NCBI GenBank assembly: GCA_021234155.1
Contig: JAJEKV010000018.1
Coordinates: forward strand, 16,745,415-16,809,414
Source of the DNA: Isoetes taiwanensis
Lineage: Eukaryota > Streptophyta > Lycopodiopsida > Isoetales > Isoetaceae
DNA length: 64,000 bases
Direction: 5' to 3'
In this document: positions 1 to 64,000 of the stretch, piece after piece
How the letters are laid out: each line of letters begins with the position of its first letter
Numbering within the stretch: the stretch's first letter is position 1
Notes under the pieces: model-generated
The model's database searches: none
Told to the model about the DNA's origin: nothing
Seen by the model: the letters and a program-made list of their open reading frames with translations, nothing else
Position numbers and translations under genes: made by a program

Positions 1-51
1 TCTTTTTTTTGCTGGCTTTCACTCAAGGAAAGTCGAAAGGTATGCTTTGTC

Positions 52-291
52 CTATTGATGAAACCATTTGTATGTTTGTTTGTGTGGACTGGATGCGCCC
101 ATATTCTATAATGATAATGGTTGTAATTATTGGTTGGCCTTTTTCTACCGGCCAGTCGGTAGAAAGGCACCGCTAGGTTCCTATCATTGACGAAACCATT
201 TGTGGCTTCCGTGTGATTGGATGCAACCATATTCTAATGAGAATGGTTGTATTTTTGATGCTCTTTCGACTCGCGAGTCGAGAAAGGCACT
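52..291. repeat. Two diverged direct repeat units, each ending in a hairpin
   Basis: Two units of about 110 to 120 bp (roughly 52-172 and 184-291) share the block GAAACCATTTGT, the block ATATTCTA and the end GAAAGGCAC. Each carries an inverted repeat just before its end. Unit 1 has a 9-bp stem (142-150 with 157-165) around a 6-nt loop. Unit 2 has a perfect 16-bp palindrome, TCGACTCGCGAGTCGA, at 266-281. The stems differ in sequence but occupy the same place, so the structure seems kept while the bases changed. No coding sequence is evident. Their identity is unknown. Confidence 0.55.
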
Positions 292-1620
292 ACTTGCCAC
301 GCGGATCGGATGCCGCGCTAATGTTCGAATGTTCTCCATTGCATTTCGAATTCACCATTCTTCTTGGTTTTGACCAATGATACCGCACTGTTAATCATAC
401 CTCCTTGCCCGTGGTTCAGCACGTATTCAGATCAAAGATAGATCTCTGCTTTCTTGGGGATGATCGCTTGTGGTACGTGATCTCGCCAGCGTGTGTAGAT
501 ACTGCTTCGACATTACGTATCCTCGCCACACGCCACACCCTACCCTGCTTTGGGATACAAGGTTGCTCGTGAATGCATCGCCAGCGCACACGCCGATAAA
601 GAGGGAAGAAATTCTACACGTACCGCAAAGCTCAAAAGCATCTTGCAAGCATTGCACAACATCCACGGAGGTTGGGGAAAAGCATATTCGATGAAAAGCC
701 GCGGAGTGGAGTGGAGCAGTCGGGTGACAGGTCAGCCTATGGGTTTCTCGAGAGGCACTCGAGGCATTCTACACTCTTCAAGTTGCCTCTCTCAAGGTTG
801 GCGACGCAAGATGATAGGCCCCGCAGCATCCCTAAGGTGGGACTAATTTACCACTTATGATAATCAGGTGACGCCACACCCACTCTGTCTCGCATCCCAT
901 GCAAAAATACATTGCACCCACATTTCACACAAAAATTCTTTTCAATTGAACTTTGGTTTCAATCTTTAATGAATTTCCTTTGTTTGTTGTATTGTTCTAT
1001 GTTCTCTACTGCTATCCCAGAAAACCGAGAAAGCCCTAACCCACAATTAAGAGATAAATATTCGAATATTGGACGCCAGCCTGGTTTCCTTTTGTGTAAA
1101 AATAACAGGGTTCAAAAAAGTGGAAATGGAATGAGACCCACTTTAATTAAATAAAGGCTTGCATAATTCTCAAGACCACCAACATTGTCCGTGATTATGT
1201 AGCTCGCTTTAAGCCGCTACATAGAATACAAAATGGATCTCTATAATATCTTGTGGTAATCTCAACTCATATAAGCCAGGGTAATTTTATTGCTTAGATG
1301 AGTACTTATCTTTTTCACTTCCCCTACACAAGTTTTATCGACTAATCAAGCAAAATTGGGTACCATGTCATCCAACACCAAAGTATCTACCTTTGGATAC
1401 CACTTATGCATACCGTCATAAGTTCTCAGATTTCTCATTCCATCAGCCAATAAAGAGAGTCATTTTAACTCAGATGATGGATGTTATTATATGCAAACTC
1501 TAGATAATGGAAATACTCGAAGCTTAGCATTCATGGACAAACCAACATATCCTCCAAGATCATGTTGATTCGCCGGGTTTGGCGTGCAGACGATTTTGTT
1601 TCTACACGATATGATTGATA
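292..1620. other. Stretch without a recognisable gene
   Basis: Short open frames occur on both strands but none has a recognisable domain, codon pattern or splice structure. A small hairpin (TATGTAGC with GCTACATA) lies near 1196-1225. I see no supported gene here. Confidence 0.4.
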
Positions 1621-1639
1621 TGCAAATAAAGATTTATTT

Positions 1640-1697
1640 ATTCTCTATTCTATTCTATATTCTAAAGAAGGAATAGAATAGAATAGAATAGAATAGT
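1640..1697. repeat. AATAG/CTATT microsatellite in inverted arrangement
   Basis: A run of CTATT units is followed directly by a run of AATAG units, so the locus is both a pentanucleotide microsatellite and an inverted repeat that could fold into a hairpin. Short AATAG runs also occur near 5800 and 38165. It follows AT-rich DNA resembling the end of a retroelement (an AATAAA is at about 1625). Confidence 0.75.
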
Positions 1698-2099
1698 TTT
1701 TTACGCCCACCTGAGACCACACTGCCTACATGGGACCCAAACAAAGAGGCAGCAAGCCGTGATACCGACAGGATTAAAACCCTCACCAAGGGTTTTCGAG
1801 GGAAAACCTGAAGAATAAGCATGTCAATAATAATCGCGGCACAATGGCATAGAACAGTTCAATACCGCCCAGAACATAAACGGTTCGGTATCCATAACCT
1901 CCCGGAGGTATGACCCCAACAATCCCACCGACGCCAGAATACACCATTGATGCAACGTACGCCGTGCACTAGTAATCAAACATATCGCCTTCGATATGGG
2001 CAAATGCTGGGCAGATCTGAGGGCATGACATTTCTCTCATCTCAATCGCGTCACGACAACAACACCGGGCAGCCTTGCTCGTGGGTTCCCGGCGCCCAA

Positions 2100-2810
2100 C
2101 GTTTCCCGTTTCAATGCGAGGCGCATGCACCCGTGTATTGAAGCGGGAGGTGCTCATAAGCGAGAAGCAGGCGGTATTTGTGGGGTTTTAGAGTTTAGAT
2201 TGACTTTGTCGGGTTGAGAGGTAAAGGCGACCGTGGTGCTGAAGCCTCTGGCCCTGTGAAGCTTGCGTAGTATCTGTATAAAGCAGGTAAGTGCCTCGCG
2301 ATCTTTCTTTGTCCCTCGACTCGACGACCGCTGCCAGTTCCCGCACACCCGTACCGCGAGAACCACCGAGCTGCTTGTCTTTCCAAACAGATTTCCGCAT
2401 GCCAAAATCTCAACGCCGCGGGCCAGCCAGCGCGGGAGCGTGCCGCACGTTTCATAGCCACCACCTTGGAAGCAAACGATATGGCTGCCCAATGCTGCCC
2501 GCTGGAGGGTAGAAAGTTCCGCTCGAGTAGGATTCGCACGAATCGCGGACTTACCCCCGTGGCCTCACCAAGAAGCCTCGACCGCCGGTCATCCCGTTGA
2601 GGATCAATGACCCCACACCGGCCTCCATACAAAGGACCCGTCGCACCAAGTCCCAAACAAATGTGACTGTGGCCCCAGCATAACCGCTTGTGGCCTTGCC
2701 CCAAGATGGTATATAGTGCTTCCAAACCACAGGACCCGCAAACCGAGCAGTCAGAGTCCCAATGAGTGGTAGCTGGAGAACTCAATCCCTGGGCATCAGG
2801 TAGGTCGGAG
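2100..2810 (-). other. GC-rich island with an unrecognised minus-strand ORF (2195-2785)
   Basis: About 700 bp is clearly richer in G and C than the AT-rich DNA on both sides. The minus strand has an open frame of 196 codons (2195-2785) and an overlapping frame of 112 codons, and the plus strand is also fairly open. High GC by itself lengthens open frames, and I recognise no domain or motif in either product. It could be a mutated gene, a promoter-type island or an insertion. I do not assert a protein. Confidence 0.2.
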
Positions 2811-4430
2811 CTACCTTACCTCCTGTCCCCGGGTACCGGGAGTTTTGATGATCGATGATGTAAACTAGGAGCACTCCTAGCTTTTGGCCACTTAACCAGA
2901 TGCTGCTGGAATTGCAGTGTCAAGAGCATCCAGTGACGTTGCATGTCCCTTCGAGAGTAGGCGTGAGGTTGACATCACAAAAGATATATGAGCTTTCGCT
3001 GATATAAGGAGTTGATATGCCCCGAGCATTATTTTTTATATTAATTAATTAAAATTATATATAATGTTTCTTCATATAATAATGTTCCGTGGAACTTAAA
3101 TTATAAAGTGAATGGTGATAGGACTTATAGCGCGATGTCAGACGTTGTATCTCATCAACCATGATAATAATAAAGACGCTCTTTAATTCAATTTTTTCAT
3201 TCACTTATTATTTTCTTTGCTTATGCAGGGAAGGGAAGGATATCTGTATCTTTTTGAGAATGACCTTCCATAGGAGAACAAGTCGCCATTTCAAAAAGCC
3301 ATCAATCTTTTACAACAAGAACATCGTTTAGGCCGTCATTTTGGGTTGTTATATCATAGCCATAAACAAGATGCACAATATTAAATGATTTTCTAGGAGA
3401 GGCACCAACATGCATAATGGTACTTGCTTTCAAAGCATGGTAAATGCAACATAAATACATCAACGCAGCAAGTACTTTTGTAGCAGTGTATAAAAAATTG
3501 GGTATGAAAGTATTAGGTTGCAATGGTAAAGAAGGGTATGAAGTTAAGGAAGGGTACCCATTTAATGCTAAGTCATGAGTACATAATTTGGTGGACAATC
3601 CATGTACAATTCACAATGCTTATATAAGAGCATATGGTCCTAAAGCTTGCAAGACGGGTTAGCAATTTGACATTGGTCAAGAAAGCATGATGTGATAATG
3701 ATTTGACGATGTTCAATAGCCATTGCCAAACTCAAGATAATTTTGTATCATCATGCAATGAAAGATGGTTGATGGCATACATTAACAAGTTCACCAAAAA
3801 AAAGAAAGGAAACACGTATTTATTCTTTCTCCCAATTTTCTACTTTTCATATAGTGTTCTAGATATATTATGTCATTAGCACATGCCAAAAATTGGATCA
3901 TTAGGGCTGCCTCAATTTAGGTTGAATTCATTGAAAGCTTCTTTTTTGATGCAACCTCGCCTAATCTTAAGGGTGGAGTCACACTATAGCCCATTCAAGA
4001 TTTAAAAAACCGTTCAGCCAATAGACTTTCAGACATATATAGGCTTTCAAAAAAAAATATATATATATCTAGATCACAAAACAAAGGAACTTTTTGGGTG
4101 GAGCTAAAGCTCTTGGTCAGCGACTACCCTCTGTCTAGGATCCTAGGTGTTGCTAGCTCATTTCCAGATTGCATCAAAAAGTCGAGCATCAGATTTGGGC
4201 CTTCAACTGAATGATTTATGATGAAATAGGGCTTCTTTGCATCCGAATTTGTTAGCAAAAGAGTCCGAATAGCAAATTTTGCTAGAAACCAAGAATAGAA
4301 TTGATCTTTTTCATCCATGGAGATGAAAGAGATCTATTGGGACCCAAACAAAGAACACAACATACCTATTACTGTCTCGGATTCGGTGGTGGGGTTTTTA
4401 ATCTTAGCAATAACAAAGGCTTGAGCGATA
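2811..4430. other. AT-rich stretch without a recognisable gene
   Basis: The stretch contains a perfect hairpin CTAGGAG-CA-CTCCTAG at 2865-2880, a very AT-rich block at 3030-3075 and an (AT)n-like run near 4050-4070. Short open frames on the minus strand (3302-3598, 4124-4318) show no recognisable domain. Confidence 0.4.
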
Positions 4431-4439
4431 AACTGTACA

Positions 4440-5290
4440 TTTATATATTTTAATGTAATGATTGAGGACTCAATCGAAGATATGTCCATTACCTCAGGAG
4501 GTATGATGCTAGGACCCCCCCTGAATCACCTCCAAGATGACATATCGGTGGTTAAGGTGGAACCAACCTAGAATAGCATGCCCTGTTAGTCTCAAATGTT
4601 GGGTAGTTCTAAAAGAGTGTGGCATTCATCTTCAGTAAATCCCAGTTGGCAACATTGGCAGAGCCTGTCTGCATGATCTTCCCGTGCCCCATTGTCACAA
4701 TTCTAGGATAGTGCGGCTCTTGTGCGAATGGACTTAATCGCCTATGCTTCTTCATGAGAAAATGCACTAACAGGTACTGTTTTGAACCCCTGGCAAGTAT
4801 GGGATTAATCTTGGCTCTGTAATGTGCTATCTTCACCGGTTCAAAGCTCTAGTATACCAAAGCTTACTTAGGAAGCACACGTGGGAGGTGCTTTAGACAA
4901 TTGTGGTCCTCATTGTTGCTTACGTATGCAACTCTATTTAGTTAAATTTTTTGTATCCGAGAACCAAATGGTTCATTTCGTCTTCCAGGATGCTTTACGG
5001 TGTTGTAAATCCATGGCCATGGTGTAGATGAGGTTTGAAAGGCAAGTGTTTTCCATATTGACCACCTTCTATAAGTATATGATTGTGTTCAAGTGCAGCC
5101 CTCTGAAGGAGTAAGAACCATGTCTCCTACAAAAGAATTTAAGATGGAACTGTGGACTTGACTCCAAGTGCTCGAGTCAGAAGCTTTCTGAACCTGCTCC
5201 TAGTCATCTTAGATGGCAAATAATATAATTGTCTCCATACTTCCACTCCATATAGAAAACCTGGCTCTACTAAGATCCTAAACAGGTTTG
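4440..5290 (-). mobile_element. Degraded LINE relic (copy C), 3' part of the RT ORF
   Basis: Read on the minus strand, the segment encodes, across several frameshifts, the C-terminal part of the same non-LTR retrotransposon family as the copies at 16.3-19.8 kb. Matching blocks are EPGFLYGVEVW with a following LGVK, the segment HYRAKINP...QYL, and the zinc-binding motif RLCQCC...EDE-H. The corresponding blocks in the 17-19.8 kb copy are EPVLLYGVEVW, NPSLEHGPHQYL and RLCQCC...EDEHH. Endonuclease and polymerase cores are missing, so this is a 5'-truncated, inactive copy. A TTAAAATATA sequence near the 3' side (about 4440) may correspond to the family's GACGTTAAAATA end, but no microsatellite tail is seen. 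Confidence 0.7.
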
Positions 5291-6847
5291 ACTCGTGCGA
5301 CTAGTTGTAAAGCTCTGCTTTATGACAGTTGTTCTGCATTGTATATACTTCTAGCATGCTATCATTCGCTGTCGAATACGAGTATCCGAGAATGTGGTAG
5401 TAGTAAACTCCACATTATGTCCTTGATACATGAAGCAAGACTGCCTTTGTTGTCGCAAAGACGATATGAGGAGTACCTTGGTCTAAAATCTGAGATGATT
5501 TGTACACAAACAAAAAAAAAATTGTGATTTTCGATTGTAATCACGGCAAACCGAGCAGACTTGTACCAATAATTAACCGCCAAATAATTCGTTTTTTTTC
5601 TTGCCATTAAGGCAAAAATACTGGAAGTCTATTTTTTTATTTTTATTCTTCAATTTTAGGGCTCTTCAAACCGTTTCCAAATGTGGCATGCCATTCTTGG
5701 GCACAGGTCTGATACTAATTTCTCGGGTATCTCAATTTCCCTCATAACACATAAAAAAAAAAAAAAAAAAAAAAAACATTCTTGGGTCCGCTTTAATAAG
5801 AATAGAATAGATTAGAATTTTTGTCGTCCACATAAAACTTTAACTCTCTTAGATACGTCTAATGATGCCATGAGAGCTTCTACACTGCTTAATATATATG
5901 TACTCCATTTCTTCATGTAGTTCAAACTCGTATGTTAATTGAAACACTTTCATATTTCATCAAGACAAAGAAACTATGTCACCAATCATAATGTTGCATT
6001 CCTAGGCAGTTGTTACTATAATGGACATGACCACTTGATGGGCCATATGTACATGCTTGGCATGCATGCAACATGGAGTGCACATAAACAAGGATCATAT
6101 GATTCAAGATTAAAAGATATGGGTTATCTACAAACGCATAATAAGGGTCGGATTTGCTTCTTAACAACTAGATTTAAGTAAATCAGAGATTCGAATTATG
6201 CCTTAAATAGAGATTCTAAGCATCCAAGGAGCTACCCCGAATTGACTGTAAATCCTATTGGTTCAATCCACAATTGTTAAAAAAAAAGGGCAGCCGTTTT
6301 GGGCTTTGAGATCCTCGATTTGCCCTTAGCTTCTCAAAAATTGCAAGATTAATGTGGAAAAAGGTCTCTCTGTTGGGTTACAGCTTTTTGCCTTTTTGTG
6401 ACGTGTATGTTTCTTTGGTTCAATTGTTATCGTCTTATTTATTTTTCTTGTAACAAGAAAGAAAGTTAGAAAGGGCTCAAAGAGATGCTTAGATGCATTA
6501 CCTTTGGGTTGAGCACCAGTAATCTAATGTATGAAGGGCAGATTGTATCTTATGGGGTCTGGGTGTTCTGTAGTATTTTAATAGAACATGAATATGAATT
6601 GAAAGAATTGGTAACTAAGGAACATGAACAAATGGAGGTAAATACTATAGATAACTAGGATAATTGTACGCGCTCACTCCTAGAGATGGGGCTAGCCTAG
6701 GGATTAGTTGACATGTGCTACATGCCGTTGTGATTATGAGACCATTTTTAAGCTGGAGAGGTTTAATTTTGAGACTCCTTATTACTTGACCCAATAAATT
6801 TATTAGCGAAGGAAGTGGTATTTTAATATCGAAACATTATAATTTTA

Positions 6848-6893
6848 GATAGATAGATAGATAGCTAGGTAGGTAGGTAGGTAGGTAGGTAGT
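6848..6893. repeat. Compound tetranucleotide microsatellite (GATA)n(GTAG)n
   Basis: Units of ATAG change into units of GTAG (TAGG) within about 45 bp, a typical compound simple repeat. No gene context. Confidence 0.9.
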
Positions 6894-8273
6894 ATTTTCA
6901 CAGCATCCATGAGGACATATCATGGACCCCCACAGACTTGAACACGGAAGGTAGCCATATTATAGTGTGAAGCAATGATACATCATCCATGTGGGATAAT
7001 TATGGAGCTAGCTACTTCGTCTGGGACAAATTGTGACCATGGACACCCTCGACAAGAGAATGATCTTAGGCATACATATATAGTAAAGATCACAACATCA
7101 CGTGTCATGGTTTAGTATTTTCATTACAGTGCCTTGTTGTCTTTTATCATGTACCTGGATCCTCCGGGGTCGGGCTTCCAGGTTCGGTGGCCTGGGTTGC
7201 TCTGGCATGCTCATATTCATCCGTGCTCTTTTTATTCTTGTGCTCTGCGACACTGGGTGTATTGAGGATATTGTGTCAACTCTTGAACTTCATAGTTAGA
7301 GATCCTCCAGTGTCAGACATGGGCTAAGAGGGTGTGCTCAGTACGAGATTCACCCTACCACTCTCACTACAGGGCTTGGAATGTAAGTTGGCAGGCTATT
7401 TTTCTGCTAACAAGGGCTTGCATGTAGGTTGGCTAGACTTCCCATTGTGTCTGAGCTATGTGTTATGATGATTTGATATTTTGGCTATGTTCTTTGCTCA
7501 TGTGTTGTATTTCTTTTGATTACATTGTCATTGTCTAGCACATTACTCACATAGGATCTTCAGTCTTTGCTTGTGTCTATCGTATGTAAGATTTCCAAGA
7601 TGTTCCATGCATGCAGAAGAAGCTAGGGATCCCCACTTAGTCACGAGAGGACTAACCCCCCTTGAGTGCATATGCATTGAATTAACAAGCAATGATCAGG
7701 CTAGTGGAGACAATCTAGCTAGGGATCATGGTTGAGTTAGAAGATTCAGAGATGAATTGCTACATTGTATTGTATATGTTTTGTAGATACTATGTCCTTC
7801 GAAGTTATGTTGTAGATATTGGAATTATAAAAATGATTCAAGTTTCAACTTCAAAGGAAGTTTCAATTCTTCGCCAATACTATCGTTTTTGTAAAGTCTT
7901 TTATGCCAATCTAGATCTAGTCTTTTTGCAAGTTAGACAAGATCTCAAAGTGCCAAGAGGGTCAACTCGGTAGGCTCATCACAGTTACTTCTTGGCAAAG
8001 ATCATGTAGCTTAGAAAACTCGAAGAAGATCATGCAGACGTTATATGCATTGGATTCTTGTTTGAAATGAATCATAAATACAAAAATCGATTGAAATGAA
8101 CTTGTGACACTTAAAAGATTCTTGAAGTATGATAGAAAATTAGTGCATGTTTACAGTATTTGCCCCGGACATAAAAATAAAGAAAAAATCAAAACAACAT
8201 ATCTTGGATGCCACTAGTTTGATTCTAATGTTTGATATTAAAAAATTAGTGCTTGTCTATAGTGCCTGCCTAT

Positions 8274-8309
8274 GAAAGAAAAGAAAAGAAAAGAAAAGAA
8301 AAGAAAGAA
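8274..8309. repeat. (AAAGA)n microsatellite
   Basis: Six or so AAAGA units in tandem inside AT-rich DNA. Confidence 0.9.
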
Positions 8310-9185
8310 ACAAAAAATATAAGAGCATTTCTTGGGTGCCACTAGTGTGATTCTATCGTTATGTTCACGTCATGACCAATGGTACTTGCTACCCAATTAT
8401 GCACGAGAAAATAAATGCAACATTAAAATATCAAGCACTTTGTAAGTAGTCCCTTTCTTGCTTTGTTGAACACATCTAGGAGTATTACATACAAAGCTAT
8501 AAGGCATTGAATGCTATGCATGATGGTTTGCAATTGCAAAGGAAAAGGTTCAACGGGTTGTTGACAAATTTGCATGTGTACAAGTTGGATGATGTGTTTG
8601 TGAAGAGCAATGGTCCTACACCAAGTGTACTTTGCCAGAGCAATCAAATAATGGTGATTTGCCTTTGCGAACAAAATGTTGAATGCGCATTGACGATTTT
8701 GATAGGTGGTATTTATGTCACAGGATTCTAAATATTGTTGGCTAGGGCAAGTTGTTTACTTATATATCATATTTGCAAACAATAGGACATATTCATCCAA
8801 CTCACCAAACACAAGATGCCAAAGGGACAAGTTAAAGGCATGGAAAAATGACCCTTCTACACAACACTTGAGGACAAATGCCTAGCTCAAATATGCCAAA
8901 AGTTAGAAGTCTTGGCCAGTCAAATGGGCAGCAAAAAATCTGCCAAAATAATATCGAGATTAGTAGCTAGCTCGCAACAAAATCTTCAGAATAATTCAAA
9001 TTATACATAAATGCAAAGGGTCCCCCGCACATATTATTGCAGCAAATCCGGTCTGAAACATCAGAGAGAATAAAAATCCACAGTATATAAAAAATCAAGG
9101 TTGGTCATGCATTCTTCAAAGTCGTTAACAAATGATCAACTGTCAAAGTACAAGTTTTTACAAATTCAGAGTAAAAAGCTTGGAG

Positions 9186-10394
9186 CTATGGATATGGAGG
9201 GCTGCCGGAGTAAAGGGGAGGATGGGAATAAATTGGGCGATAAGGAGGGGATGGTCTTGGGTAGCAGGATCGGGCAGAAGATAAAAATGCTTTGCACTGC
9301 AGCGGAGATCTCTGTAGATTTTCGTATGGGAGACAATTTCCTCTGTTGTCGTAGATCTTGCCTTGGTATGGCAGGGCCCGGCATGTTGGGCTCTCTGATG
9401 TGAAGAAATTGTTGGACACTGTAAAATTTTGGAGCTTGGGCAGCTTGCAAATCCCTGCCAGGAGGTCCCCAAAGAAGAAATTGTCTGCCAGAACTAAATA
9501 TTCTAATTTTACCAGGCATTGCAGACTCTGCGGCAGCTCCCCCTGTAGCTCGTTGAAGCTTACATCAAATACATTTAAACTCTGAAGCTTTCCCAGCTGA
9601 TCCGGCAAACAGCCTTCAAATCTGTTGCCGATGAACAAAATCTCGTTTAGCGTATTCCCCATATTGCCAATGCTCGACGGAATCCGACCCCCAAAGTTAT
9701 TGTTTGCAAAATTTGCCACCGAAATGGGCGAATTGCCCAAATTATCGGGCAAGCAGCCCGTAAATTTGTTGTTATTCACAAAAATCGCATCAAAGTTTTT
9801 GTCGAACAATGCGGAAGGGAGCTCGCCTTCGAAAGAATTAAATCGAAGATCCAAGTATTTGAGAGTAGGAAGATTCAAAACGACGAAAGGAAAGGGACCG
9901 GAAAGCCGATTATTGCTAACATCAAGCTCGAAAAGCTGTGTCAGGTACTGAAAAGTTTCAGGAATTGTACCACAGAAATAGTTTGTGTTGATATGAAACA
10001 GGACCAAATGAGAAAGCCAGCCCAATTCCGGAACCAATTCTCCAGATAAATAGCCATGGTTCAGATCTATTCCGGTGACAGACTGATCGCAGGGGGATGC
10101 ATTTGGGGGAGAACAGAAAACCCCTTTGTAATTGCACACATCCGGCCCAACCCAGGTAGCAGTAATGCCCTGCGGATCCCCTGTAATTGCCATTTTCCAA
10201 GCTTGAAGAGCAGCATAGGCAGCGGCCAGATTTGGGTTTGGGAAGGCATTTGGATTCGGAAAAGCTTGAAGCAGATTACGACCGGAAGCGGAATGGGCAT
10301 CCGAATCCGAATCGCCATAGCTCCCAGCTGCAAGCAGAGCAAATGCGACGCAGAGCAGTGCCAACATTTCTGCGCGCACAAAAGGATGGGCCAA
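9186..10394 (-). CDS. Leucine-rich repeat extensin-like (LRX/PEX family) protein with a very short extensin tail
   Basis: Intronless 402-residue secreted cell-wall protein. Residues 1-27 form a hydrophobic signal peptide (LALLCVAFALLAAG core). Next comes the LRX-type N-terminal block with AYAALQAWKMAI and WVGPDVCNYKGVFC. About ten leucine-rich repeats of the plant extracellular type follow (LxxLDVSNNxLSGPFP, LxYLDLRFNSFEGELP), then a cysteine-bearing LRR end cap. Only about 25 residues rich in proline, serine and tyrosine follow (PRPSPPYRP to SGSPPYP), where classical LRX proteins have long Ser-Pro repeats. LRX proteins act in the wall, where their LRR part binds RALF peptides. This one is closer in length to LRX-like proteins lacking an extensin domain. 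The start is the first ATG placing the signal peptide at the N-terminus. A TATA-like site lies about 155 bp upstream. The frame is undamaged. Confidence 0.9.
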   Translation of the reverse strand: MAHPFVRAEMLALLCVAFALLAAGSYGDSDSDAHSASGRNLLQAFPNPNAFPNPNLAAAYAALQAWKMAITGDPQGITATWVGPDVCNYKGVFCSPPNASPCDQSVTGIDLNHGYLSGELVPELGWLSHLVLFHINTNYFCGTIPETFQYLTQLFELDVSNNRLSGPFPFVVLNLPTLKYLDLRFNSFEGELPSALFDKNFDAIFVNNNKFTGCLPDNLGNSPISVANFANNNFGGRIPSSIGNMGNTLNEILFIGNRFEGCLPDQLGKLQSLNVFDVSFNELQGELPQSLQCLVKLEYLVLADNFFFGDLLAGICKLPKLQNFTVSNNFFTSESPTCRALPYQGKIYDNRGNCLPYENLQRSPLQCKAFLSSARSCYPRPSPPYRPIYSHPPLYSGSPPYP

Positions 10395-10546
10395 TTCTGT
10401 TGAAAAGCAAAGAATTTATGTATGCAAAAGTTTTGCAAAATAAAATAATGGCGGCCATTTTGTAGGCCTGCTGACAATTCGTTTGTTTTGATTTGCTAAA
10501 CCCCTTTCCCTTTCCCACTGCCGTTGGAACGGTTGGTTAAGTTAGG

Positions 10547-10558
10547 CTAAATATATGG
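10547..10558 (-). promoter_or_regulatory. Candidate TATA box of the LRX-like gene
   Basis: On the minus strand the sequence reads CCATATATTTAG, a good plant TATA element, about 155 bp before the ATG at 10394. Transcription starting some 30 bp downstream would give a 5' leader of roughly 120 nt. The assignment rests on position and sequence only. Confidence 0.45.
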
Positions 10559-10599
10559 AGGGGGGGTTATTAGGCTAAAATGGGTGTGCATTTAAGAGC

Positions 10600-11570
10600 C
10601 CCGCGTCTTCAACCGTTTCATGATTCAATTGAATGATGTCCAAGACATTTGCTCGTGAGCTGGCCCCCCTCTTCATTTTTTGCATACTACCCCCCCAACC
10701 CACCCCCCCACATGCTTCTATTCATTTCTATCTTCTCCTCTCTAGCCTCTCTTTCCATTCCGTAAAAGTCGAGCAAATTTCAATCAGTTAGTTATTTATC
10801 AGTCTCTAGTCTCTGCAATTCAATTGTATTTTCTCCTCCTCTCTCCTAACTTCCCATTCCAACCTCAGCAAAGATATGCACTGCCCCACCATCCACTTCT
10901 GTCTCTCAGCTTTACCAACATTTCTGTTCACATGAGTCAATCTCTTACTTGGAGTTTCCCCTTTACCAACATTTTTATTCAAATCAGTCAAATCTCCTTT
11001 TTGGAGTGTCCACACTGCCCAACAAAGTACAGTCTCGTGATTAGACTCCTCAGCATTCCCTTGAACTATTCCTTGTAGCATCACATCTAGCAAATAGTTA
11101 CATGTTAATGCTCAAGTTTTAGACATAGTTAGTGTGAATGTTGTTCCCACTTTTAAGCAGCCATTCCTAATTAGAACTTTGTCAACCTTACAAAAAGAAT
11201 CATTTTTCCTTTATGATTGTGCTTTTGTTTGTTAAATCGAAACTTTTCTTGAGTGGAGCATTGCCAAATTAATGGATTAATGCGAATATGATAGTTTCTA
11301 AGTGCAAGAGAACAAGGGTAGACCATTCAAACAAACACGCATTTAAACAACAATGATTTTGAACCTTGAAGGTATCTTAGCATTATATATATTTTATTAC
11401 ACCAAGCAAGAGGTATTTAAGGTCATGCTAAATTATTCAGATCATTCTATCCTTCATTTCTACTATATCAGAACAATATTCTTCATTTCTACTATGTTTA
11501 CTTTCAGGTATGTTAATGTAGATTTAATTTTTTAATATGATATTGTTGTGACAAGATGGAAATGAATAGC
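10600..11570. other. Stretch without a recognisable gene, pyrimidine-rich then AT-rich
   Basis: A C/T-rich block (10660-10870) precedes AT-rich DNA. This would be the far upstream region of the minus-strand LRX-like gene. No coding sequence is supported. Confidence 0.4.
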
Positions 11571-11579
11571 TAACTCCAT

Positions 11580-12060
11580 TAACAAATTGTCGGCAATTTA
11601 TTATTTTAGAAGATGGGGTTTGGCATATTCTTGGCACATCTGATAACTTGAATATGTGTATTGCCAAAGCTGTAGAAAGGGATGATTGCTTAGATACAAA
11701 TGAGGTTGCATGTTCGTTCACTAAGGTCATGCATATCCAAGCCAAGGGCATTATATCATCTATTAGAGTTGGAGCAACACAACCAGATCGCCCACGACAT
11801 CTTCTGGTTCACTTTAGAGACAAAATTTTTAGGCTACATGTCCTACGACATGGTAGTCACCTAAAAGGAGACCAATTTCTCAGTTCAGAAAGACCTCACT
11901 CCACTCCAACCTGTAAGAGAAGAGAAGAATTATGTTAGTAAGAGAAGCTCGGCAATAAGAAATGTGTAGTATATCGCGGAGGCACGACTATTATTTGTGA
12001 AGATTCGCCTTCTGATCTTAGATTGGTCAAGTGTAGCCTTGTGTTTTCCTCATTTGTTAT
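11580..12060 (+). pseudogene. Relic of a LINE ORF1-like protein
   Basis: The frame from 11648 encodes a segment with QPDRPRHLLVHFRD, VLRHGSHLKGDQ and a charged KRREEL stretch. After two stops it continues as EKLGNKKCVVYRGGTTII. The order (PRPhhhhF, LKG, R-R-EEL, GKxxxYRGxxxII) resembles the C-terminal domain of ORF1-type RNA-binding proteins of plant LINEs. Stops and a missing N-terminus make it a dead fragment. Assignment is by pattern memory only and is moderate. Confidence 0.45.
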
Positions 12061-12321
12061 ACTTATTCTGTAGATTGTTATATGATTAGAGCTTGCCCTC
12101 TTATTTGATTTGGACTTGGGAATTTGACACTTCAAAGGTTGCCAATGGCAGAAAAATATGTCAAATATACATTTTTTTTGTAGAAGTGTGTCAAAAGAGA
12201 CATTTTAGTTCGAAATAATGTGCCAAAAGAGAAGTTTAAAATATGTCATTACACCATAAAATATTAAAGTGATTAAAAAAATTAAGTGCAAAAATTGTCC
12301 ATTAGGTAGTTACTTGACTAA

Positions 12322-12362
12322 GGGTGCCTTCGCACTGACCGTTAAGTTAGGATTGGGTTAAG
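12322..12362 (+). repeat. Left terminal inverted repeat of the PIF/Harbinger-like element
   Basis: Pairs with 15980-16020 in inverted orientation. Most differences cluster at positions 15-18 and 34-35 of the repeat. Confidence 0.85.
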
Positions 12363-12541
12363 GTTTTAACAGTTTTGAGTTTCACACCACAAGTTAGGTT
12401 AGAGTTCCGTTAAGTTATATATTTAGTATTCCGTTAATTTTCTTAACCTAAAATCACTAATCCAAACCATCTTCACACCACTTTACGTTAAGTTAAGAAA
12501 TTTAACGCAAAAATAACCCAAAAATAAAAATGAACTGGAAG

Positions 12542-12569
12542 TTAAAGTGACCTCCGGAGGTCACTTTAA
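12542..12569. repeat. Perfect 28-bp palindrome
   Basis: The sequence is symmetrical about CTCCGGAG and includes AAGTGACC on one side and GGTCACTT on the other. It lies 220 bp inside the PIF/Harbinger-like element, where AT-rich end sequence gives way to gene-like GC-richer sequence, so it may mark a capture junction. It could also be a protein-binding or hairpin site. Confidence 0.85.
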
Positions 12570-12599
12570 ATGTCAGACGCTGATTAGCATGGCGATCGT

Positions 12600-13560
12600 T
12601 ATCGAGGTAGTCGCGGAGGTCGGAGAGGCGTCGCAGCAAAGCTGGTGCCGACGGAATTAGCTAAATCTAATGCAAGGTCGCTTGGGTCAAAAAGATAACA
12701 TTTTTTTTTGCTTCTTTTGAACCATATTTGCGTTGGCATCTTTCTGTTGGAGTTCCCATCCTTCTGTTGGAGTTCCCATCGTAAGCTTCTTCCGGGGACT
12801 TTCCCACTGTGGCATCTTTCATTGGTGTTTCCCTGCCCCATGCCCCCCTTCTGAATTTTCTTTGGAAGGAAATAAACTCTTGCAAAAAGCTCGGGTGGCT
12901 TTGAATAGGCGGTTGTTTTTGTTCAAAGTTGGATTGTTGGTTGTTTCCCTTCTTTAGGATCGTCATTCAAGAGCAAATCAGTTTTTTGTTTGTTGGTTTC
13001 AAAGGATGCTAGAACGAGTGTGTCTTTTACCAAATTTCAGCCACGGAATCCCCTTCTAAGTTCTAAAGCTCTTTGTAGCAGAGCGAATATCAGAGGTAAG
13101 CATTTTTTTCTTTGTGGGCTTCCACTATTTTTGCATTTCAAGAATCTTTGCCATCTCCGAGCTCTAATCTCGGGCCGATTATATATAAAGTCTATTTGTA
13201 TTTGTTGTGTTCTGTTGGAAGCTAAGCAAACGTTTAAATATTGGCATTTGATATTTCTTTAGGTCAATACCAACAAAGCTCAGGAACTTCGTTCTGGTTA
13301 TTTGAACCTTACCATGAAGCGGATGGCCTTTTTCAAGAATTTATAAGGAACTTGATATGTTTTATATACGTGACCTACTGATTTATCAGGTTTGCTGCTG
13401 TAAGAAGGGTGGTAAATTTAAAAAGGCAGAAGCAACTGAAAAAATGCGAAATTTGGGGACACAGTCACCATCTTTAAATGGTTCTCCACAAGTTATACTA
13501 GTTGATCATGTAAGAGAACTTGCTCGGCTTCATGACGTATAATTGAGCTGCCGCCTTATG
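12600..13560. other. Gene-like cargo of uncertain origin inside the PIF/Harbinger-like element
   Basis: The region has a GC-rich start, an exact 20-bp tandem pair (CTTCTGTTGGAGTTCCCATC at about 12742-12780), a splice-donor-like AG/GTAAGCA near 13096 and acceptor-like sites near 13262 and 13390. A following open stretch encodes KKGGKFKKAEATEK and ILVDHVRELARLHDV. It could be 5' exons of the same RecQ gene or of another gene. I cannot assign a function. Confidence 0.35.
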
Positions 13561-13582
13561 ATTCACCTATTAATACTTGCAG

Positions 13583-13940
13583 GCTTTGTCAAGCAAAGTG
13601 TATAAAAACTTAGAATGGCTCTAGTCAATGAAGCAGATGACAATCTTATGCCTTATCACATATGGGGTTTGTCATTTCCGTTAAGTGTTGATAAAAGGCT
13701 TGTTGGCATCAGAAACTTTTTATTAGGAAAGATACCTCGTAGTGGCATGATTGGCACGTGCAATGCATTTTTTGTATATGATCTCCTGTACTTGTGCAGA
13801 ATTGTACTATTGTTAATTCCAGTTTGTTGTTAATAATCATGGATTTTTTGGCTGCTCAGCAATGCAGAGCTACAAGGTATCAGCAGGAAGTTTCCACAAA
13901 CAACTGATGGGCTACTTGAAATCAATGGCATTGGGAAGTG
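13583..13940 (+). pseudogene. Captured RecQ helicase fragment, HRDC domain, in two exon-like pieces
   Basis: The first piece encodes MALVNEADDNLMPYHIWG, the second NAELQGISRKFPQ with LLEINGIGK. Together these match the HRDC fold signature seen in BLM/RecQ4-type plant helicases (LR-x-L-V-x-EA...MPYHIFG, then the P-x-T-x-x-x-LLEINGxGK block). An intron-like gap of about 160 bp separates them, and the second ends at a good donor, AAG/GTGAGT. A frameshift ahead of MALVNEA and junction phases that no longer fit show decay. The helicase core is absent. HRDC domains help RecQ helicases bind DNA structures. The piece lies wholly inside the transposon at 12322-16020, which implies capture of genomic DNA with its intron. 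Confidence 0.7.
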
Positions 13941-14099
13941 AGTCCTCCTAAGCAGTGTATTGTAATCTGAGCTACAAGCACCATGTACTATTATTATTAT
14001 TTTTGTTGTTGATGTGGGGTAAAAGCAACAAATATGGTGCATCATCCTTTGCATGAAGTATGTCTTCTCTAAGAAGTCCTTGAGCATAAAAGGAAGAAT

Positions 14100-15470
14100 A
14101 GTTCAGACTGTTAGGACAGTAGCTAGTTGTGCATACATATACTTCTTATGGCACATAGCCATTTTAGACGGTTGTTGATGGTTTGTAAACCATACATTTC
14201 TTACCTATCCACTGTACCACCAAATGGCAGCAAAATTGTTTAACGAAATCGTTGCCTACAGTACAGTTACATGCGTATTTCTTTCCTCTCAAGTATGTTT
14301 TGTTAAAATACTTGCTTAAACTTAATTTTGTATTATTGGTCTGCTTTAGGTGGAGGATATTGCCATAAGCGGCATTTTCATTTGGTTTTCAAACCATTAG
14401 TTGATGATATCCCATGCTTTGGCGCAATCATGTACTCTCGAGGAGGCGTGGTACATTTCTTCCCATAAATCATTCCAAGCAAAAAGTAAAATCCCATTTG
14501 TGAGATTGGCTTATACTTATTCTTGTTGTCCGAAAAGTCTTTGATTTTAGGCTCAAAATACTACGATGGAGATCTTGCTTCATTTTCGGTTGGCTGGAGC
14601 TATTGATGTATGGCTATTGATGTATGGCGGGACTTTTCGAAATAGATTACGATTGTAAAATGCAATGTCAAGAACGAGCCATGTAGTGGTTGTACCCATT
14701 AATTGAATACCATGTTCCGGTGTCATTGTCGCAAGCATATTTTTGCTATTTCTTTATCTTCCTTATTGTTATGCAAATCACTTGTTTTTCAACTCTCTCA
14801 TTTGTACAAATCTGTAAACAGAAACGGATTCAAGAATGTTGTCACAAAAGCAATGTGAGAAGTAGAGGCCCTTGCTGCTTTGAGCTGGAGGAAAGACAAA
14901 ATATCACATGTTCAATAGCTAAAGGATTTAGCATATGTCCCCCAACATTTAACATTGCCTGGAAGTTCCATCTTTCTTTAGAAACATATCCTTCTAGTAA
15001 CGTGTGTCATGTATGCAAAATATATCATTTGCTTACCTTTCGAGCAAGTGTTAATATTTGACGAGCATTACTTGGAACTCCGTACTCAAGAAAGGCCTGA
15101 CTTCAGAGACATCATAGACTTGCTAAACTTATATGCATCATAGAAGCATTATAAATATTCATCCAAAAAGCTAGTTTCTGTCAGTGAGAGACATCCCTCT
15201 CAGGTCAATAAGACCAAAATCCTTGTAATTAAAGACTTGTAAAGCCATAAGGATATAGCAAAATAATTACTTTCAAACTTGCTCATCTACGCCTAGTCAG
15301 CCTCAGAACATTACTTTAGTCTCCACTGAAAGAAAGCTATGTGTGGAGCACAACTTGATGCAACTGAATCTGCTTTAATGCTAATAAAGTTCATGTAGGC
15401 TCCAGTATCTTCTAATTTTGAGTCTTCATGCAGTCCATATGGATCTGGCCAATCAATCTCTGATGCACAT
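14100..15470. other. Remaining interior of the PIF/Harbinger-like element, no supported coding
   Basis: Exon-like splice signals occur near 14349 and 14551, and a short duplication (TATTGATGTATGGC twice) at about 14602-14630. An open frame of 123 codons at 14690-15061 has no recognisable domain. Function unknown. Confidence 0.35.
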
Positions 15471-15860
15471 TCAAAGAATCTTTAGTGATGGAATGTTGGG
15501 CATCTGAGTAGTTAATCTTTAGTGATGGAATGTTGGGTATCTGAGCAGTTAATCAATCTCTGATGCACATTCAAAGAATCTTTAGTGTTGGAATGTTGGA
15601 ATGTTAGTGAAAGCATATGCATTCTAGAAAGTGAAAACTTAACGGAGGTATGTGCGAAGGTATTGCCGTTAGCATTAAGTTAAAAAAAAATAACATAATG
15701 GACAAATGTGTGAAGCCATTGTCGTTAGCATTAAGTTAGATTAACTTAATAGCCACCTATGCGAAGAAATTGTCATTAGCATTAAGTTAGCACTAACTTA
15801 ACCAAGGCATGTGTGAACACATTTTTATTTTGCCGTTAAGTTAAAAAAAAATAACCTAAC
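15470..15860. repeat. Subterminal tandem repeats of the PIF/Harbinger-like element
   Basis: Two arrays abut. The first has units containing AATCTTTAGTGATGGAATG (three copies, 15477-15600). The second has four spaced units with TGYGNGAAG followed by GTTAGCATTAAGTTA (15650-15850). The second motif resembles the terminal repeat itself (CTTCGCAC and GTTAAGTTAG), as expected of transposase-binding sites near an end. Confidence 0.65.
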
Positions 15861-15979
15861 TTGTTTTAGTCTGAAAGGATTTAACTAGTTTTCGTTATAT
15901 TAAAGTCTTAACGGAAAGCTAATTTAGTCTTGGTGCGAACATAAGGGTCTCTTATAAGTTTAACTGGGCAGTTAAAAAA

Positions 15980-16020
15980 ATTAACTTAATCCTAACTTAA
16001 CGACGGGTGCGAAGGTACCC
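15980..16020 (-). repeat. Right terminal inverted repeat of the PIF/Harbinger-like element
   Basis: Inverted partner of 12322-12362; followed by the TAA target duplication. Confidence 0.85.
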
Positions 16021-16309
16021 TAACTATATGTAAATTTATTTACATGTATGGCTATTTACATCTAGAAAAGTTGTAGAGTTGCCCCAAATTTTCAATGATT
16101 TGAGATGTATAGTTTGATAGGATTACTATTTTGGGAACCAACTTTGCACCCAGATCTTATGGTCTTTGTATGCATGTATTCAAGGTAGTATACTGCCCTT
16201 TCATATTTTGGTTTTAGGGCAATTTTGGGTTGGATCACTTTTTGGTGTGTCTATTTTGGATGGTGCATGTCCTAGATACATGCCCGATTTGTGGGCACTT
16301 TTGCAGTAT

Positions 16310-16871
16310 GCCCATCTTTATCTTGTGAAAGCACACATCTCTGTGAAGAAACGGAGAGCTATTGCTGCTATAAGGACGGGTTCCCATTACCTCAGAATTG
16401 AAACAGTCATTTGGGGGTGCTTGAATGGCGGCACGGGATCCCTGGGAGGAGAGGATATGTCGGTGTTGTGAGATGCGCGTGATAGAGGATGAGCACCATG
16501 CCCTCGGCGGTGCCAAAGATATGCCCATGTCCGGAAAGCAAAGGCACAGCGATCTTAGATGCTTCGACACACCGCTACATCGATTACTCGCATCACCTAT
16601 GGTAGCGCCGACCGGGAGCTTACATCCTGCCAGATTTGGCCGTCGGACTTGCTCTTCAGGGGGCATGGTATTTGAGAGCCTCTTGTTAGGGTTTTTCCTC
16701 CCAAGTGGGGTTTTTTTCATCTCCGGTAGTAGGGTTCTACTTGTCTGATTACATTGTTTGTTTTTTATGTTGGGGTTTTTGGCTTTTTTGCCTGTTCTCT
16801 GCATGTACCGTCTCATAGGCCTCTGGCCTCCGTGGACGTTAAAATAAACTTCCTTCCTTCCTTCCTTCCTT
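16310..16871 (+). mobile_element. 5'-truncated LINE (copy A) with (TTCC)n tail
   Basis: The segment matches the last 550 bp of the LINE at 17045-19770. It includes the coding end (AHISVKKRRAIAAIRTGSH and the zinc motif CRCCEMRVIEDEHHAL) and the 3' UTR ending CCTCCGTGGACGTTAAAATA plus TTCC repeats (16848-16871). The 5' loss and several frame breaks make it inactive. A GACGTTAAA-plus-microsatellite end is a property of some non-LTR families, notably of the RTE type. The clade is not established here. Confidence 0.85.
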
Positions 16872-17401
16872 GTGGATTTCTATTCTAGAACAAGATACGA
16901 CTACATCAGAGCAATTTTGCTCATATAATACCATTGCGCTTCAATTCTTGCTTTGGTGTTGGCTCAAATCGCCTTTGACTCAATGTTGACTTTTGTGGCT
17001 ATATATTGCAAATTTGCTATATTTTTGGATTTTTTTAAATTTTGCCACTATGCTTAGTAGGATTGGAGGCACTCAGTGGCGTGGCCACAGGACAGGCGCC
17101 CTCGGGATTTGGGATACACCCCGAACTATCAGAAGCAAGCAGGATATGAGGTGGCGCTTGAACGTGAGTTACATGGGATTGATGCCCTCTATACATTGCA
17201 TGATAAGTGTGAATGGTTGGTGAAGGCCCTACTCGCAGCAGCCAGTGAATGTTTGCAGCAAGAAAGCCCCCGCGAAGGGACACTGCGCAATTCCCTCAGA
17301 ACCCCTAGTTTGACGTCGAATGTAAGGCTCTAAAGAGTCAGCTACGCACCATCTTAGATCCACAGCTCCAGCAACAGGCCATTAGGGACTATAAGGCATT
17401 C

Positions 17402-18112
17402 TTGAAATCCAAAAAGCATCACTACATTGCAGAAAATCAGCAACGCATGTTTGATCTACTGATGACTGAGCCAAAAGCCTTTTGGCGTAGAGTGCTGTAT
17501 AAGAGGCATCAACCACCTGGCAATCTTACCTCAGACCAGTGGAGACAACGGTTGGAGGAGTTCTATGACCCCCCAGAAACAATCGCTGAGGTACCAGATC
17601 AGCTAGGAGAAACACTACAGCTTTCAGAGGAGGACATCCACCAGGGTCTTAGGCATCTTGCCAATGGTAAAGCAAAGGACTTGCAGGGACTTCAGGCCGA
17701 GCTGTTGAAATGGGGTGGGCCAGCTTTGCTCGGGCCTTTGACAGGGATAATCAATCAGGCCATCAGAGAGGGCCTCCCACAGGAACGGATGGTTAGCAAG
17801 GTCACCCCTATTCATAAGACGGGAAGTAGGGATGACTCCACCAACTACCATATGATCATGGTGAGCCGTTACTTTCGCATAAAACTTCTAGCGGTGTCTT
17901 TGGAGAAGAAGTTAACGCAATGGGTCGAGGAAGCTAGAGTACATGCGGTTGGCGAGGCGGGGTTTACATACGCCCACTCCACGAGTGATCATATTTTTAT
18001 AATTCTTATGGAAGCTAGCGTGAGCCGCGATGTGACTTGTATTTCTTTTTTCGTGGATTTTAAGGCGGTATATATCACGGTCCCTCAGGACCTGTTGTGG
18101 CAACGCTTGTAG
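17402..18112 (+). pseudogene. LINE reverse transcriptase fragment, N-terminal half
   Basis: The 236-codon open frame includes the RT entry region (HLANGKAKDLQGLQAELLKW, then RMVSKVTPIHKTG) and palm motif A in the form FFVDFKAVYITVPQ. The aspartate of motif A is present (VDF). The frame closes just after motif A. The catalytic YADD lies further on in another frame, so no active polymerase is encoded. Confidence 0.85.
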
Positions 18113-18960
18113 GAGCTACATGTCCCACAAGATTTGCAGAGAGAATGCCATCTACCGGCTCTATGACGGAATATATGCCACTTTGCCTGCGTCAGATCAC
18201 GGGTGGAACAGCACCATAGGTGTTAAACAGGGATGTCCGTTATCTCCAACGCTTTTTGGACTCTATATTGACAAGTTGGAGACCTGAATGCAAGAACATG
18301 GAGGTGGTGGTGGCCGCGGTTGCCGTGAGCATATACAAGAAAGCGGTTGCTCTATATGCAGACGATCCGGGCTTATTGTCCCATCTGACTAGGAGTATGC
18401 GGGAACATTTGGATGCTCTCATTCAATTACGTGACATAGCAGAATGACCGTCAACGCCAGAAAACCAAGCAAGGTTAATTTGCCAATCAGCAAAGATGAT
18501 GATATCGAACTTCTATTCTACGAGGACAAAGGATGGAAGTTGTAAGGACCTTTAAGTATCCGGGAATCGATTTCTCTCGCTAACATGCTACGGGATGATT
18601 TGTGTAGAAAGAAGGGTCGCGGGATGGAAAGCCCTGTATGCAATGCAAAATAGCTGTTACAGAATAGATCTCTGCGATTGGGCATGCAAAGCACATCTGT
18701 TCCGAGCACTCGTGGAACCAGTATTGCTGTATGGGGTAGAGGTCTGGGGGCCAGTGATTAGCAAGGGCAAGCTAGAGAGGGTACAAAAGGCTTTCTAGAC
18801 ATACAGTCTAGGTGTCAAGGACACAGTGCCTTATCCGATTTTGCTTTGTATGATCGGCTTTTGGCCCCTTGGCAGATCTCGCTATCTTGCGCAGCACCTT
18901 GCGTATTTCCATAAGGTTGACAGAATGGATGCATAACGTCTTCCTCCCCAAGCTCTGTTA

Positions 18961-19545
18961 TTGGCACAAGGGCCACAACGTCTGAAGAGAGTATGGCAGG
19001 AGCATTGTAGGGGATGGTTCGCAAGATGGTCCATAGACTATCAACAGATTATGGGTATGTCGGATATCGCGGAACAGGAGCTGCATTTGAATGAGTGCTT
19101 TGCTACCTCTCTGTGGGATGCACCCACTCTTGCAAAGCCCAAAATAGAGCACTACCACACGCAGGTCAATCCGTCGCTTGAACATGGCCCCCACCAGTAT
19201 TTGAAGGCACACATCTCTACCAAGAAACAGAGAGCTATAACTGCAATAAGGACAGGGTCCCACCATCTCAGAATTGAGACAGGCTGCTGGGGTATGGATG
19301 GAGGGCAGGGAATCCCCCGGCATGAGAGATTATGCCAGTGCTGTCACATGCAGATAGTAGAAGATGAACACCATGCTCTACAAGAGTGTCTAGCATATGC
19401 ACACATCCGAGCAGCTCATGCCGATCTCAGATGCTCTGAGATAGCAATTCATCAACTGTTGGCTTCGCCAATGGTTGCACGTCTCGCGTCCTACATTCTG
19501 CAAGTCTCCACCGTCAGAGAGTCCCTCACAGCACAGGGAATTTGA
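18961..19545 (+). pseudogene. LINE ORF2 C-terminal region with CCHC-like zinc motif
   Basis: An open frame of 194 codons contains RLCQCCHMQIVEDEHHALQE, a Cys-x-x-Cys...His...Cys-type zinc motif typical of the end of LINE ORF2 proteins. The same domain appears in copies A and C. It is cut off from the polymerase frame by stops. It runs to the LINE 3' UTR. Confidence 0.8.
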
Positions 19546-19864
19546 GCGCCCAGATAGGGACTCTGAACGCCTACTACAAGGGTTTTTCCTCCCACATGGG
19601 GGGTTTTTTCGTCCCAGTGGTAGAGACATATTGTACAGGGCTTCTGTGGTTTTCTTTTGTGTTTGGATACTTTTCCGATATATTGTATGTCTATAACCGT
19701 CTCATAGGCCAGTTGGCCTCCGTGGACGTTAAAATATACTTCCTTCCTTCCTTCCTTCCTTCCTTCCTTCGAAAAAATTATGAGGTTAATTCACCAAATT
19801 TCTTAGAGAAGCCTTCCCTCAGAGCAATATACGACTACATCAGAGCAATTGTGCTTCAATTCTC

Positions 19865-20260
19865 TTGCTTTTTTCTTTTTTTTGAAGGACGTCAAATTTA
19901 TTCAATATCCCAAGAAAGTACATGTATAATTGCAGAGGCAGAAGTAAAATCTCAGTAGACAAAGATAATCCACTGCGTGGAGCAACCCGCCTATGCAAGA
20001 GATGATATACCCAAAAAATCCTCAAAAATCAAGCGTTTCTTCTCAATCAAGAACAAGTTGCGAACATAGGTGTGCCTTTACCAATCTATCTTACGCCTCA
20101 AAAAGAACTTGATCAGCAGTAATTGCTAAGCCCTTGAAGATACACCGCCGCCGCCTTTTCCAGATAGACCACATCAACCAACCTGACGCTAAATGAAAAG
20201 CTTGCTGCTGCAACCTGTTTCAAGTGGAGAGATAGACAGGAAGAAGCATAGTCAAGGCCA
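19865..20260 (-). mobile_element. 3' end of an L1-like LINE, minus strand
   Basis: On the minus strand an L1-type C-terminal stretch (WSIWKRRRRCIFKGLAIT) is followed by a noncoding end with ATTGAATAAATTTGACGTCC and an A-rich tail (seen as the T-rich run at 19868-19885). Plant L1 ORF2 proteins end with a similar W-x-IWK-x-RN segment. Only the last 400 bp are here. It abuts the downstream flank of LINE copy B. Confidence 0.5.
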
Positions 20261-21140
20261 CATGAAAGAGAGACAGCAAATGGAATAAAATAACGGCTAA
20301 GATTAGCCAAATGGCTATTCTGTAGCTATTTTGCCAAGAAAATGGCTAAAATAAATGGAAAAATGCCCAAAAAAAAAGAAAATTTTAGCCCAATTTTTTT
20401 GCAACCTAAGTGAGCTTTTAGGTTGAATAGCCAAACCTTTACCTTCAGACATATCCACCAGGGCATCGATTAGCTAAACCTAAGATAGAGTGGGCTTGGA
20501 AAAATGGATAGATTAGCCCAAAATCAACACCAATATATGTACCAACTTTAAGAAATTTCAAATAGGGTTTATTTTTTTTTTTTTCCCCGCTTTTTTTCTT
20601 GGTCCAAGTACAAAGTTGAAGCATTAGAGGAAAAGGAACAATGTACCCTTTTTTTTTAGGTTTTCGAACATGTTCATGTATGTCTGTGTCTTGATTTATG
20701 TATTTACAATTGATTTACTGTCTTTGCCAAATTGCTTGGATTTTTTAAAATTATTATAGTGCGATGGCTAATATTTGTCTCTCCATTTTGTGAAAGTTTA
20801 GCCAAAATCAAGAAACTGTGATGAAGAAAAACCATTTAGTTTAGCCAAGTGTTAGAAGCTTCTAGCCCCAATTTGAAGGTAGTTTAACTAAACCTATTTT
20901 GGCTACACTAAAATATAGTTCCATGAGGAGGAGGATGGCCATCATATGAGGCCATTGAAAGATGTTGTCTTTCAAATCTCGTGACAGGATGACTTCCATC
21001 AGCAGATGTGCATGGCCAAAGGTCCTCTCCTGTCTAGAGTTTCAATATATCATTAATCAGTGGGCTGAACTTTGTTAGCTGCAAAGTGCCTATGCATGTG
21101 TTGAAATCTCCAATATGCATCGCATGTTCCAGCTACTAAA
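20261..21140. other. AT-rich stretch without a recognisable gene
   Basis: Repeated short words of the type TTAGCC/GGCTAA occur on both strands, as in a decayed inverted-repeat element, but I could not fix ends. A long T run is at 20571-20583. Confidence 0.35.
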
Positions 21141-21145
21141 TGCCA

Positions 21146-21500
21146 TCACACAGATTGACATATGGGTCCAGCCGATTTAAGAGGCTTTTTGCACTGGCTC
21201 TGCATCTTATCCACGATTGTTTGTTTGCTCTGTGCAAGGATACTGAAGATGCTAGTATCGCTTTGTAATAGCAGGTGATTTCTCGTTTTCCTGTGTAATC
21301 CTTGAACAATGAGATCTACTATCCTTCGGTCAGCATCTTTATATGTTTCTATGAGGAAAATGAAGTTCCTCAAGCTACGGAGTTTAGATTGTCCCCCTTC
21401 TGCCATAAGAAGCCCCAACAAATCCAGAAGAACATACACAAACACAATCCCTATTGGAAGCATTGAGATGCACAGTTGCAACACCAATATACTGAGGAGT
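21146..21500 (-). pseudogene. Possible gag fragment of an LTR retrotransposon
   Basis: The minus-strand frame ends with the segment RRIVDLIVQGLHRKTRNHL, followed by SIFSILAQSKQTI. This resembles the capsid region of Ty3/gypsy gag (hxxFxxGLxxxhRxxL, then tLxxAxxxA). The upstream half of the same frame is a leucine run from a CAG/CAA-type repeat and is probably not original coding. The match is weak and from memory. Confidence 0.3.
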
Positions 21501-21509
21501 TGCAGTAGC

Positions 21510-21570
21510 AGCAGCCATAGGAGCAGCAGCAACAATAACAACAGCAATGGGGAAGCAACAACAGTAGCAA
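21510..21570. repeat. AGC/AAC-rich imperfect trinucleotide repeat
   Basis: Mixed AGC, AAC and AAT units run on the plus strand and read as poly-leucine on the minus strand. Confidence 0.7.
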
Positions 21571-21713
21571 GAGCAACATTAGGAGCACCCCGAGGGGCTA
21601 TAGTAGCCGCGTGCAGCACTTGCGTCTCGGGCAATTGGTGCCTCATTAGACATCCACCTGTTCTATTATGCACGTCGTCTGTTACAGAGTATGGGCAGGA
21701 GGGCGAAAGATCC

Positions 21714-22014
21714 TCATCTTATCCAAATAAGATCAATGGTTCCTTTAGTAAACCTTATGCCCCTCACACGAGCAAGTTCACGATGGCGTGACTTCTGCTG
21801 CAGAGGTGTGAGGTCGTAATTGATATATATGTAGGTGCCTCTTATTTTTTCTCCTTGACAAAGAATGGCACCTCTGACTACCGAATCTGCCACTACATAC
21901 TGAATGCCAAGACGAGATGCCCTGACAATGTTCACAAGAACATGGAAGCTCATCTTGTAGAGTACCATTCCATTGTCTAGATCTTCTCCTTGAGATACTC
22001 CTGTGCCTTCTCAA
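21714..22014 (-). pseudogene. Possible LINE ORF1-like C-terminal fragment, minus strand
   Basis: The minus-strand frame encodes RGAILCQGEKIRGTYIYINY, then DLTPLQQKSRHRELARVRG. The block G-x-x-hxhxxDLTPxQxxxR is typical of ORF1-type proteins of plant LINEs. It is similar in kind to the relic at 11580-12060. Both ends are broken. Confidence 0.4.
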
Positions 22015-22251
22015 GAAGGTCTTCGATCACCACATTATGGCACCTGCATCTCAACTCATGTTGTTGCTAATGTTTCTCGTCCAAAATTTGCCTTCTCGTA
22101 CAAAACTTGTCATGGAGAGGCTATTGGATACTGATAGTCGTGTTAGTATATGGACTTGTGTTATGCGCTCCTTGATTTTTTTCCTCAAAAGTGTGCTTGA
22201 GCTTGGCCATATATCCAATTGTCTCGATGTTGTGATCAAATTGGCCCAAAG

Positions 22252-22330
22252 TCTAGCAATCTTTTATCTGGCCTAACCGCATTCTGAGTGCAATAGCAAT
22301 CTTTTATCTGGCCTAACCGCATTCTGAGTA
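22252..22330. repeat. 40-bp exact tandem duplication
   Basis: The block starting TAGCAATCTTTTATCTGG and ending GCATTCTGAGT occurs twice in a row with a period of 40 bp. Confidence 0.85.
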
Positions 22331-22334
22331 CAAG

Positions 22335-22790
22335 TCATTCAATCTGCAAGCGATCATCGAGTTGTTGCATGTATAATTCAATGTCGAAAATGTGTTTGCT
22401 TCTTAAGATCCTTAATGGAAGTCTGTCAATCTTGCCGCCATGGTCAATTCTGCGGAGTGTGATTGCTGTTATGGCCTCTACTAGCATAAATCTGACTGCC
22501 ATTATTGGAAGGACCATGCAACATATGGACATGTCCATGGGGGTTGTGGCAACAGGGGATGAGACGTCCATGCGAGTGGGCTTGAAAGGAGGTGTAATGG
22601 CAAATGCAGTTAATGGGAAGAGGTCAACAAAATTGCAGGAAGGTGGAGATTGAGCATAGATGATGCCCACCCTAAGTGGTTGTTTTTTTTTTTTGGGGGG
22701 TGATGGAGGGCGCTAGGGTTCAACCCTGTAGATAGGAAGTTCTTTAGCTTTCGCATGAATTCTTTTAAGATGGGGTTGAAAGGGATGTCG
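22335..22790. other. Stretch with overlapping unassigned frames
   Basis: Open frames of about 95 to 110 codons exist on both strands (22369-22653 plus, 22335-22670 minus), but neither product is recognisable. A T/G run is at 22680-22700. Confidence 0.3.
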
Positions 22791-22839
22791 AACTATCCAG
22801 GCAGTTTTCTATTATTGTTCAAGGGTCACAAACTCCAGT

Positions 22840-23290
22840 CAGAGTGTGCAAAATATATGTGCAAGAAATATAGGTGCCAAATATATTTATATGAGTATGG
22901 AGTTATTTATATAGTAGTGTGTTAGAGCGCACCAAATATATGTGCAATTTATATAATAGTGTGTTAGAGGGCACCAAATATATGTGCAAAGACATCGACC
23001 AAAAGTATGCACACGAAGTTATTTGTATAATAGCATGTTTTTAAATATGCATAAAAATATAGGTGACAAATATATTTAGAAATCAACTAACGGTGTATGT
23101 ATAGATGCAACGATATATATGTGCATAGAAATATAGGTGCCACTTTCTTTTCTTTTTTTGCAGAAGTAACCAACGGTATGAGTATGGAGTTATACATAGA
23201 AATATAGGTGCCAAATATTTTAAGAAATCAACCAACGATATGAATGTGGAGTTATTTACATAATAGTGTATTTTAAATATATACCCCATA
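22840..23290. repeat. Degenerate AT-rich minisatellite
   Basis: Five or six irregular units share AAATATAGGTGCCAAATATA, GGAGTTATTTATATAATAG and ATATGTGCA. Unit lengths vary from about 55 to 120 bp. Confidence 0.7.
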
Positions 23291-23360
23291 TGATATTTCT
23301 TTATTTCTTTATTTGATATTCCTTATACAAAAAGAAGTTTAATTATGGAGTTATTATGGA

Positions 23361-24915
23361 TATCCTTGGGATGATGGGGAAAGGCTTGAAGGGGCACACG
23401 GCTGCGACATAATATGTCTGGTGGAGACATGGGAACACAACATAAAGAGGCTGCCAGAGGAGGAGGGGTACCAGCTATTCACATGCTGGAAGGATAAAAA
23501 TTTTAAAATAGATAGAGGGAGCGCAGGTCTAGCCTGCTATGTCAAAGAAAATGTAGCAAACAATACATGTATTTTATATTCGGATGTCAATAAGAGATAC
23601 ATGATACTAAGTATTCAATTACAGAACAAAAAAGATTTAATTTTGATTATAGCATATTACCCACCGAGTAGTGATAAGCTAGAACTATTAGAGCTAGGGG
23701 AAACTTTGACGAAGTGGAAGGAGCAGGGACCAATGATACTAATAGGGGATCTAAATGCCAGGACATGCCAGGAGCAAGCGCAATGCACAAGCATAGATGA
23801 AACAAATGGACAATGGACCCACATAGCAAGATCAAAAGATTGGAATAGACGGACAGAGGACAGGGCAGAAGTCAATGCCAAAGGAGAACTACTGCTCGAG
23901 GTATGCACAGCCACAGGGGTTATCATAGCCAATGGGGTACAGAAGTGGCCAGGATCAGGGAACTTCACGTGTCAGAACACCCGTGGGAGCAGTATAGTGG
24001 ATTACGTGATACTGAATGCGCATGCAGCAGGCTTAGTGTCGGAACTTGTGCTCCTAGAGTGGCCAATCGGAAAAAGAGAGAGTCACAGACCCATACAGTT
24101 GACACTTGCAATAGACGAGCAGCCCAGAAATCAGGGACAACAGGGAAGTGAGAACGATAAGGGAAAGCTGAGAATACAGTTCCAGAATAAACACTCAGAC
24201 ATCTTTGTACAATCCATCAAAGAAGAAATGGGAAAATGGAACTGGGAGGAACATAGGGCAGACGAAAATGGAGATATGCTCAATGATATAACAGTGAAGG
24301 TGGCATTAGAAGTATTTGGGAAAAAAGGAGGAAAAAGGGAAATAATGCCTTTAAGGCCTCAATCTGGTACGACGATGAATGCAGGGAGCAGAAAAGAAAA
24401 GTCAGAGCGCTTAAAGGTAAAGAAACATATCAAGCTAAAAGAGTAGTATATTTGAGGATGCTGAGGGCAAAGAGAAACAAAAACCTGATGCAACATCAAT
24501 GGGGACTAGTCAAATTACTCAAGAAACAACCTAGACAATTCTGGAAATGATTTAAAGGGAAGGGGCAGGGGAATAAGAAAAGTGAGAACACACAAGGCGA
24601 AAGCTGGATGGGAGAGATACCTTGATAAACTGTACAAGACTGGGGCTTCTCCGGCGCCAATACCGGAATTGCAAAGGATGGATCAACCATGTTTCAGCAT
24701 ACATGAAGTGATGATAGCATTAAACAGAATGGGCAACAACAAAGCACCAGACCTATATGGATTAACTGTGGAGTTACTAAAATGCGCAGATGTGGCGATA
24801 GGGAAGCAGGTGACAGATGTATTCAACGGCATAATACACACGGGGCTTCCAGACAGATGGGCATACAACAGGGTAATACCCCTACACAAAGGGGGGAGCA
24901 GGCAGGAACCTGGTA
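23361..24915 (+). mobile_element. LINE fragment: AP-endonuclease and start of reverse transcriptase
   Basis: The segment begins in an open frame with CDIICLVETW, the glutamate motif of APE-type LINE endonucleases. It continues through PMILIGDLNART (the GDxNA motif), a STRGSSIVDYVI-like block and SHRPIQL (the D/HxP end). The frame stops at 24446. After stops, the RT entry region follows (24582-24915) with NRMGNNKAPDLYGLTVELLK and RVIPLHKGGSRQEPGN. The element breaks off where Y/FADD motifs would come and abuts a minus-strand coiled-coil gene relic. It may belong to the same family as copies A-C, but no overlapping region allows a comparison of coding ends. Confidence 0.85.
23421..24446 (+). 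pseudogene. LINE AP-type endonuclease domain
   Basis: A 341-codon open frame covers nearly the whole exonuclease-endonuclease-phosphatase domain that nicks target DNA during LINE insertion. Catalytic landmarks are visible: ETW, GDLNAR, SxxDYV and SHRP. The frame is open further upstream to about 23361, so the first ATG here is probably internal. It ends in a stop before the polymerase. Confidence 0.85.
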
Positions 24916-24934
24916 ATTTGTGCAGGACTGAAAA

Positions 24935-25892
24935 TCAGCATTTGGCTGCTCTGCAACTGAAAGAAAGAGGAGGAGGCTGCAAGCTAAGGACCGAGGAGTG
25001 ATCTAAGAACTCCCTCAACTCCAAAATCTTTGTGTCCCCCTCCTCAATTGCTTTCTTTTTTGAAGACCTTAAATTAAGTTCAGAATCTAGCTGCCTAAAC
25101 TCAGATGCTTTTGCTTCCACTTCCTTGCTAAGCTCAGCTAGATCCTGCCCCCGCTTGCTCTTCTATGCAATTGCATCCTCCACCTTCCATTTTATGTGCT
25201 CAAACTTCATAGCACTACCGTCACTTTCATCCATCTGCTGTCGAAATTCCTGCAACTCTGACATCAGATTCAAGTAATTAGTCTCGGCCTCATGGACTAG
25301 CTTAGAATATACTGCCCTTTCCCCTTCCCTATGCTTCAAAGTCTCATATAGCTGCAGTCTTGTCTCCTGTAAATTCTGCATCTCCTTACATATGTTTTCC
25401 TTCAAAGAGGATCTGCTCTCAAGAAATACATTCAAACTGTCCAGATCTTCTTTTTTGTAGAAATTATCATAGGACTTGTGGCCCTTGGCATTGCTCGACT
25501 TAACAGTTACAACTTCAGTTAAAACCTCGGATTCTTTGACCTTGCTTTTAGCTGTGGCTATTTTTTTCACATCATTCCAATCAACTGATTCACCTTTTAA
25601 GTGTAAGGCAAATGCTCGAGCAAAATACAATGGAACATAGTGATTCTGTACATCTTTCCCACCGAATGCAAACTCGTACCACTTGAAAAATTCTGCCTGG
25701 TCTTCCAACTTCACCAGCTCATCCTTGTACCCGTACCTGGTAGGTTCCTTAGAGCCCCAAACTTCTGTCACTAAAGAGTTGTATTCTGCAAATTTTTCCT
25801 TGAATTTCATATTTGCCAGATCCCTTGCAGAAAATACTGTGTCCTCAATATCCTGAGCAAAGATCAATCTTTGTGAAATACTTAGCTCCTTG
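24935..25892 (-). pseudogene. C-terminal part of an unrecognised coiled-coil gene, joined to a gypsy RT piece
   Basis: From about 25850 down to 25163 the minus strand encodes roughly 230 residues without introns. A compact charged region comes first (AEFFKWYEFAFGGKDVQNHY). A long helical coiled coil follows (heptad-rich, with EMQNLQETRLQLYETLKHRE). An in-frame stop lies at 25163-25165, after which the same frame continues as coiled coil to 24935. I do not recognise the family. At 25850-25858 the frame passes directly into Ty3/gypsy RT sequence. The matching N-terminus lies at 27255-27375 on the other strand, separated by an inversion. It could be a host gene, a processed copy or an ORF1 of an unknown element. 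Confidence 0.55.
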
Positions 25893-26181
25893 CAATTGAT
25901 CCAGCAAATCATTGGCACGCGGTAGCATACCGATTCTTAATTGTGTGCTTGTTCAATTGCCTGTAATCAATGCACATCCTCAAGGTACCATCCTTTTTCT
26001 TCACAAACAAAATAGGGGCACCAAAGGGTGACACACTTGGTCGAATGAACCCCAACTTGAGAAGCTCTCGCAACTGCTTCTTAAGCTCTGTCAATTCAGG
26101 TGTATTCATTCTGTATGGAGCTTTATTGATAGGTTTAGTACCTGGTTCTAAGGTAATTTCACATTCCACGCTAATGGTCAA
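25850..26181 (-). pseudogene. Ty3/gypsy reverse transcriptase, first half, inverted
   Basis: Minus-strand coding for the start of a gypsy [38 protein letters not shown], then after a frameshift LLDQLQGAKYFTKIDL ending at SGY. The sequence stops exactly after the GY of motif A (K-I-D-L-x-S-GY) and passes into the coiled-coil gene. The second half of the same RT, beginning with the next residues (YHVRIRED), lies at 27373-28165 on the plus strand. Confidence 0.9.
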
Positions 26182-26803
26182 ATCCTCAAGATAACAATAG
26201 ACAGAGGTATAACCTGCCGTTGGCTAGCATAGAACAATGGCTAGGGTAGTCCACTCCATCCGCCCCTCCTGTCGAATTTCGTGAAGACACTCTATCATTT
26301 GTGAATTCCCAGTTTGATTTTCAATTATTTACCATAGAGTCCGATAGATTTTCATTTTCTGTGTGAAGCCCATATAAACGGACAATTATTTGCAAGTGTA
26401 GCTTTATCTTGCCATGTTTACCCATTATGCTTCAGTTTATTTACTACGTAATGCCCAAGTATCCCCACTACACATCTTCAATTTCTCGGTAGCAAACAGA
26501 TGTTCCACAACTAGGGTCTGGGTAAAAGCACGTTAGGGTGATAAAATATTGGGTCATTTTAATACATATACATTTTTAGAAATGTATAATAATTACCGTG
26601 AATTTTGGTTTTTTTTTTCGGACCGAAAATAGGCAGTGGAAAATTCCCTCCAATTCTTTCTTCCCCGTTCCTATTTCTTTGGTCCTTTGATCCCTTTGCT
26701 TTTACCCTGCAATCCAGCACCTCGATCTCTTGCAAGCGTCTAAAGCACGCTCTTCTGAAGTCGCCTGGTCATTCTCAACAAATCAAAGGTACAATCGTCT
26801 TCT

Positions 26804-27125
26804 GGGTGAAAGCATGCTAGGGTGTACCATCTAAAGTACTTTTTAGGGAGTGCAAAACTACCCAGAAAAGTACCCAGCACTGGGTACTGGGAACTTGCAT
26901 AAATGCTGCAATAAATAATAAGTTTGAGAGTTAATCCATTTATATTAGTCTCTAATAGTGTTGTTATCCTCTAGTACTATAGATTGACATGTTATTGACC
27001 TTCAATTCAAAAATTTTCAATTGATTTTAATGGCAAGAAAAAACAGAAAGTACCAGTTTTAAAAGTACCCAGTGTAGGTACTTTTGAGGGTTCCAAAAGT
27101 GGTACACCGTAGCATGCTTTTACCC
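26804..27125. mobile_element. MITE of 322 bp with 26-bp inverted ends
   Basis: The left end GGGTGAAAGCATGCTAGGGT and the right end (inverted GGGTAAAAGCATGCTACGGT) match over about 26 bp. TTCT flanks both sides (26800-26803 and 27126-27129). No coding. A related single end, GGGTAAAAGCACGTTAGGGT, lies at 26519. It sits in what looks like the 5' intron of the inverted coiled-coil gene (donor-like AAG/GTACAA near 26788, acceptor-like TTGCAG at 27245). Confidence 0.7.
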
Positions 27126-27254
27126 TTCTTCCCTAGTTTTCTTCTTTCTGCTTTTAATTTTTTACTTTAGGTTTTTGTTTACATGTGCAAGCTCAGATTG
27201 TTGCATCTTTAGGACAATTAAAAGATATTTGTTGTTGCATTGCAGGTATAGACA

Positions 27255-27375
27255 ATGGCAAAGACACCAAAGAAGAGTGCTGCCCCTGCATCAGTCCGAA
27301 AATCTCCCAGGGCTTCCAAAGCAGGGACACATTTGAAGTCTGGAAGTCCTGGCTGTAGCAAGGAGAACCAAAATG
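27255..27375 (+). pseudogene. N-terminal piece of the coiled-coil gene, joined to gypsy RT
   Basis: Starting at the ATG at 27255, about 40 residues of basic, Ser/Pro/Lys-rich sequence ([18 protein letters not shown], later CSKENQND) run straight into the second half of a gypsy RT. A good 3' splice site (GCATTGCAG at 27237-27245) precedes the ATG, so a 5' UTR intron is likely. If the segment 25850-27375 is turned round, this frame runs in phase into the coiled-coil part at 25892-24935. Confidence 0.6.
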
Positions 27376-28165
27376 ATTACCATGTAAGAATTAGGGAGGA
27401 TGACATCTATAAGTCCACTTTTCGGACACGTTATGGGCACTATGAATTCACTGTTATGCCATTTGGCTAACTAATGCTCCTGGTACATTCATGAGGTTGA
27501 TGAATGATGTCTTCCACAAGTATCTTGATGGCTTTGTTATCATTTTCTTCGATGATATTCTCATATATAGCAAAACCTTAGAGGATAATGAGCATCATCT
27601 TCGGTTGGCCCTACAGAAATTGAGACGCCATCAACTTTATGCTAAGTTCTTCAAGTGTAGGTTTGCAACCACCAAGGTCGATTACTTAGGACACATTGTT
27701 TCTGCGGAGAGAATAGCCACAGATCCAGCCAAAATTGAAGCAGGAAAAGATTGGCCGATCCCAACGAACATGTCAGAGGTCCGCAGTTTTCTAGGATTGG
27801 CAGGATATTACCGTAAGTTTGTTACGGACTTTGTTAAGCTTGCTGCACCTCTTATGGACCTTACAAAATATGAGAAGGTTAGGGATTGGATGGGACACTG
27901 GAAGGAGAATGTCCAGGCCAGATTTCAATCATTGAAGGATGCTTTGGCAACCGCTCCAGTTCTTACCTTGTCGAATCCTCACAAGGATAAGTGGGTTGCT
28001 ATGCTACAGGTGGAGTATTAATGCAAGAGGATAGGGTAATCGCAAATGATTCTAGAAAGATGAATGACGCAAAACAGCGATACCCCACGCATGACCAGGA
28101 ATTACTTGCCGTCGTGCGTGCCTTGCGTATTTGGAGACATTATTTGCGTGGGAGACGATTCCAGC
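27373..28165 (+). pseudogene. Ty3/gypsy pol fragment: second half of RT and start of RNase H
   Basis: In order the segment has [25 protein letters not shown], the catalytic [14 protein letters not shown] (F-x-DD box), [21 protein letters not shown] and RNase H blocks (DSRKMNDAKQRYPTHDQELL, RALRIWRHYL). A one-base loss after VMPFG and another near 28010 shift the frame, and an early stop is at 27468. The segment stops in RNase H near RGRRFQ, with no integrase or LTR. It is a dead fragment completing the RT half at 25850-26181. Confidence 0.92.
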
Positions 28166-28169
28166 TAGA

Positions 28170-29060
28170 TGATGGACCACTCTTCGTGGTGGCATATTAT
28201 TCTGTGTATGATTGCTAGGTGCTAACATGTATGTACGCTTTTGCTGTATAGGACCCCATAGAGGATGTGGGACGAATGACACCTCCGTGTTCCTAACCCG
28301 GACACTTGGCCATCCCAAGTGGTCCAAGTTAGACGGAGGGCCTTTCCATGGTGATGTAGTTGCCACCGGGGAGGGGGGGAGGGTTCCCCTGTATTTGTAC
28401 GATAAGAGCATCCTCTAGATTCTGGGAGCGTCGCTTCAACTCCCCATACATTCCCTTCAAACCAGTGTATATTGTTGCTATGATAAATGACAAGTCTATC
28501 TATAGGATTTCTTCATTAACATTGATCCCCTCTCTTCTAATATGCCTCTTTTCCAGCATATCCCTTCTCATTTGGCTCCACAATTGAATTTTTTCTGGAT
28601 ATCATCGGCACGACAATCGTTATGGTTGGTTTTCTCTTTATGCTTTTCCAGAAGATGCACAATTCTACTCGTGATTTCCTTCTATATGATATTAATCTCT
28701 TTTGTTTTTCGTCACTATCTTATGGATTTTTGAACATGTTTTACTGTGTGCTTGGATGATATGTTTCAAAACCTAAAGAATGTATTTTGAACTGGCAAAT
28801 TTGCTTGGCCCAACGGATTTCATCTTATCTTGGCCCTTCTTTTCAAGCTGAATCGCTTAAGGTCTTCTAGGAGTAGCAGTCTGTATGCAGAATCCAACAT
28901 CAAGCTATGGCAAAACCGGTGTCAATCCAACAACAGCAAGCAGAGCATCGACCCTACTTTTTATCAAATTTTGCTGATTTGGAGGTTGAATATGCTTTTT
29001 ACTCTTATTTCTAATTCAACATGGCATCCATGCTGGTCTCCACACAGTCCTCTAGGACAT
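28170..29060. other. Stretch without a recognisable gene
   Basis: A GC-richer segment (28240-28400) contains a G run. The remainder is T-rich. Open frames on both strands have no recognisable domains. Confidence 0.35.
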
Positions 29061-29072
29061 CTAACCATGTTG

Positions 29073-29190
29073 TGATGGCATACCACCTGGCCCCACATTC
29101 CAGTGGGACCGGTGAACCACTCCATCTATTACCCGTCACGGGACCTCACTGGTCCACACCGGAATGTGATCCCAGGTGGCATGCCACCAT
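29073..29190. repeat. Fold-back inverted repeat of about 118 bp
   Basis: The left arm (29073-29115, starting GATGGCATACCACCTGG) and right arm (29148-29190, ending CCAGGTGGCATGCCACC) are inverted copies sharing the block CACATTCCRGTG. The central loop is about 30 bp. It is probably a small MITE or fold-back element. No target duplication was identified. Confidence 0.65.
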
Positions 29191-29269
29191 ACAGAACCCT
29201 TTTCTAGAGGGTGTCTGCCAAAAATATATTTTAAAATAAAGATACTTTGGAAATACATCCATTATGGCA

Positions 29270-30960
29270 AATCTGCTAACAAGAATGGTGCAATTGAAGG
29301 TGTCAGAAGGGAACTTGAAGGGGCTGACCTTCCCTGATGGTGCAGAGAAGCTGACAATACGCTGATGATACCTTCATGTTTCTTAGGTTTGATGACAATA
29401 GTTTTTAGTTATTTCGATATATTCTACTTTCTTTTAAGATTATAGGGATAGGGCTTAACGCCAATAAGTGCTCAATTCCGTGGGCATTAGAAAGTGACAT
29501 CGACCCAAGGGCCAGAGGTTTGGGTTTCCTAGTGGTGGCAGTTGGAGAGTCAGTTAAGCTTTTTGGTCTTCCCCTTGTCCATTCTGATAGCTTAAAGGGA
29601 CTATGGGCCCCTATCCTAGACAAACTCTGAAAAAAAGGTTAGAATTGGGTCTACCAAGTCCCCTGCGACCTCGGGACGAGTCACGATGGCTAATGAAGTT
29701 CTGGTAGCTTCCCATGTATATTATTCGTCGGTCATAGTGGCCCAAAAAGGAGTATATGATCAAATGCAGGTTATTATCAAGAAATTCATTTGGGGAGGGG
29801 AGGGGGGTATGGCCAAAATGGCTTGAAATGAACTATGTCGTGATAAAAAGGATGGGGAATTGGATTGCAAAGATCTCTGCATGCAAGCGCAAGTTCTGGC
29901 TGCCAAATTCATATGGAGAGCTTTACATGGTGAGTCATCTCCGTCTTTGAGATTTGTTTCTTATTGGCTGAAGCTAGGCAAGTTGGAAGGGAAACCCTCT
30001 CTACCACGAGATGAGCTAGGGGCACTATACTATAGTTTTAAGATGGGTCCTGGGACATCCCTTGTAATGAGAAGGATTCTCCAGGCCTGGAAGGAAGTAC
30101 AACACACATTTATCCCTATGAATCCTCTTAGAGAAGAGGGAGGATTTAGTATTTTCTGGAACACAAAGATTTGGGAAAGGGGAGGGCTCCCTTTAGCCCT
30201 CTCCCATCCTCGCATCTTATTAAGTGGAAGAACGCAGGTATTACACAGTTGCAACACCTGTGGTTCATTGCAAACGGACTAATTGGACGAAGCTCAAACG
30301 AAGAATTCCCTTTGCTGGGGAAGGTGACAAGACAATGTTACAGAAGATCTTGGAGAACGTCAGTTATGTGTCAGGAGTAGTTGGGCCACAAGAAAGATGG
30401 CTACTCGATGGAGGTCAACATTACAGAGTTGTCAAAGGTCTATCAGTCTCTAGGTCAAGACATTCAGTTAAAAGCAGAGATAAGACTGGAAATGAGTAAC
30501 GTTGTTGCTAAAGTAGTATTAGCCAATTCCTGGAAATCCATTTGCTCCAAGAAGATTCAATTCTAGATGGCTAGCCCTTCAAGGGGGGCTGAGTACAAAC
30601 GCGAGTTTATATAACAAGGGTATCACAGATGTTGACAAATGCTCACTCGCATGTTTTGTTCGGGAATCCATCGGGCATCGTTTCTTTTGCCCCATGATCA
30701 TAGAGTTCTGGCATGGGATTAGCCCCATCATTGGTTTGTCTGTCCTCGAATTGGAATGGCCATGGGAGTGAGACTGATCTGAGATAGAAGTTGTATTGAT
30801 GCCTCGCTTGTGAACATTGCTCACTGAGTGGTCTGGAAACATCGTTGTGGTGTATGCATTGGAGGGCTTGAGATTTCTATTGCAAAACTAAAAAACATGT
30901 TTAATTTGGAAATAGCATTGATGGGTTTCCTCACCATAGGCAGAAGAGTAGGACATATAA
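29270..30960 (+). mobile_element. Degraded L1-like LINE, RT end and C-terminal region
   Basis: Across several frames the plus strand encodes GNLKGLTFPDGAEKLT, RXADD with FMFL, GLGFLVV, then FIWGGE. The following block is WNELCRDKKDGELDCKDL with AKFIWRALHG, and near 30830 VVWKHRCGVC. This order (palm end, YLGFPL-type block, FxWGG, W-x-x-x-C-x-P/DKKxGGL, KxxWR, late WKxR) is that of plant L1 ORF2. No 5' region or poly(A) end is clear. It is dead. Confidence 0.75.
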
Positions 30961-31343
30961 CAGAGAACTTGACAGACTAGGGGCTGCCAAGTGCTCTGAG
31001 ATTCGCCACATGCTGATATCCAAGAGATTCATGTTGACATGAATCCGTCCAACCAAGGAGAGAGCCGGTGGGATAGATAGATGTCAATGTGAAGGGATTC
31101 ATGTCAAAAAGCTCCATGTGAGCCCTCCGTTTTGAGTTTTTATGTTTGACATCTTCATGTGACCTGGCCCTAATACACTGAAATTTCCTCCCCCTAACTT
31201 TACGTTAGGCGTTAGCTAACTCGTAACTATGCTCCGGAAACAATCCCCAGCTTTGGAAGCCTGTATCCTGCTATAGGGAGTGCTGACGTCCCATCCTTCT
31301 GAACTATGGAAGACACATATTTATAGTCGCAGCTAAGGACGAC

Positions 31344-33297
31344 ATGATTTTTAAAACGCCATCTTGGGCTCAACACTTAGTCGTATCAAATGAATCAGAT
31401 CCGTCATCCATGGAATCATCTCCATCATCGTCATCTTCTTCTTCGTTAATTGTAAACAGGGCTGCAGTAACAGAGCTAGTTAGGGTTCTTATCCTTCAGA
31501 GGCAGCAGCGGGAGGTTGCATTGGCGATCAGGACTGGGCTTCGGGATGCCAAGGCCGAGTTTTCGTTTATGCGTATCAGAGGGTTGAAGAAATTGGCTAG
31601 GTTTCTAGCAGTTTTGGCCTCAGAGGAAGGAGGCGTGGAGCTTTTCAGGGCAAGTCAGGTGTATCCGGAGCTTCAGGGTAAGCTTGTCATTTTGAGTCAT
31701 TTGTGTTGTTGGTTTTCTGGATCCATGATGTCGCTCTTTAAGTGGGAAAATATGACATGATTTTGCACTTGGTAATGCAAGCAGATTTGGGTGTACAACA
31801 AAGCATGTCACCATAATGTTGATGAAAGCTTCCATAATTTTGGAATGCTGGTATTTGAATGTCAGAATTGAAAACCTGTCCAGTCCTTTGTTTCCTATTC
31901 CAAATCTATATTATGCTCTACGGCGCAATTTTAAAATGAGCATCTAGCCATGTTTTAAAGGTATGTTGCTGTTTTCTTAGAAAGGATACTAGTTCCTGGA
32001 ATGAGCATCTAACCATGTTTTAAAGGTATGTTGCTGCTTCCTTAGAAACGATACTAGTTTCTAGAAGCATGCCAATCATGTCATTCTTTGGGATGTTCAT
32101 CTTTTCTAGTTTTTGCAATCTTCATCTAATAATCCAGCTACTCAGAAGATAGATATTTTTTTTATTGTGTAGCAAGTTCTTGTTAGTCTAAAGACCATTC
32201 TTCGTGAAATTATGGCAAGAATTTCATGACAATTTTCCCGCATGTGCTATGCAGTTGTCCCCGTGTTGTTTAAACATACATTAGCTCCACCAAAAGATAC
32301 ATTTGATTTGCCAATGGATTCAACAACTAATGAAGAATTACCGTACATGTTCAATCCTCCAACTTCTGCAGAAATATTGTCTGCTTTACGAGTCCTAGAA
32401 GTTTGTTGCCTTCTTGATAATGGTTGTAAGATTATAGCTGCACAACACGTGGCAGTAAAGGTAAATGAAAGTATATTGTAATTTCATGCTTATAGTGTTT
32501 TTTGATTATGCTATAACCTTCCGTTCTCTTCCCATATTTTATAAGCTTGACAATGATCCTGCTTTTCTTTTTCGTGTTCCTTATGAAAGGAGCTCCTTGA
32601 ACTGTTCACTATTGGGGGGGTAGCTGAGAGAACTGCTTGCCTCAGTGCTATATTGGCATTAATGGTTGACTCACAAATAAATCAAAAGGTATGCTTACAT
32701 GCTGCAAATGTGAAGCTTCTAGCAGCAAGGGCCCTCTTTAAAGTGTGACCTTTTGTTATTGCTTTTAGGAATTTTATCATTTACATGGTGCCAGAAAGGT
32801 TGCAGACCTGGTCCAAAATGGGCATGTTGACATTGCTTTAAGGTATACCTTTGTAGTTATAAACTATTTATAGCCTTATCTATGAATTCATATCTCAAAA
32901 CTTCTTTTTTTCATTAGTGATTTACAAGTGCTACTAAGTAGATAAGAAAAGAATGACCAACTTCTAATTCAATCCTTTTTGTAAATTATTGCGAGTTCAC
33001 TCATATGAATGCTTTATTCTATGGTACAGGTTAAAATGTGCAGAATTCTTGCTTTTACTCATTGGAAATGTGTTGCCTAGTGCTCGCACCCTAGGAAATC
33101 ATCATGAAGGAAGGAACATGGAAGTCACAGCTGAAGATGTCCAGCAAGAGCTTGTTGAATGCCTCAAAGAACATTTTAGTACATTTGACATAGATGATTA
33201 CCATAAAATGGAGCCTTCCCTTAAAGATTTTGAAAGAAAACAAAATTCGTTGCGCATCCTTGCCCAACAGTTGTTAAATTCAATAGATGGAAAATGA
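31344..33297 (+). CDS. Five-exon gene, product resembling Cdc14/SIN-component (armadillo-like) proteins
   Basis: Exons 31344-31677, 32255-32460, 32590-32688, 32769-32842 and 33030-33297 all have GT-AG borders and join in phase to give 326 residues. The start has a serine-rich leader (a second ATG at 31410 is possible). A helical repeat body follows with LRVLEVCCLLDNGCKIIAAQ, ELLELFTIGGVAERTACLSA, ILALMVDSQINQKEFYHLHG and LKCAEFLLLLIGNVLP. That order (first hit or missing neighbour alpha-helices, CLL...A-x-H, ACLxxIxxLMVDxxxNQxxFxxxxG) fits the Pfam 'cell division control protein 14, SIN component' family known from fission yeast and plants. It is therefore a possible cytokinesis or signalling scaffold. 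The family call is from memory; the exon structure is seen directly. The gene is undamaged. Confidence 0.75.
31935..32064. repeat. 65-bp tandem duplication in intron 1 of the Cdc14-like gene
   Basis: The block AATGAGCATCTARCCATG through GATACTAGTTYCT occurs twice in a row with a few differences, at 31935 and 32000. Confidence 0.85.
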
Positions 33298-34314
33298 ACC
33301 TTCGGTGCAATATATATTACGGGTGATTGACCACTATATTTGCAATGCATTAGACAATATTGGAGATAGATGGAGAAGGGATCTGGCAGACATGAATGTA
33401 ATCTTTCTGTTTACAATGAAATTTTTTATTGAAATCTAATGTGTTTGCTGTAATTTTGTCTCTCATTATGTCTGATTATTGTGGGATCTATGTATTTCAA
33501 TTGATTATGATAATATCACGTGTTACAAATTGTCAAGAAACACCTCTGTAAATCCGTTCTCACACTGCTGTAACAGGACGTTGCTTCAATCCAGTTAATA
33601 TCACATTCTTTCTTCTCGGTTGACATTGGAATTGGAAGAACCATGTCTTGGTTGCTGAGGAGAGGTATTGTTTTATCTCTCCTTTTCATAGATTTCTGTA
33701 AAACTATAACTTCTCATTAAAGCTTTCTATGATATGATACTGGCAATTATAGCTGGATTAGCCTTCTGGTATGCCGGATCCATACGATTGTTGTGGTTTT
33801 ACCTTTTTTTTTGCATGAACTTTGCCACCACTATTAGCATATTAGTTGTGAGTTGTCATATATTTTGTGACAGAATTGCATCTTCTATGGATATCTTATG
33901 CTGAACTTGGCGTATTCTTGTTTGTCCTTGCCATAATGAAGTGATTGAAGGCAAAAGAATGGTTATGACTCTTTGCATGGCATGATTCCAGTCATGCCGA
34001 TTAGACTGAGGATTAATGCTAATGCACAAGACATCTGTTGGGAAACAGTTGAAAATTGCTGAAGGAATCAACTTTAATCTACTTTACCTGGAGTGACAGA
34101 CCAATTTTTGAAACTAACACAACATCTGAAAACTCTAAGAATGAAATAGGCTACTACTTACTGGGAAGGATTTCGCTGAAATTTCCATCAACGCCTTCAT
34201 TTTGGCTTCTAAGCTTGAGTGAATTTCTAGAACGGAGTTAATTCCTTGGGTGGATCTAACTTTGGATAAAACGGAATATATTTTAATGGAGCATTATGAG
34301 CAGCATTGTCCAGT
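33298..34314. other. 3' flank of the Cdc14-like gene, no further gene supported
   Basis: The first 130 bp are probably the 3' UTR. The remainder is AT-rich with scattered splice-like signals (for example CTGAGGAGAG/GTATTG at 33661) but no recognisable protein. Confidence 0.4.
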
Positions 34315-34692
34315 GTCGCTTGAGCTTTCAATTCCTCCTCTTAATTGCAAACTAAGCTCAGAAGTTGCTCTGTTTTATTAATCCCGTTCAGTTCTTTAGT
34401 CAATTTAAGAATGCATCAAGGTCCGGCCCTAGTGGTCATTTATAAGAATCCTTACATACTACAGGAGGGACCAGAATTTTTAGATGTTTTTGGAACAATA
34501 TTGGTTGGCCAGGAAGATTCTTCTATGTCAGACTCCTCCTATGAGGCTCATTTGCTTGCCAAACCTGCAAATTGGCTATCAAAATGGAACTTGATGCATT
34601 CTTAAATTAACTAAAGAACAGAACGGGATTAAAACAGAGCAACTTCTGAGCGAGCTTTGCAATGAAGAGGAGGAATTGAAAGCTTAAGCGAC
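34315..34692. repeat. Long inverted repeat (arms about 103 bp) beside Copia sequence
   Basis: The left arm 34315-34418 (GTCGCTTGAGCTTTCAATTC...) and right arm 34590-34692 (inverted GTCGCTTAAGCTTTCAATTC) are about 90 percent alike, with small gaps. The spacer is about 170 bp. The right arm ends exactly where Copia RNase H sequence starts, so the repeat may derive from an inverted duplication of Copia pol. It would fold into a long hairpin if transcribed. Confidence 0.8.
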
Positions 34693-34900
34693 CCAATTTC
34701 GCATTTGCAGTTGGCCAAGTGAGGAGGTCTATGCAGGCAACAATCTCACAAGGAAAATAACTAAAAGAATTCTATCCTATCTTAAAGACATTTGTTACAA
34801 AGGTCTGATTTATCATCTGCAACAGAATCCAGAGATCATGTTTACCACTGATGCAGATCATGCTGGCGATAATTTATCCAGAGTGAGATTCCTAACCTCT
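34693..34900 (+). pseudogene. Copia RNase H fragment, plus strand
   Basis: Encodes RKITKRILSYLKDICYKGLI, then YHLQQNPEIMFTTDADHAGD followed by SRVR. This is the Copia block AxRILRYLKGTxxxGLxY...DADxAGDxxxR, with the Asp of the RNase H site retained. The fragment is short and dead. Confidence 0.8.
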
Positions 34901-34929
34901 AACATCCCCTTTGAAATTGAGCCCTAACT

Positions 34930-35130
34930 AAGTCAAATGGAAATTGAATGCTGAATTTGGAACTGGTAGAGTTTTGTCATGCCAAGCTGGTCGCCCCTAG
35001 GACAGTACAAAAGATTCAGTACTTTAAGCATCAAGTGTTTTCGAACAAAGCAGACTTCAAGATCAAGGTGCTTAGTGGCTGGATGAAACTTATAATCACG
35101 AGCAAGTGCCAGCCTCAAAATTATTGAAGT
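34930..35130 (-). pseudogene. Copia RNase H C-terminal fragment, minus strand
   Basis: The minus strand encodes LALARDYKFHPATKHLDLEV, then CFVRKHL...DQLGMTKL. This is the Copia end ALAxxPxFHxRTKHIDIxxHFIRE...DQxADxxTK. It lies 30 bp from the plus-strand RNase H piece that should precede it, in opposite orientation, so part of the element is inverted. Confidence 0.8.
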
Positions 35131-35149
35131 ACAACTTACCTGTCTTGAT

Positions 35150-36840
35150 TGGAAGCCGAAGATCCTGGAAAAGCTGAAAAAGTCAAGGCACTACTTCAGT
35201 GCCAGCAGAAAGCACTTTGACCTCATCTTCACAGCTTCAGTGATACTCAAGCTAATTGAAGTTTGCTTTCATGATGTCCCAAGTAATACCAAGTATTAAA
35301 ATGAATCTTGTAGTCACCTCATCCTGACTAGTCTCCTAACGTATACCTGGAAGCAAAAAAGAGCAAGCAATGCAGGAATCAGGGCCTTGGCTCAGGTACT
35401 GAGAAAGAAATATTGACATCCATAACATCTACAAATCAGACTGCACAGTATTGAGTAATAAATGCGCAACCATACTAATCTACTAATATAGTAACATAAA
35501 CTACTCCCAAGTTCCGTCTGTGGCGTCCAATGGGCAATTGCCAATAACCGCTGGGATTTCTCAATCATAATCATTTATATTTTAAAAACCTACTTTGTCA
35601 AACAAGCTTCTGCAGACCTCCTCACACTACGTCTTCAACGGGAATTTTTTATTTCATTCTATCGGACATCTCTCTTTTTTTGCCACTTCGTATTTCCTCC
35701 ATACACGCTTCATCATTTTCTTTTTAAACATGTAGAATTATCAACTCTTGCATTGTTGCCTGGGTTAAGTAGAAGGGGAATGATATTGATGTGTAAGATA
35801 AATTTTCGTCTTGATAAAGCAAAAGATTTTTACAACTTAGAGTCATGCATGGTGCCTAAGACAACTGCTGAAGCTACAGCCTTTAGCTTCAATGGCAGGA
35901 AACTCAGCAAAAACTTCATTTGTTTAAAGCTTGCTCTTGGTAACCGCTAACCCATCAGCAAGCTGTTGAGCTGTGGGACAGTATTAAAGATATAACATTC
36001 CCAACTCCAGCTGCTCTCCAGCTCCACCCATCTTGTTCGCTGCATAATAATTAAAGGGGTTTCCATCCATATTACAGCTCGACGCTCTTTTGCTCATGGT
36101 CCAACACATTCACTTAGTAAGATAGTCCATCGCTTCCCAAAATTTCTTATCCTCCTCGTCATATTCATATGCTGGGGGATAGCTCCTGGTCTAAGCAGTC
36201 TATCACCTCCAAAAGCAAAATGCCATACTGTTAAGTCAATCGAAATGAGGCAGTGCACAAAATCATACAACTGATAAAGTACCAAGAACACCAAGACTAG
36301 CTGGAATTCCGTTTTCCATAGGAAACTGAACTTGATTCCCATCAGCGGGAGCAATAGGCCTGGTTTAAATATGTTGGGAAACGGGCTAATCTCATAGACT
36401 GGCTATTCCGCTTCATATATCCTACAAGGACAAAAAAAGAAGATGCTAAACTGGAGGGCTCAGCCAATGAAAACGTACCTTTTCCATAGTAACAAAATAT
36501 TTGTGATAATGCATACAGCTGCCTCCTACACAACCATCCAGCATGGACCTGATATCTCTCAAGCAAGAAAAGTATGCTTGCCATAAGACGTTGGAACATA
36601 TGTTGAATAAGTTGAATATGGAACTGAAGAGAATTAGCCAGATGAGAATAGCCACCACAAAACATGCATTTCTAGAAGGCCTCGTAAGTGGAGTATCAAA
36701 CTTTGAAGTTCTTTGTTTTCTTGGACAACCTATAAAAATGCATTTGATTGCTTAACCTTATGAAAATGCACTTGACTGCTCAGTCAACAAGTTTGTCATT
36801 CTTGTGGAGCAATTCCATAGGTATAATATAGTTGGGGCAG
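35150..36840. other. Stretch without a supported gene
   Basis: Open frames at 35753-35950 (plus) and 36342-36665 (minus) lack recognisable domains. Some segments may be further Copia decay, but I cannot show it. Confidence 0.35.
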
Positions 36841-37063
36841 ACTGATAATTAATTATCAGTACAATTCCACCCATATAAGTCCGATAAGGTGGTTATCAGT
36901 CGTTGCCTCGGCTGATAACCAAAAAATGCGTGACCGAGGCCTTACGTGCCAAATATCTGGCCTTACGTGCCAAATATCTAGCCTTACGTGCCAAATATCT
37001 GGCCTCGGACGTACAGCCTCGATCACGCATTTTTAATTGTCAGCCTTGGCCAGACTGATAACC
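36841..37063. mobile_element. Hairpin MITE with a 21-bp triplicated core
   Basis: The arms 36891-36939 and 37013-37063 are inverted copies starting GGTTATCAGTC and containing AAAAATGCGTGAYCGAGGC. Between them lie three tandem 21-bp units (36940-37002) of CCTTACGTGCCAAATATCTG plus one base, almost identical. Just outside the left arm is a perfect 20-bp palindrome, ACTGATAATTAATTATCAGT (36841-36860), made of the same CTGATAA motif. No coding. The element boundary could be at 36841 or 36891; target duplications are not clear. Confidence 0.75.
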
Positions 37064-40000
37064 TTACCTTCTAAGATTATCAACATTAAGTTGTCTCCAT
37101 ATGAAACCCAAAATGTTGTAGGATTAGTATGCTTTATTGACCAGATAAACTGCTGTGCAAATTGCTTTACCAAAAAAAAAAAAAAAAAAAAAAAGACCAA
37201 GATTCTTATGAACTAGCATGGCCCTCACAAGATCTCGAAGAATTGTGTTTTTGTGCTCAGTTACCCCGTTCTGAGCATGGCGATATGGTATTATAGGTTT
37301 CCTTTAAATACTATGTGTAAAAAGACGCTGATCGAAAACATGATTAACATATATGGTAGCAATCATACAGTGCAGAGTAATATGTGGTCAAGTAGCAACA
37401 ATTATAAAACAATACTAAACAATATTGTTCAACTATGAAAATACTAGTGACAACCATGAAATTTGAAATTTGGTCGTGAGCCCATTCATGAAAAATTGAA
37501 AGCATACCATAGAAGACACTTGAAGATAATGACTCAAGATAAGATAGTGGCTGATTATAAAAATATTAAACTCATAAAAAGGTGGATATGCATAGGAAAC
37601 ATTGTATCATTCCAACCAATCATAAAATTTCGAATCAACATATCTTTTCAGTCAGATTATTTAACTACATAAAGTTTTGAATTAGCATAAACGTCTGTCA
37701 GGTTATTAACTATTCACATTTAAATAACACGTAAAAACATAGCATAATGTTTTGTCATGAGTAATAATAATCTAAAATTAGAAACGTGTGTCCGGCGATG
37801 CCGGGCATTAGTCATGGACGTGTGGAATGCATGACTAATATAGTTTATAGGTGGAATAAAGCGTTATAAATATAGTCGTTTTTGTATATGTACTGAAGTG
37901 CCAAGTGAAGGTTTGGAGTTTAGCCATCAGCCATGGTAGGAATAACAAAAAGCATAATGTGGAAGATAATGGGCCGATATAACAGAGTGCATATAGTTTA
38001 GCGTATTGGTTTAGGAGTTGTCATGGTTTAGGCCTTCGTGGATGCATTTTTTTACTATCATGTATTTTTTGCAGTAGATTTCCAAGATTTCATGCAATAT
38101 GTGTGTCCGGCAATGCCGGGCATGAGTCATAGACATGGAATAGATTTAGAATCTTAGATTTCGAATAGAATAGAAGAGAATAGAATATATTTTATGTCCC
38201 TTTGACCTCTGCGGCCCTTGGATTTGTGTAGCGTCTGTGGCAAGGGCAATAGAATGTTATACATATACGGATTGAAAGGAATGCTAAAAAGCAAGGCATG
38301 CTCGACTCAATTGCCCTTGAGCATATGAAATGAGTATGGAGCAGAGTGAGTAAATATAATGGATAGTCATTGAGAGTGATAGTAATTGAAGTGTATTAGA
38401 AACATATCCCTTTTGCTTCCCTTGCAGAGTTCCTTTTTTTTTTTTAATTCTGAATGCAACATTAACTCCGGGATAATTGTTCCCGCCTAGGACCTGTTGT
38501 ACAACAACCCAGTTGGATCTTAAGCATATGAGAGGCTTTCCTATTCCTTATAAACAATGTCAGACCACCACAAAACCATCCTTTATCTTGCAAGAACAAC
38601 CTTATGTTACTATAGATGCCTAGGTGTAGTTTGCGTGATGAAGGTAGATGATTTAAAGGTTGTTCAAGAGTATGGATGTCTTAGGCTTGAATGTATGGAA
38701 CATGGGATGTTTGAGTCTCCAATCACTCATGTTTATTCTTGTTGCTACCTTCAATGCTCCATAACATGATGGATATTCATGTGCCTTGGTGATGTTTACA
38801 ATTATTAGCAAGTTGTCTTAATATGAACAAGTTTTTGAACATGTGAGATGTTAGATATAACATCCAAAGTTTAGAGGTCTCTACAAAATTTTAATATGGG
38901 GGTTTTTATGAGTTCCAAAGCAACATGAATAAGTTAACATACTAACATAACACGCATGTTTCTTTTCGCAACTCATGTATCTCAAATAAGGAGCTCGTGG
39001 AAAGCTAGATTGCATTGTTGTGAATAGTTTCACATGCTCCAAACACTAGCATGAGTACTTCCAATAAAGTTCCAACTTGATCCATATCAAGATACAATTC
39101 TATACGTGTTTAAACACATTTGCTGTGTGGAATGCATTTTTGGCATAGACACATATAGATAGAGGACAAAGCAGTGCGGCAAACATTGATGCATGGAGTG
39201 TTAATGTACTCTACCTCTTCTTCAATGTTTCTTTGTCAAACCTGTTTTCATGAGGATCAATGTATTAAATGGTTCATTACACAAATGGTTCATGAGCAAG
39301 CACAGCATTAGAGGATGCAAACCTATCATTGCCAACATGTATGCCACTAAATTAATGCATATTAAACTTTGGATAGGGAATATTAAATAAGTTCCTAAAG
39401 TCGAGGGAATATTAAATAAGTAGCTAAAGTCACATGTACGTAGTATGATATACCTAAAGTCACGTATACATAGTATAGTGTGATATACATAGTAAAACAT
39501 CCACACCAAATCTTCTAGGGAGCTGAACCCAGCACATCCAAGAGATCTATTCAAGAGAATTTGCATACACAGTGTAGGAAAAGTATACACATGCATAAAA
39601 AGACAGGACTACGTTGTTGCCTTGTACTATATACTCTCTTCCACGGTTAAGATCCATAGAAATGGAATGCAGCTTCAGATTTAACATGCCTATGCCCAAA
39701 TGTCCGGACGATGTATTTGTATATATGTGCATGTGCTATGGTAGATAGGTGTTTGTGGTAGGTAGGATGTAGTAATTTGCATAGTTCAATAGCTACCCAG
39801 AAACTCTTGAGAGCTTTGTGCTCAAAACCAAACACTTAATTCATTTCCACATAGATTATGTTCTCTTGAAGCTCGCAAAATGCTCAATGGAGGCATGTAA
39901 AAAAAGCATGAAATAGAACCAGCATACAGTTTCCTAGCAAGCAGAAAATAATATTCTAATATTACTATACCTAGCAATAATATTAGCATTTGAATTACAA

Positions 40001-41050
40001 AACTTAGAAGAGCTAAACCACATAAATTACAATGCGTCACTTCATGATAAGACACCACCACACACAAGAAAACATTTATAACAACATTACAAGACGGAAG
40101 TGCAGTGCCTGTGGCACTGCACTTGTTTTTGTGTTTTTGGATTTATTGGGAAGCAAATGGAAGTGTATTTTTATATAGAATTGCACGAATGAAGATGAAT
40201 AATAATCTTTTTGAATTTTCTATTGTAAGAAAAAGAAAAGAGATATAGTAAGGGACATTCCAAATTAAAGGGAAGATTGATAGATGAGCAAACTTTTGTT
40301 TAAGTAGAAGTACCTTTTACATAAAACGTTTTAAGTAGTATTTACAAATCACATTTGGAGTTTTGCTACTTTCTGCAGTCATTTTATATCAGCTATTTGT
40401 TGTAAGAGGTAACTAGTTCTGCTATTCAGTCTTTGGATATAACTTCGTGAACAATAACTTTTTGTCTCTTTTTGTCCATGTATTTAGTTTCTAGTATAGC
40501 CACGCGAAATAGTTTAGGAACCCATAATGCCCTTTTTAATATTGTTCAGTATGAAGCTTCATCAGTAGCTCTGATTTGAGACAGTTTCTCTTGTGCGCAA
40601 GAATATGCTCTGCCTGCTCATTAAATATGGAAGCCGAAGCTTCAACGCTTGTATCTATCAATTTTGCTTGCAGGATGTACCTAGAAATGTACATAATTCA
40701 GGTGGCAATAGAAGTAAAATATAGGATCAACATTCTATATCTCGATCACCATTGTTAGAAATCTAACTTCTAAAGTGATATTCCTTTCATACGATGGACA
40801 TTTATAATTTACTTCGTACCTTGGTACGCTTGGATGACAGATAGTCATTGACCACTTTTCCCTCAACTATATGGTGCTCTATATAGTATCATCCTAAGTT
40901 ATAGGCCATACTACTGAAACGTCGCCTGAGGTTCCATAACTCAAACACTTAAATTAATCTCCCACTTTTATTTTATAAGAGTGCAATTTAGTCAATTCAA
41001 TCCGAAATAAAATCGTAGATACTCTGCTATATCTATACGATTTTTACGCA
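37064..41050. other. AT-rich stretch without a supported gene
   Basis: Contents include an A run (37169-37194), a pair of direct repeats around GTGTGTCCGGCRATGCCGG (37786 and 38101, 315 bp apart, each with a CCGGC hairpin), short AATAG units near 38170 and a duplicated GGGAATATTAAATAAGT block near 39380-39420. Open frames on both strands, such as 39222-39596, have no recognisable domain. Confidence 0.45.
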
Positions 41051-41146
41051 ACCTGTGTCCCCTTAAAAGTCTTTCAATTTTATAACCATTACTACCTTGG
41101 ATATTTTTATATCCATACACATGCTTATTATATTTTCTCCTCATTT

Positions 41147-41335
41147 TTGTCTTCTACGACCCCTTGGCAATTTGTCAATCAGTTTGCTAAATTACCTCCA
41201 GTTGGTTCGACTCCCAACCCACAATATTCCTTCCATCCTATGTTACCTTCTTTAAAAAGAGGAGACTTTTACAGATGTCTGGAGAGTAATCCTGATGTTG
41301 AGGACATCATCATTTTTAAGGTGGGGAGAATGTGA
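41147..41335 (+). pseudogene. 3' end of a Ty3/gypsy-type polyprotein
   Basis: A short frame ends in the block ESNPDVEDIIIFKVGRM, with the stop overlapping the start of a TGTGACATTCC sequence. Many plant chromoviruses end their polyprotein this way (...GGRM stop), a few bases before the 3' LTR. No upstream pol remains. Confidence 0.5.
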
Positions 41336-41800
41336 CATTCCACGTATTTTATATGTCATACATATGAATACGTGACACGTCACCATGAATACTTAATAGT
41401 ATATTAATTATTCATGTGATTAATTAACAAGGTAAGGTTAGCTATGTTAGAGATAGATATAAATTAAAAGCCAAGTATTCTAAATTAGTTAATAATTAGT
41501 AATTAACTATGTTAATTAATTATTAATAATTTAGTTAGAGGTTGCTACCTGGCCCAAATCAATTGGGCAAGGTAGAACTGCTAACTATGGGTTAGCCAAA
41601 TTCTGGCTTCACTCGCAATTTGCCCCAAATCGATTTTGGGGCAATTGGACTTTTTTGTTCAAACTGAAAACAGTCATTTGTCAGACGACCTTTGTCGACC
41701 TCTATACATAAGCCCACATTGAATTGTAAAAACAAGTCTGCATTTTAGAAGGATAGGCGAAATGAATCATATATATGTAGCAGACATTGGCAATAAATTA
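41331..41800 (+). repeat. Probable LTR of a Ty3/gypsy element (right edge uncertain)
   Basis: The sequence starts TGTGACATTCCACG right after a polyprotein end. It contains a TATA-like CTCTATACATAAG at about 41699 and an AATAAATT about 85 bp later, the order expected in an LTR. I could not define the CA end or a target duplication, so the right limit is a guess. Confidence 0.4.
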
Positions 41801-43770
41801 CCTTTTTAACACATCCAAGTGCAATGTTGGTCATCCTTTGGAATATCCTCTCCATTATCTCGTGCATCTTCCATTGCGTCAAGCAACTAATTACTAGTCA
41901 TATCCTCAGGCATTTCTTCTAACGATTCTGGATATAAAATATGTTTTCAGCCATGATGTATACTATTATGTGCAAATTCTCTTCTGGCTGCCGCCTTTCT
42001 TCTTTAGCATGTTTATACCTCTCCCTCTACATTTCAAGACTTTCATTATTACATATTGCCAATCATGGGACATCAATACACTTAAATCGCCATCTTTTGT
42101 GAAGGCTTTACGGAGTGAAGCACTATAGCCAGTAGGGATGCGCATTTTGGATACAATATTGGTTACTTGCAACTTCTCAAATTTACTTAGAACCCAAGGT
42201 GCCTAGGCCAACCTAATGGCCTCTAAATTGGCATCATCAGTCTCTCTATCTATAACAGGATAATAATTATCAATAGCTTCAATTAAACTGATCTCTGGAA
42301 CCTCACTTCCTGTTGCAGACGTTGGTTTAGAGCTTGATGTAGACTCTCCATTAAACTGCAATTTTTCTCACATAATATTTGGTAAGACTAGCAAAGCTTG
42401 TCATATCGTTATTCAATTGTCAAGGGAAGAATCATCATGCAAAAAATTATGCAATTACAAAGCATGCAATAAATAGTAGTTGTTTTGCTAAATTAATCAA
42501 ATTTTAGTAGTATGCAATAAATAGTAGTTGGCCAACGTCTATTCCAAGCATAGATGAACTGCAAATTTTGCATGCAATACAATGAGAAACATATAATTAC
42601 AACAGTTAAGGAATAGCAATCCATGTGAAGGATTGCCATCTGCAACAAGGCGCCACCCGTTTTCCACCCACAAAAAAAAAAAAAAGGGAAACGGATGCTT
42701 CTGTTTCGAACCGAACATGCCACCATCAACATTTACAATCTTTTCATACGAATACCATAAAAAAACCTTTGATAACCTTATGTAATAAATATACCATTCT
42801 TAATTTGGGACACAGTATTAATAAAGGTCGTGTATCGTTGATAGGTTTCCAACGTTTTCTTGGTGATGTTGTTTGCTTAGTGGCATTGACACTAATACTA
42901 GTAGGGAATAACACCCTCGTTCTAGGGTGTTATCCCTTCCAACACTATTTTGGAGTAGTCCAACCCATATGCATCTAAACCGTAACCTTACGGATCCTCA
43001 AGTTTCCTACCGTAACCTTAGGGACCCTCAAGTTTCCTAAGGTTGCAAACCCCTTTTTTTTTAAGATAGCCCCCCCTTTTTTTCCCCTTCCCCTAATGGC
43101 ACCATGGTGACGCCATCAAGGTCTGCATCCTGCTTCCATCCATCCATCCATCCATCCATCCATCCATCCATCCATCTTATGTTTGTTTCTTGATCACAAA
43201 GGTCCAGATCAAGGCCTGGCAGAGATTATGAGCCGACTATTTCTAGAGATCCTTTAGGCTAGAGGTTGCTGGAGCTTCATTGAATCAAAACTTCCCTTGG
43301 AAAGAGCTTTGTAGCAAAAATATCGTTTCATGCTGAATCTCGCCTTTCTCATTGCCGGAACAGTGCTTCTTCGATAGTTGCACACCGTTTTGTTTGCCAA
43401 CATGCTCCCATCGCTTAAATCTGGAAAAAACTCTTCAAGACAAGAACTGATATAGGAAAAACCGGATTAATAGGAAGCTGGGGAAATTTGAGGGTCTGCT
43501 ATGGTTATGAAGGGAAACTTCGGTCGCTGGGAGTTTATGGCTCCCACTCCTACTCCTTGAAGTTTCCCCTTCTATAACCATTGAAGAAAATAACAATTTC
43601 AACAACCGCCCTTTTTTCAAACCCTAATGGTGCTGGTGGCAAAGTGAAGAACCATAGAATGAATTTTTTTCCTAAATCGAAGATTTTACAATGGAATTTT
43701 CCTCCTTCTCGGTGACTCTGGTCAGCTGCTTCTCGCGCATCGATTAGGGTCCTAGATGCTAGAGCGATGC
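41801..43770. other. Stretch without a supported gene
   Basis: It holds a 13-base A run (42669), a duplicated block CCGTAACCTTA...CCTCAAGTTTCCTA (42979 and 43010), a (CATC)n array at 43134-43176 and a small inverted repeat (GGTTATGAAGGGAAACTTC at 43502 with its inverse near 43560-43580). A plus-strand frame at 42625-42978 is unrecognised. Confidence 0.4.
43134..43176. repeat. (CATC)n microsatellite
   Basis: About ten CATC units in tandem. Confidence 0.95.
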
Positions 43771-43775
43771 GATGC

Positions 43776-44236
43776 GGACGTCCGTATTTAGAGTCCGGGA
43801 TGTGGTATTTCCGGACTTTCTTGGTGGTATTTCTGGACATCCGTTATCAGCCAGGTGGTATTTCCGGCCAAAAAAGGTGGTATTTCCGGCCAAAAAGGTG
43901 GTATTTCCGGCCAAAAAGTGGTATTTCTGGCCAAAAACCAAGCGAGAAACTGCGCGGTGGAGCTGAAATCTTTGGTCGGATCGTTCTTGCAGCTCCGTGG
44001 ACGGCTTGAACTGCTTCAAAAGCCTTTCTAATCACTTTGTCTGCCTCTTTAATGTTAGTTTGATGAAGAGAGGAAGCGATTTGAGCCCAGATAGAGCCGG
44101 ATTGATCCAAAAATGCCCCAAAACAGTTGGTTCTGGGCTTGAAACTGTGAAGTTACAGTGGCTGATAACGGGTGGCCGGAAATACCACAAAAAATGTCCG
44201 GAAATACCACACCCCGGACTCTAAATACGGCGGTCC
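43776..44236. mobile_element. Mutator-like MITE built from an iterated GTGGTATTTCCGG motif
   Basis: Inverted ends of about 78 bp (43776-43853 and 44157-44236) share TCCGTATTTAGAGTCCGGG, then TGTGGTATTTCCGGAC and further in CCGTTATCAGCCA. The left part repeats the motif GTGGTATTTCYGG six times, three of them in 21-bp tandem units (43855-43917). The right arm holds two inverted copies. GATGC flanks the ends, and GATGCTAGAG occurs at 43755-43764 and 44237-44246. That could be a 9-11 bp target duplication of Mutator type if the left limit lies at 43765. No transposase; non-autonomous. Confidence 0.75.
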
Positions 44237-44246
44237 GATGCTAGAG

Positions 44247-45480
44247 ACTGGAGCAGGAGCAGACGAGCAAGTCTGAAGAAAGGACCATTGTTATTTGGAC
44301 CTCCAATAGATCGATCTCGGATGCACGCCAGTCAAGTCGAAATGCAGCTCTCTAATCCAGGCATTCCAACACAGCAAAGCATACATACAGGTAAAAGCTT
44401 TTCTTATAGCCCATTGCCATTTCGTCCCGATTATGTCTGTATGCATCACCCTTTTCTTGTGATGCACAGGGCTTTATATTTTGATGAGATCATCGTTCCA
44501 GACCAAGGTTAGTAGCATACTACATGGCTGCATTTTTTCTACACATATGCTTTCTTTTCCATTATAATATATGCTCGCTTATTCAAAAGAATCATGGCAA
44601 GGGCTCACTGGTATCTGTTCTTGTTTATAATAGGAGGAATGGGAGACCACCAAGAGCAAGCACTAACAACCAGCCTGGTTATGAAGATGTTCTAAGACAA
44701 ATGACAACTACCAAAGGAAATTTATTATGTTCATTTAAAGGCGTTTTGCTATGCCAAGGTTTGATATTTAATAAACATACCACTTTATATTCAGAAAAAA
44801 TGCTGTTACAAGAGCATCAAAAAATCCTATAGTGATATGCAATGTTAGAGGTAAAACCTAAACATTCGCACTCGAAGAGCAAGTCTGTAGAAGAGTTTGA
44901 TGAGTTTGATCACAAGAACAGTGTTGCTTTGGAAGGTGAGGCCTAAACTGTAATAATGCCTTTTAAACATTGTAGGCTGAGTGTTCTACTCATTCAAAGA
45001 ATGCTCTTTTTCATCTTTTATCCAATAGGTGAATGCCAATGCACTACTACGATTGATTATCTTTTATGACATTAGCAGAATAGAATACATTAATCTATTT
45101 TGTTCTATCAAAAGGCAAGGTTAAGCAAGTATTTTTATGAGCCCAGTAATTTACCCTGCTGTGATAGACTGCTATTACGAACTTGTTTGTTTGTTTATTT
45201 ATTTATTTATTTATTTATTTGGTCCTGCTCACTTAGGGCCTTCATGTAAAGCATTATCATCTTGACACGCTTCAACTCTTAAAGATCGTATACTGTGGTC
45301 CTTCATTATCTTGGCTTGTTGTAAGTCTGCATAATCTAATATTATAGTTTCTTGTCTTTTCTGGTATTGCAGCATCAAGAGCTCCAGTGGATCAAGAGTT
45401 CAGCAAAGCATCAGCTGACTAACTTAAACATATTAACACTAGACCTGTCCCTGGGACCAATCTGGGTCCATGGACTAAGT
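44247..45480 (+). other. Exon-like segments of an unrecognised gene
   Basis: Several plausible splice borders follow one another: CATACAG/GTAAAAG (44391), GACCAAG/GTTAGT (44505), GGAAG/GTGAGG (44936) and TTGCAG/CATC (45372). Between them lie open segments with RSRMHASQVEMQLSNPG, NGRPPRASTNNQPGYEDVL and SVEEFDEFDHKNSVALEG. The segments do not join in phase as read, so this is either a decayed gene or incompletely understood. No domain recognised. A (TTTA)n run is at 45187-45221. Confidence 0.3.
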
Positions 45481-45734
45481 CTGGTACACCTTACCCCCTA
45501 GCATATAATCCCATAATTCTCTCGAAATATTTGTCCATTTAAAATTTAAAAACCATAGTCTTGTTGCCAACTTGATTCTCTTTAGCATCATTGATTTTCA
45601 TAGCATTTGGAGTCGTGTACAAAAAGATTTGAGCTATCTCAACACACGCCCACAACCAATTTTAACTCATCCTAAATAATCTAGCCATAAAGTGGCGTCA
45701 AATATCCACTTTAACCAATTTTTCCGCCAATTTG

Positions 45735-45892
45735 TGTAACGTTCCTAACCGACATGCCCTTAGCCAACTGGGCAAAACCGTCTAGACGTTTATGGGTAGT
45801 CGCTTCTACCCATTTATGCCGGTGTCTCGGGAACGCCCCACAGGCACATTCAAGGTTCGAATACTCGAGCGGTCTACCATGGGCCCGTTACA
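45735..45892 (-). repeat. TRIM LTR (downstream copy in element orientation)
   Basis: 158 bp, TG...CA with a TGTAAC/GTTACA end inversion. The plus strand contains TAGCCAACTGGG and GGTTCGAATAC, which resemble internal A and B boxes of RNA polymerase III promoters about 90 bp apart. Confidence 0.95.
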
Positions 45893-46030
45893 GTCTCTCC
45901 CACTAGAACTATGCTCGTCCTCGAGCATCCAAGGCTATACCATGTCACAATAATTACACCGTCTTTGCAAATTACCCATGCATATAGGCACCCATGGAGA
46001 CTCGAACTCGAGACCTGCTCTGATACCAAC

Positions 46031-46188
46031 TGTAACCTTCCTAACCGACATGCCCTTAACCAACTGGGCAAAACCATCTAGACGTTTATGAGTAGTCGCT
46101 TCTACCCATTTATGCCGGTGTCTCGGGAACGCCCCACAGGCACATTCAAGGTTCGAATACTCGAGCGGTCTACCATGGGCCCGTTACA
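46031..46188 (-). repeat. TRIM LTR (upstream copy in element orientation)
   Basis: Same 158-bp sequence with about four substitutions (for example TTAACC for TTAGCC in the A-box-like region). The primer-binding site follows on the minus strand. Confidence 0.95.
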
Positions 46189-46395
46189 ATTTGGCTTGGC
46201 GCGAACGAAGCCGGGCGCTTCACTTTCCATCGGACGGACGGGGAGATGCCATATCGGCATGGTTGGACGGCTGGGATGTTAGCCCCAAATGATCCGTTGC
46301 TTCCCTAAGTTTAGCTCTGATAACAGAGCTTTGGAGGACGCCGGAGGTTTGCTTGTTCAATCCTTTCTTCTGGGGCCGATCCTCCACCATTTTGC

Positions 46396-49302
46396 TTGAA
46401 TCCGGGCGCAATGAAACGGGGACGCAAGAAGCTACCTGGAGATAATTTTTTTAAGAGCTTAGTAGGTCGGAAGATGCTGGTACCAGCCCTTGAATTTGGA
46501 GAAGAGTGGGCAACAGAAAAGTTCACAGATTTTTGTGGAGATGTGACTCTTGTGGGCAAGATCATCTCCTATAACTGTAGGAAAAGGTTGTTTGAAACAT
46601 TTTTCGAAGCTGATGAGGATACAATGTGGTTAAATTGGGGTAAGGTAGAGAGATTTTTAGTGGCAGACCAAGAACCAGGCCATGCAAAACCCGAAATGCC
46701 ATCAATTCAAGAAGAAGTAGGCCATGCAACCCCGTCAAAAATTGTTCCAACTGTCGAAGTGGCTTGCCCTGCTACAGAATCTGAAGAAGAAGGAGAAGAG
46801 GGCCCGGATGATGTGCCTATTGGTAGTCTCTTCTGTGCAAAAGGTAAGAACATTGAATGGCCTTCCCTTTCTGATTCCTTTAATCAATTTCAGAAAAGAA
46901 TAACTAGCCCAGAGAGTATTCATCACCACAAATTCCTATATGCTGAAGAGAGGCAGTTTTGCCCTTCCAAACATACCCTTCTTGCAGCCACTCATTCTGC
47001 TCAACAAGTGCCTGCAATAGTTTCTGAAGCCCAAATGCAGGTAGTAGTGGAAGAAACCTGCTCGAAGAAAGGCCAAATTTCTGTAGTAGTTAAAGAAACT
47101 TGCTTGGAGAAGGCTTCTGCAACAGAATTGAGTGGAGAGCCATGCATGGTGCAACCTATTACTGTTCTAGTGCCATCTGAGTTGCAGTGAATCTCCCAAG
47201 CTAATGCAGCCAAATGAGCCCGAGTTTTCATTTGAAGCATGTGAAGAAGACCAAGATATTGACGACATTGAAGATCAGATTGAGGATGCAGATTTTAATC
47301 CAAGGGGTGAACATGTTAGTGATGAAGAGCAAGCTGATATTCCTCGTAAACGAGGCAGACCAAAAAAGAGGAAAGCTAAGCCATTGAAAGAAGGCAATTC
47401 TAGAGGTCGTGGCAGGCCAAAGAAACTCTCGTTTGAAGAACCACAACCTGCCACTAGAAGAACCTCAACTTCAAGCAGTAATGCAGATGAGGATGCAAGC
47501 AATGTGGTATCTACCTCACCTGCAAAAGAGGATTCTCCAGAGGGGGAATGCATTTCAAGTGATGAGGAGGATGAATTGCATGCCATTGATGATGTGCAGC
47601 TACAAAGAGAGGGTCCTAGCCTTCGTGAAGATGTTGATGAAGACGACCTCCCTGGTGCCGAGCCTGCTGTTGTAACATGGACCTTAGGTGAGAGTTGTTT
47701 GCCCCCAAATTTGTTGCACAAATTCCCTGATTACCTTCTTGAGAGAGGTCCAGCTATAAGAACAAAGAGATTGTCCCCATTTCAGCTTTTTACTTCCTAC
47801 TTGTCTTTTCCTATGATGGCTCAGATCTGCCATGAGAGTAACAGGTATGCAGACGAGGTTAGAGAGAAGGCAAGACGAAAATTCAAGAGCACTCAAAGCT
47901 GGTCTGCTGTAGATGTAAGTACAATGTTCAAGTTTCTTGGATTGATAGTTGCCATGGCACTCAATCCATACAATTGCATAGAATCTTATTGGAAATCAGG
48001 TGAGAGAGGTGCCGTGAATTGGCCTAACTTTGGTAAGTTCATGTCCCTCAAGAGATATCAGCAGATAAAAAGGTTCTTCCACTTGAGGGACAATAGCTTG
48101 AGGCCACTTGATAAGAACACAAGAGAGTACAAGGTCTATCAGGTTCAAAATGTTGAGAGGGAATGGAACAAGAAGAATCTAGAATTGTACACACCTGCAA
48201 GGAGGTGACTGTTGATGAAAGAATTATCCCCTCACGGAATGCCATGAATCCCTTGCGCATATACAATCCCAAAAAGCCTCATAAATTTGGGATTCAGCTT
48301 TAGACCCTTTGTGATTCGGCTTCGGGGTATTGCATGCAGTTTGAAGTGTACGATAAGTTGAAACGAGAAGAAGGTTTGGGATTCCATGCTGTTTCTGCCC
48401 TGGTAAAAAAGCTCTCTCCTGGGCATCATGTCTTCTTTGACCGCTATTTCACAAGTGTGAAACTGCTTCAATGGCTCTCAAGAAAGAAGCAAGGTGGTAC
48501 AGGAACCATAAATCCCAATAAGACAAAGATGTTTCCAATCAAAATGCTGAAATTTGATGGAAAGAAGAAGGAAGTGCCAAAAGGCAGCCACAAGTTTGCA
48601 TATAGTTCACAAGCTGGCCTTGTTGTAAGTGCTTGGCAGGATAAGGAGTCTATCCTCTTTGCTTCCAATGTCCATGGCATTGAGATGTCATCAGTCGTGC
48701 GTTTGGTGGAGAGGGGCAACCGTGAAGAAGTGGCTGCCCCAGAGATGGCTGTTGCATATAATTTGCATAAAGCTGGTTGTGATGTACACAACCAAATGTG
48801 TTTGGCATCCAACTATAGTTTGGAGAAGGAGATGGTCTCGTGGAAATGGTGGCATTCTCTCTTTTGGGGCATGCTTGATTCAGTTCTAACCAATGCTTAT
48901 ATTATCTTCAAGCATTGGAACCCGGCTATAACTCACTATGATTTTCTGACCTTGTTGCAGCAGCAATTGATTTGTAATGATTTGGAAGGTGCTAACATAA
49001 CAAGAGAAAACTTGTTGCATGCTGGTTCAAGGCATGCTACATATTATAAATCCGAGGGGCAGCATAGAACTTGTGTAGTATGTGCTGCCCACAGGATCAT
49101 TGAAAAGGAGCAAGGTGTAATACATCAAACTGCCCGAGCAAGAAAGACCAAGTTTTATTGTCCGGTTTGTGAAGTTTATGTCTGCCCTGGAAGATGTGAT
49201 GCATTGTATCATTCTGACATGTGGACGGGATTGCTAGAAGATGCCAAGAAGGCGGATACTGCAATGAAGAAGGCAGATAGAGCAAGTAGAAATACAGAGT
49301 AA
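46396..49302 (+). pseudogene. piggyBac-type transposase gene with a Tudor/PWWP-like N-terminus, broken
   Basis: Three consecutive frames form one protein. Part 1 (46396-47190) has a compact chromatin-reader-like domain (FFKSLVGRKMLVPALEFGEE to LNWGKVERFL). Part 2 (47204-48208) has acidic tracts, two AT-hooks (KRGRPKK, RGRGRPKK) and the start of the piggyBac DDE domain (FLGLIVAMALN, FMSLKRYQQIKRFFHLRDNS). Part 3 (48334-49302) has the rest of the DDE domain and a Cys-rich end (CPVCEVYVCPGRC). Catalytic Asp codons sit in VTVDE (48214), FFDRYFTS (48439) and AGCDVHNQ (48781). The usual fourth Asp is Asn here. Breaks: a frameshift near 47180, a one-base loss near 48200 and a TAG at about 48301 where Trp is expected. 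A possible 3' intron starts at 49301. No TTAA-flanked ends were found. Confidence 0.85.
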
Positions 49303-49309
49303 GTTGTAT

Positions 49310-49640
49310 TTCAATTATCTTAGGTTCTAATTTTCAGATTTGTTTTCGGTTTTGTTTGTTTTAGCAATGGCTTACTAAACCAGGTACATGTCTCCAGATG
49401 AAGGAATGGAGTTGTCATCTAGAGAGGTGCATGCATGATCCGTTAGGTAAGAGAATGCTGCCCCTATTCCACTTGTAGGGGCTGCTCATTTGAAACACAA
49501 TTTTGAAACACTTGTAGGGGCTGCTCATTTGTTGGAATGCTGCAAACCACAATTTTCTAACATGCCAAAGGACTTGTCTGCAACATAAATTTCTGTAATT
49601 GCATGAAACCGACATGTGTATGCTGTCCATGAATTTTGTT
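49310..49640. other. 3' flank of the piggyBac gene
   Basis: A possible last exon (49384-49438, ending REVHA stop) follows an intron-like GTAAGT...CAG. A short duplication, CACTTGTAGGGGCTGCTCAT, occurs at 49470 and 49510. Confidence 0.4.
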
Positions 49641-49647
49641 TATGAAC

Positions 49648-49890
49648 TGACCCATAATGGTCCATGTGACAGTTTATTCCTCATAGACGTTAAACTGCCA
49701 TACCCAAGGTCACGGGTTCAACGCCTCGTTGTGAAAGTGGCCATGCAATGTAAAGTTGGTGGGGGAAGGACCCACTTCAGCAATGTAAAGTGGTGGGGGC
49801 AGGACCCATATGGGTGTGTTGTAAAGTGTCACATGTCCGATAGGACGCTGCCTTGTGGCGTGACGTTAAAATCTCTTCTTCTTCTTCTTC
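49648..49890 (+). mobile_element. Candidate tRNA-derived SINE with a LINE-like GACGTTAAAAT/(TTC)n end
   Basis: An A-box-like TGGTCCATGTGA (49658) and a B-box-like GGTTCAACGCC (49715) are spaced 57 bp, as in tRNA genes. A body of about 150 bp follows with a repeated GTAAAGTKGGTGGGGG. It ends in GTGACGTTAAAATC and a TTC microsatellite (49866-49885). The GACGTTAAAAT end is the same as in the LINE copies A and B of this window, which end GTGGACGTTAAAAT plus TTCC. That suggests mobilisation by such a LINE. Target duplications were not identified. Confidence 0.6.
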
Positions 49891-50159
49891 TCATTTTAGT
49901 GGCAGAACTTAGACTTCAAGTTTTCTGTTTTATAACACATCCACTCAATCAAGCACTTAAAAGCCTCCCTTTGGATCATAATTTGGTCAATACTTTGTGG
50001 CCTTCATGATTTCTTTGATGTTTATTTAGTTCAAAGTGAATGTCATATAATGATATGACATCCCAATAATCAATCTACAATTCATAGTTTGCATCTAAAC
50101 AATTTTTAATTGATAAGGGATATTGAAAGTGTACACATAAAATTTGACCATGATTTCAG

Positions 50160-51310
50160 TTTATATGGATTAAATCTAATTTTCCAAGTGAACTGGGTCG
50201 CATGAAGGACTGCATGCATAAAACTTCAATGAATAATTTAGAGTGCATGCTATGTCCTTTTGTTTTATTTCTTGTTCCATATCACTTATATCATTATGAA
50301 GATTGCAATATGATTTATTGGGATGAAAATACAACAAGCCATCTATAATAATTGACCTTCCATTTTGGCACACTAAATTTAACCCCAAAATAACTTTTGA
50401 CTAAGGCAACCAAAATCCCAATGTTAGTCATGTGGACTAATTTATTTCTAATGGCGCGCATTTCATGTGAACCATGTCCAAAATTGGGACTCCATTGGGT
50501 GAACATGAGTGTGTTATGATTTATGAAGGCAAATTGGGTCTTCTAGACCAGTACTGGTCTGCACAGAAGACTGGAGGCAGAAATCTTTTATGGATTCTCT
50601 AGAGAGCATAATATGGTCTTTTTGGTTTTGTTTTTTGTAATTAGTCCCTTAGCCTTCTAAAGAATCATATTTTAATTTTTGGGATGATCAATTGAACAAG
50701 CCATTTGGTTGAGTGGCTAGTAATAAGACTTCAAAGCAGAAAAAAAGATTGTGACCAAAATAAGCTTTCAAATTGAGAAGACAAAAATCCAATGTTAGCC
50801 TTGCACTAATTTATCTCCAATAGAGTACTAGTCATGTGAGCCATGCTCAAAATTTGGCACTCAATTGGGTGAACATGGATGTGTTATGATTTTTTAAGTG
50901 AGACTGGATTTTCTGAACTAAATTTGATCTGCATGGGGACTGCAGACCATAAACTTTCATAAATTTTTGAGAACACATGCTATGGTATTTTCATGTGCTT
51001 GTTTTTGCATTATCTTTATATCCTCCACTACGGCAATTCCATGATTTTTTTGAGGGCAGTTGTTTTTCAAATGGAACAATATAACTCTTTTTAGAGGTAC
51101 CCTCAAATTGAGCACAAAAGTAAATGGCCAAACATCAAATTCAGATCCAACAAACATTTTTTCGGGATGAAGGACCTAGTGAAGTACTTACATGCCAAAT
51201 TTGAACTCAAAATTCATATCCCTCTAAAAGTTGTTGTTTTTACATCACAACTGCTTTCTGTGAACCAGTACTGGTTCCCAGAAGACAGGAGACAGTTTTG
51301 ACCCTGTCAT
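50160..51310. repeat. Degenerate tandem repeat, period about 370 bp
   Basis: Blocks recur in the same order: CAATGTTAGNCNTG, CATGTGARCCATG, TTGGGTGAACATGRRTGTG (50495 and 50865, 370 bp apart), a CCAGTACTGGT block (50549 and 51265) and CATAAACTTTCATAAA. About three units are visible at perhaps 65 to 70 percent identity. It is an old satellite-like array or tandem insertion; no coding seen. Confidence 0.65.
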
Positions 51311-51701
51311 GTTTGAATGGCTCTATCTTCCTTCACAGACTTCGGATTGAGATGTGGGTTTTTGTGTCCTTTTCTATATCTCGTGTAGGAAAATAACATT
51401 ATAACCAAAAAAATAAAAAAAAATCTTCTTGTCAAGACAGTTTTACTTTGTGTAAACATGAAGGTTTTGGTACTTGACCCCCTTGGGTTTGCCAAGGCAT
51501 AACTGACAAGAATAGGGTCTGGTACATTTTAGTGTATTTTTCATGTGGACTATAACTGCCATACATGAAGTCCTAGAAAGGGTTTGCCAGTTTTTGTGCC
51601 ATTGATTTTATATGAATTTTCTTGTAAACCTTCGAAATGTCCTTTAGTGGTCCATCATGGGACAGGTCTAGTGTTAAGATTATTAAGCTCAAGTACCATG
51701 A

Positions 51702-53502
51702 TTTTTTTATTTTTTATTTTTTGAGGGTAAGAAATTTTTATTGATATATAAATGGTACATAAGCCCTTATTCACCCATTTAGTGAAGAGCACAGAAAGAT
51801 ACACAACCAGCTAATGCAGTACTTTATTGGAGCTCTCTCAACCTCTTCCTTGCTAATTAGTACTATGGGGGCCACCACTTTTCCAGAAAGTACTATAGCA
51901 ATGGCCACAGCCTCTTCCCAACAACCAGGTACTATGGAAGATAATTCCTCAATTTCCTACAATCAGCTACTTATGTAACCACCATCATCCCCCACTAACC
52001 TAAAAAAACCGCCCTAAGCTATTGCCTTCAGAAGTCCAAACTCTATGAAACAATTCCAATCACCACCGGCGCCAGTAACAGCTTGGCAACCATCAATTTT
52101 GACTCATGATCCCGATGAAGCTTCTCCGGGAAATAGCAGCTTCAAGTGACGGCCTGTGTACTATGGGAGCCTTTGCTCTACCTCTTCTCTAACCATCACC
52201 TCGTGCAAAACTGCCCTAGGATCAAGTGCCAAAACTAACTCATATATATCTAGCCCTCGTGGTCTTGTCACCCCTAGAGCCATAAGCGCATATATCAGGG
52301 GCCTCCCATCCCCTAATACTACAGGTAGCCATTTTGGAGACAATGGATTATAGAAATCTCACATAGAGCTTCTCGGCCGGGACAGAGAGCATGAAGCCTA
52401 TTCGAACACCCTTCTAAAGCAATAATTGCTTCAACATAGTCTTGAAAAGCAGCAAAACTTTAATGATCGAACTCAAACTTAGAGTGTCAATGCCAAATTC
52501 ATCACTGCATCCACACCTGGATAGAACTTACCATCATCTAAAACATGATTTACAATATGAAGTTCCCCACCGAAATATTTTCTTGTAAATCACAAGAAAA
52601 TGATTACTTGCACAAAGGTTCATCCACATAGAATAGATAAGCTTTAAATGCCGGCTTAATAAATTCAAAGCCCATCAGATCCTATGCTGATTGCTTTTGC
52701 AAGAGTAGGAAAAGCACCAGCCAAACGAAAATGCAAGGACAATTTTAATACTAAAACTGCCAAGCTGTAAGAAAATCTTAAAGTATGCCACCAAACAAGA
52801 ACCATACAGGGGAGGAACCCCACAAAAACACAGGCTTCAAAACAACTTAACAAAAACTGCTCTAGCAATACCTAAGCCTCTGAATGCTTTCACCCATTAT
52901 CGAAGTCACCACCATTTACCAGCTATAAGCATCACAACTGAACCAACCAGGACCCTGCAATGAGTGTAGGCCCATACCGCAGTGGTGCGGGTAGATTCTA
53001 ATATGATATCACAGCTAATGACAAAGCCTTCTGAACCAAAGCCTGAGACTGAAAGATGAGAGCAGCATTTACCAAGCAGAAGCATAAAACCTTTATGGAT
53101 ACCGGATAGGGTCTGCAGAATGCCATGGCAATCACCATAATATAAGCTCCACACATCCATCCTGAAGACCTGGTTATATGCACTATGGCAGACATCATCC
53201 AATATTACGTCCACAAAAATGCTGGTCCCTTCATCAACAAGAAATCTGATCTACACTATGGCTTAAATAAACCAAGAACAGAGATAAAAGCGAAGATATC
53301 GGCCTTATCTTTCCACATCCAAATCTGTTCCAGGACATAAATGAAACCACACAGATTAACCCGCAACAAGAGAGCATAATCATCATGGTTGCAAGGATGC
53401 GCTGCACCTCCAGCCTCGCCTTAGAATCGAAGAAAAAACCTCTGCTCGGGCGGCCGCCGCCGTCGCCCTATTGCGCCCTAACAGCCGACATCGGTTTCGA
53501 AA
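51702..53502 (-). mobile_element. Retroposon of 1.8 kb with poly(A)-like tail and 11-bp target duplication
   Basis: AAGTACCATGA flanks both sides (51691-51701 and 53503-53513). On the minus strand the insert starts with a GC-rich leader (53500-53400, GGCGACGGCGGCGGCC). It ends with TATCAATAAAAATTTCTTACC, a polyadenylation-type end, and an A-rich tail (the T run at 51702-51721). This is the footprint of LINE-driven retroposition. The body has short open frames (52161-52343, 52906-53214 minus) but no RT or other domain I recognise. It may be a non-autonomous LINE derivative or a processed noncoding transcript. Confidence 0.8.
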
Positions 53503-53549
53503 AAGTACCATGAAATTTCTATGATGGTATGAGTTCTTATTCTCATAAC

Positions 53550-53953
53550 TTTAACCTATAACAAAAACCATTACATTGCACGCCTTAAAATTAAATTCCC
53601 CCTTAAACCCCCTTTTTGTTTGGGTGATATTCACGCGGGGGGTGACTCCGGGCAACGAGAGCTGTTGGATAGGCATATTCACCCCTTATTCCTTAATCTA
53701 TACCGTACACAAAGTTCGTTTGTGGGGGATGGATGTACAGAATTTGTTATACTGTGTAACAAGATTTGCAAGATACTATAAGATTTCAGGCAATATACTA
53801 TATGGTGTTGATTTTGTACATGCAAAACATAATTATAAGGGCTCTCTCTGCCCTACGTCACCTCCCGTGTGAATATGCACCCAAACAAAAGGGGGTTTAA
53901 GGGGGAATTTAATTTTAAGGCGTGCAATGTAATGGTTTTTGTTATAGGTTAAA
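53550..53953. mobile_element. 404-bp inverted-repeat element with near-perfect 118-bp arms
   Basis: The left arm, starting TTAACCTATAACAAAAACCA, and the right arm are inverted copies, identical for the first 65 or more bp and then about 85 percent alike to 53670 and 53838. The centre of about 170 bp has no coding. High arm identity indicates a young insertion or arm homogenisation. Target duplications are not obvious. It lies between the retroposon and the HUH-type gene. Confidence 0.85.
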
Positions 53954-54198
53954 ATTTTTTTTGCCCCTTCGGGTCCAAAAACAAACAACGTTACATCACA
54001 CTTGGATGAGTTGATATTATATTGTGTAATTAATAATATGTCGGATATAAAACATGTAGCAATATGTAGCAAAATAACAAATAAAAACAAATACTAATAT
54101 GAAGCATAAGTAACTATAATATTATAGCATAATGTAATTTAATTACATACGCTTTAGTCATTGAAGATAGTAAAAGTAGTATATCAATTTTGAAGCAT

Positions 54199-56069
54199 TC
54201 AATATGGATAGCGGCTTAAGATGCGATACACATCTTCGTTGATTTGCCTATCAAACAACCTGCAGAGGGCAGTTAGCCTATTTACTTGCGCACGTAATTG
54301 CCTTCGCTGATCTATGTCCAAACGAATGTGCGTGTCAAGAATGAAGTTCTCAATTGAGTTCAGTGCGTTATTGATTTGTTGCATAGACGAGCGCATGTCA
54401 TTGATGTATCCAACTAACCACAGTGACATAACGTCAATAGGGTCCTCGCCATGTGGAGGTGGTGGTTGTGCTGATGGCAGAGAAACTAACTGAACTTGAA
54501 CTTCAACTGTTGGGCTTTCTGGTACTATGATAATTTTGGACTCCACATTATTGCTTACTTCAGGAATGACGAGGATGTCACGTGGAGGTGATTCATTGGG
54601 GGCTTCTATAACCTGCATGTTAACAAAACAAATTGATGAGATTGAGCAAATGAGAACATAATGAAATAATATGTTATTATACTAGATATTAAACTAGATG
54701 GCAATTACTATAGTATTCTATTCAATACCCGTAAGTGTCACTCTGCTGCAAAAGATGAGTTCCAGTTGGTGAGCATAATTTCCTTATCACCCAAATCTCC
54801 AACTACAATTGTGTTTTGGAGTCTGTCTGCAATATGTGCTTCAATGATTTCGTCTGGGTCTTCGTTAACTGGCTGGTGCTCGTCAAAGTACCTTGGGGGA
54901 TTAGCAAATGGATTACTGCTACGGGCTCTTGACAGGCGTGCTGGATCATTATTCGGTGGCCCATAAAGAACTAACGACACTTTCTCACGGGTTGCTTGGA
55001 ATGGGTTCATCATTAGATCATATGCAGCTTCAACTTTTCTTTGGTCTACGTTTTGGCCATTAGTAGGTATAGCCCATTGTGTGCTGAGATAGAACTTTCC
55101 TGTCTTGATCCTCTCTGTGATTGTGAATGTCAGGGGTGGCTTACGACGATTGGCCATGCAATAATTCGCAAAGTGACGGGCTTTGAGGAGTAAGTTTTTA
55201 GGATCTAGACAAACCTCATCTTTGATTTCTCTTGCTCCATACATCGCATATCTTTCTTTCCCTCTCATCAATTCTGCTGATGAGATATTATGCATGCGTA
55301 CACTGAAATGAGGCTTTCCAAAGTCCTTCATGCAATAACCTAACATACCTTCAAAGCAATGCAGCTTTGTATCCTTTAGTGTCATGCACATTATTTTAGC
55401 TCCAGCTGGCTTTGTGGTGTTCCATCTCATAGTTACTTTGAGTAATGTTGCAGCACCACGGACTCCTACTGTTTTGAGTTTGGCTGTGGATTGGAAGTGC
55501 AAATGATCTAGATTTGATCCACGCTCTGTTGCAACTAATCCTGCATGACAATGCTCAATAAAGGACTCTAAGATATTATCTATCAATTTTGGATCGACAT
55601 CTGTGCCCCCAATTCCTATTGTTATGGATACATCTCCACCAACTGGCCCTTTAGTTTTTGCGTTGTTGCTTGTTCTTCCCCTGCTTCTTTGTTCCCTTTT
55701 TTTTTTTTTTTCCCTTTGGTCATTTTCAAAATAATCTGTGTCACTTGGGCTAGACGTATGAATGCTAATCAAATCTGTATCATCATCTTCAATAAGGGGT
55801 TGCTTTCCTTTTCTTGTTTTTCTTGTCTGCCTGACAGGACTGCAATCTCTAATAGGGCTAGATGGTCCAGGATCTTGACGTGGCGGAGACTTATTTAGAT
55901 GTAATGTGTTGCAAAATACCTCAACACGTTCGTTGATTTGCGCCTCTTCAGCTTCGACGACATTTTCTTGTGCAGGGTGATTTATCTCATACGTGATGCC
56001 TTCTGCCTGCATGACTCCCGTTCGTGATGTTGAGCCTGGGCCTCGTCTGTTTCGTGCCATTCGTCTCAT
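54199..56069 (-). pseudogene. HUH-endonuclease (Rep/Replitron-like) protein gene, two exons, stop in exon 1
   Basis: Exon 1 (56069 to about 54729) encodes 443 residues before a TGA. Residues 1-140 are disordered and charged with a basic NLS-like KKKKREQRSRGR. Residues 145-280 hold Rep-type landmarks: an acidic-Gly run-in, the HUH motif in DHLHFQS (189-191) and GYCMKDFGKPHF (245-248), fitting the catalytic Tyr/Lys motif YxxK. In such proteins the two His bind the metal and the Tyr attacks DNA. No helicase (Walker) motif follows, unlike viral Rep. A GT-AG intron (54728 to 54613) leads in phase to a 136-residue helical tail (54612-54199). The TGA sits three codons before the splice donor, so the frame is either newly broken or the tail is UTR. 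Family call by motif only; a captured viral Rep is the alternative. Confidence 0.6.
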
Positions 56070-56228
56070 TGTAATATCTAGATGTAATGTCTAGCATTAA
56101 AAAAACAACACAATTGTTAATAACTAGTAATGGTAGTAATAATATGAGTAACACAAGCTTCTAATACTAGTAAACCATAAAACCTAATATAGTACATGTT
56201 ATAATGTTAGATATTGCTAGATATTGTA

Positions 56229-56402
56229 GCATTTGATTTTTGCATAGAAACTAAAACAATGGCCATAATGGTAGATATTGAAAGAAAGGGTGAGATTTTA
56301 AATTTTGAAGCTGAGCATTTGATTTTTGTATAGAAACTAAAACAATGGCCATAATGGTAGATATTGAAAGGAAGGGTGAGATGTTAAATTTTGAAGCTTA
56401 AA
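56229..56402. repeat. 86-bp tandem duplication upstream of the HUH-type gene
   Basis: The block GCATTTGATTTTTGYATAG through TTTTGAAGCT is present twice in a row with few differences, 160-330 bp upstream of the HUH-type ATG on the minus strand. Confidence 0.85.
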
Positions 56403-56689
56403 GAATGGGCAGTACATATAAAGGAAGGGCGACATTTAAGATTTTAAAGGGAAGCAAAGGAAGCAAAGATATTAGTTAAGAAAGCAAAGGTCAAGTCAGC
56501 CGAAATTCGAGACAGTCGGAATTAGGGCACGGTTAGGGTTTGTGGAATCGATGATGGCAGCTGTTTACTTGGAGACATGCATAGCCGATGGAATAGAGCG
56601 ATCTCAGGGCCGATTCTAACTGTGGTGTTGCTAAATATTAGAAAAAACACAAGATAGAGATTTCGGATGGTTTACAGCAAAAAAGTTCA

Positions 56690-56995
56690 GCAGATCTGGC
56701 TATGGCGGCCCATTTGTGTGAGGCAGATTCTGGAAAAAAACAATGTGAAGTCATAGCTTCAGTTTCGGATTCAGGGGCGAATGGTTTCGGATTCAGTTTT
56801 GGATTCATGGGTTTCAAGATCTGGCTATGGAGGCCAATTTGTGTCAGGCAGATTCTTTTCTTAACAAAGTGGAGTCATAGATCCAGTTTCGGCCTGAAGG
56901 GCCAATGGTTTTCAGAGGTAAAGTTGAGGAAGATAAACTTAGGGATAAATTGCAATATGTGGCTATGGAGGCCAATTTTTGACATGCATATTCTG
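56690..56995. repeat. Imperfect tandem repeat, about 125-140 bp period
   Basis: Three units begin with TGGCTATGGMGGCC (56698, 56823, 56962), followed by TTTGTGTNAGGCAGATTCT-like sequence and TTTCGG blocks. No coding assigned. Confidence 0.7.
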
Positions 56996-57414
56996 CTCCA
57001 ACTGCAACTCCAATTTTGCATGCTAGATAGTTGCATGCAGGCTTCGAGATTTGGAAAGCAAGAGCAAATAAAACAAGAAGGAAGAAGTATATCTGCCAAT
57101 ATCTAGCATCTAAACATCTAAAACATCTAAGAATCAAAACATCTAAGATCATGAAATTCAAAACATCTAAGATCATGAAAAAAAGGAAACTAACGCTGTA
57201 AAACAGATTCAAAAACGGTTTTTTTGGGTTGCCCCTAGGGGGCAAGCCCTCGTTGATGTGGGTTTATGGTATATTCTTGGTTTATGCCAGTACAGGCCCG
57301 AAGTATGCCAATGACTGCTCCAAACTTGCGATAGGGTGTAAACTTGCGGTGGCCGCTGTTCTGCGCAGCCACTTTGGAAACTGGCTAACCGGTTTTTTCT
57401 TGCTATTTCTTCTG

Positions 57415-57826
57415 GAGCTCCAGCGATGGCAACAGATGTGTCATCAAAACGATTAGCACGGGTCAAATACATAAAACTTTTTACCATCCGGCCGGTTTTA
57501 CTCCAGATTTTTTAAATGCAATTTTCGTAGATTCGATAGCTCTGGAACCGAAACAGAGGGGGTCAGATTTCGATTGCTCTGATCCCTCCCCTGTTTTATC
57601 TGCATGTGCACCAAGCTATGGAGCTCCAGCGATGGCAATAGATCTAGCATCAAAACGATTAGCACGGGCAAAATGCATAAAGCTTCTTACCATCCGGCCG
57701 GTTTTACTCCAGATTTTTTAAATGCAGTTTTCGTAGATTCCATGGATCTGGAACCAAAACAGAGGAGGTCGGATTTCGATTGCTCTGATCCCTCCTTGTT
57801 TTATCTGCATGTGCACCAAGCTATGG
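57415..57826. repeat. 206-bp tandem duplication
   Basis: Two units start with GAGCTCCAGCGATGGCAA (57415) and GAGCTCCAGCGATGGCAA (57621) and run through CATCCGGCCGGTTTTACTCC to TGCACCAAGCTATGGAG. Identity is about 90 percent. On the minus strand each has a splice-donor-like ATGGTAAGAAG. The role is unknown; it may be leader or promoter sequence of a lost gene. Confidence 0.85.
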
Positions 57827-57829
57827 AGT

Positions 57830-58059
57830 TTGTCTACAAGTTTTTGGATCTTGTTGTTAGTAAAACAACCATTCCGGTGGTGTCCATCTTCAGCTTACTC
57901 CATCTCAAGCATACTCCATCGTTTCTACAAGGTTGGTTGCCATTGATCTATCCATTTATTGGCCAACTCTTTATTTCTTTTATCTAACTCGCTATGCATC
58001 GTTGCAATTGTGCAAACTAGGTGTGCCCACAGATATGCCAAGCTGATATTACAGGAGTG
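57830..58059. other. Short stretch without a recognisable gene
   Basis: Unassigned sequence between the 206-bp duplication and the minus-strand L1-like relic. Confidence 0.3.
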
Positions 58060-58620
58060 TCAACTTCTTCGTGGTACTTCGTGGTGCAATGCATAAGCTC
58101 TTACATAGATCCAAGTGATGCTTTTGTTTAGATCTCCTATGTCCGCTTCAGAGCTATTTAGATATTCGTATGCTGGGTCTGTGTCTGCATCCCAAATCCA
58201 TCTAAACTCAATTACTTTTTCCTTTAGGTCTGTAGTATTTCCAGTAATATTTAGGTCTGTAATATTTCCAGTAATATTTATGCTCCAAGTAGCAGACTGT
58301 TGTTGGCTATCTGGGTTGTGCTTTAGCATAATTCAAAGGACCCTTTGCCAGATAGCTTTGGCCATTTCACAATTCCAGAAACTGTGGAATTGGGCCAATG
58401 GCTTTTAATCTTCACGCTTGAAGTTTTCCTTTTACCTTCCTTGCCTTCCTACTTTTCACTTTCAAAGCAGTCTCTTGCTGTTGAAGTCTAACCTGGTACC
58501 AAATTTTATAAAATTGCTCTGATGAAGGCTCTACAACACATGAAACGAATTTCAGCCATGGCAAATGTCTATTGTTCTCCTTATATTCTACCTTTTTATG
58601 CAAGAAAACGACTTTATATC
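58060..58620 (-). mobile_element. Probable L1-like LINE C-terminal relic, minus strand
   Basis: The minus strand encodes FWNCEMAKAIWQRVL after a short histidine-bearing lead, which resembles the H-x-F-x-x-C-x-x-A-x-x-x-W block of the zinc-binding region of plant L1 ORF2. A following frame (58060-58329) contains a 27-bp tandem duplication read as NITGN-IT/TT-DL. Stops interrupt the reading. The evidence is modest. Confidence 0.4.
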
Positions 58621-60070
58621 ATATTTAACGTAGATGGCAAGGAAAGAACCAACGCCGTCAAAGCTTCCACAAGGAGCGGACTATAGAGAACTAGGAGAGG
58701 ACCAAAAAAAGCCAGAAGAGCAGAGATTGATGAAATTTGCTTAATCTAGTCAAGTCCGCTTTTTATAGGAGGCTCTTAGGTTTACAGGTTTATAACCAGC
58801 TTTATTATGAGCCCATAAGGTTGTGCTGTTGCCCAGAAAGGCTAGTTGCTCTTGTGTCTTGGCAAGCTAGGCAATCAGGACAGGTTGTGCTTTCTTGAGT
58901 AACAGAAGTTGCCCATACTATTTCTTCTCTATGTGTTGGGACTGCCTTTGCATCAGTATAAAGCTTGATCTCTTGATCAATACGCATGCATAACATGTTG
59001 TCATGCAATTCTGCATGTTATTTTGTGAGGAAAATAAATCTCAATCTGCCTTATTTCCAATCCTAAGCAGAGGGCAAAGCACTGTGACCTGAAAATAGGT
59101 GCTAATATGGCTTTAACCAGTGATCAAACCTGCAGCTGCATGGGGACGTCCAGTTGTCTGGTCAGTTTGAGGTTTTGGTTGTATGGTTGTGGATGCCTGA
59201 GGATTTGGTGACAGGCCGAGCGTACGAGTCTCAGTCCAGTGGTGGTTTGCAGATCTTTTGGTGATAGGCATGACTCACCATATCAAACCTGCAGCTGCAC
59301 CTTTTCATCCACTTATAATAACACCAAGTAGGGATTGCCATCCTTGTCCTTTTTATTGTACAAATTGCTAAATCCTTGTTGCATAGATTAATTGTGCAAC
59401 TTGATGTTCCAATATTAAGAAGCTTATTCCCAGTCTATAGAGAGTCTATAGAGAGCAGAGACTTTTCTCGTGTCTACATACCAAGTGTGTTTTTCTGAAG
59501 GCCCTCAAGCTAAGCAAATCGTCTTTACTGAATATAAAGCCAGGCATGTTGCTACGGGTTATACCCAACAAGAGGGCTTTGATTTCAGAAGTTTTTGTTC
59601 ATGTTGCTACATGTATACTCGTTAAACTGTTATAACTCTTGCTGATATGGAGGCTGCAACCTATTTACATAGATTTCGAGTTTGTTTTTCTGAATTGTGC
59701 CTCCTTTGAGGCTAAAGTTAAGGACATGTCAATGTTGACTTCTAACATGGTGACATGGCACACAAAATGGAATAGATGACCAATCAAATCACATGGCATG
59801 ACGAACTGTCAAGTCACTATGGATGTCAACTTCAGTTTAGTTTTCTCAGTTGTGATTCCTTGCTGTTTAGCTTGAGAGAATCACGGGAATCCCACCATCT
59901 CACCAACTGTTATCATCAATTGGTCGTGGCATGCATGATGATCTATGCATTGACAACTTTGATGGCATGCACAAAAGTTATGAAGATAGTGTAATTGATC
60001 TCGTGCAGTCAGGTAGTCCGTACATTATGAAGTCTTTGTGATCTTAATTTGTCACATGTATAATTTTCTT
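58621..60070. other. Stretch without a supported gene
   Basis: Scattered short frames on both strands, no recognisable domain. A duplicated word (AGAGTCTATAGAGAG) occurs near 59440. Confidence 0.4.
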
Positions 60071-60076
60071 TCCCAG

Positions 60077-60838
60077 GGGATGCTAACAAGAACCAATTGC
60101 ATTGCCGGATGAAGATTTCTATAAATATAGATAATGAAAAAGAGCTTATATTAGTGGTGCAATAGAAAACTCTTGGGGAAATTGTTAAATCTCGCACTGG
60201 CATTGGGCGTTGGCAGTGGCATTGGGCGTTGGCAGCAGTGTATTTTATTTTCGGGTAGGTTCAGTATTCAAGTTGGAATGTAAAGGGCAATTCTGATTCA
60301 ATTTGGTATTTCTAAGTTTGCAGGCAAGGTATTACAGGAGAAGAAAAGATTGGTTGGCTACTTTGTCTACCCAGAAAGCATATTAGATTTCTCTATTTTA
60401 AAGAGTGCCTCAATGCTTGCTACAAGTGTTGGAACTGCTCAATTGGAGAACTCTGGTACTTAACTACAAAATTTTTGCACTTGTGTTTTAATCTGCAGAG
60501 TGCTGGTAGAACGTGTCTTAGCTTAAAGGTGCATATTGTTGTTTCATGCTACATTTTATTCAAGTTGTTTTACTGCTTGACAAGGTGACCTTACACAAAA
60601 ACCGGTGGCTAGGAAACTGAAGTTGGTGAAATCAAGCGAAGGGCACATAACAGGAACAGTTATTCTTCCTGTGCTCGTAACTGATATAGTTTCTGATGTG
60701 AGGAGGAGGTGGAGGTGAGTAATAGTGAGCGGGGGCACATGCGGACGCACATGAATCTTGCCAGGGCGCTTCTGCTAAGGGAGTTGATTATGATAGACCA
60801 TTTGGCGAGGAGGCATAATGCCGCAATGAATATGAATT
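60077..60838 (+). other. Exon-like segments of an unrecognised gene, plus strand
   Basis: Three open segments with splice-like borders follow each other. 60077-60240 (after TTTCCCAG) encodes GDANKNQLHCRMKISINID but has an early stop. 60324-60455 (after TTTGCAG, ending before GTACTT) encodes KKRLVGYFVYPESILDFSIL. 60583-60838 encodes LKLVKSSEGHITGTVILPVL and, in another frame, ARALLLRELIMIDHLARRHN to a stop. It could be the decayed 3' part of a host gene. I recognise no family. Confidence 0.3.
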
Positions 60839-60839
60839 A

Positions 60840-61794
60840 GGTATGTTTTGCTTTCATATTTTCATGCTTGCTTTGTTTTCTGTTTCTTAATTCACTTTCA
60901 TTGGATGATTCATTAAGGGAACCAGTATGGCAAAATGAAATGAAATGAAAAAAAAAAGTGTTGTTGAAAATACTGTTTGGATTGAGGCAGGAAAAAAAAG
61001 GTCTGACTGTGTATCAGCGAAAATTTTAGTGGTCCCGGCGGGCCATTTGGCCACAAATTACAGGTTTGGGCAAAATGCGACGGCCGGCTTCAGTAGGATG
61101 CCTTACCTACGGACTACCTGCAGATTCGCCATTTCGTGGCACTTTATTGCGTATTACGACATTAGAATGGCCAATTAGATGTTTGCTAATTGGAGTGGTA
61201 TTGACTTTGGGGCCAATTTAGTCCCAAGTGAGAACTAGATATACTTATGGAATGGCCATTTAGGCCACTTGGCCAAAATCCTGGAATGCCTTAAATTCGC
61301 CAAATCTTAACTTATTAAGAGGCCCCCTCATAAATTCGTCACTTATGGGGGGCTAACATTATTAGAAATTTTTATTTCTAAATATATCTACCAACTAAGA
61401 ATAATCTCGCTCTTTTGGAAAATCAAATATCGAGGCACTTTTCAATCCTCTTTACGAAGACTCCGGCATCCGATTTCTGATTCTCCCTACCAGCAATATG
61501 TGCATTATTGAAATACATGGAGTATGAATTCAAATTCATACAGGGGAGCGACTTCTTTATGTTCGAGCAACTAGCTCTATATTTCATAAAAATCTAGCTT
61601 AAAATCGCCATTTGAGCTACACATTATTAGATATTTGGTTCAAAAATCGCCAATTGGGTTGCAGCCACATGAGAAAAAAATAGGAAAAATGGCCAGTTCA
61701 GGCTACACTTTTGGGGTCGTATTTTACAAGGAATGGCCAATTCATTATACTTATACAAAATTATAGGTCCCTTAAAATTTTCCCTGCTGTGTAT
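60840..61794. other. Stretch rich in TGGCCA/GGCCA words, no supported gene
   Basis: Words such as GAATGGCCA, TTGGCCA and GGCCATTT recur on both strands between 61030 and 61740, as in a decayed repeat. I could not define ends. Confidence 0.35.
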
Positions 61795-61895
61795 TTGGTA
61801 TTGAGGCAATGAAAAAAAAGTTTGGATGCTTTCTTGGTATTGAGGCAATGGAGAAAAACGTAATTGTTTTGTTGGTATTGAAGCAATGTAAAAAA
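61795..61895. repeat. Three-unit tandem repeat TTGGTATTGARGCAATG
   Basis: Units at 61796, 61840 and 61883 are each followed by an A-rich segment. Period about 44 bp. An A run follows at 61913-61931. Confidence 0.75.
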
Positions 61896-61931
61896 AAGTC
61901 TCAGAAATGTGGAAAAAAAAAAAAAAAAAAA

Positions 61932-63583
61932 GCCAGCCTGAACTAGAATCCTAGACCAGACATCTGCCTCAGTCAATCCCTTGGCAGTATTATCACTCTA
62001 CTACTAGTCTGAGCATTTCTAGTATAGTATCAGTTTACTTCTCACATTCAGAATTAGTCCATGTATCATTGAATCATCTAGATGTTCCATAATATGGTAA
62101 AAATATTTTTAACTGAATGGCCTCTGTCCTAGGGGTCAGATGACAATAATTTTCAAAGTATATTCATGTAAAAAATCATTATGTATCTTTTAACACTGTG
62201 TATACAGCACCATAGAGAATTACAGTCTAAGACCATATGTTTTAAAGGGGCATAATATTTTATATCAAGAGCCAATTTAATATTCTGATCAATCTAATTC
62301 CGCCAAATATCTTTAGGCAGTTAGACCATTACAAGGTGTTGTTGTTCTTAGACTTTAGAACCAGCATAGTATTTTACACACTATGAAACTATATGAAATA
62401 CACATGTGATTTTGGCCATGGCCCAAATGTTCAGTACCAAATGGATCCTGATATCCTACTATTGTTATTTTATAGTATCACTTTAAAGGTTACGTATCCC
62501 CTTTAGTGATCTGCTTTTAGAATTTATCTGTTTAACAGATTAACAACCTTTAACAGGCTTGTAAGCCCTACTCACTGTTCTAGCAGCCTAACATCACTCA
62601 TAGTATGATTGTCCCTGATCGAAATACTGCTGTTTTTGACTGAACAAATCCAACATAAATGTAAATTCGTGACAAAAACCTTTATGGCTTGTATTCCCAA
62701 AACAGTATGTTTCTTTCCATAAGTGTAAATAAACTACAAAACTTATCCATAGGTCATGTTTCCTATAAACCTCCAAACTTTATAAACCTTTAACATAAAC
62801 CAAAAATAGGTTTTACTCTGTATCTATCAGAATATTTGTAAGTAAGTTATGCATGACTGTAAACTCAAAAATAGAAGAACCCTGTTCGTGTGCTCAGTAG
62901 CTTAATCCATGTGTTGTATATGAACTCGTTGTATACCAGAACCTGATCCATCCTTGCATCCATACCTTACTTGTAAAGCAAAAGAGACAATGAGAAGAAA
63001 ACCCCGTACCTGCAGCCAAACAATACCCTGTTAGCATAAAAAATGGTATCAGGGCAAGGGCCAAAAGGTACATAGGGGTTTTCAGCTCTTCGCTGATTAC
63101 CCATTGTTCCTTTTGCCCTGTTAGTAAGTATAGATTACAAGATTGTCCTGAAATCAGATATAGCTTTTATGTAATTCAACTGAACCACTTGCATGCCTTA
63201 AGATATATTAATCACTGATACATGGTAAAACAGGTCTAAAAACATATTCTACTTCACTAGAATAGATCCCTGTTTGTGTAGATGCACTCATATTATCTTA
63301 GTTTTGCCCTGTTACATATTCTCAGCATTAAAGTTACCTCTGGACCAACCATATGCGAGGAGAATCTTAATTTGTTGATATATGGGACTGTATCATGCCT
63401 AAGGGTATAGATGAGCAACTGCTCCTAATGTGCAGGATGATTTCCGGCCTTAGGGTAATCTGCTGTACCTATTATAAAGATCAGAGTTAAACCTATTATA
63501 GGCAGCATAATGTTTGTACTACCAATGTATCAAATGTTTATCTAAACTTTTATATGCTGCCCTGTTTCGTAAATATTATCTTA
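61932..63583. other. AT-rich stretch without a supported gene
   Basis: If the small RG-rich frame at the right edge is a gene, this is its downstream side and could hold introns. The word TTTTGCCCTGTTA recurs (near 63110 and 63303). No protein is recognisable. Confidence 0.4.
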
Positions 63584-63958
63584 CTAAATCAGGAGCAGAC
63601 TGATACTTTTGTATCCAAGCCGCCATAACAACCAATATAACATATAAATGTAAATCAAAACCTGATCGAAGTCTGGATCCCCTTCCAGCTCCTGAGTTTC
63701 CTGGATTTGGTGTATCTCTTGATAATCATCTTGGCGTCTTTTGCCGAAATTTTTGGGACCTCTTTGATAGCTTCTATCATCCCTTTGAAATCCGCCTCTT
63801 CTTTGGCCGTAGCCTCCTCTAAAACCTCTAGATTCCATTCTGTGATCACTCCTATCAGACCTAGCAATGTAGGCTTCAAGCTCGCGCTTCAAGTCGGCTG
63901 TGTTAAGATCCTCATAATCTGATCCTGATGTATAGTTATCATCAGAGAAGTAGCCCAT
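63584..63958 (-). CDS. RG-rich, acidic-start protein, first exon or partial; function unknown
   Basis: From the ATG at 63958 the frame has an acidic, Tyr/Ser-rich start (GYFSDDNYTSGSDYEDLN). A short helix follows (ADLKRELEAYIARSDRSD), then an Arg/Gly-rich segment (FRGGYGQRRGGFQRDDRSYQ) and a Gln/Glu-rich stretch. Near DPDFDQ a splice-donor-like CAG/GTTTTG occurs (63661), after which the frame turns hydrophobic and ends, as expected for run-on into an intron. RG-rich segments of this sort bind RNA in nuclear proteins and also occur in retrotransposon gag proteins; I cannot tell which applies. Codon use looks protein-like but the product is short. Confidence 0.4.
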   Translation of the reverse strand: MGYFSDDNYTSGSDYEDLNTADLKRELEAYIARSDRSDHRMESRGFRGGYGQRRGGFQRDDRSYQRGPKNFGKRRQDDYQEIHQIQETQELEGDPDFDQVLIYIYMLYWLLWRLGYKSISLLLI

Positions 63959-64000
63959 TATGTGGGCGCTTGCTTCTAAGAGAAAATCGCCTGCCGGAAT

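Follow-up and report, generated by a model that had tools for sequence, protein, structure and literature searches.

The window analysed here, a stretch of 64,000 nucleotides from the genome of the lycophyte Isoetes taiwanensis, carries on its minus strand two open reading frames followed by a long hairpin (Table 1). ORF1 runs uninterrupted from ATG to TGA over 443 codons, and the shorter ORF2 lies behind it in a separate frame. Elsewhere in the window are found pieces of a transposase (47171-49302, plus strand; PF13843 DDE_Tnp_1_7, E 1.2e-15 and 1.7e-24), which we take to be piggyBac-like, a leucine-rich repeat extensin-like (LRX-like) gene (9186-10415, minus strand), with a best relative in Diphasiastrum complanatum (59%) and a weak tree placement, as well as what is left of a retroelement endonuclease and a reverse transcriptase (23343-24443 and 27446-28018, both plus strand).

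Table 1. Parts of the Replitron-type element and of its interruption, in window positions
Feature	Position	Strand	Basis
ORF1, Replitron HUH endonuclease, 443 aa	54738..56069	-	PF21859 match, open copies, pN/pS
DHLHFQS, HUH metal motif, residues 188-194	55488..55508	-	translation; inside PF21859 match
Tyr245 of GYCMK, predicted nicking tyrosine	55335..55337	-	translation; Adiantum comparison
ORF2, 139 aa	54199..54618	-	separate frame; no family above threshold
Left arm of the 3' hairpin, presumed template	53877..53956	-	
Small stem-loop TTTTTGGACCCGAAGGGGCAAAAA adjoining the hairpin	53958..53981	-	sequence, DNA fold
GAATAT, presumed nick site and 3' terminus, repeating the GAATAT of the 5' end in direct orientation	53627..53632	-	tail-to-head junctions
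Putative fold-back extension, left arm inverted beyond GAATAT	53547..53626	-	78 of 79 aligned bases equal to the window's own left arm
5' non-coding stretch of the element, as far as the window copy is uninterrupted	56070..57224	-	alignment to other copies
Presumed nested insertion of ~15.4 kb splitting the element	57225..64000, past window edge	.	L041/L042 comparison
5'-terminal motif AATATCTAGCATTATAACA, inverted, in the 3' UTR, 3 mismatches	54061..54079	+	
5'-terminal motif repeated between ORF1 and ORF2, 2 mismatches	54672..54690	-	
5'-terminal motif repeated ahead of ORF1, 1 mismatch	56197..56215	-	

The sequence-only reading of this locus had proposed a HUH nuclease gene of the Replitron type, with an HLH metal motif followed about 55 residues on by YCMK and without a helicase motif, and had suggested a profile search of the product, a structure prediction and a search of the genome for further copies. 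The profile search bore out the assignment, as ORF1 residues 149-274 match PF21859 (Replitron_HUH) in Pfam-A with E 1.3e-18 and 68 bits (cut-off 28.5), and the same domain scores 70.0-76.5 bits in three other genomic copies. The motif spacing is confirmed at 54 residues, counted on the translation from the second His of DHLHFQS to Tyr245, and the absence of a helicase motif agrees with the lack of any helicase family for ORF1 or ORF2 in Pfam at E up to 10. The search for copies revealed a multicopy element with shared ends, as described below.

A single relative was found at E up to 0.01 among ~5.8 billion proteins. This protein, from the fern Adiantum capillus-veneris, is 251 aa long, shows 37% identity to ORF1 over 31% of the query and matches both PF21859 and PF21860 (the Replitron C-terminal domain). 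It is identical to ORF1 at G241-C246 and at K248, and a protein search with the alignment of these two sequences returned no relative beyond the same Adiantum protein. PF21860 is not among the Pfam matches of the window protein; in all three other copies it scores below threshold (14.2-17 bits against a cut-off of 27) over residues 304-360. The AF2 model obtained from two sequences (pLDDT 33, pTM 0.19) is uninformative on the proximity of the two His and the Tyr.

The two-ORF stretch is multicopy, with 50 matching pieces from 40 scored candidates out of 614, many of them full length and 87-96% identical. Across 20 genomic copies, each fetched with 4 kb per side, the pooled pN/pS of ORF1 is 0.35 in frame, compared with 0.80 and 0.84 once the frame is shifted (related pairs pooled, values given without a p-value), which shows constraint at the protein level. 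By the same pooled measure (likewise without a p-value) ORF2 appears constrained as well, albeit more weakly (0.49 in frame versus 0.63 and 0.85 shifted). Four of the 20 copies (the window copy, L015, L025 and L027) keep ORF1 open for 435 aa or more, and the TGA closing it is kept in all 20 aligned copies. ORF2, for which no family passes a cut-off, is either a C-terminal part or a separate protein. The intron of the sequence-only reading would join the two frames; inspection by eye spoke neither for nor against such splicing. Genome-wide, all 150 scored candidates for PF21859 (from 2165 first-look candidates) exceed the cut-off, and none of 14 control genomes has a match.

The 5' end of the element is sharp. 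The string (C/G)TAGCATTATAACAGG directly following AATAT occurs in 2233 exact copies, 963 of them after G and 1270 after another base (control 0 both times). A 160-bp 5' query gave 2447 first-look candidates, and all 40 scored matches, which are the best scorers and thus biased to full length, begin at query base 1 or 2. The same start, AATAT(C/G)TAGCATTATAACAGGGG or a close variant, is present in 12 of the 20 loci, counting L012, in which a second, nested element carries it, and both L019 and L023, which have a common flank; it is damaged in L026, and none precedes the ORF in L011, L014, L018, L021, L022 and L024. Summed from the offsets, the element is ~3.8 kb long in L013 and L017.

The 5' end of the window copy itself would lie outside the window, at C996:16818449. 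There, L041 carries the 5'-terminal 398 bp of an element, including its 5' end, and abuts the window part at an A-run that is uninterrupted in L042, suggesting a nested insertion whose length of ~15.4 kb is arithmetic from the coordinates. The ends of this presumed insertion (57225-64000 in the window) carry GGGTTGCCC-like stretches. The 5'-terminal motif AATATCTAGCATTATAACA has five matches in the window at up to 3 mismatches, all of them inside the element (0.02 expected), and these repeats could be candidate binding sites for the HUH protein.

The opposite end is marked by the hairpin, whose region in the window folds as DNA at -129.4 kcal/mol (z -20.6 versus 100 shuffles). It stands directly behind the ORFs in 13 of the 20 loci, 2 kb away in L011 and inverted in L024, and is missing behind the ORFs in the other five (L016, L018, L026, L027 and L028). 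A 22-mer from its right side has 1946 exact copies in the genome (control 0). Three deletion derivatives (N42, N44 and N45) have kept the exact 5' end and the hairpin with most of the ORFs gone, while N43 has only the first 220 bp in common and the hairpin in the opposite sense. As the hairpin is kept both behind the ORFs and in the deletion derivatives, we conclude from these comparisons that it constitutes the 3' end of the element and its derivatives. A MITE as the source of the hairpin was dropped after comparison with the derivatives, and terminal inverted repeats were rejected as the element ends. A second type of hairpin, with the stem-loop GGGCCCGAAGGGCCC and not GCCCCGAAGGGGC, occurs in L016, L039 and N45 and in part in L015 and L025.

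The exact terminus within the hairpin is indicated by junctions between elements. At 54 places (control 0) the hairpin sequence GTGTGAATAT is joined straight to a 5' end, (C/G)TAGCATTATAACA; junctions in L016, L090, L092, L093 and L094 were read individually. Because the GAATAT of the hairpin runs directly into the 5' end in these junctions, it is found at both termini, and it looks like a 6-bp terminal direct repeat common to the two ends. No inverted-copy relation was found between the 5' terminus and the GAATAT 3' terminus. The junctions may represent either tail-to-head products of replication or insertions into the GAATAT of older copies, and under either reading GAATAT would be the site used by the nuclease.

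The latter alternative, namely that each junction arose when a new element targeted the GAATAT of an older copy, has only slightly less than an even chance in our estimation. Other 5' ends are also preceded by AATAT, with a G before it in the 963 of 2233 cases given above, and in L091 the sequence GTGTGAATATGCAC appears a second time after the fold-back extension, on the far side of a copy belonging to the C1 array, which might reflect template switching or what is left of the target. Against this alternative stands contig C1 itself, where 2961 bp separate two successive 5' ends and the 22-mer lies in between, an arrangement like that of a tandem repeat.

The target sequence was compared at 23 local 5' ends, where the base before ATAT is A in 21 cases and T in two, and the next one is G in 14, C in five, A in three and T in one; the search string itself demanded ATAT, and several of these ends are tail-to-head junctions. 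At the nested element of L012, the host to the left of the insert reads ...CTACTATAT, and on the right it resumes with 8 bp lost relative to the uninterrupted relatives. No target-site duplication was detected among the 10 copies with both ends (the L012 row having a wrong 5' end), the flank match being 23 versus 24.0 (sd 3.4) after shuffling, with 1336 of 2000 shuffles as high. Joining at the right end looks imprecise, judging from the flanks.

Most hairpins do not stop at GAATAT. Among 40 sampled ends (hand-picked, not random, from the first 100 of the 1946 places), four end before GAATAT, three at it, five within 5-29 nt past it and 28 at least 30 nt past it, with the 7 nt of L052 being a chance match and the 22 nt of L080 probably a tail-to-head junction. 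With 28 hairpins running on and three stopping there, GAATAT is not the common physical end. Beyond GAATAT the left arm recurs in inverted form, over a length that differs between hairpins.

The right arm was compared with the left arm of the same hairpin in the 21 hairpins that have at least 40 nt beyond GAATAT, which are those of 48 readings passing this filter (among the 27 left out are short ends and the same hairpins read on the opposite strand); 11 of the 21 come from the best matches to a 470-bp query, a bias to long right arms. Over locally aligned stretches, a measure that favours matches, the right arm agrees with its own left arm at 97.9% of positions. None of 5000 shuffles, which average 1080 (sd 87) and peak at 1433, reaches the summed own-arm score of 1746. 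No other left arm scores higher in 16 of the 21 hairpins, ties being counted as best rank; in the remaining five another copy's left arm is better, the own arm ranking 14 in L024-3724, 11 in L022, 6 in L037, 3 in L036 and 2 in L038. The window hairpin, which reads GCGTG, is outside this set and was compared separately with its own left arm (Table 1).

A control stretch inside GAATAT gives an own score of 948 versus 929 for shuffles (sd 9.9), a value reached by 206 of 5000, and is thus not flat. On the inner side of GAATAT, 15-19 of the 21 hairpins have a mismatch at positions -21 to -23 and at -29, and mismatches recur at -37 and -38, where the stem ends; outside it there are 47 mismatches in 1434 cells, with no position above four of 21. 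The identity of own left and right arms is 0.968, compared with 0.954 for the nearest other left arm and 0.865 for left arms of different copies among themselves. A right arm that matches its own left arm from the presumed cut site onwards is as expected from self-primed copying that starts at a GAATAT-3'OH.

An alternative explanation is that the full hairpin is the ancestral 3' end, inherited and kept paired by selection, that shorter copies are truncated, and that the arms co-evolved within subfamilies. Subfamilies with matching arm variants do exist, the majority of the sampled hairpins do extend well past GAATAT, and the nearest other left arm is close to the own one. On the other hand, changes confined to a single one of the hairpins examined are shared by its two arms (L021 has a duplication, L024 a deletion and L035 a substitution), pairing improves at GAATAT with fixed mismatches persisting inside it, and the right ends are ragged, the mirror image extending through the neighbouring small stem-loop in L030, L033 and L034. 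On this evidence we consider inheritance of the whole hairpin improbable.

Lower still we would place the possibility that the hairpin is an unrelated, abundant palindromic repeat that was inserted into an ancestral Replitron and has been carried along since. The abundance of the 22-mer would fit such an origin, as would the non-family sequence found beside several of 12 fetched copies, but the hairpin stands on the 3' side in the three deletion derivatives, its GAATAT is joined to the Replitron 5' end at 54 places, and its right end is ragged. An integrated CRESS-virus Rep, suggested by the HUH plus Y1 motif, can be set aside with near certainty, since no helicase is listed (superfamily 3 would be expected), the best family is Replitron_HUH, and the element is multicopy with a defined 5' end.

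Our preferred reading, which we hold with some confidence, is that of one copy in a large Replitron family whose members are cut after (G)AATAT and have a 3' end extended by fold-back. The sequences themselves show the Replitron domain, the sharp 5' end, the GAATAT at both termini in the junctions and right arms that for the most part agree with their own left arm; beyond this we infer the following course. The HUH protein would cut one strand after (G)AATAT at both ends of the element, by means of Tyr245, and the 5'-bound strand would be joined to an AATAT in a similar target. Within the ~330-nt hairpin, the outer stem contains the 3' end, ...CCCGTGTGAATAT. The free GAATAT-3'OH could fold back and pair with the ATATTC of the left arm. 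A host polymerase would then extend it along the left arm, in many cases only as far as the vicinity of a short A/T tract and the small stem-loop, and the new right end would be joined loosely to host DNA by host repair.

Self-primed synthesis from a terminal palindrome, combined with a HUH nuclease, is known from the rolling-hairpin replication of parvoviruses. This is a likeness of mechanism rather than a family relation, the Isoetes element having a hairpin at one end only and no helicase that could be found. On balance we favour the view that each transposition includes a parvovirus-like step of this kind, in which the left arm serves as template for a new right arm, and that arm divergence dates the insertions. 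If so, each insertion would have a built-in clock, in the way that LTR divergence serves for retrotransposons, and the cut site would be testable with a short oligonucleotide. The genome, with its at least 150 HUH domains over the cut-off and thousands of ends, provides a natural record of the reaction, holding the presumed cut site, the tail-to-head products and a right arm seemingly rewritten from the left arm.

By its domain, the lack of a recognisable helicase, the terminal repeat and the size, the element is, on sequence criteria, a Replitron. Replitrons have a length of 0.9-4 kb and no terminal inverted repeats, and target-site duplications of 2-8 bp can occur. Their founding paper is that of Craig (2023, PNAS). 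Replitrons have short direct terminal repeats of 5-11 bp and their hosts already include lycophytes (PMC10741241), so the gene alone is ordinary. The sequence-only reading had considered a Replitron in a land plant notable; its presence holds, whereas the surprise falls away with those lycophyte hosts. As portrayed in the same passages, Replitrons share with the Isoetes element the HUH domain, the want of a detected helicase, the short terminal direct repeat, a length of ~3.8 kb and a lycophyte host, the Isoetes element differing in its long 3' hairpin, its ragged right ends and the lack of a visible target-site duplication. Such a 3' end may be new for Replitrons, the comparison being with passages of PMC10741241 and with Pfam PF21859/PF21860. 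No fold-back end in Replitrons was found in the literature titles and abstract openings covered (Craig 2023 lying outside this coverage), and the literature passages at hand contain no description of how Replitrons move.

Outside the Replitrons, the nearest tested analogue known would be the Helitron Helraiser, for which the published account describes a 3' hairpin acting as terminator and head-to-tail circles (PMC4778049). As described there, Helitrons are likewise HUH transposons with a 3' hairpin and head-to-tail junctions. In contrast to the Isoetes element, whose arms are ~80-120 bp long with the right one apparently recopied, Helraiser has a RepHel core with a helicase and a 19-bp palindrome. 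A Helitron was rejected as the identity of the Isoetes element, Pfam listing no helicase family for either ORF.

Some of the elements sharing the 5' end differ in their interior. The same 5' end is followed by sequence that differs further in at L043 together with L049, at L092 and at L093, and the genome may contain several Replitron families with common termini.
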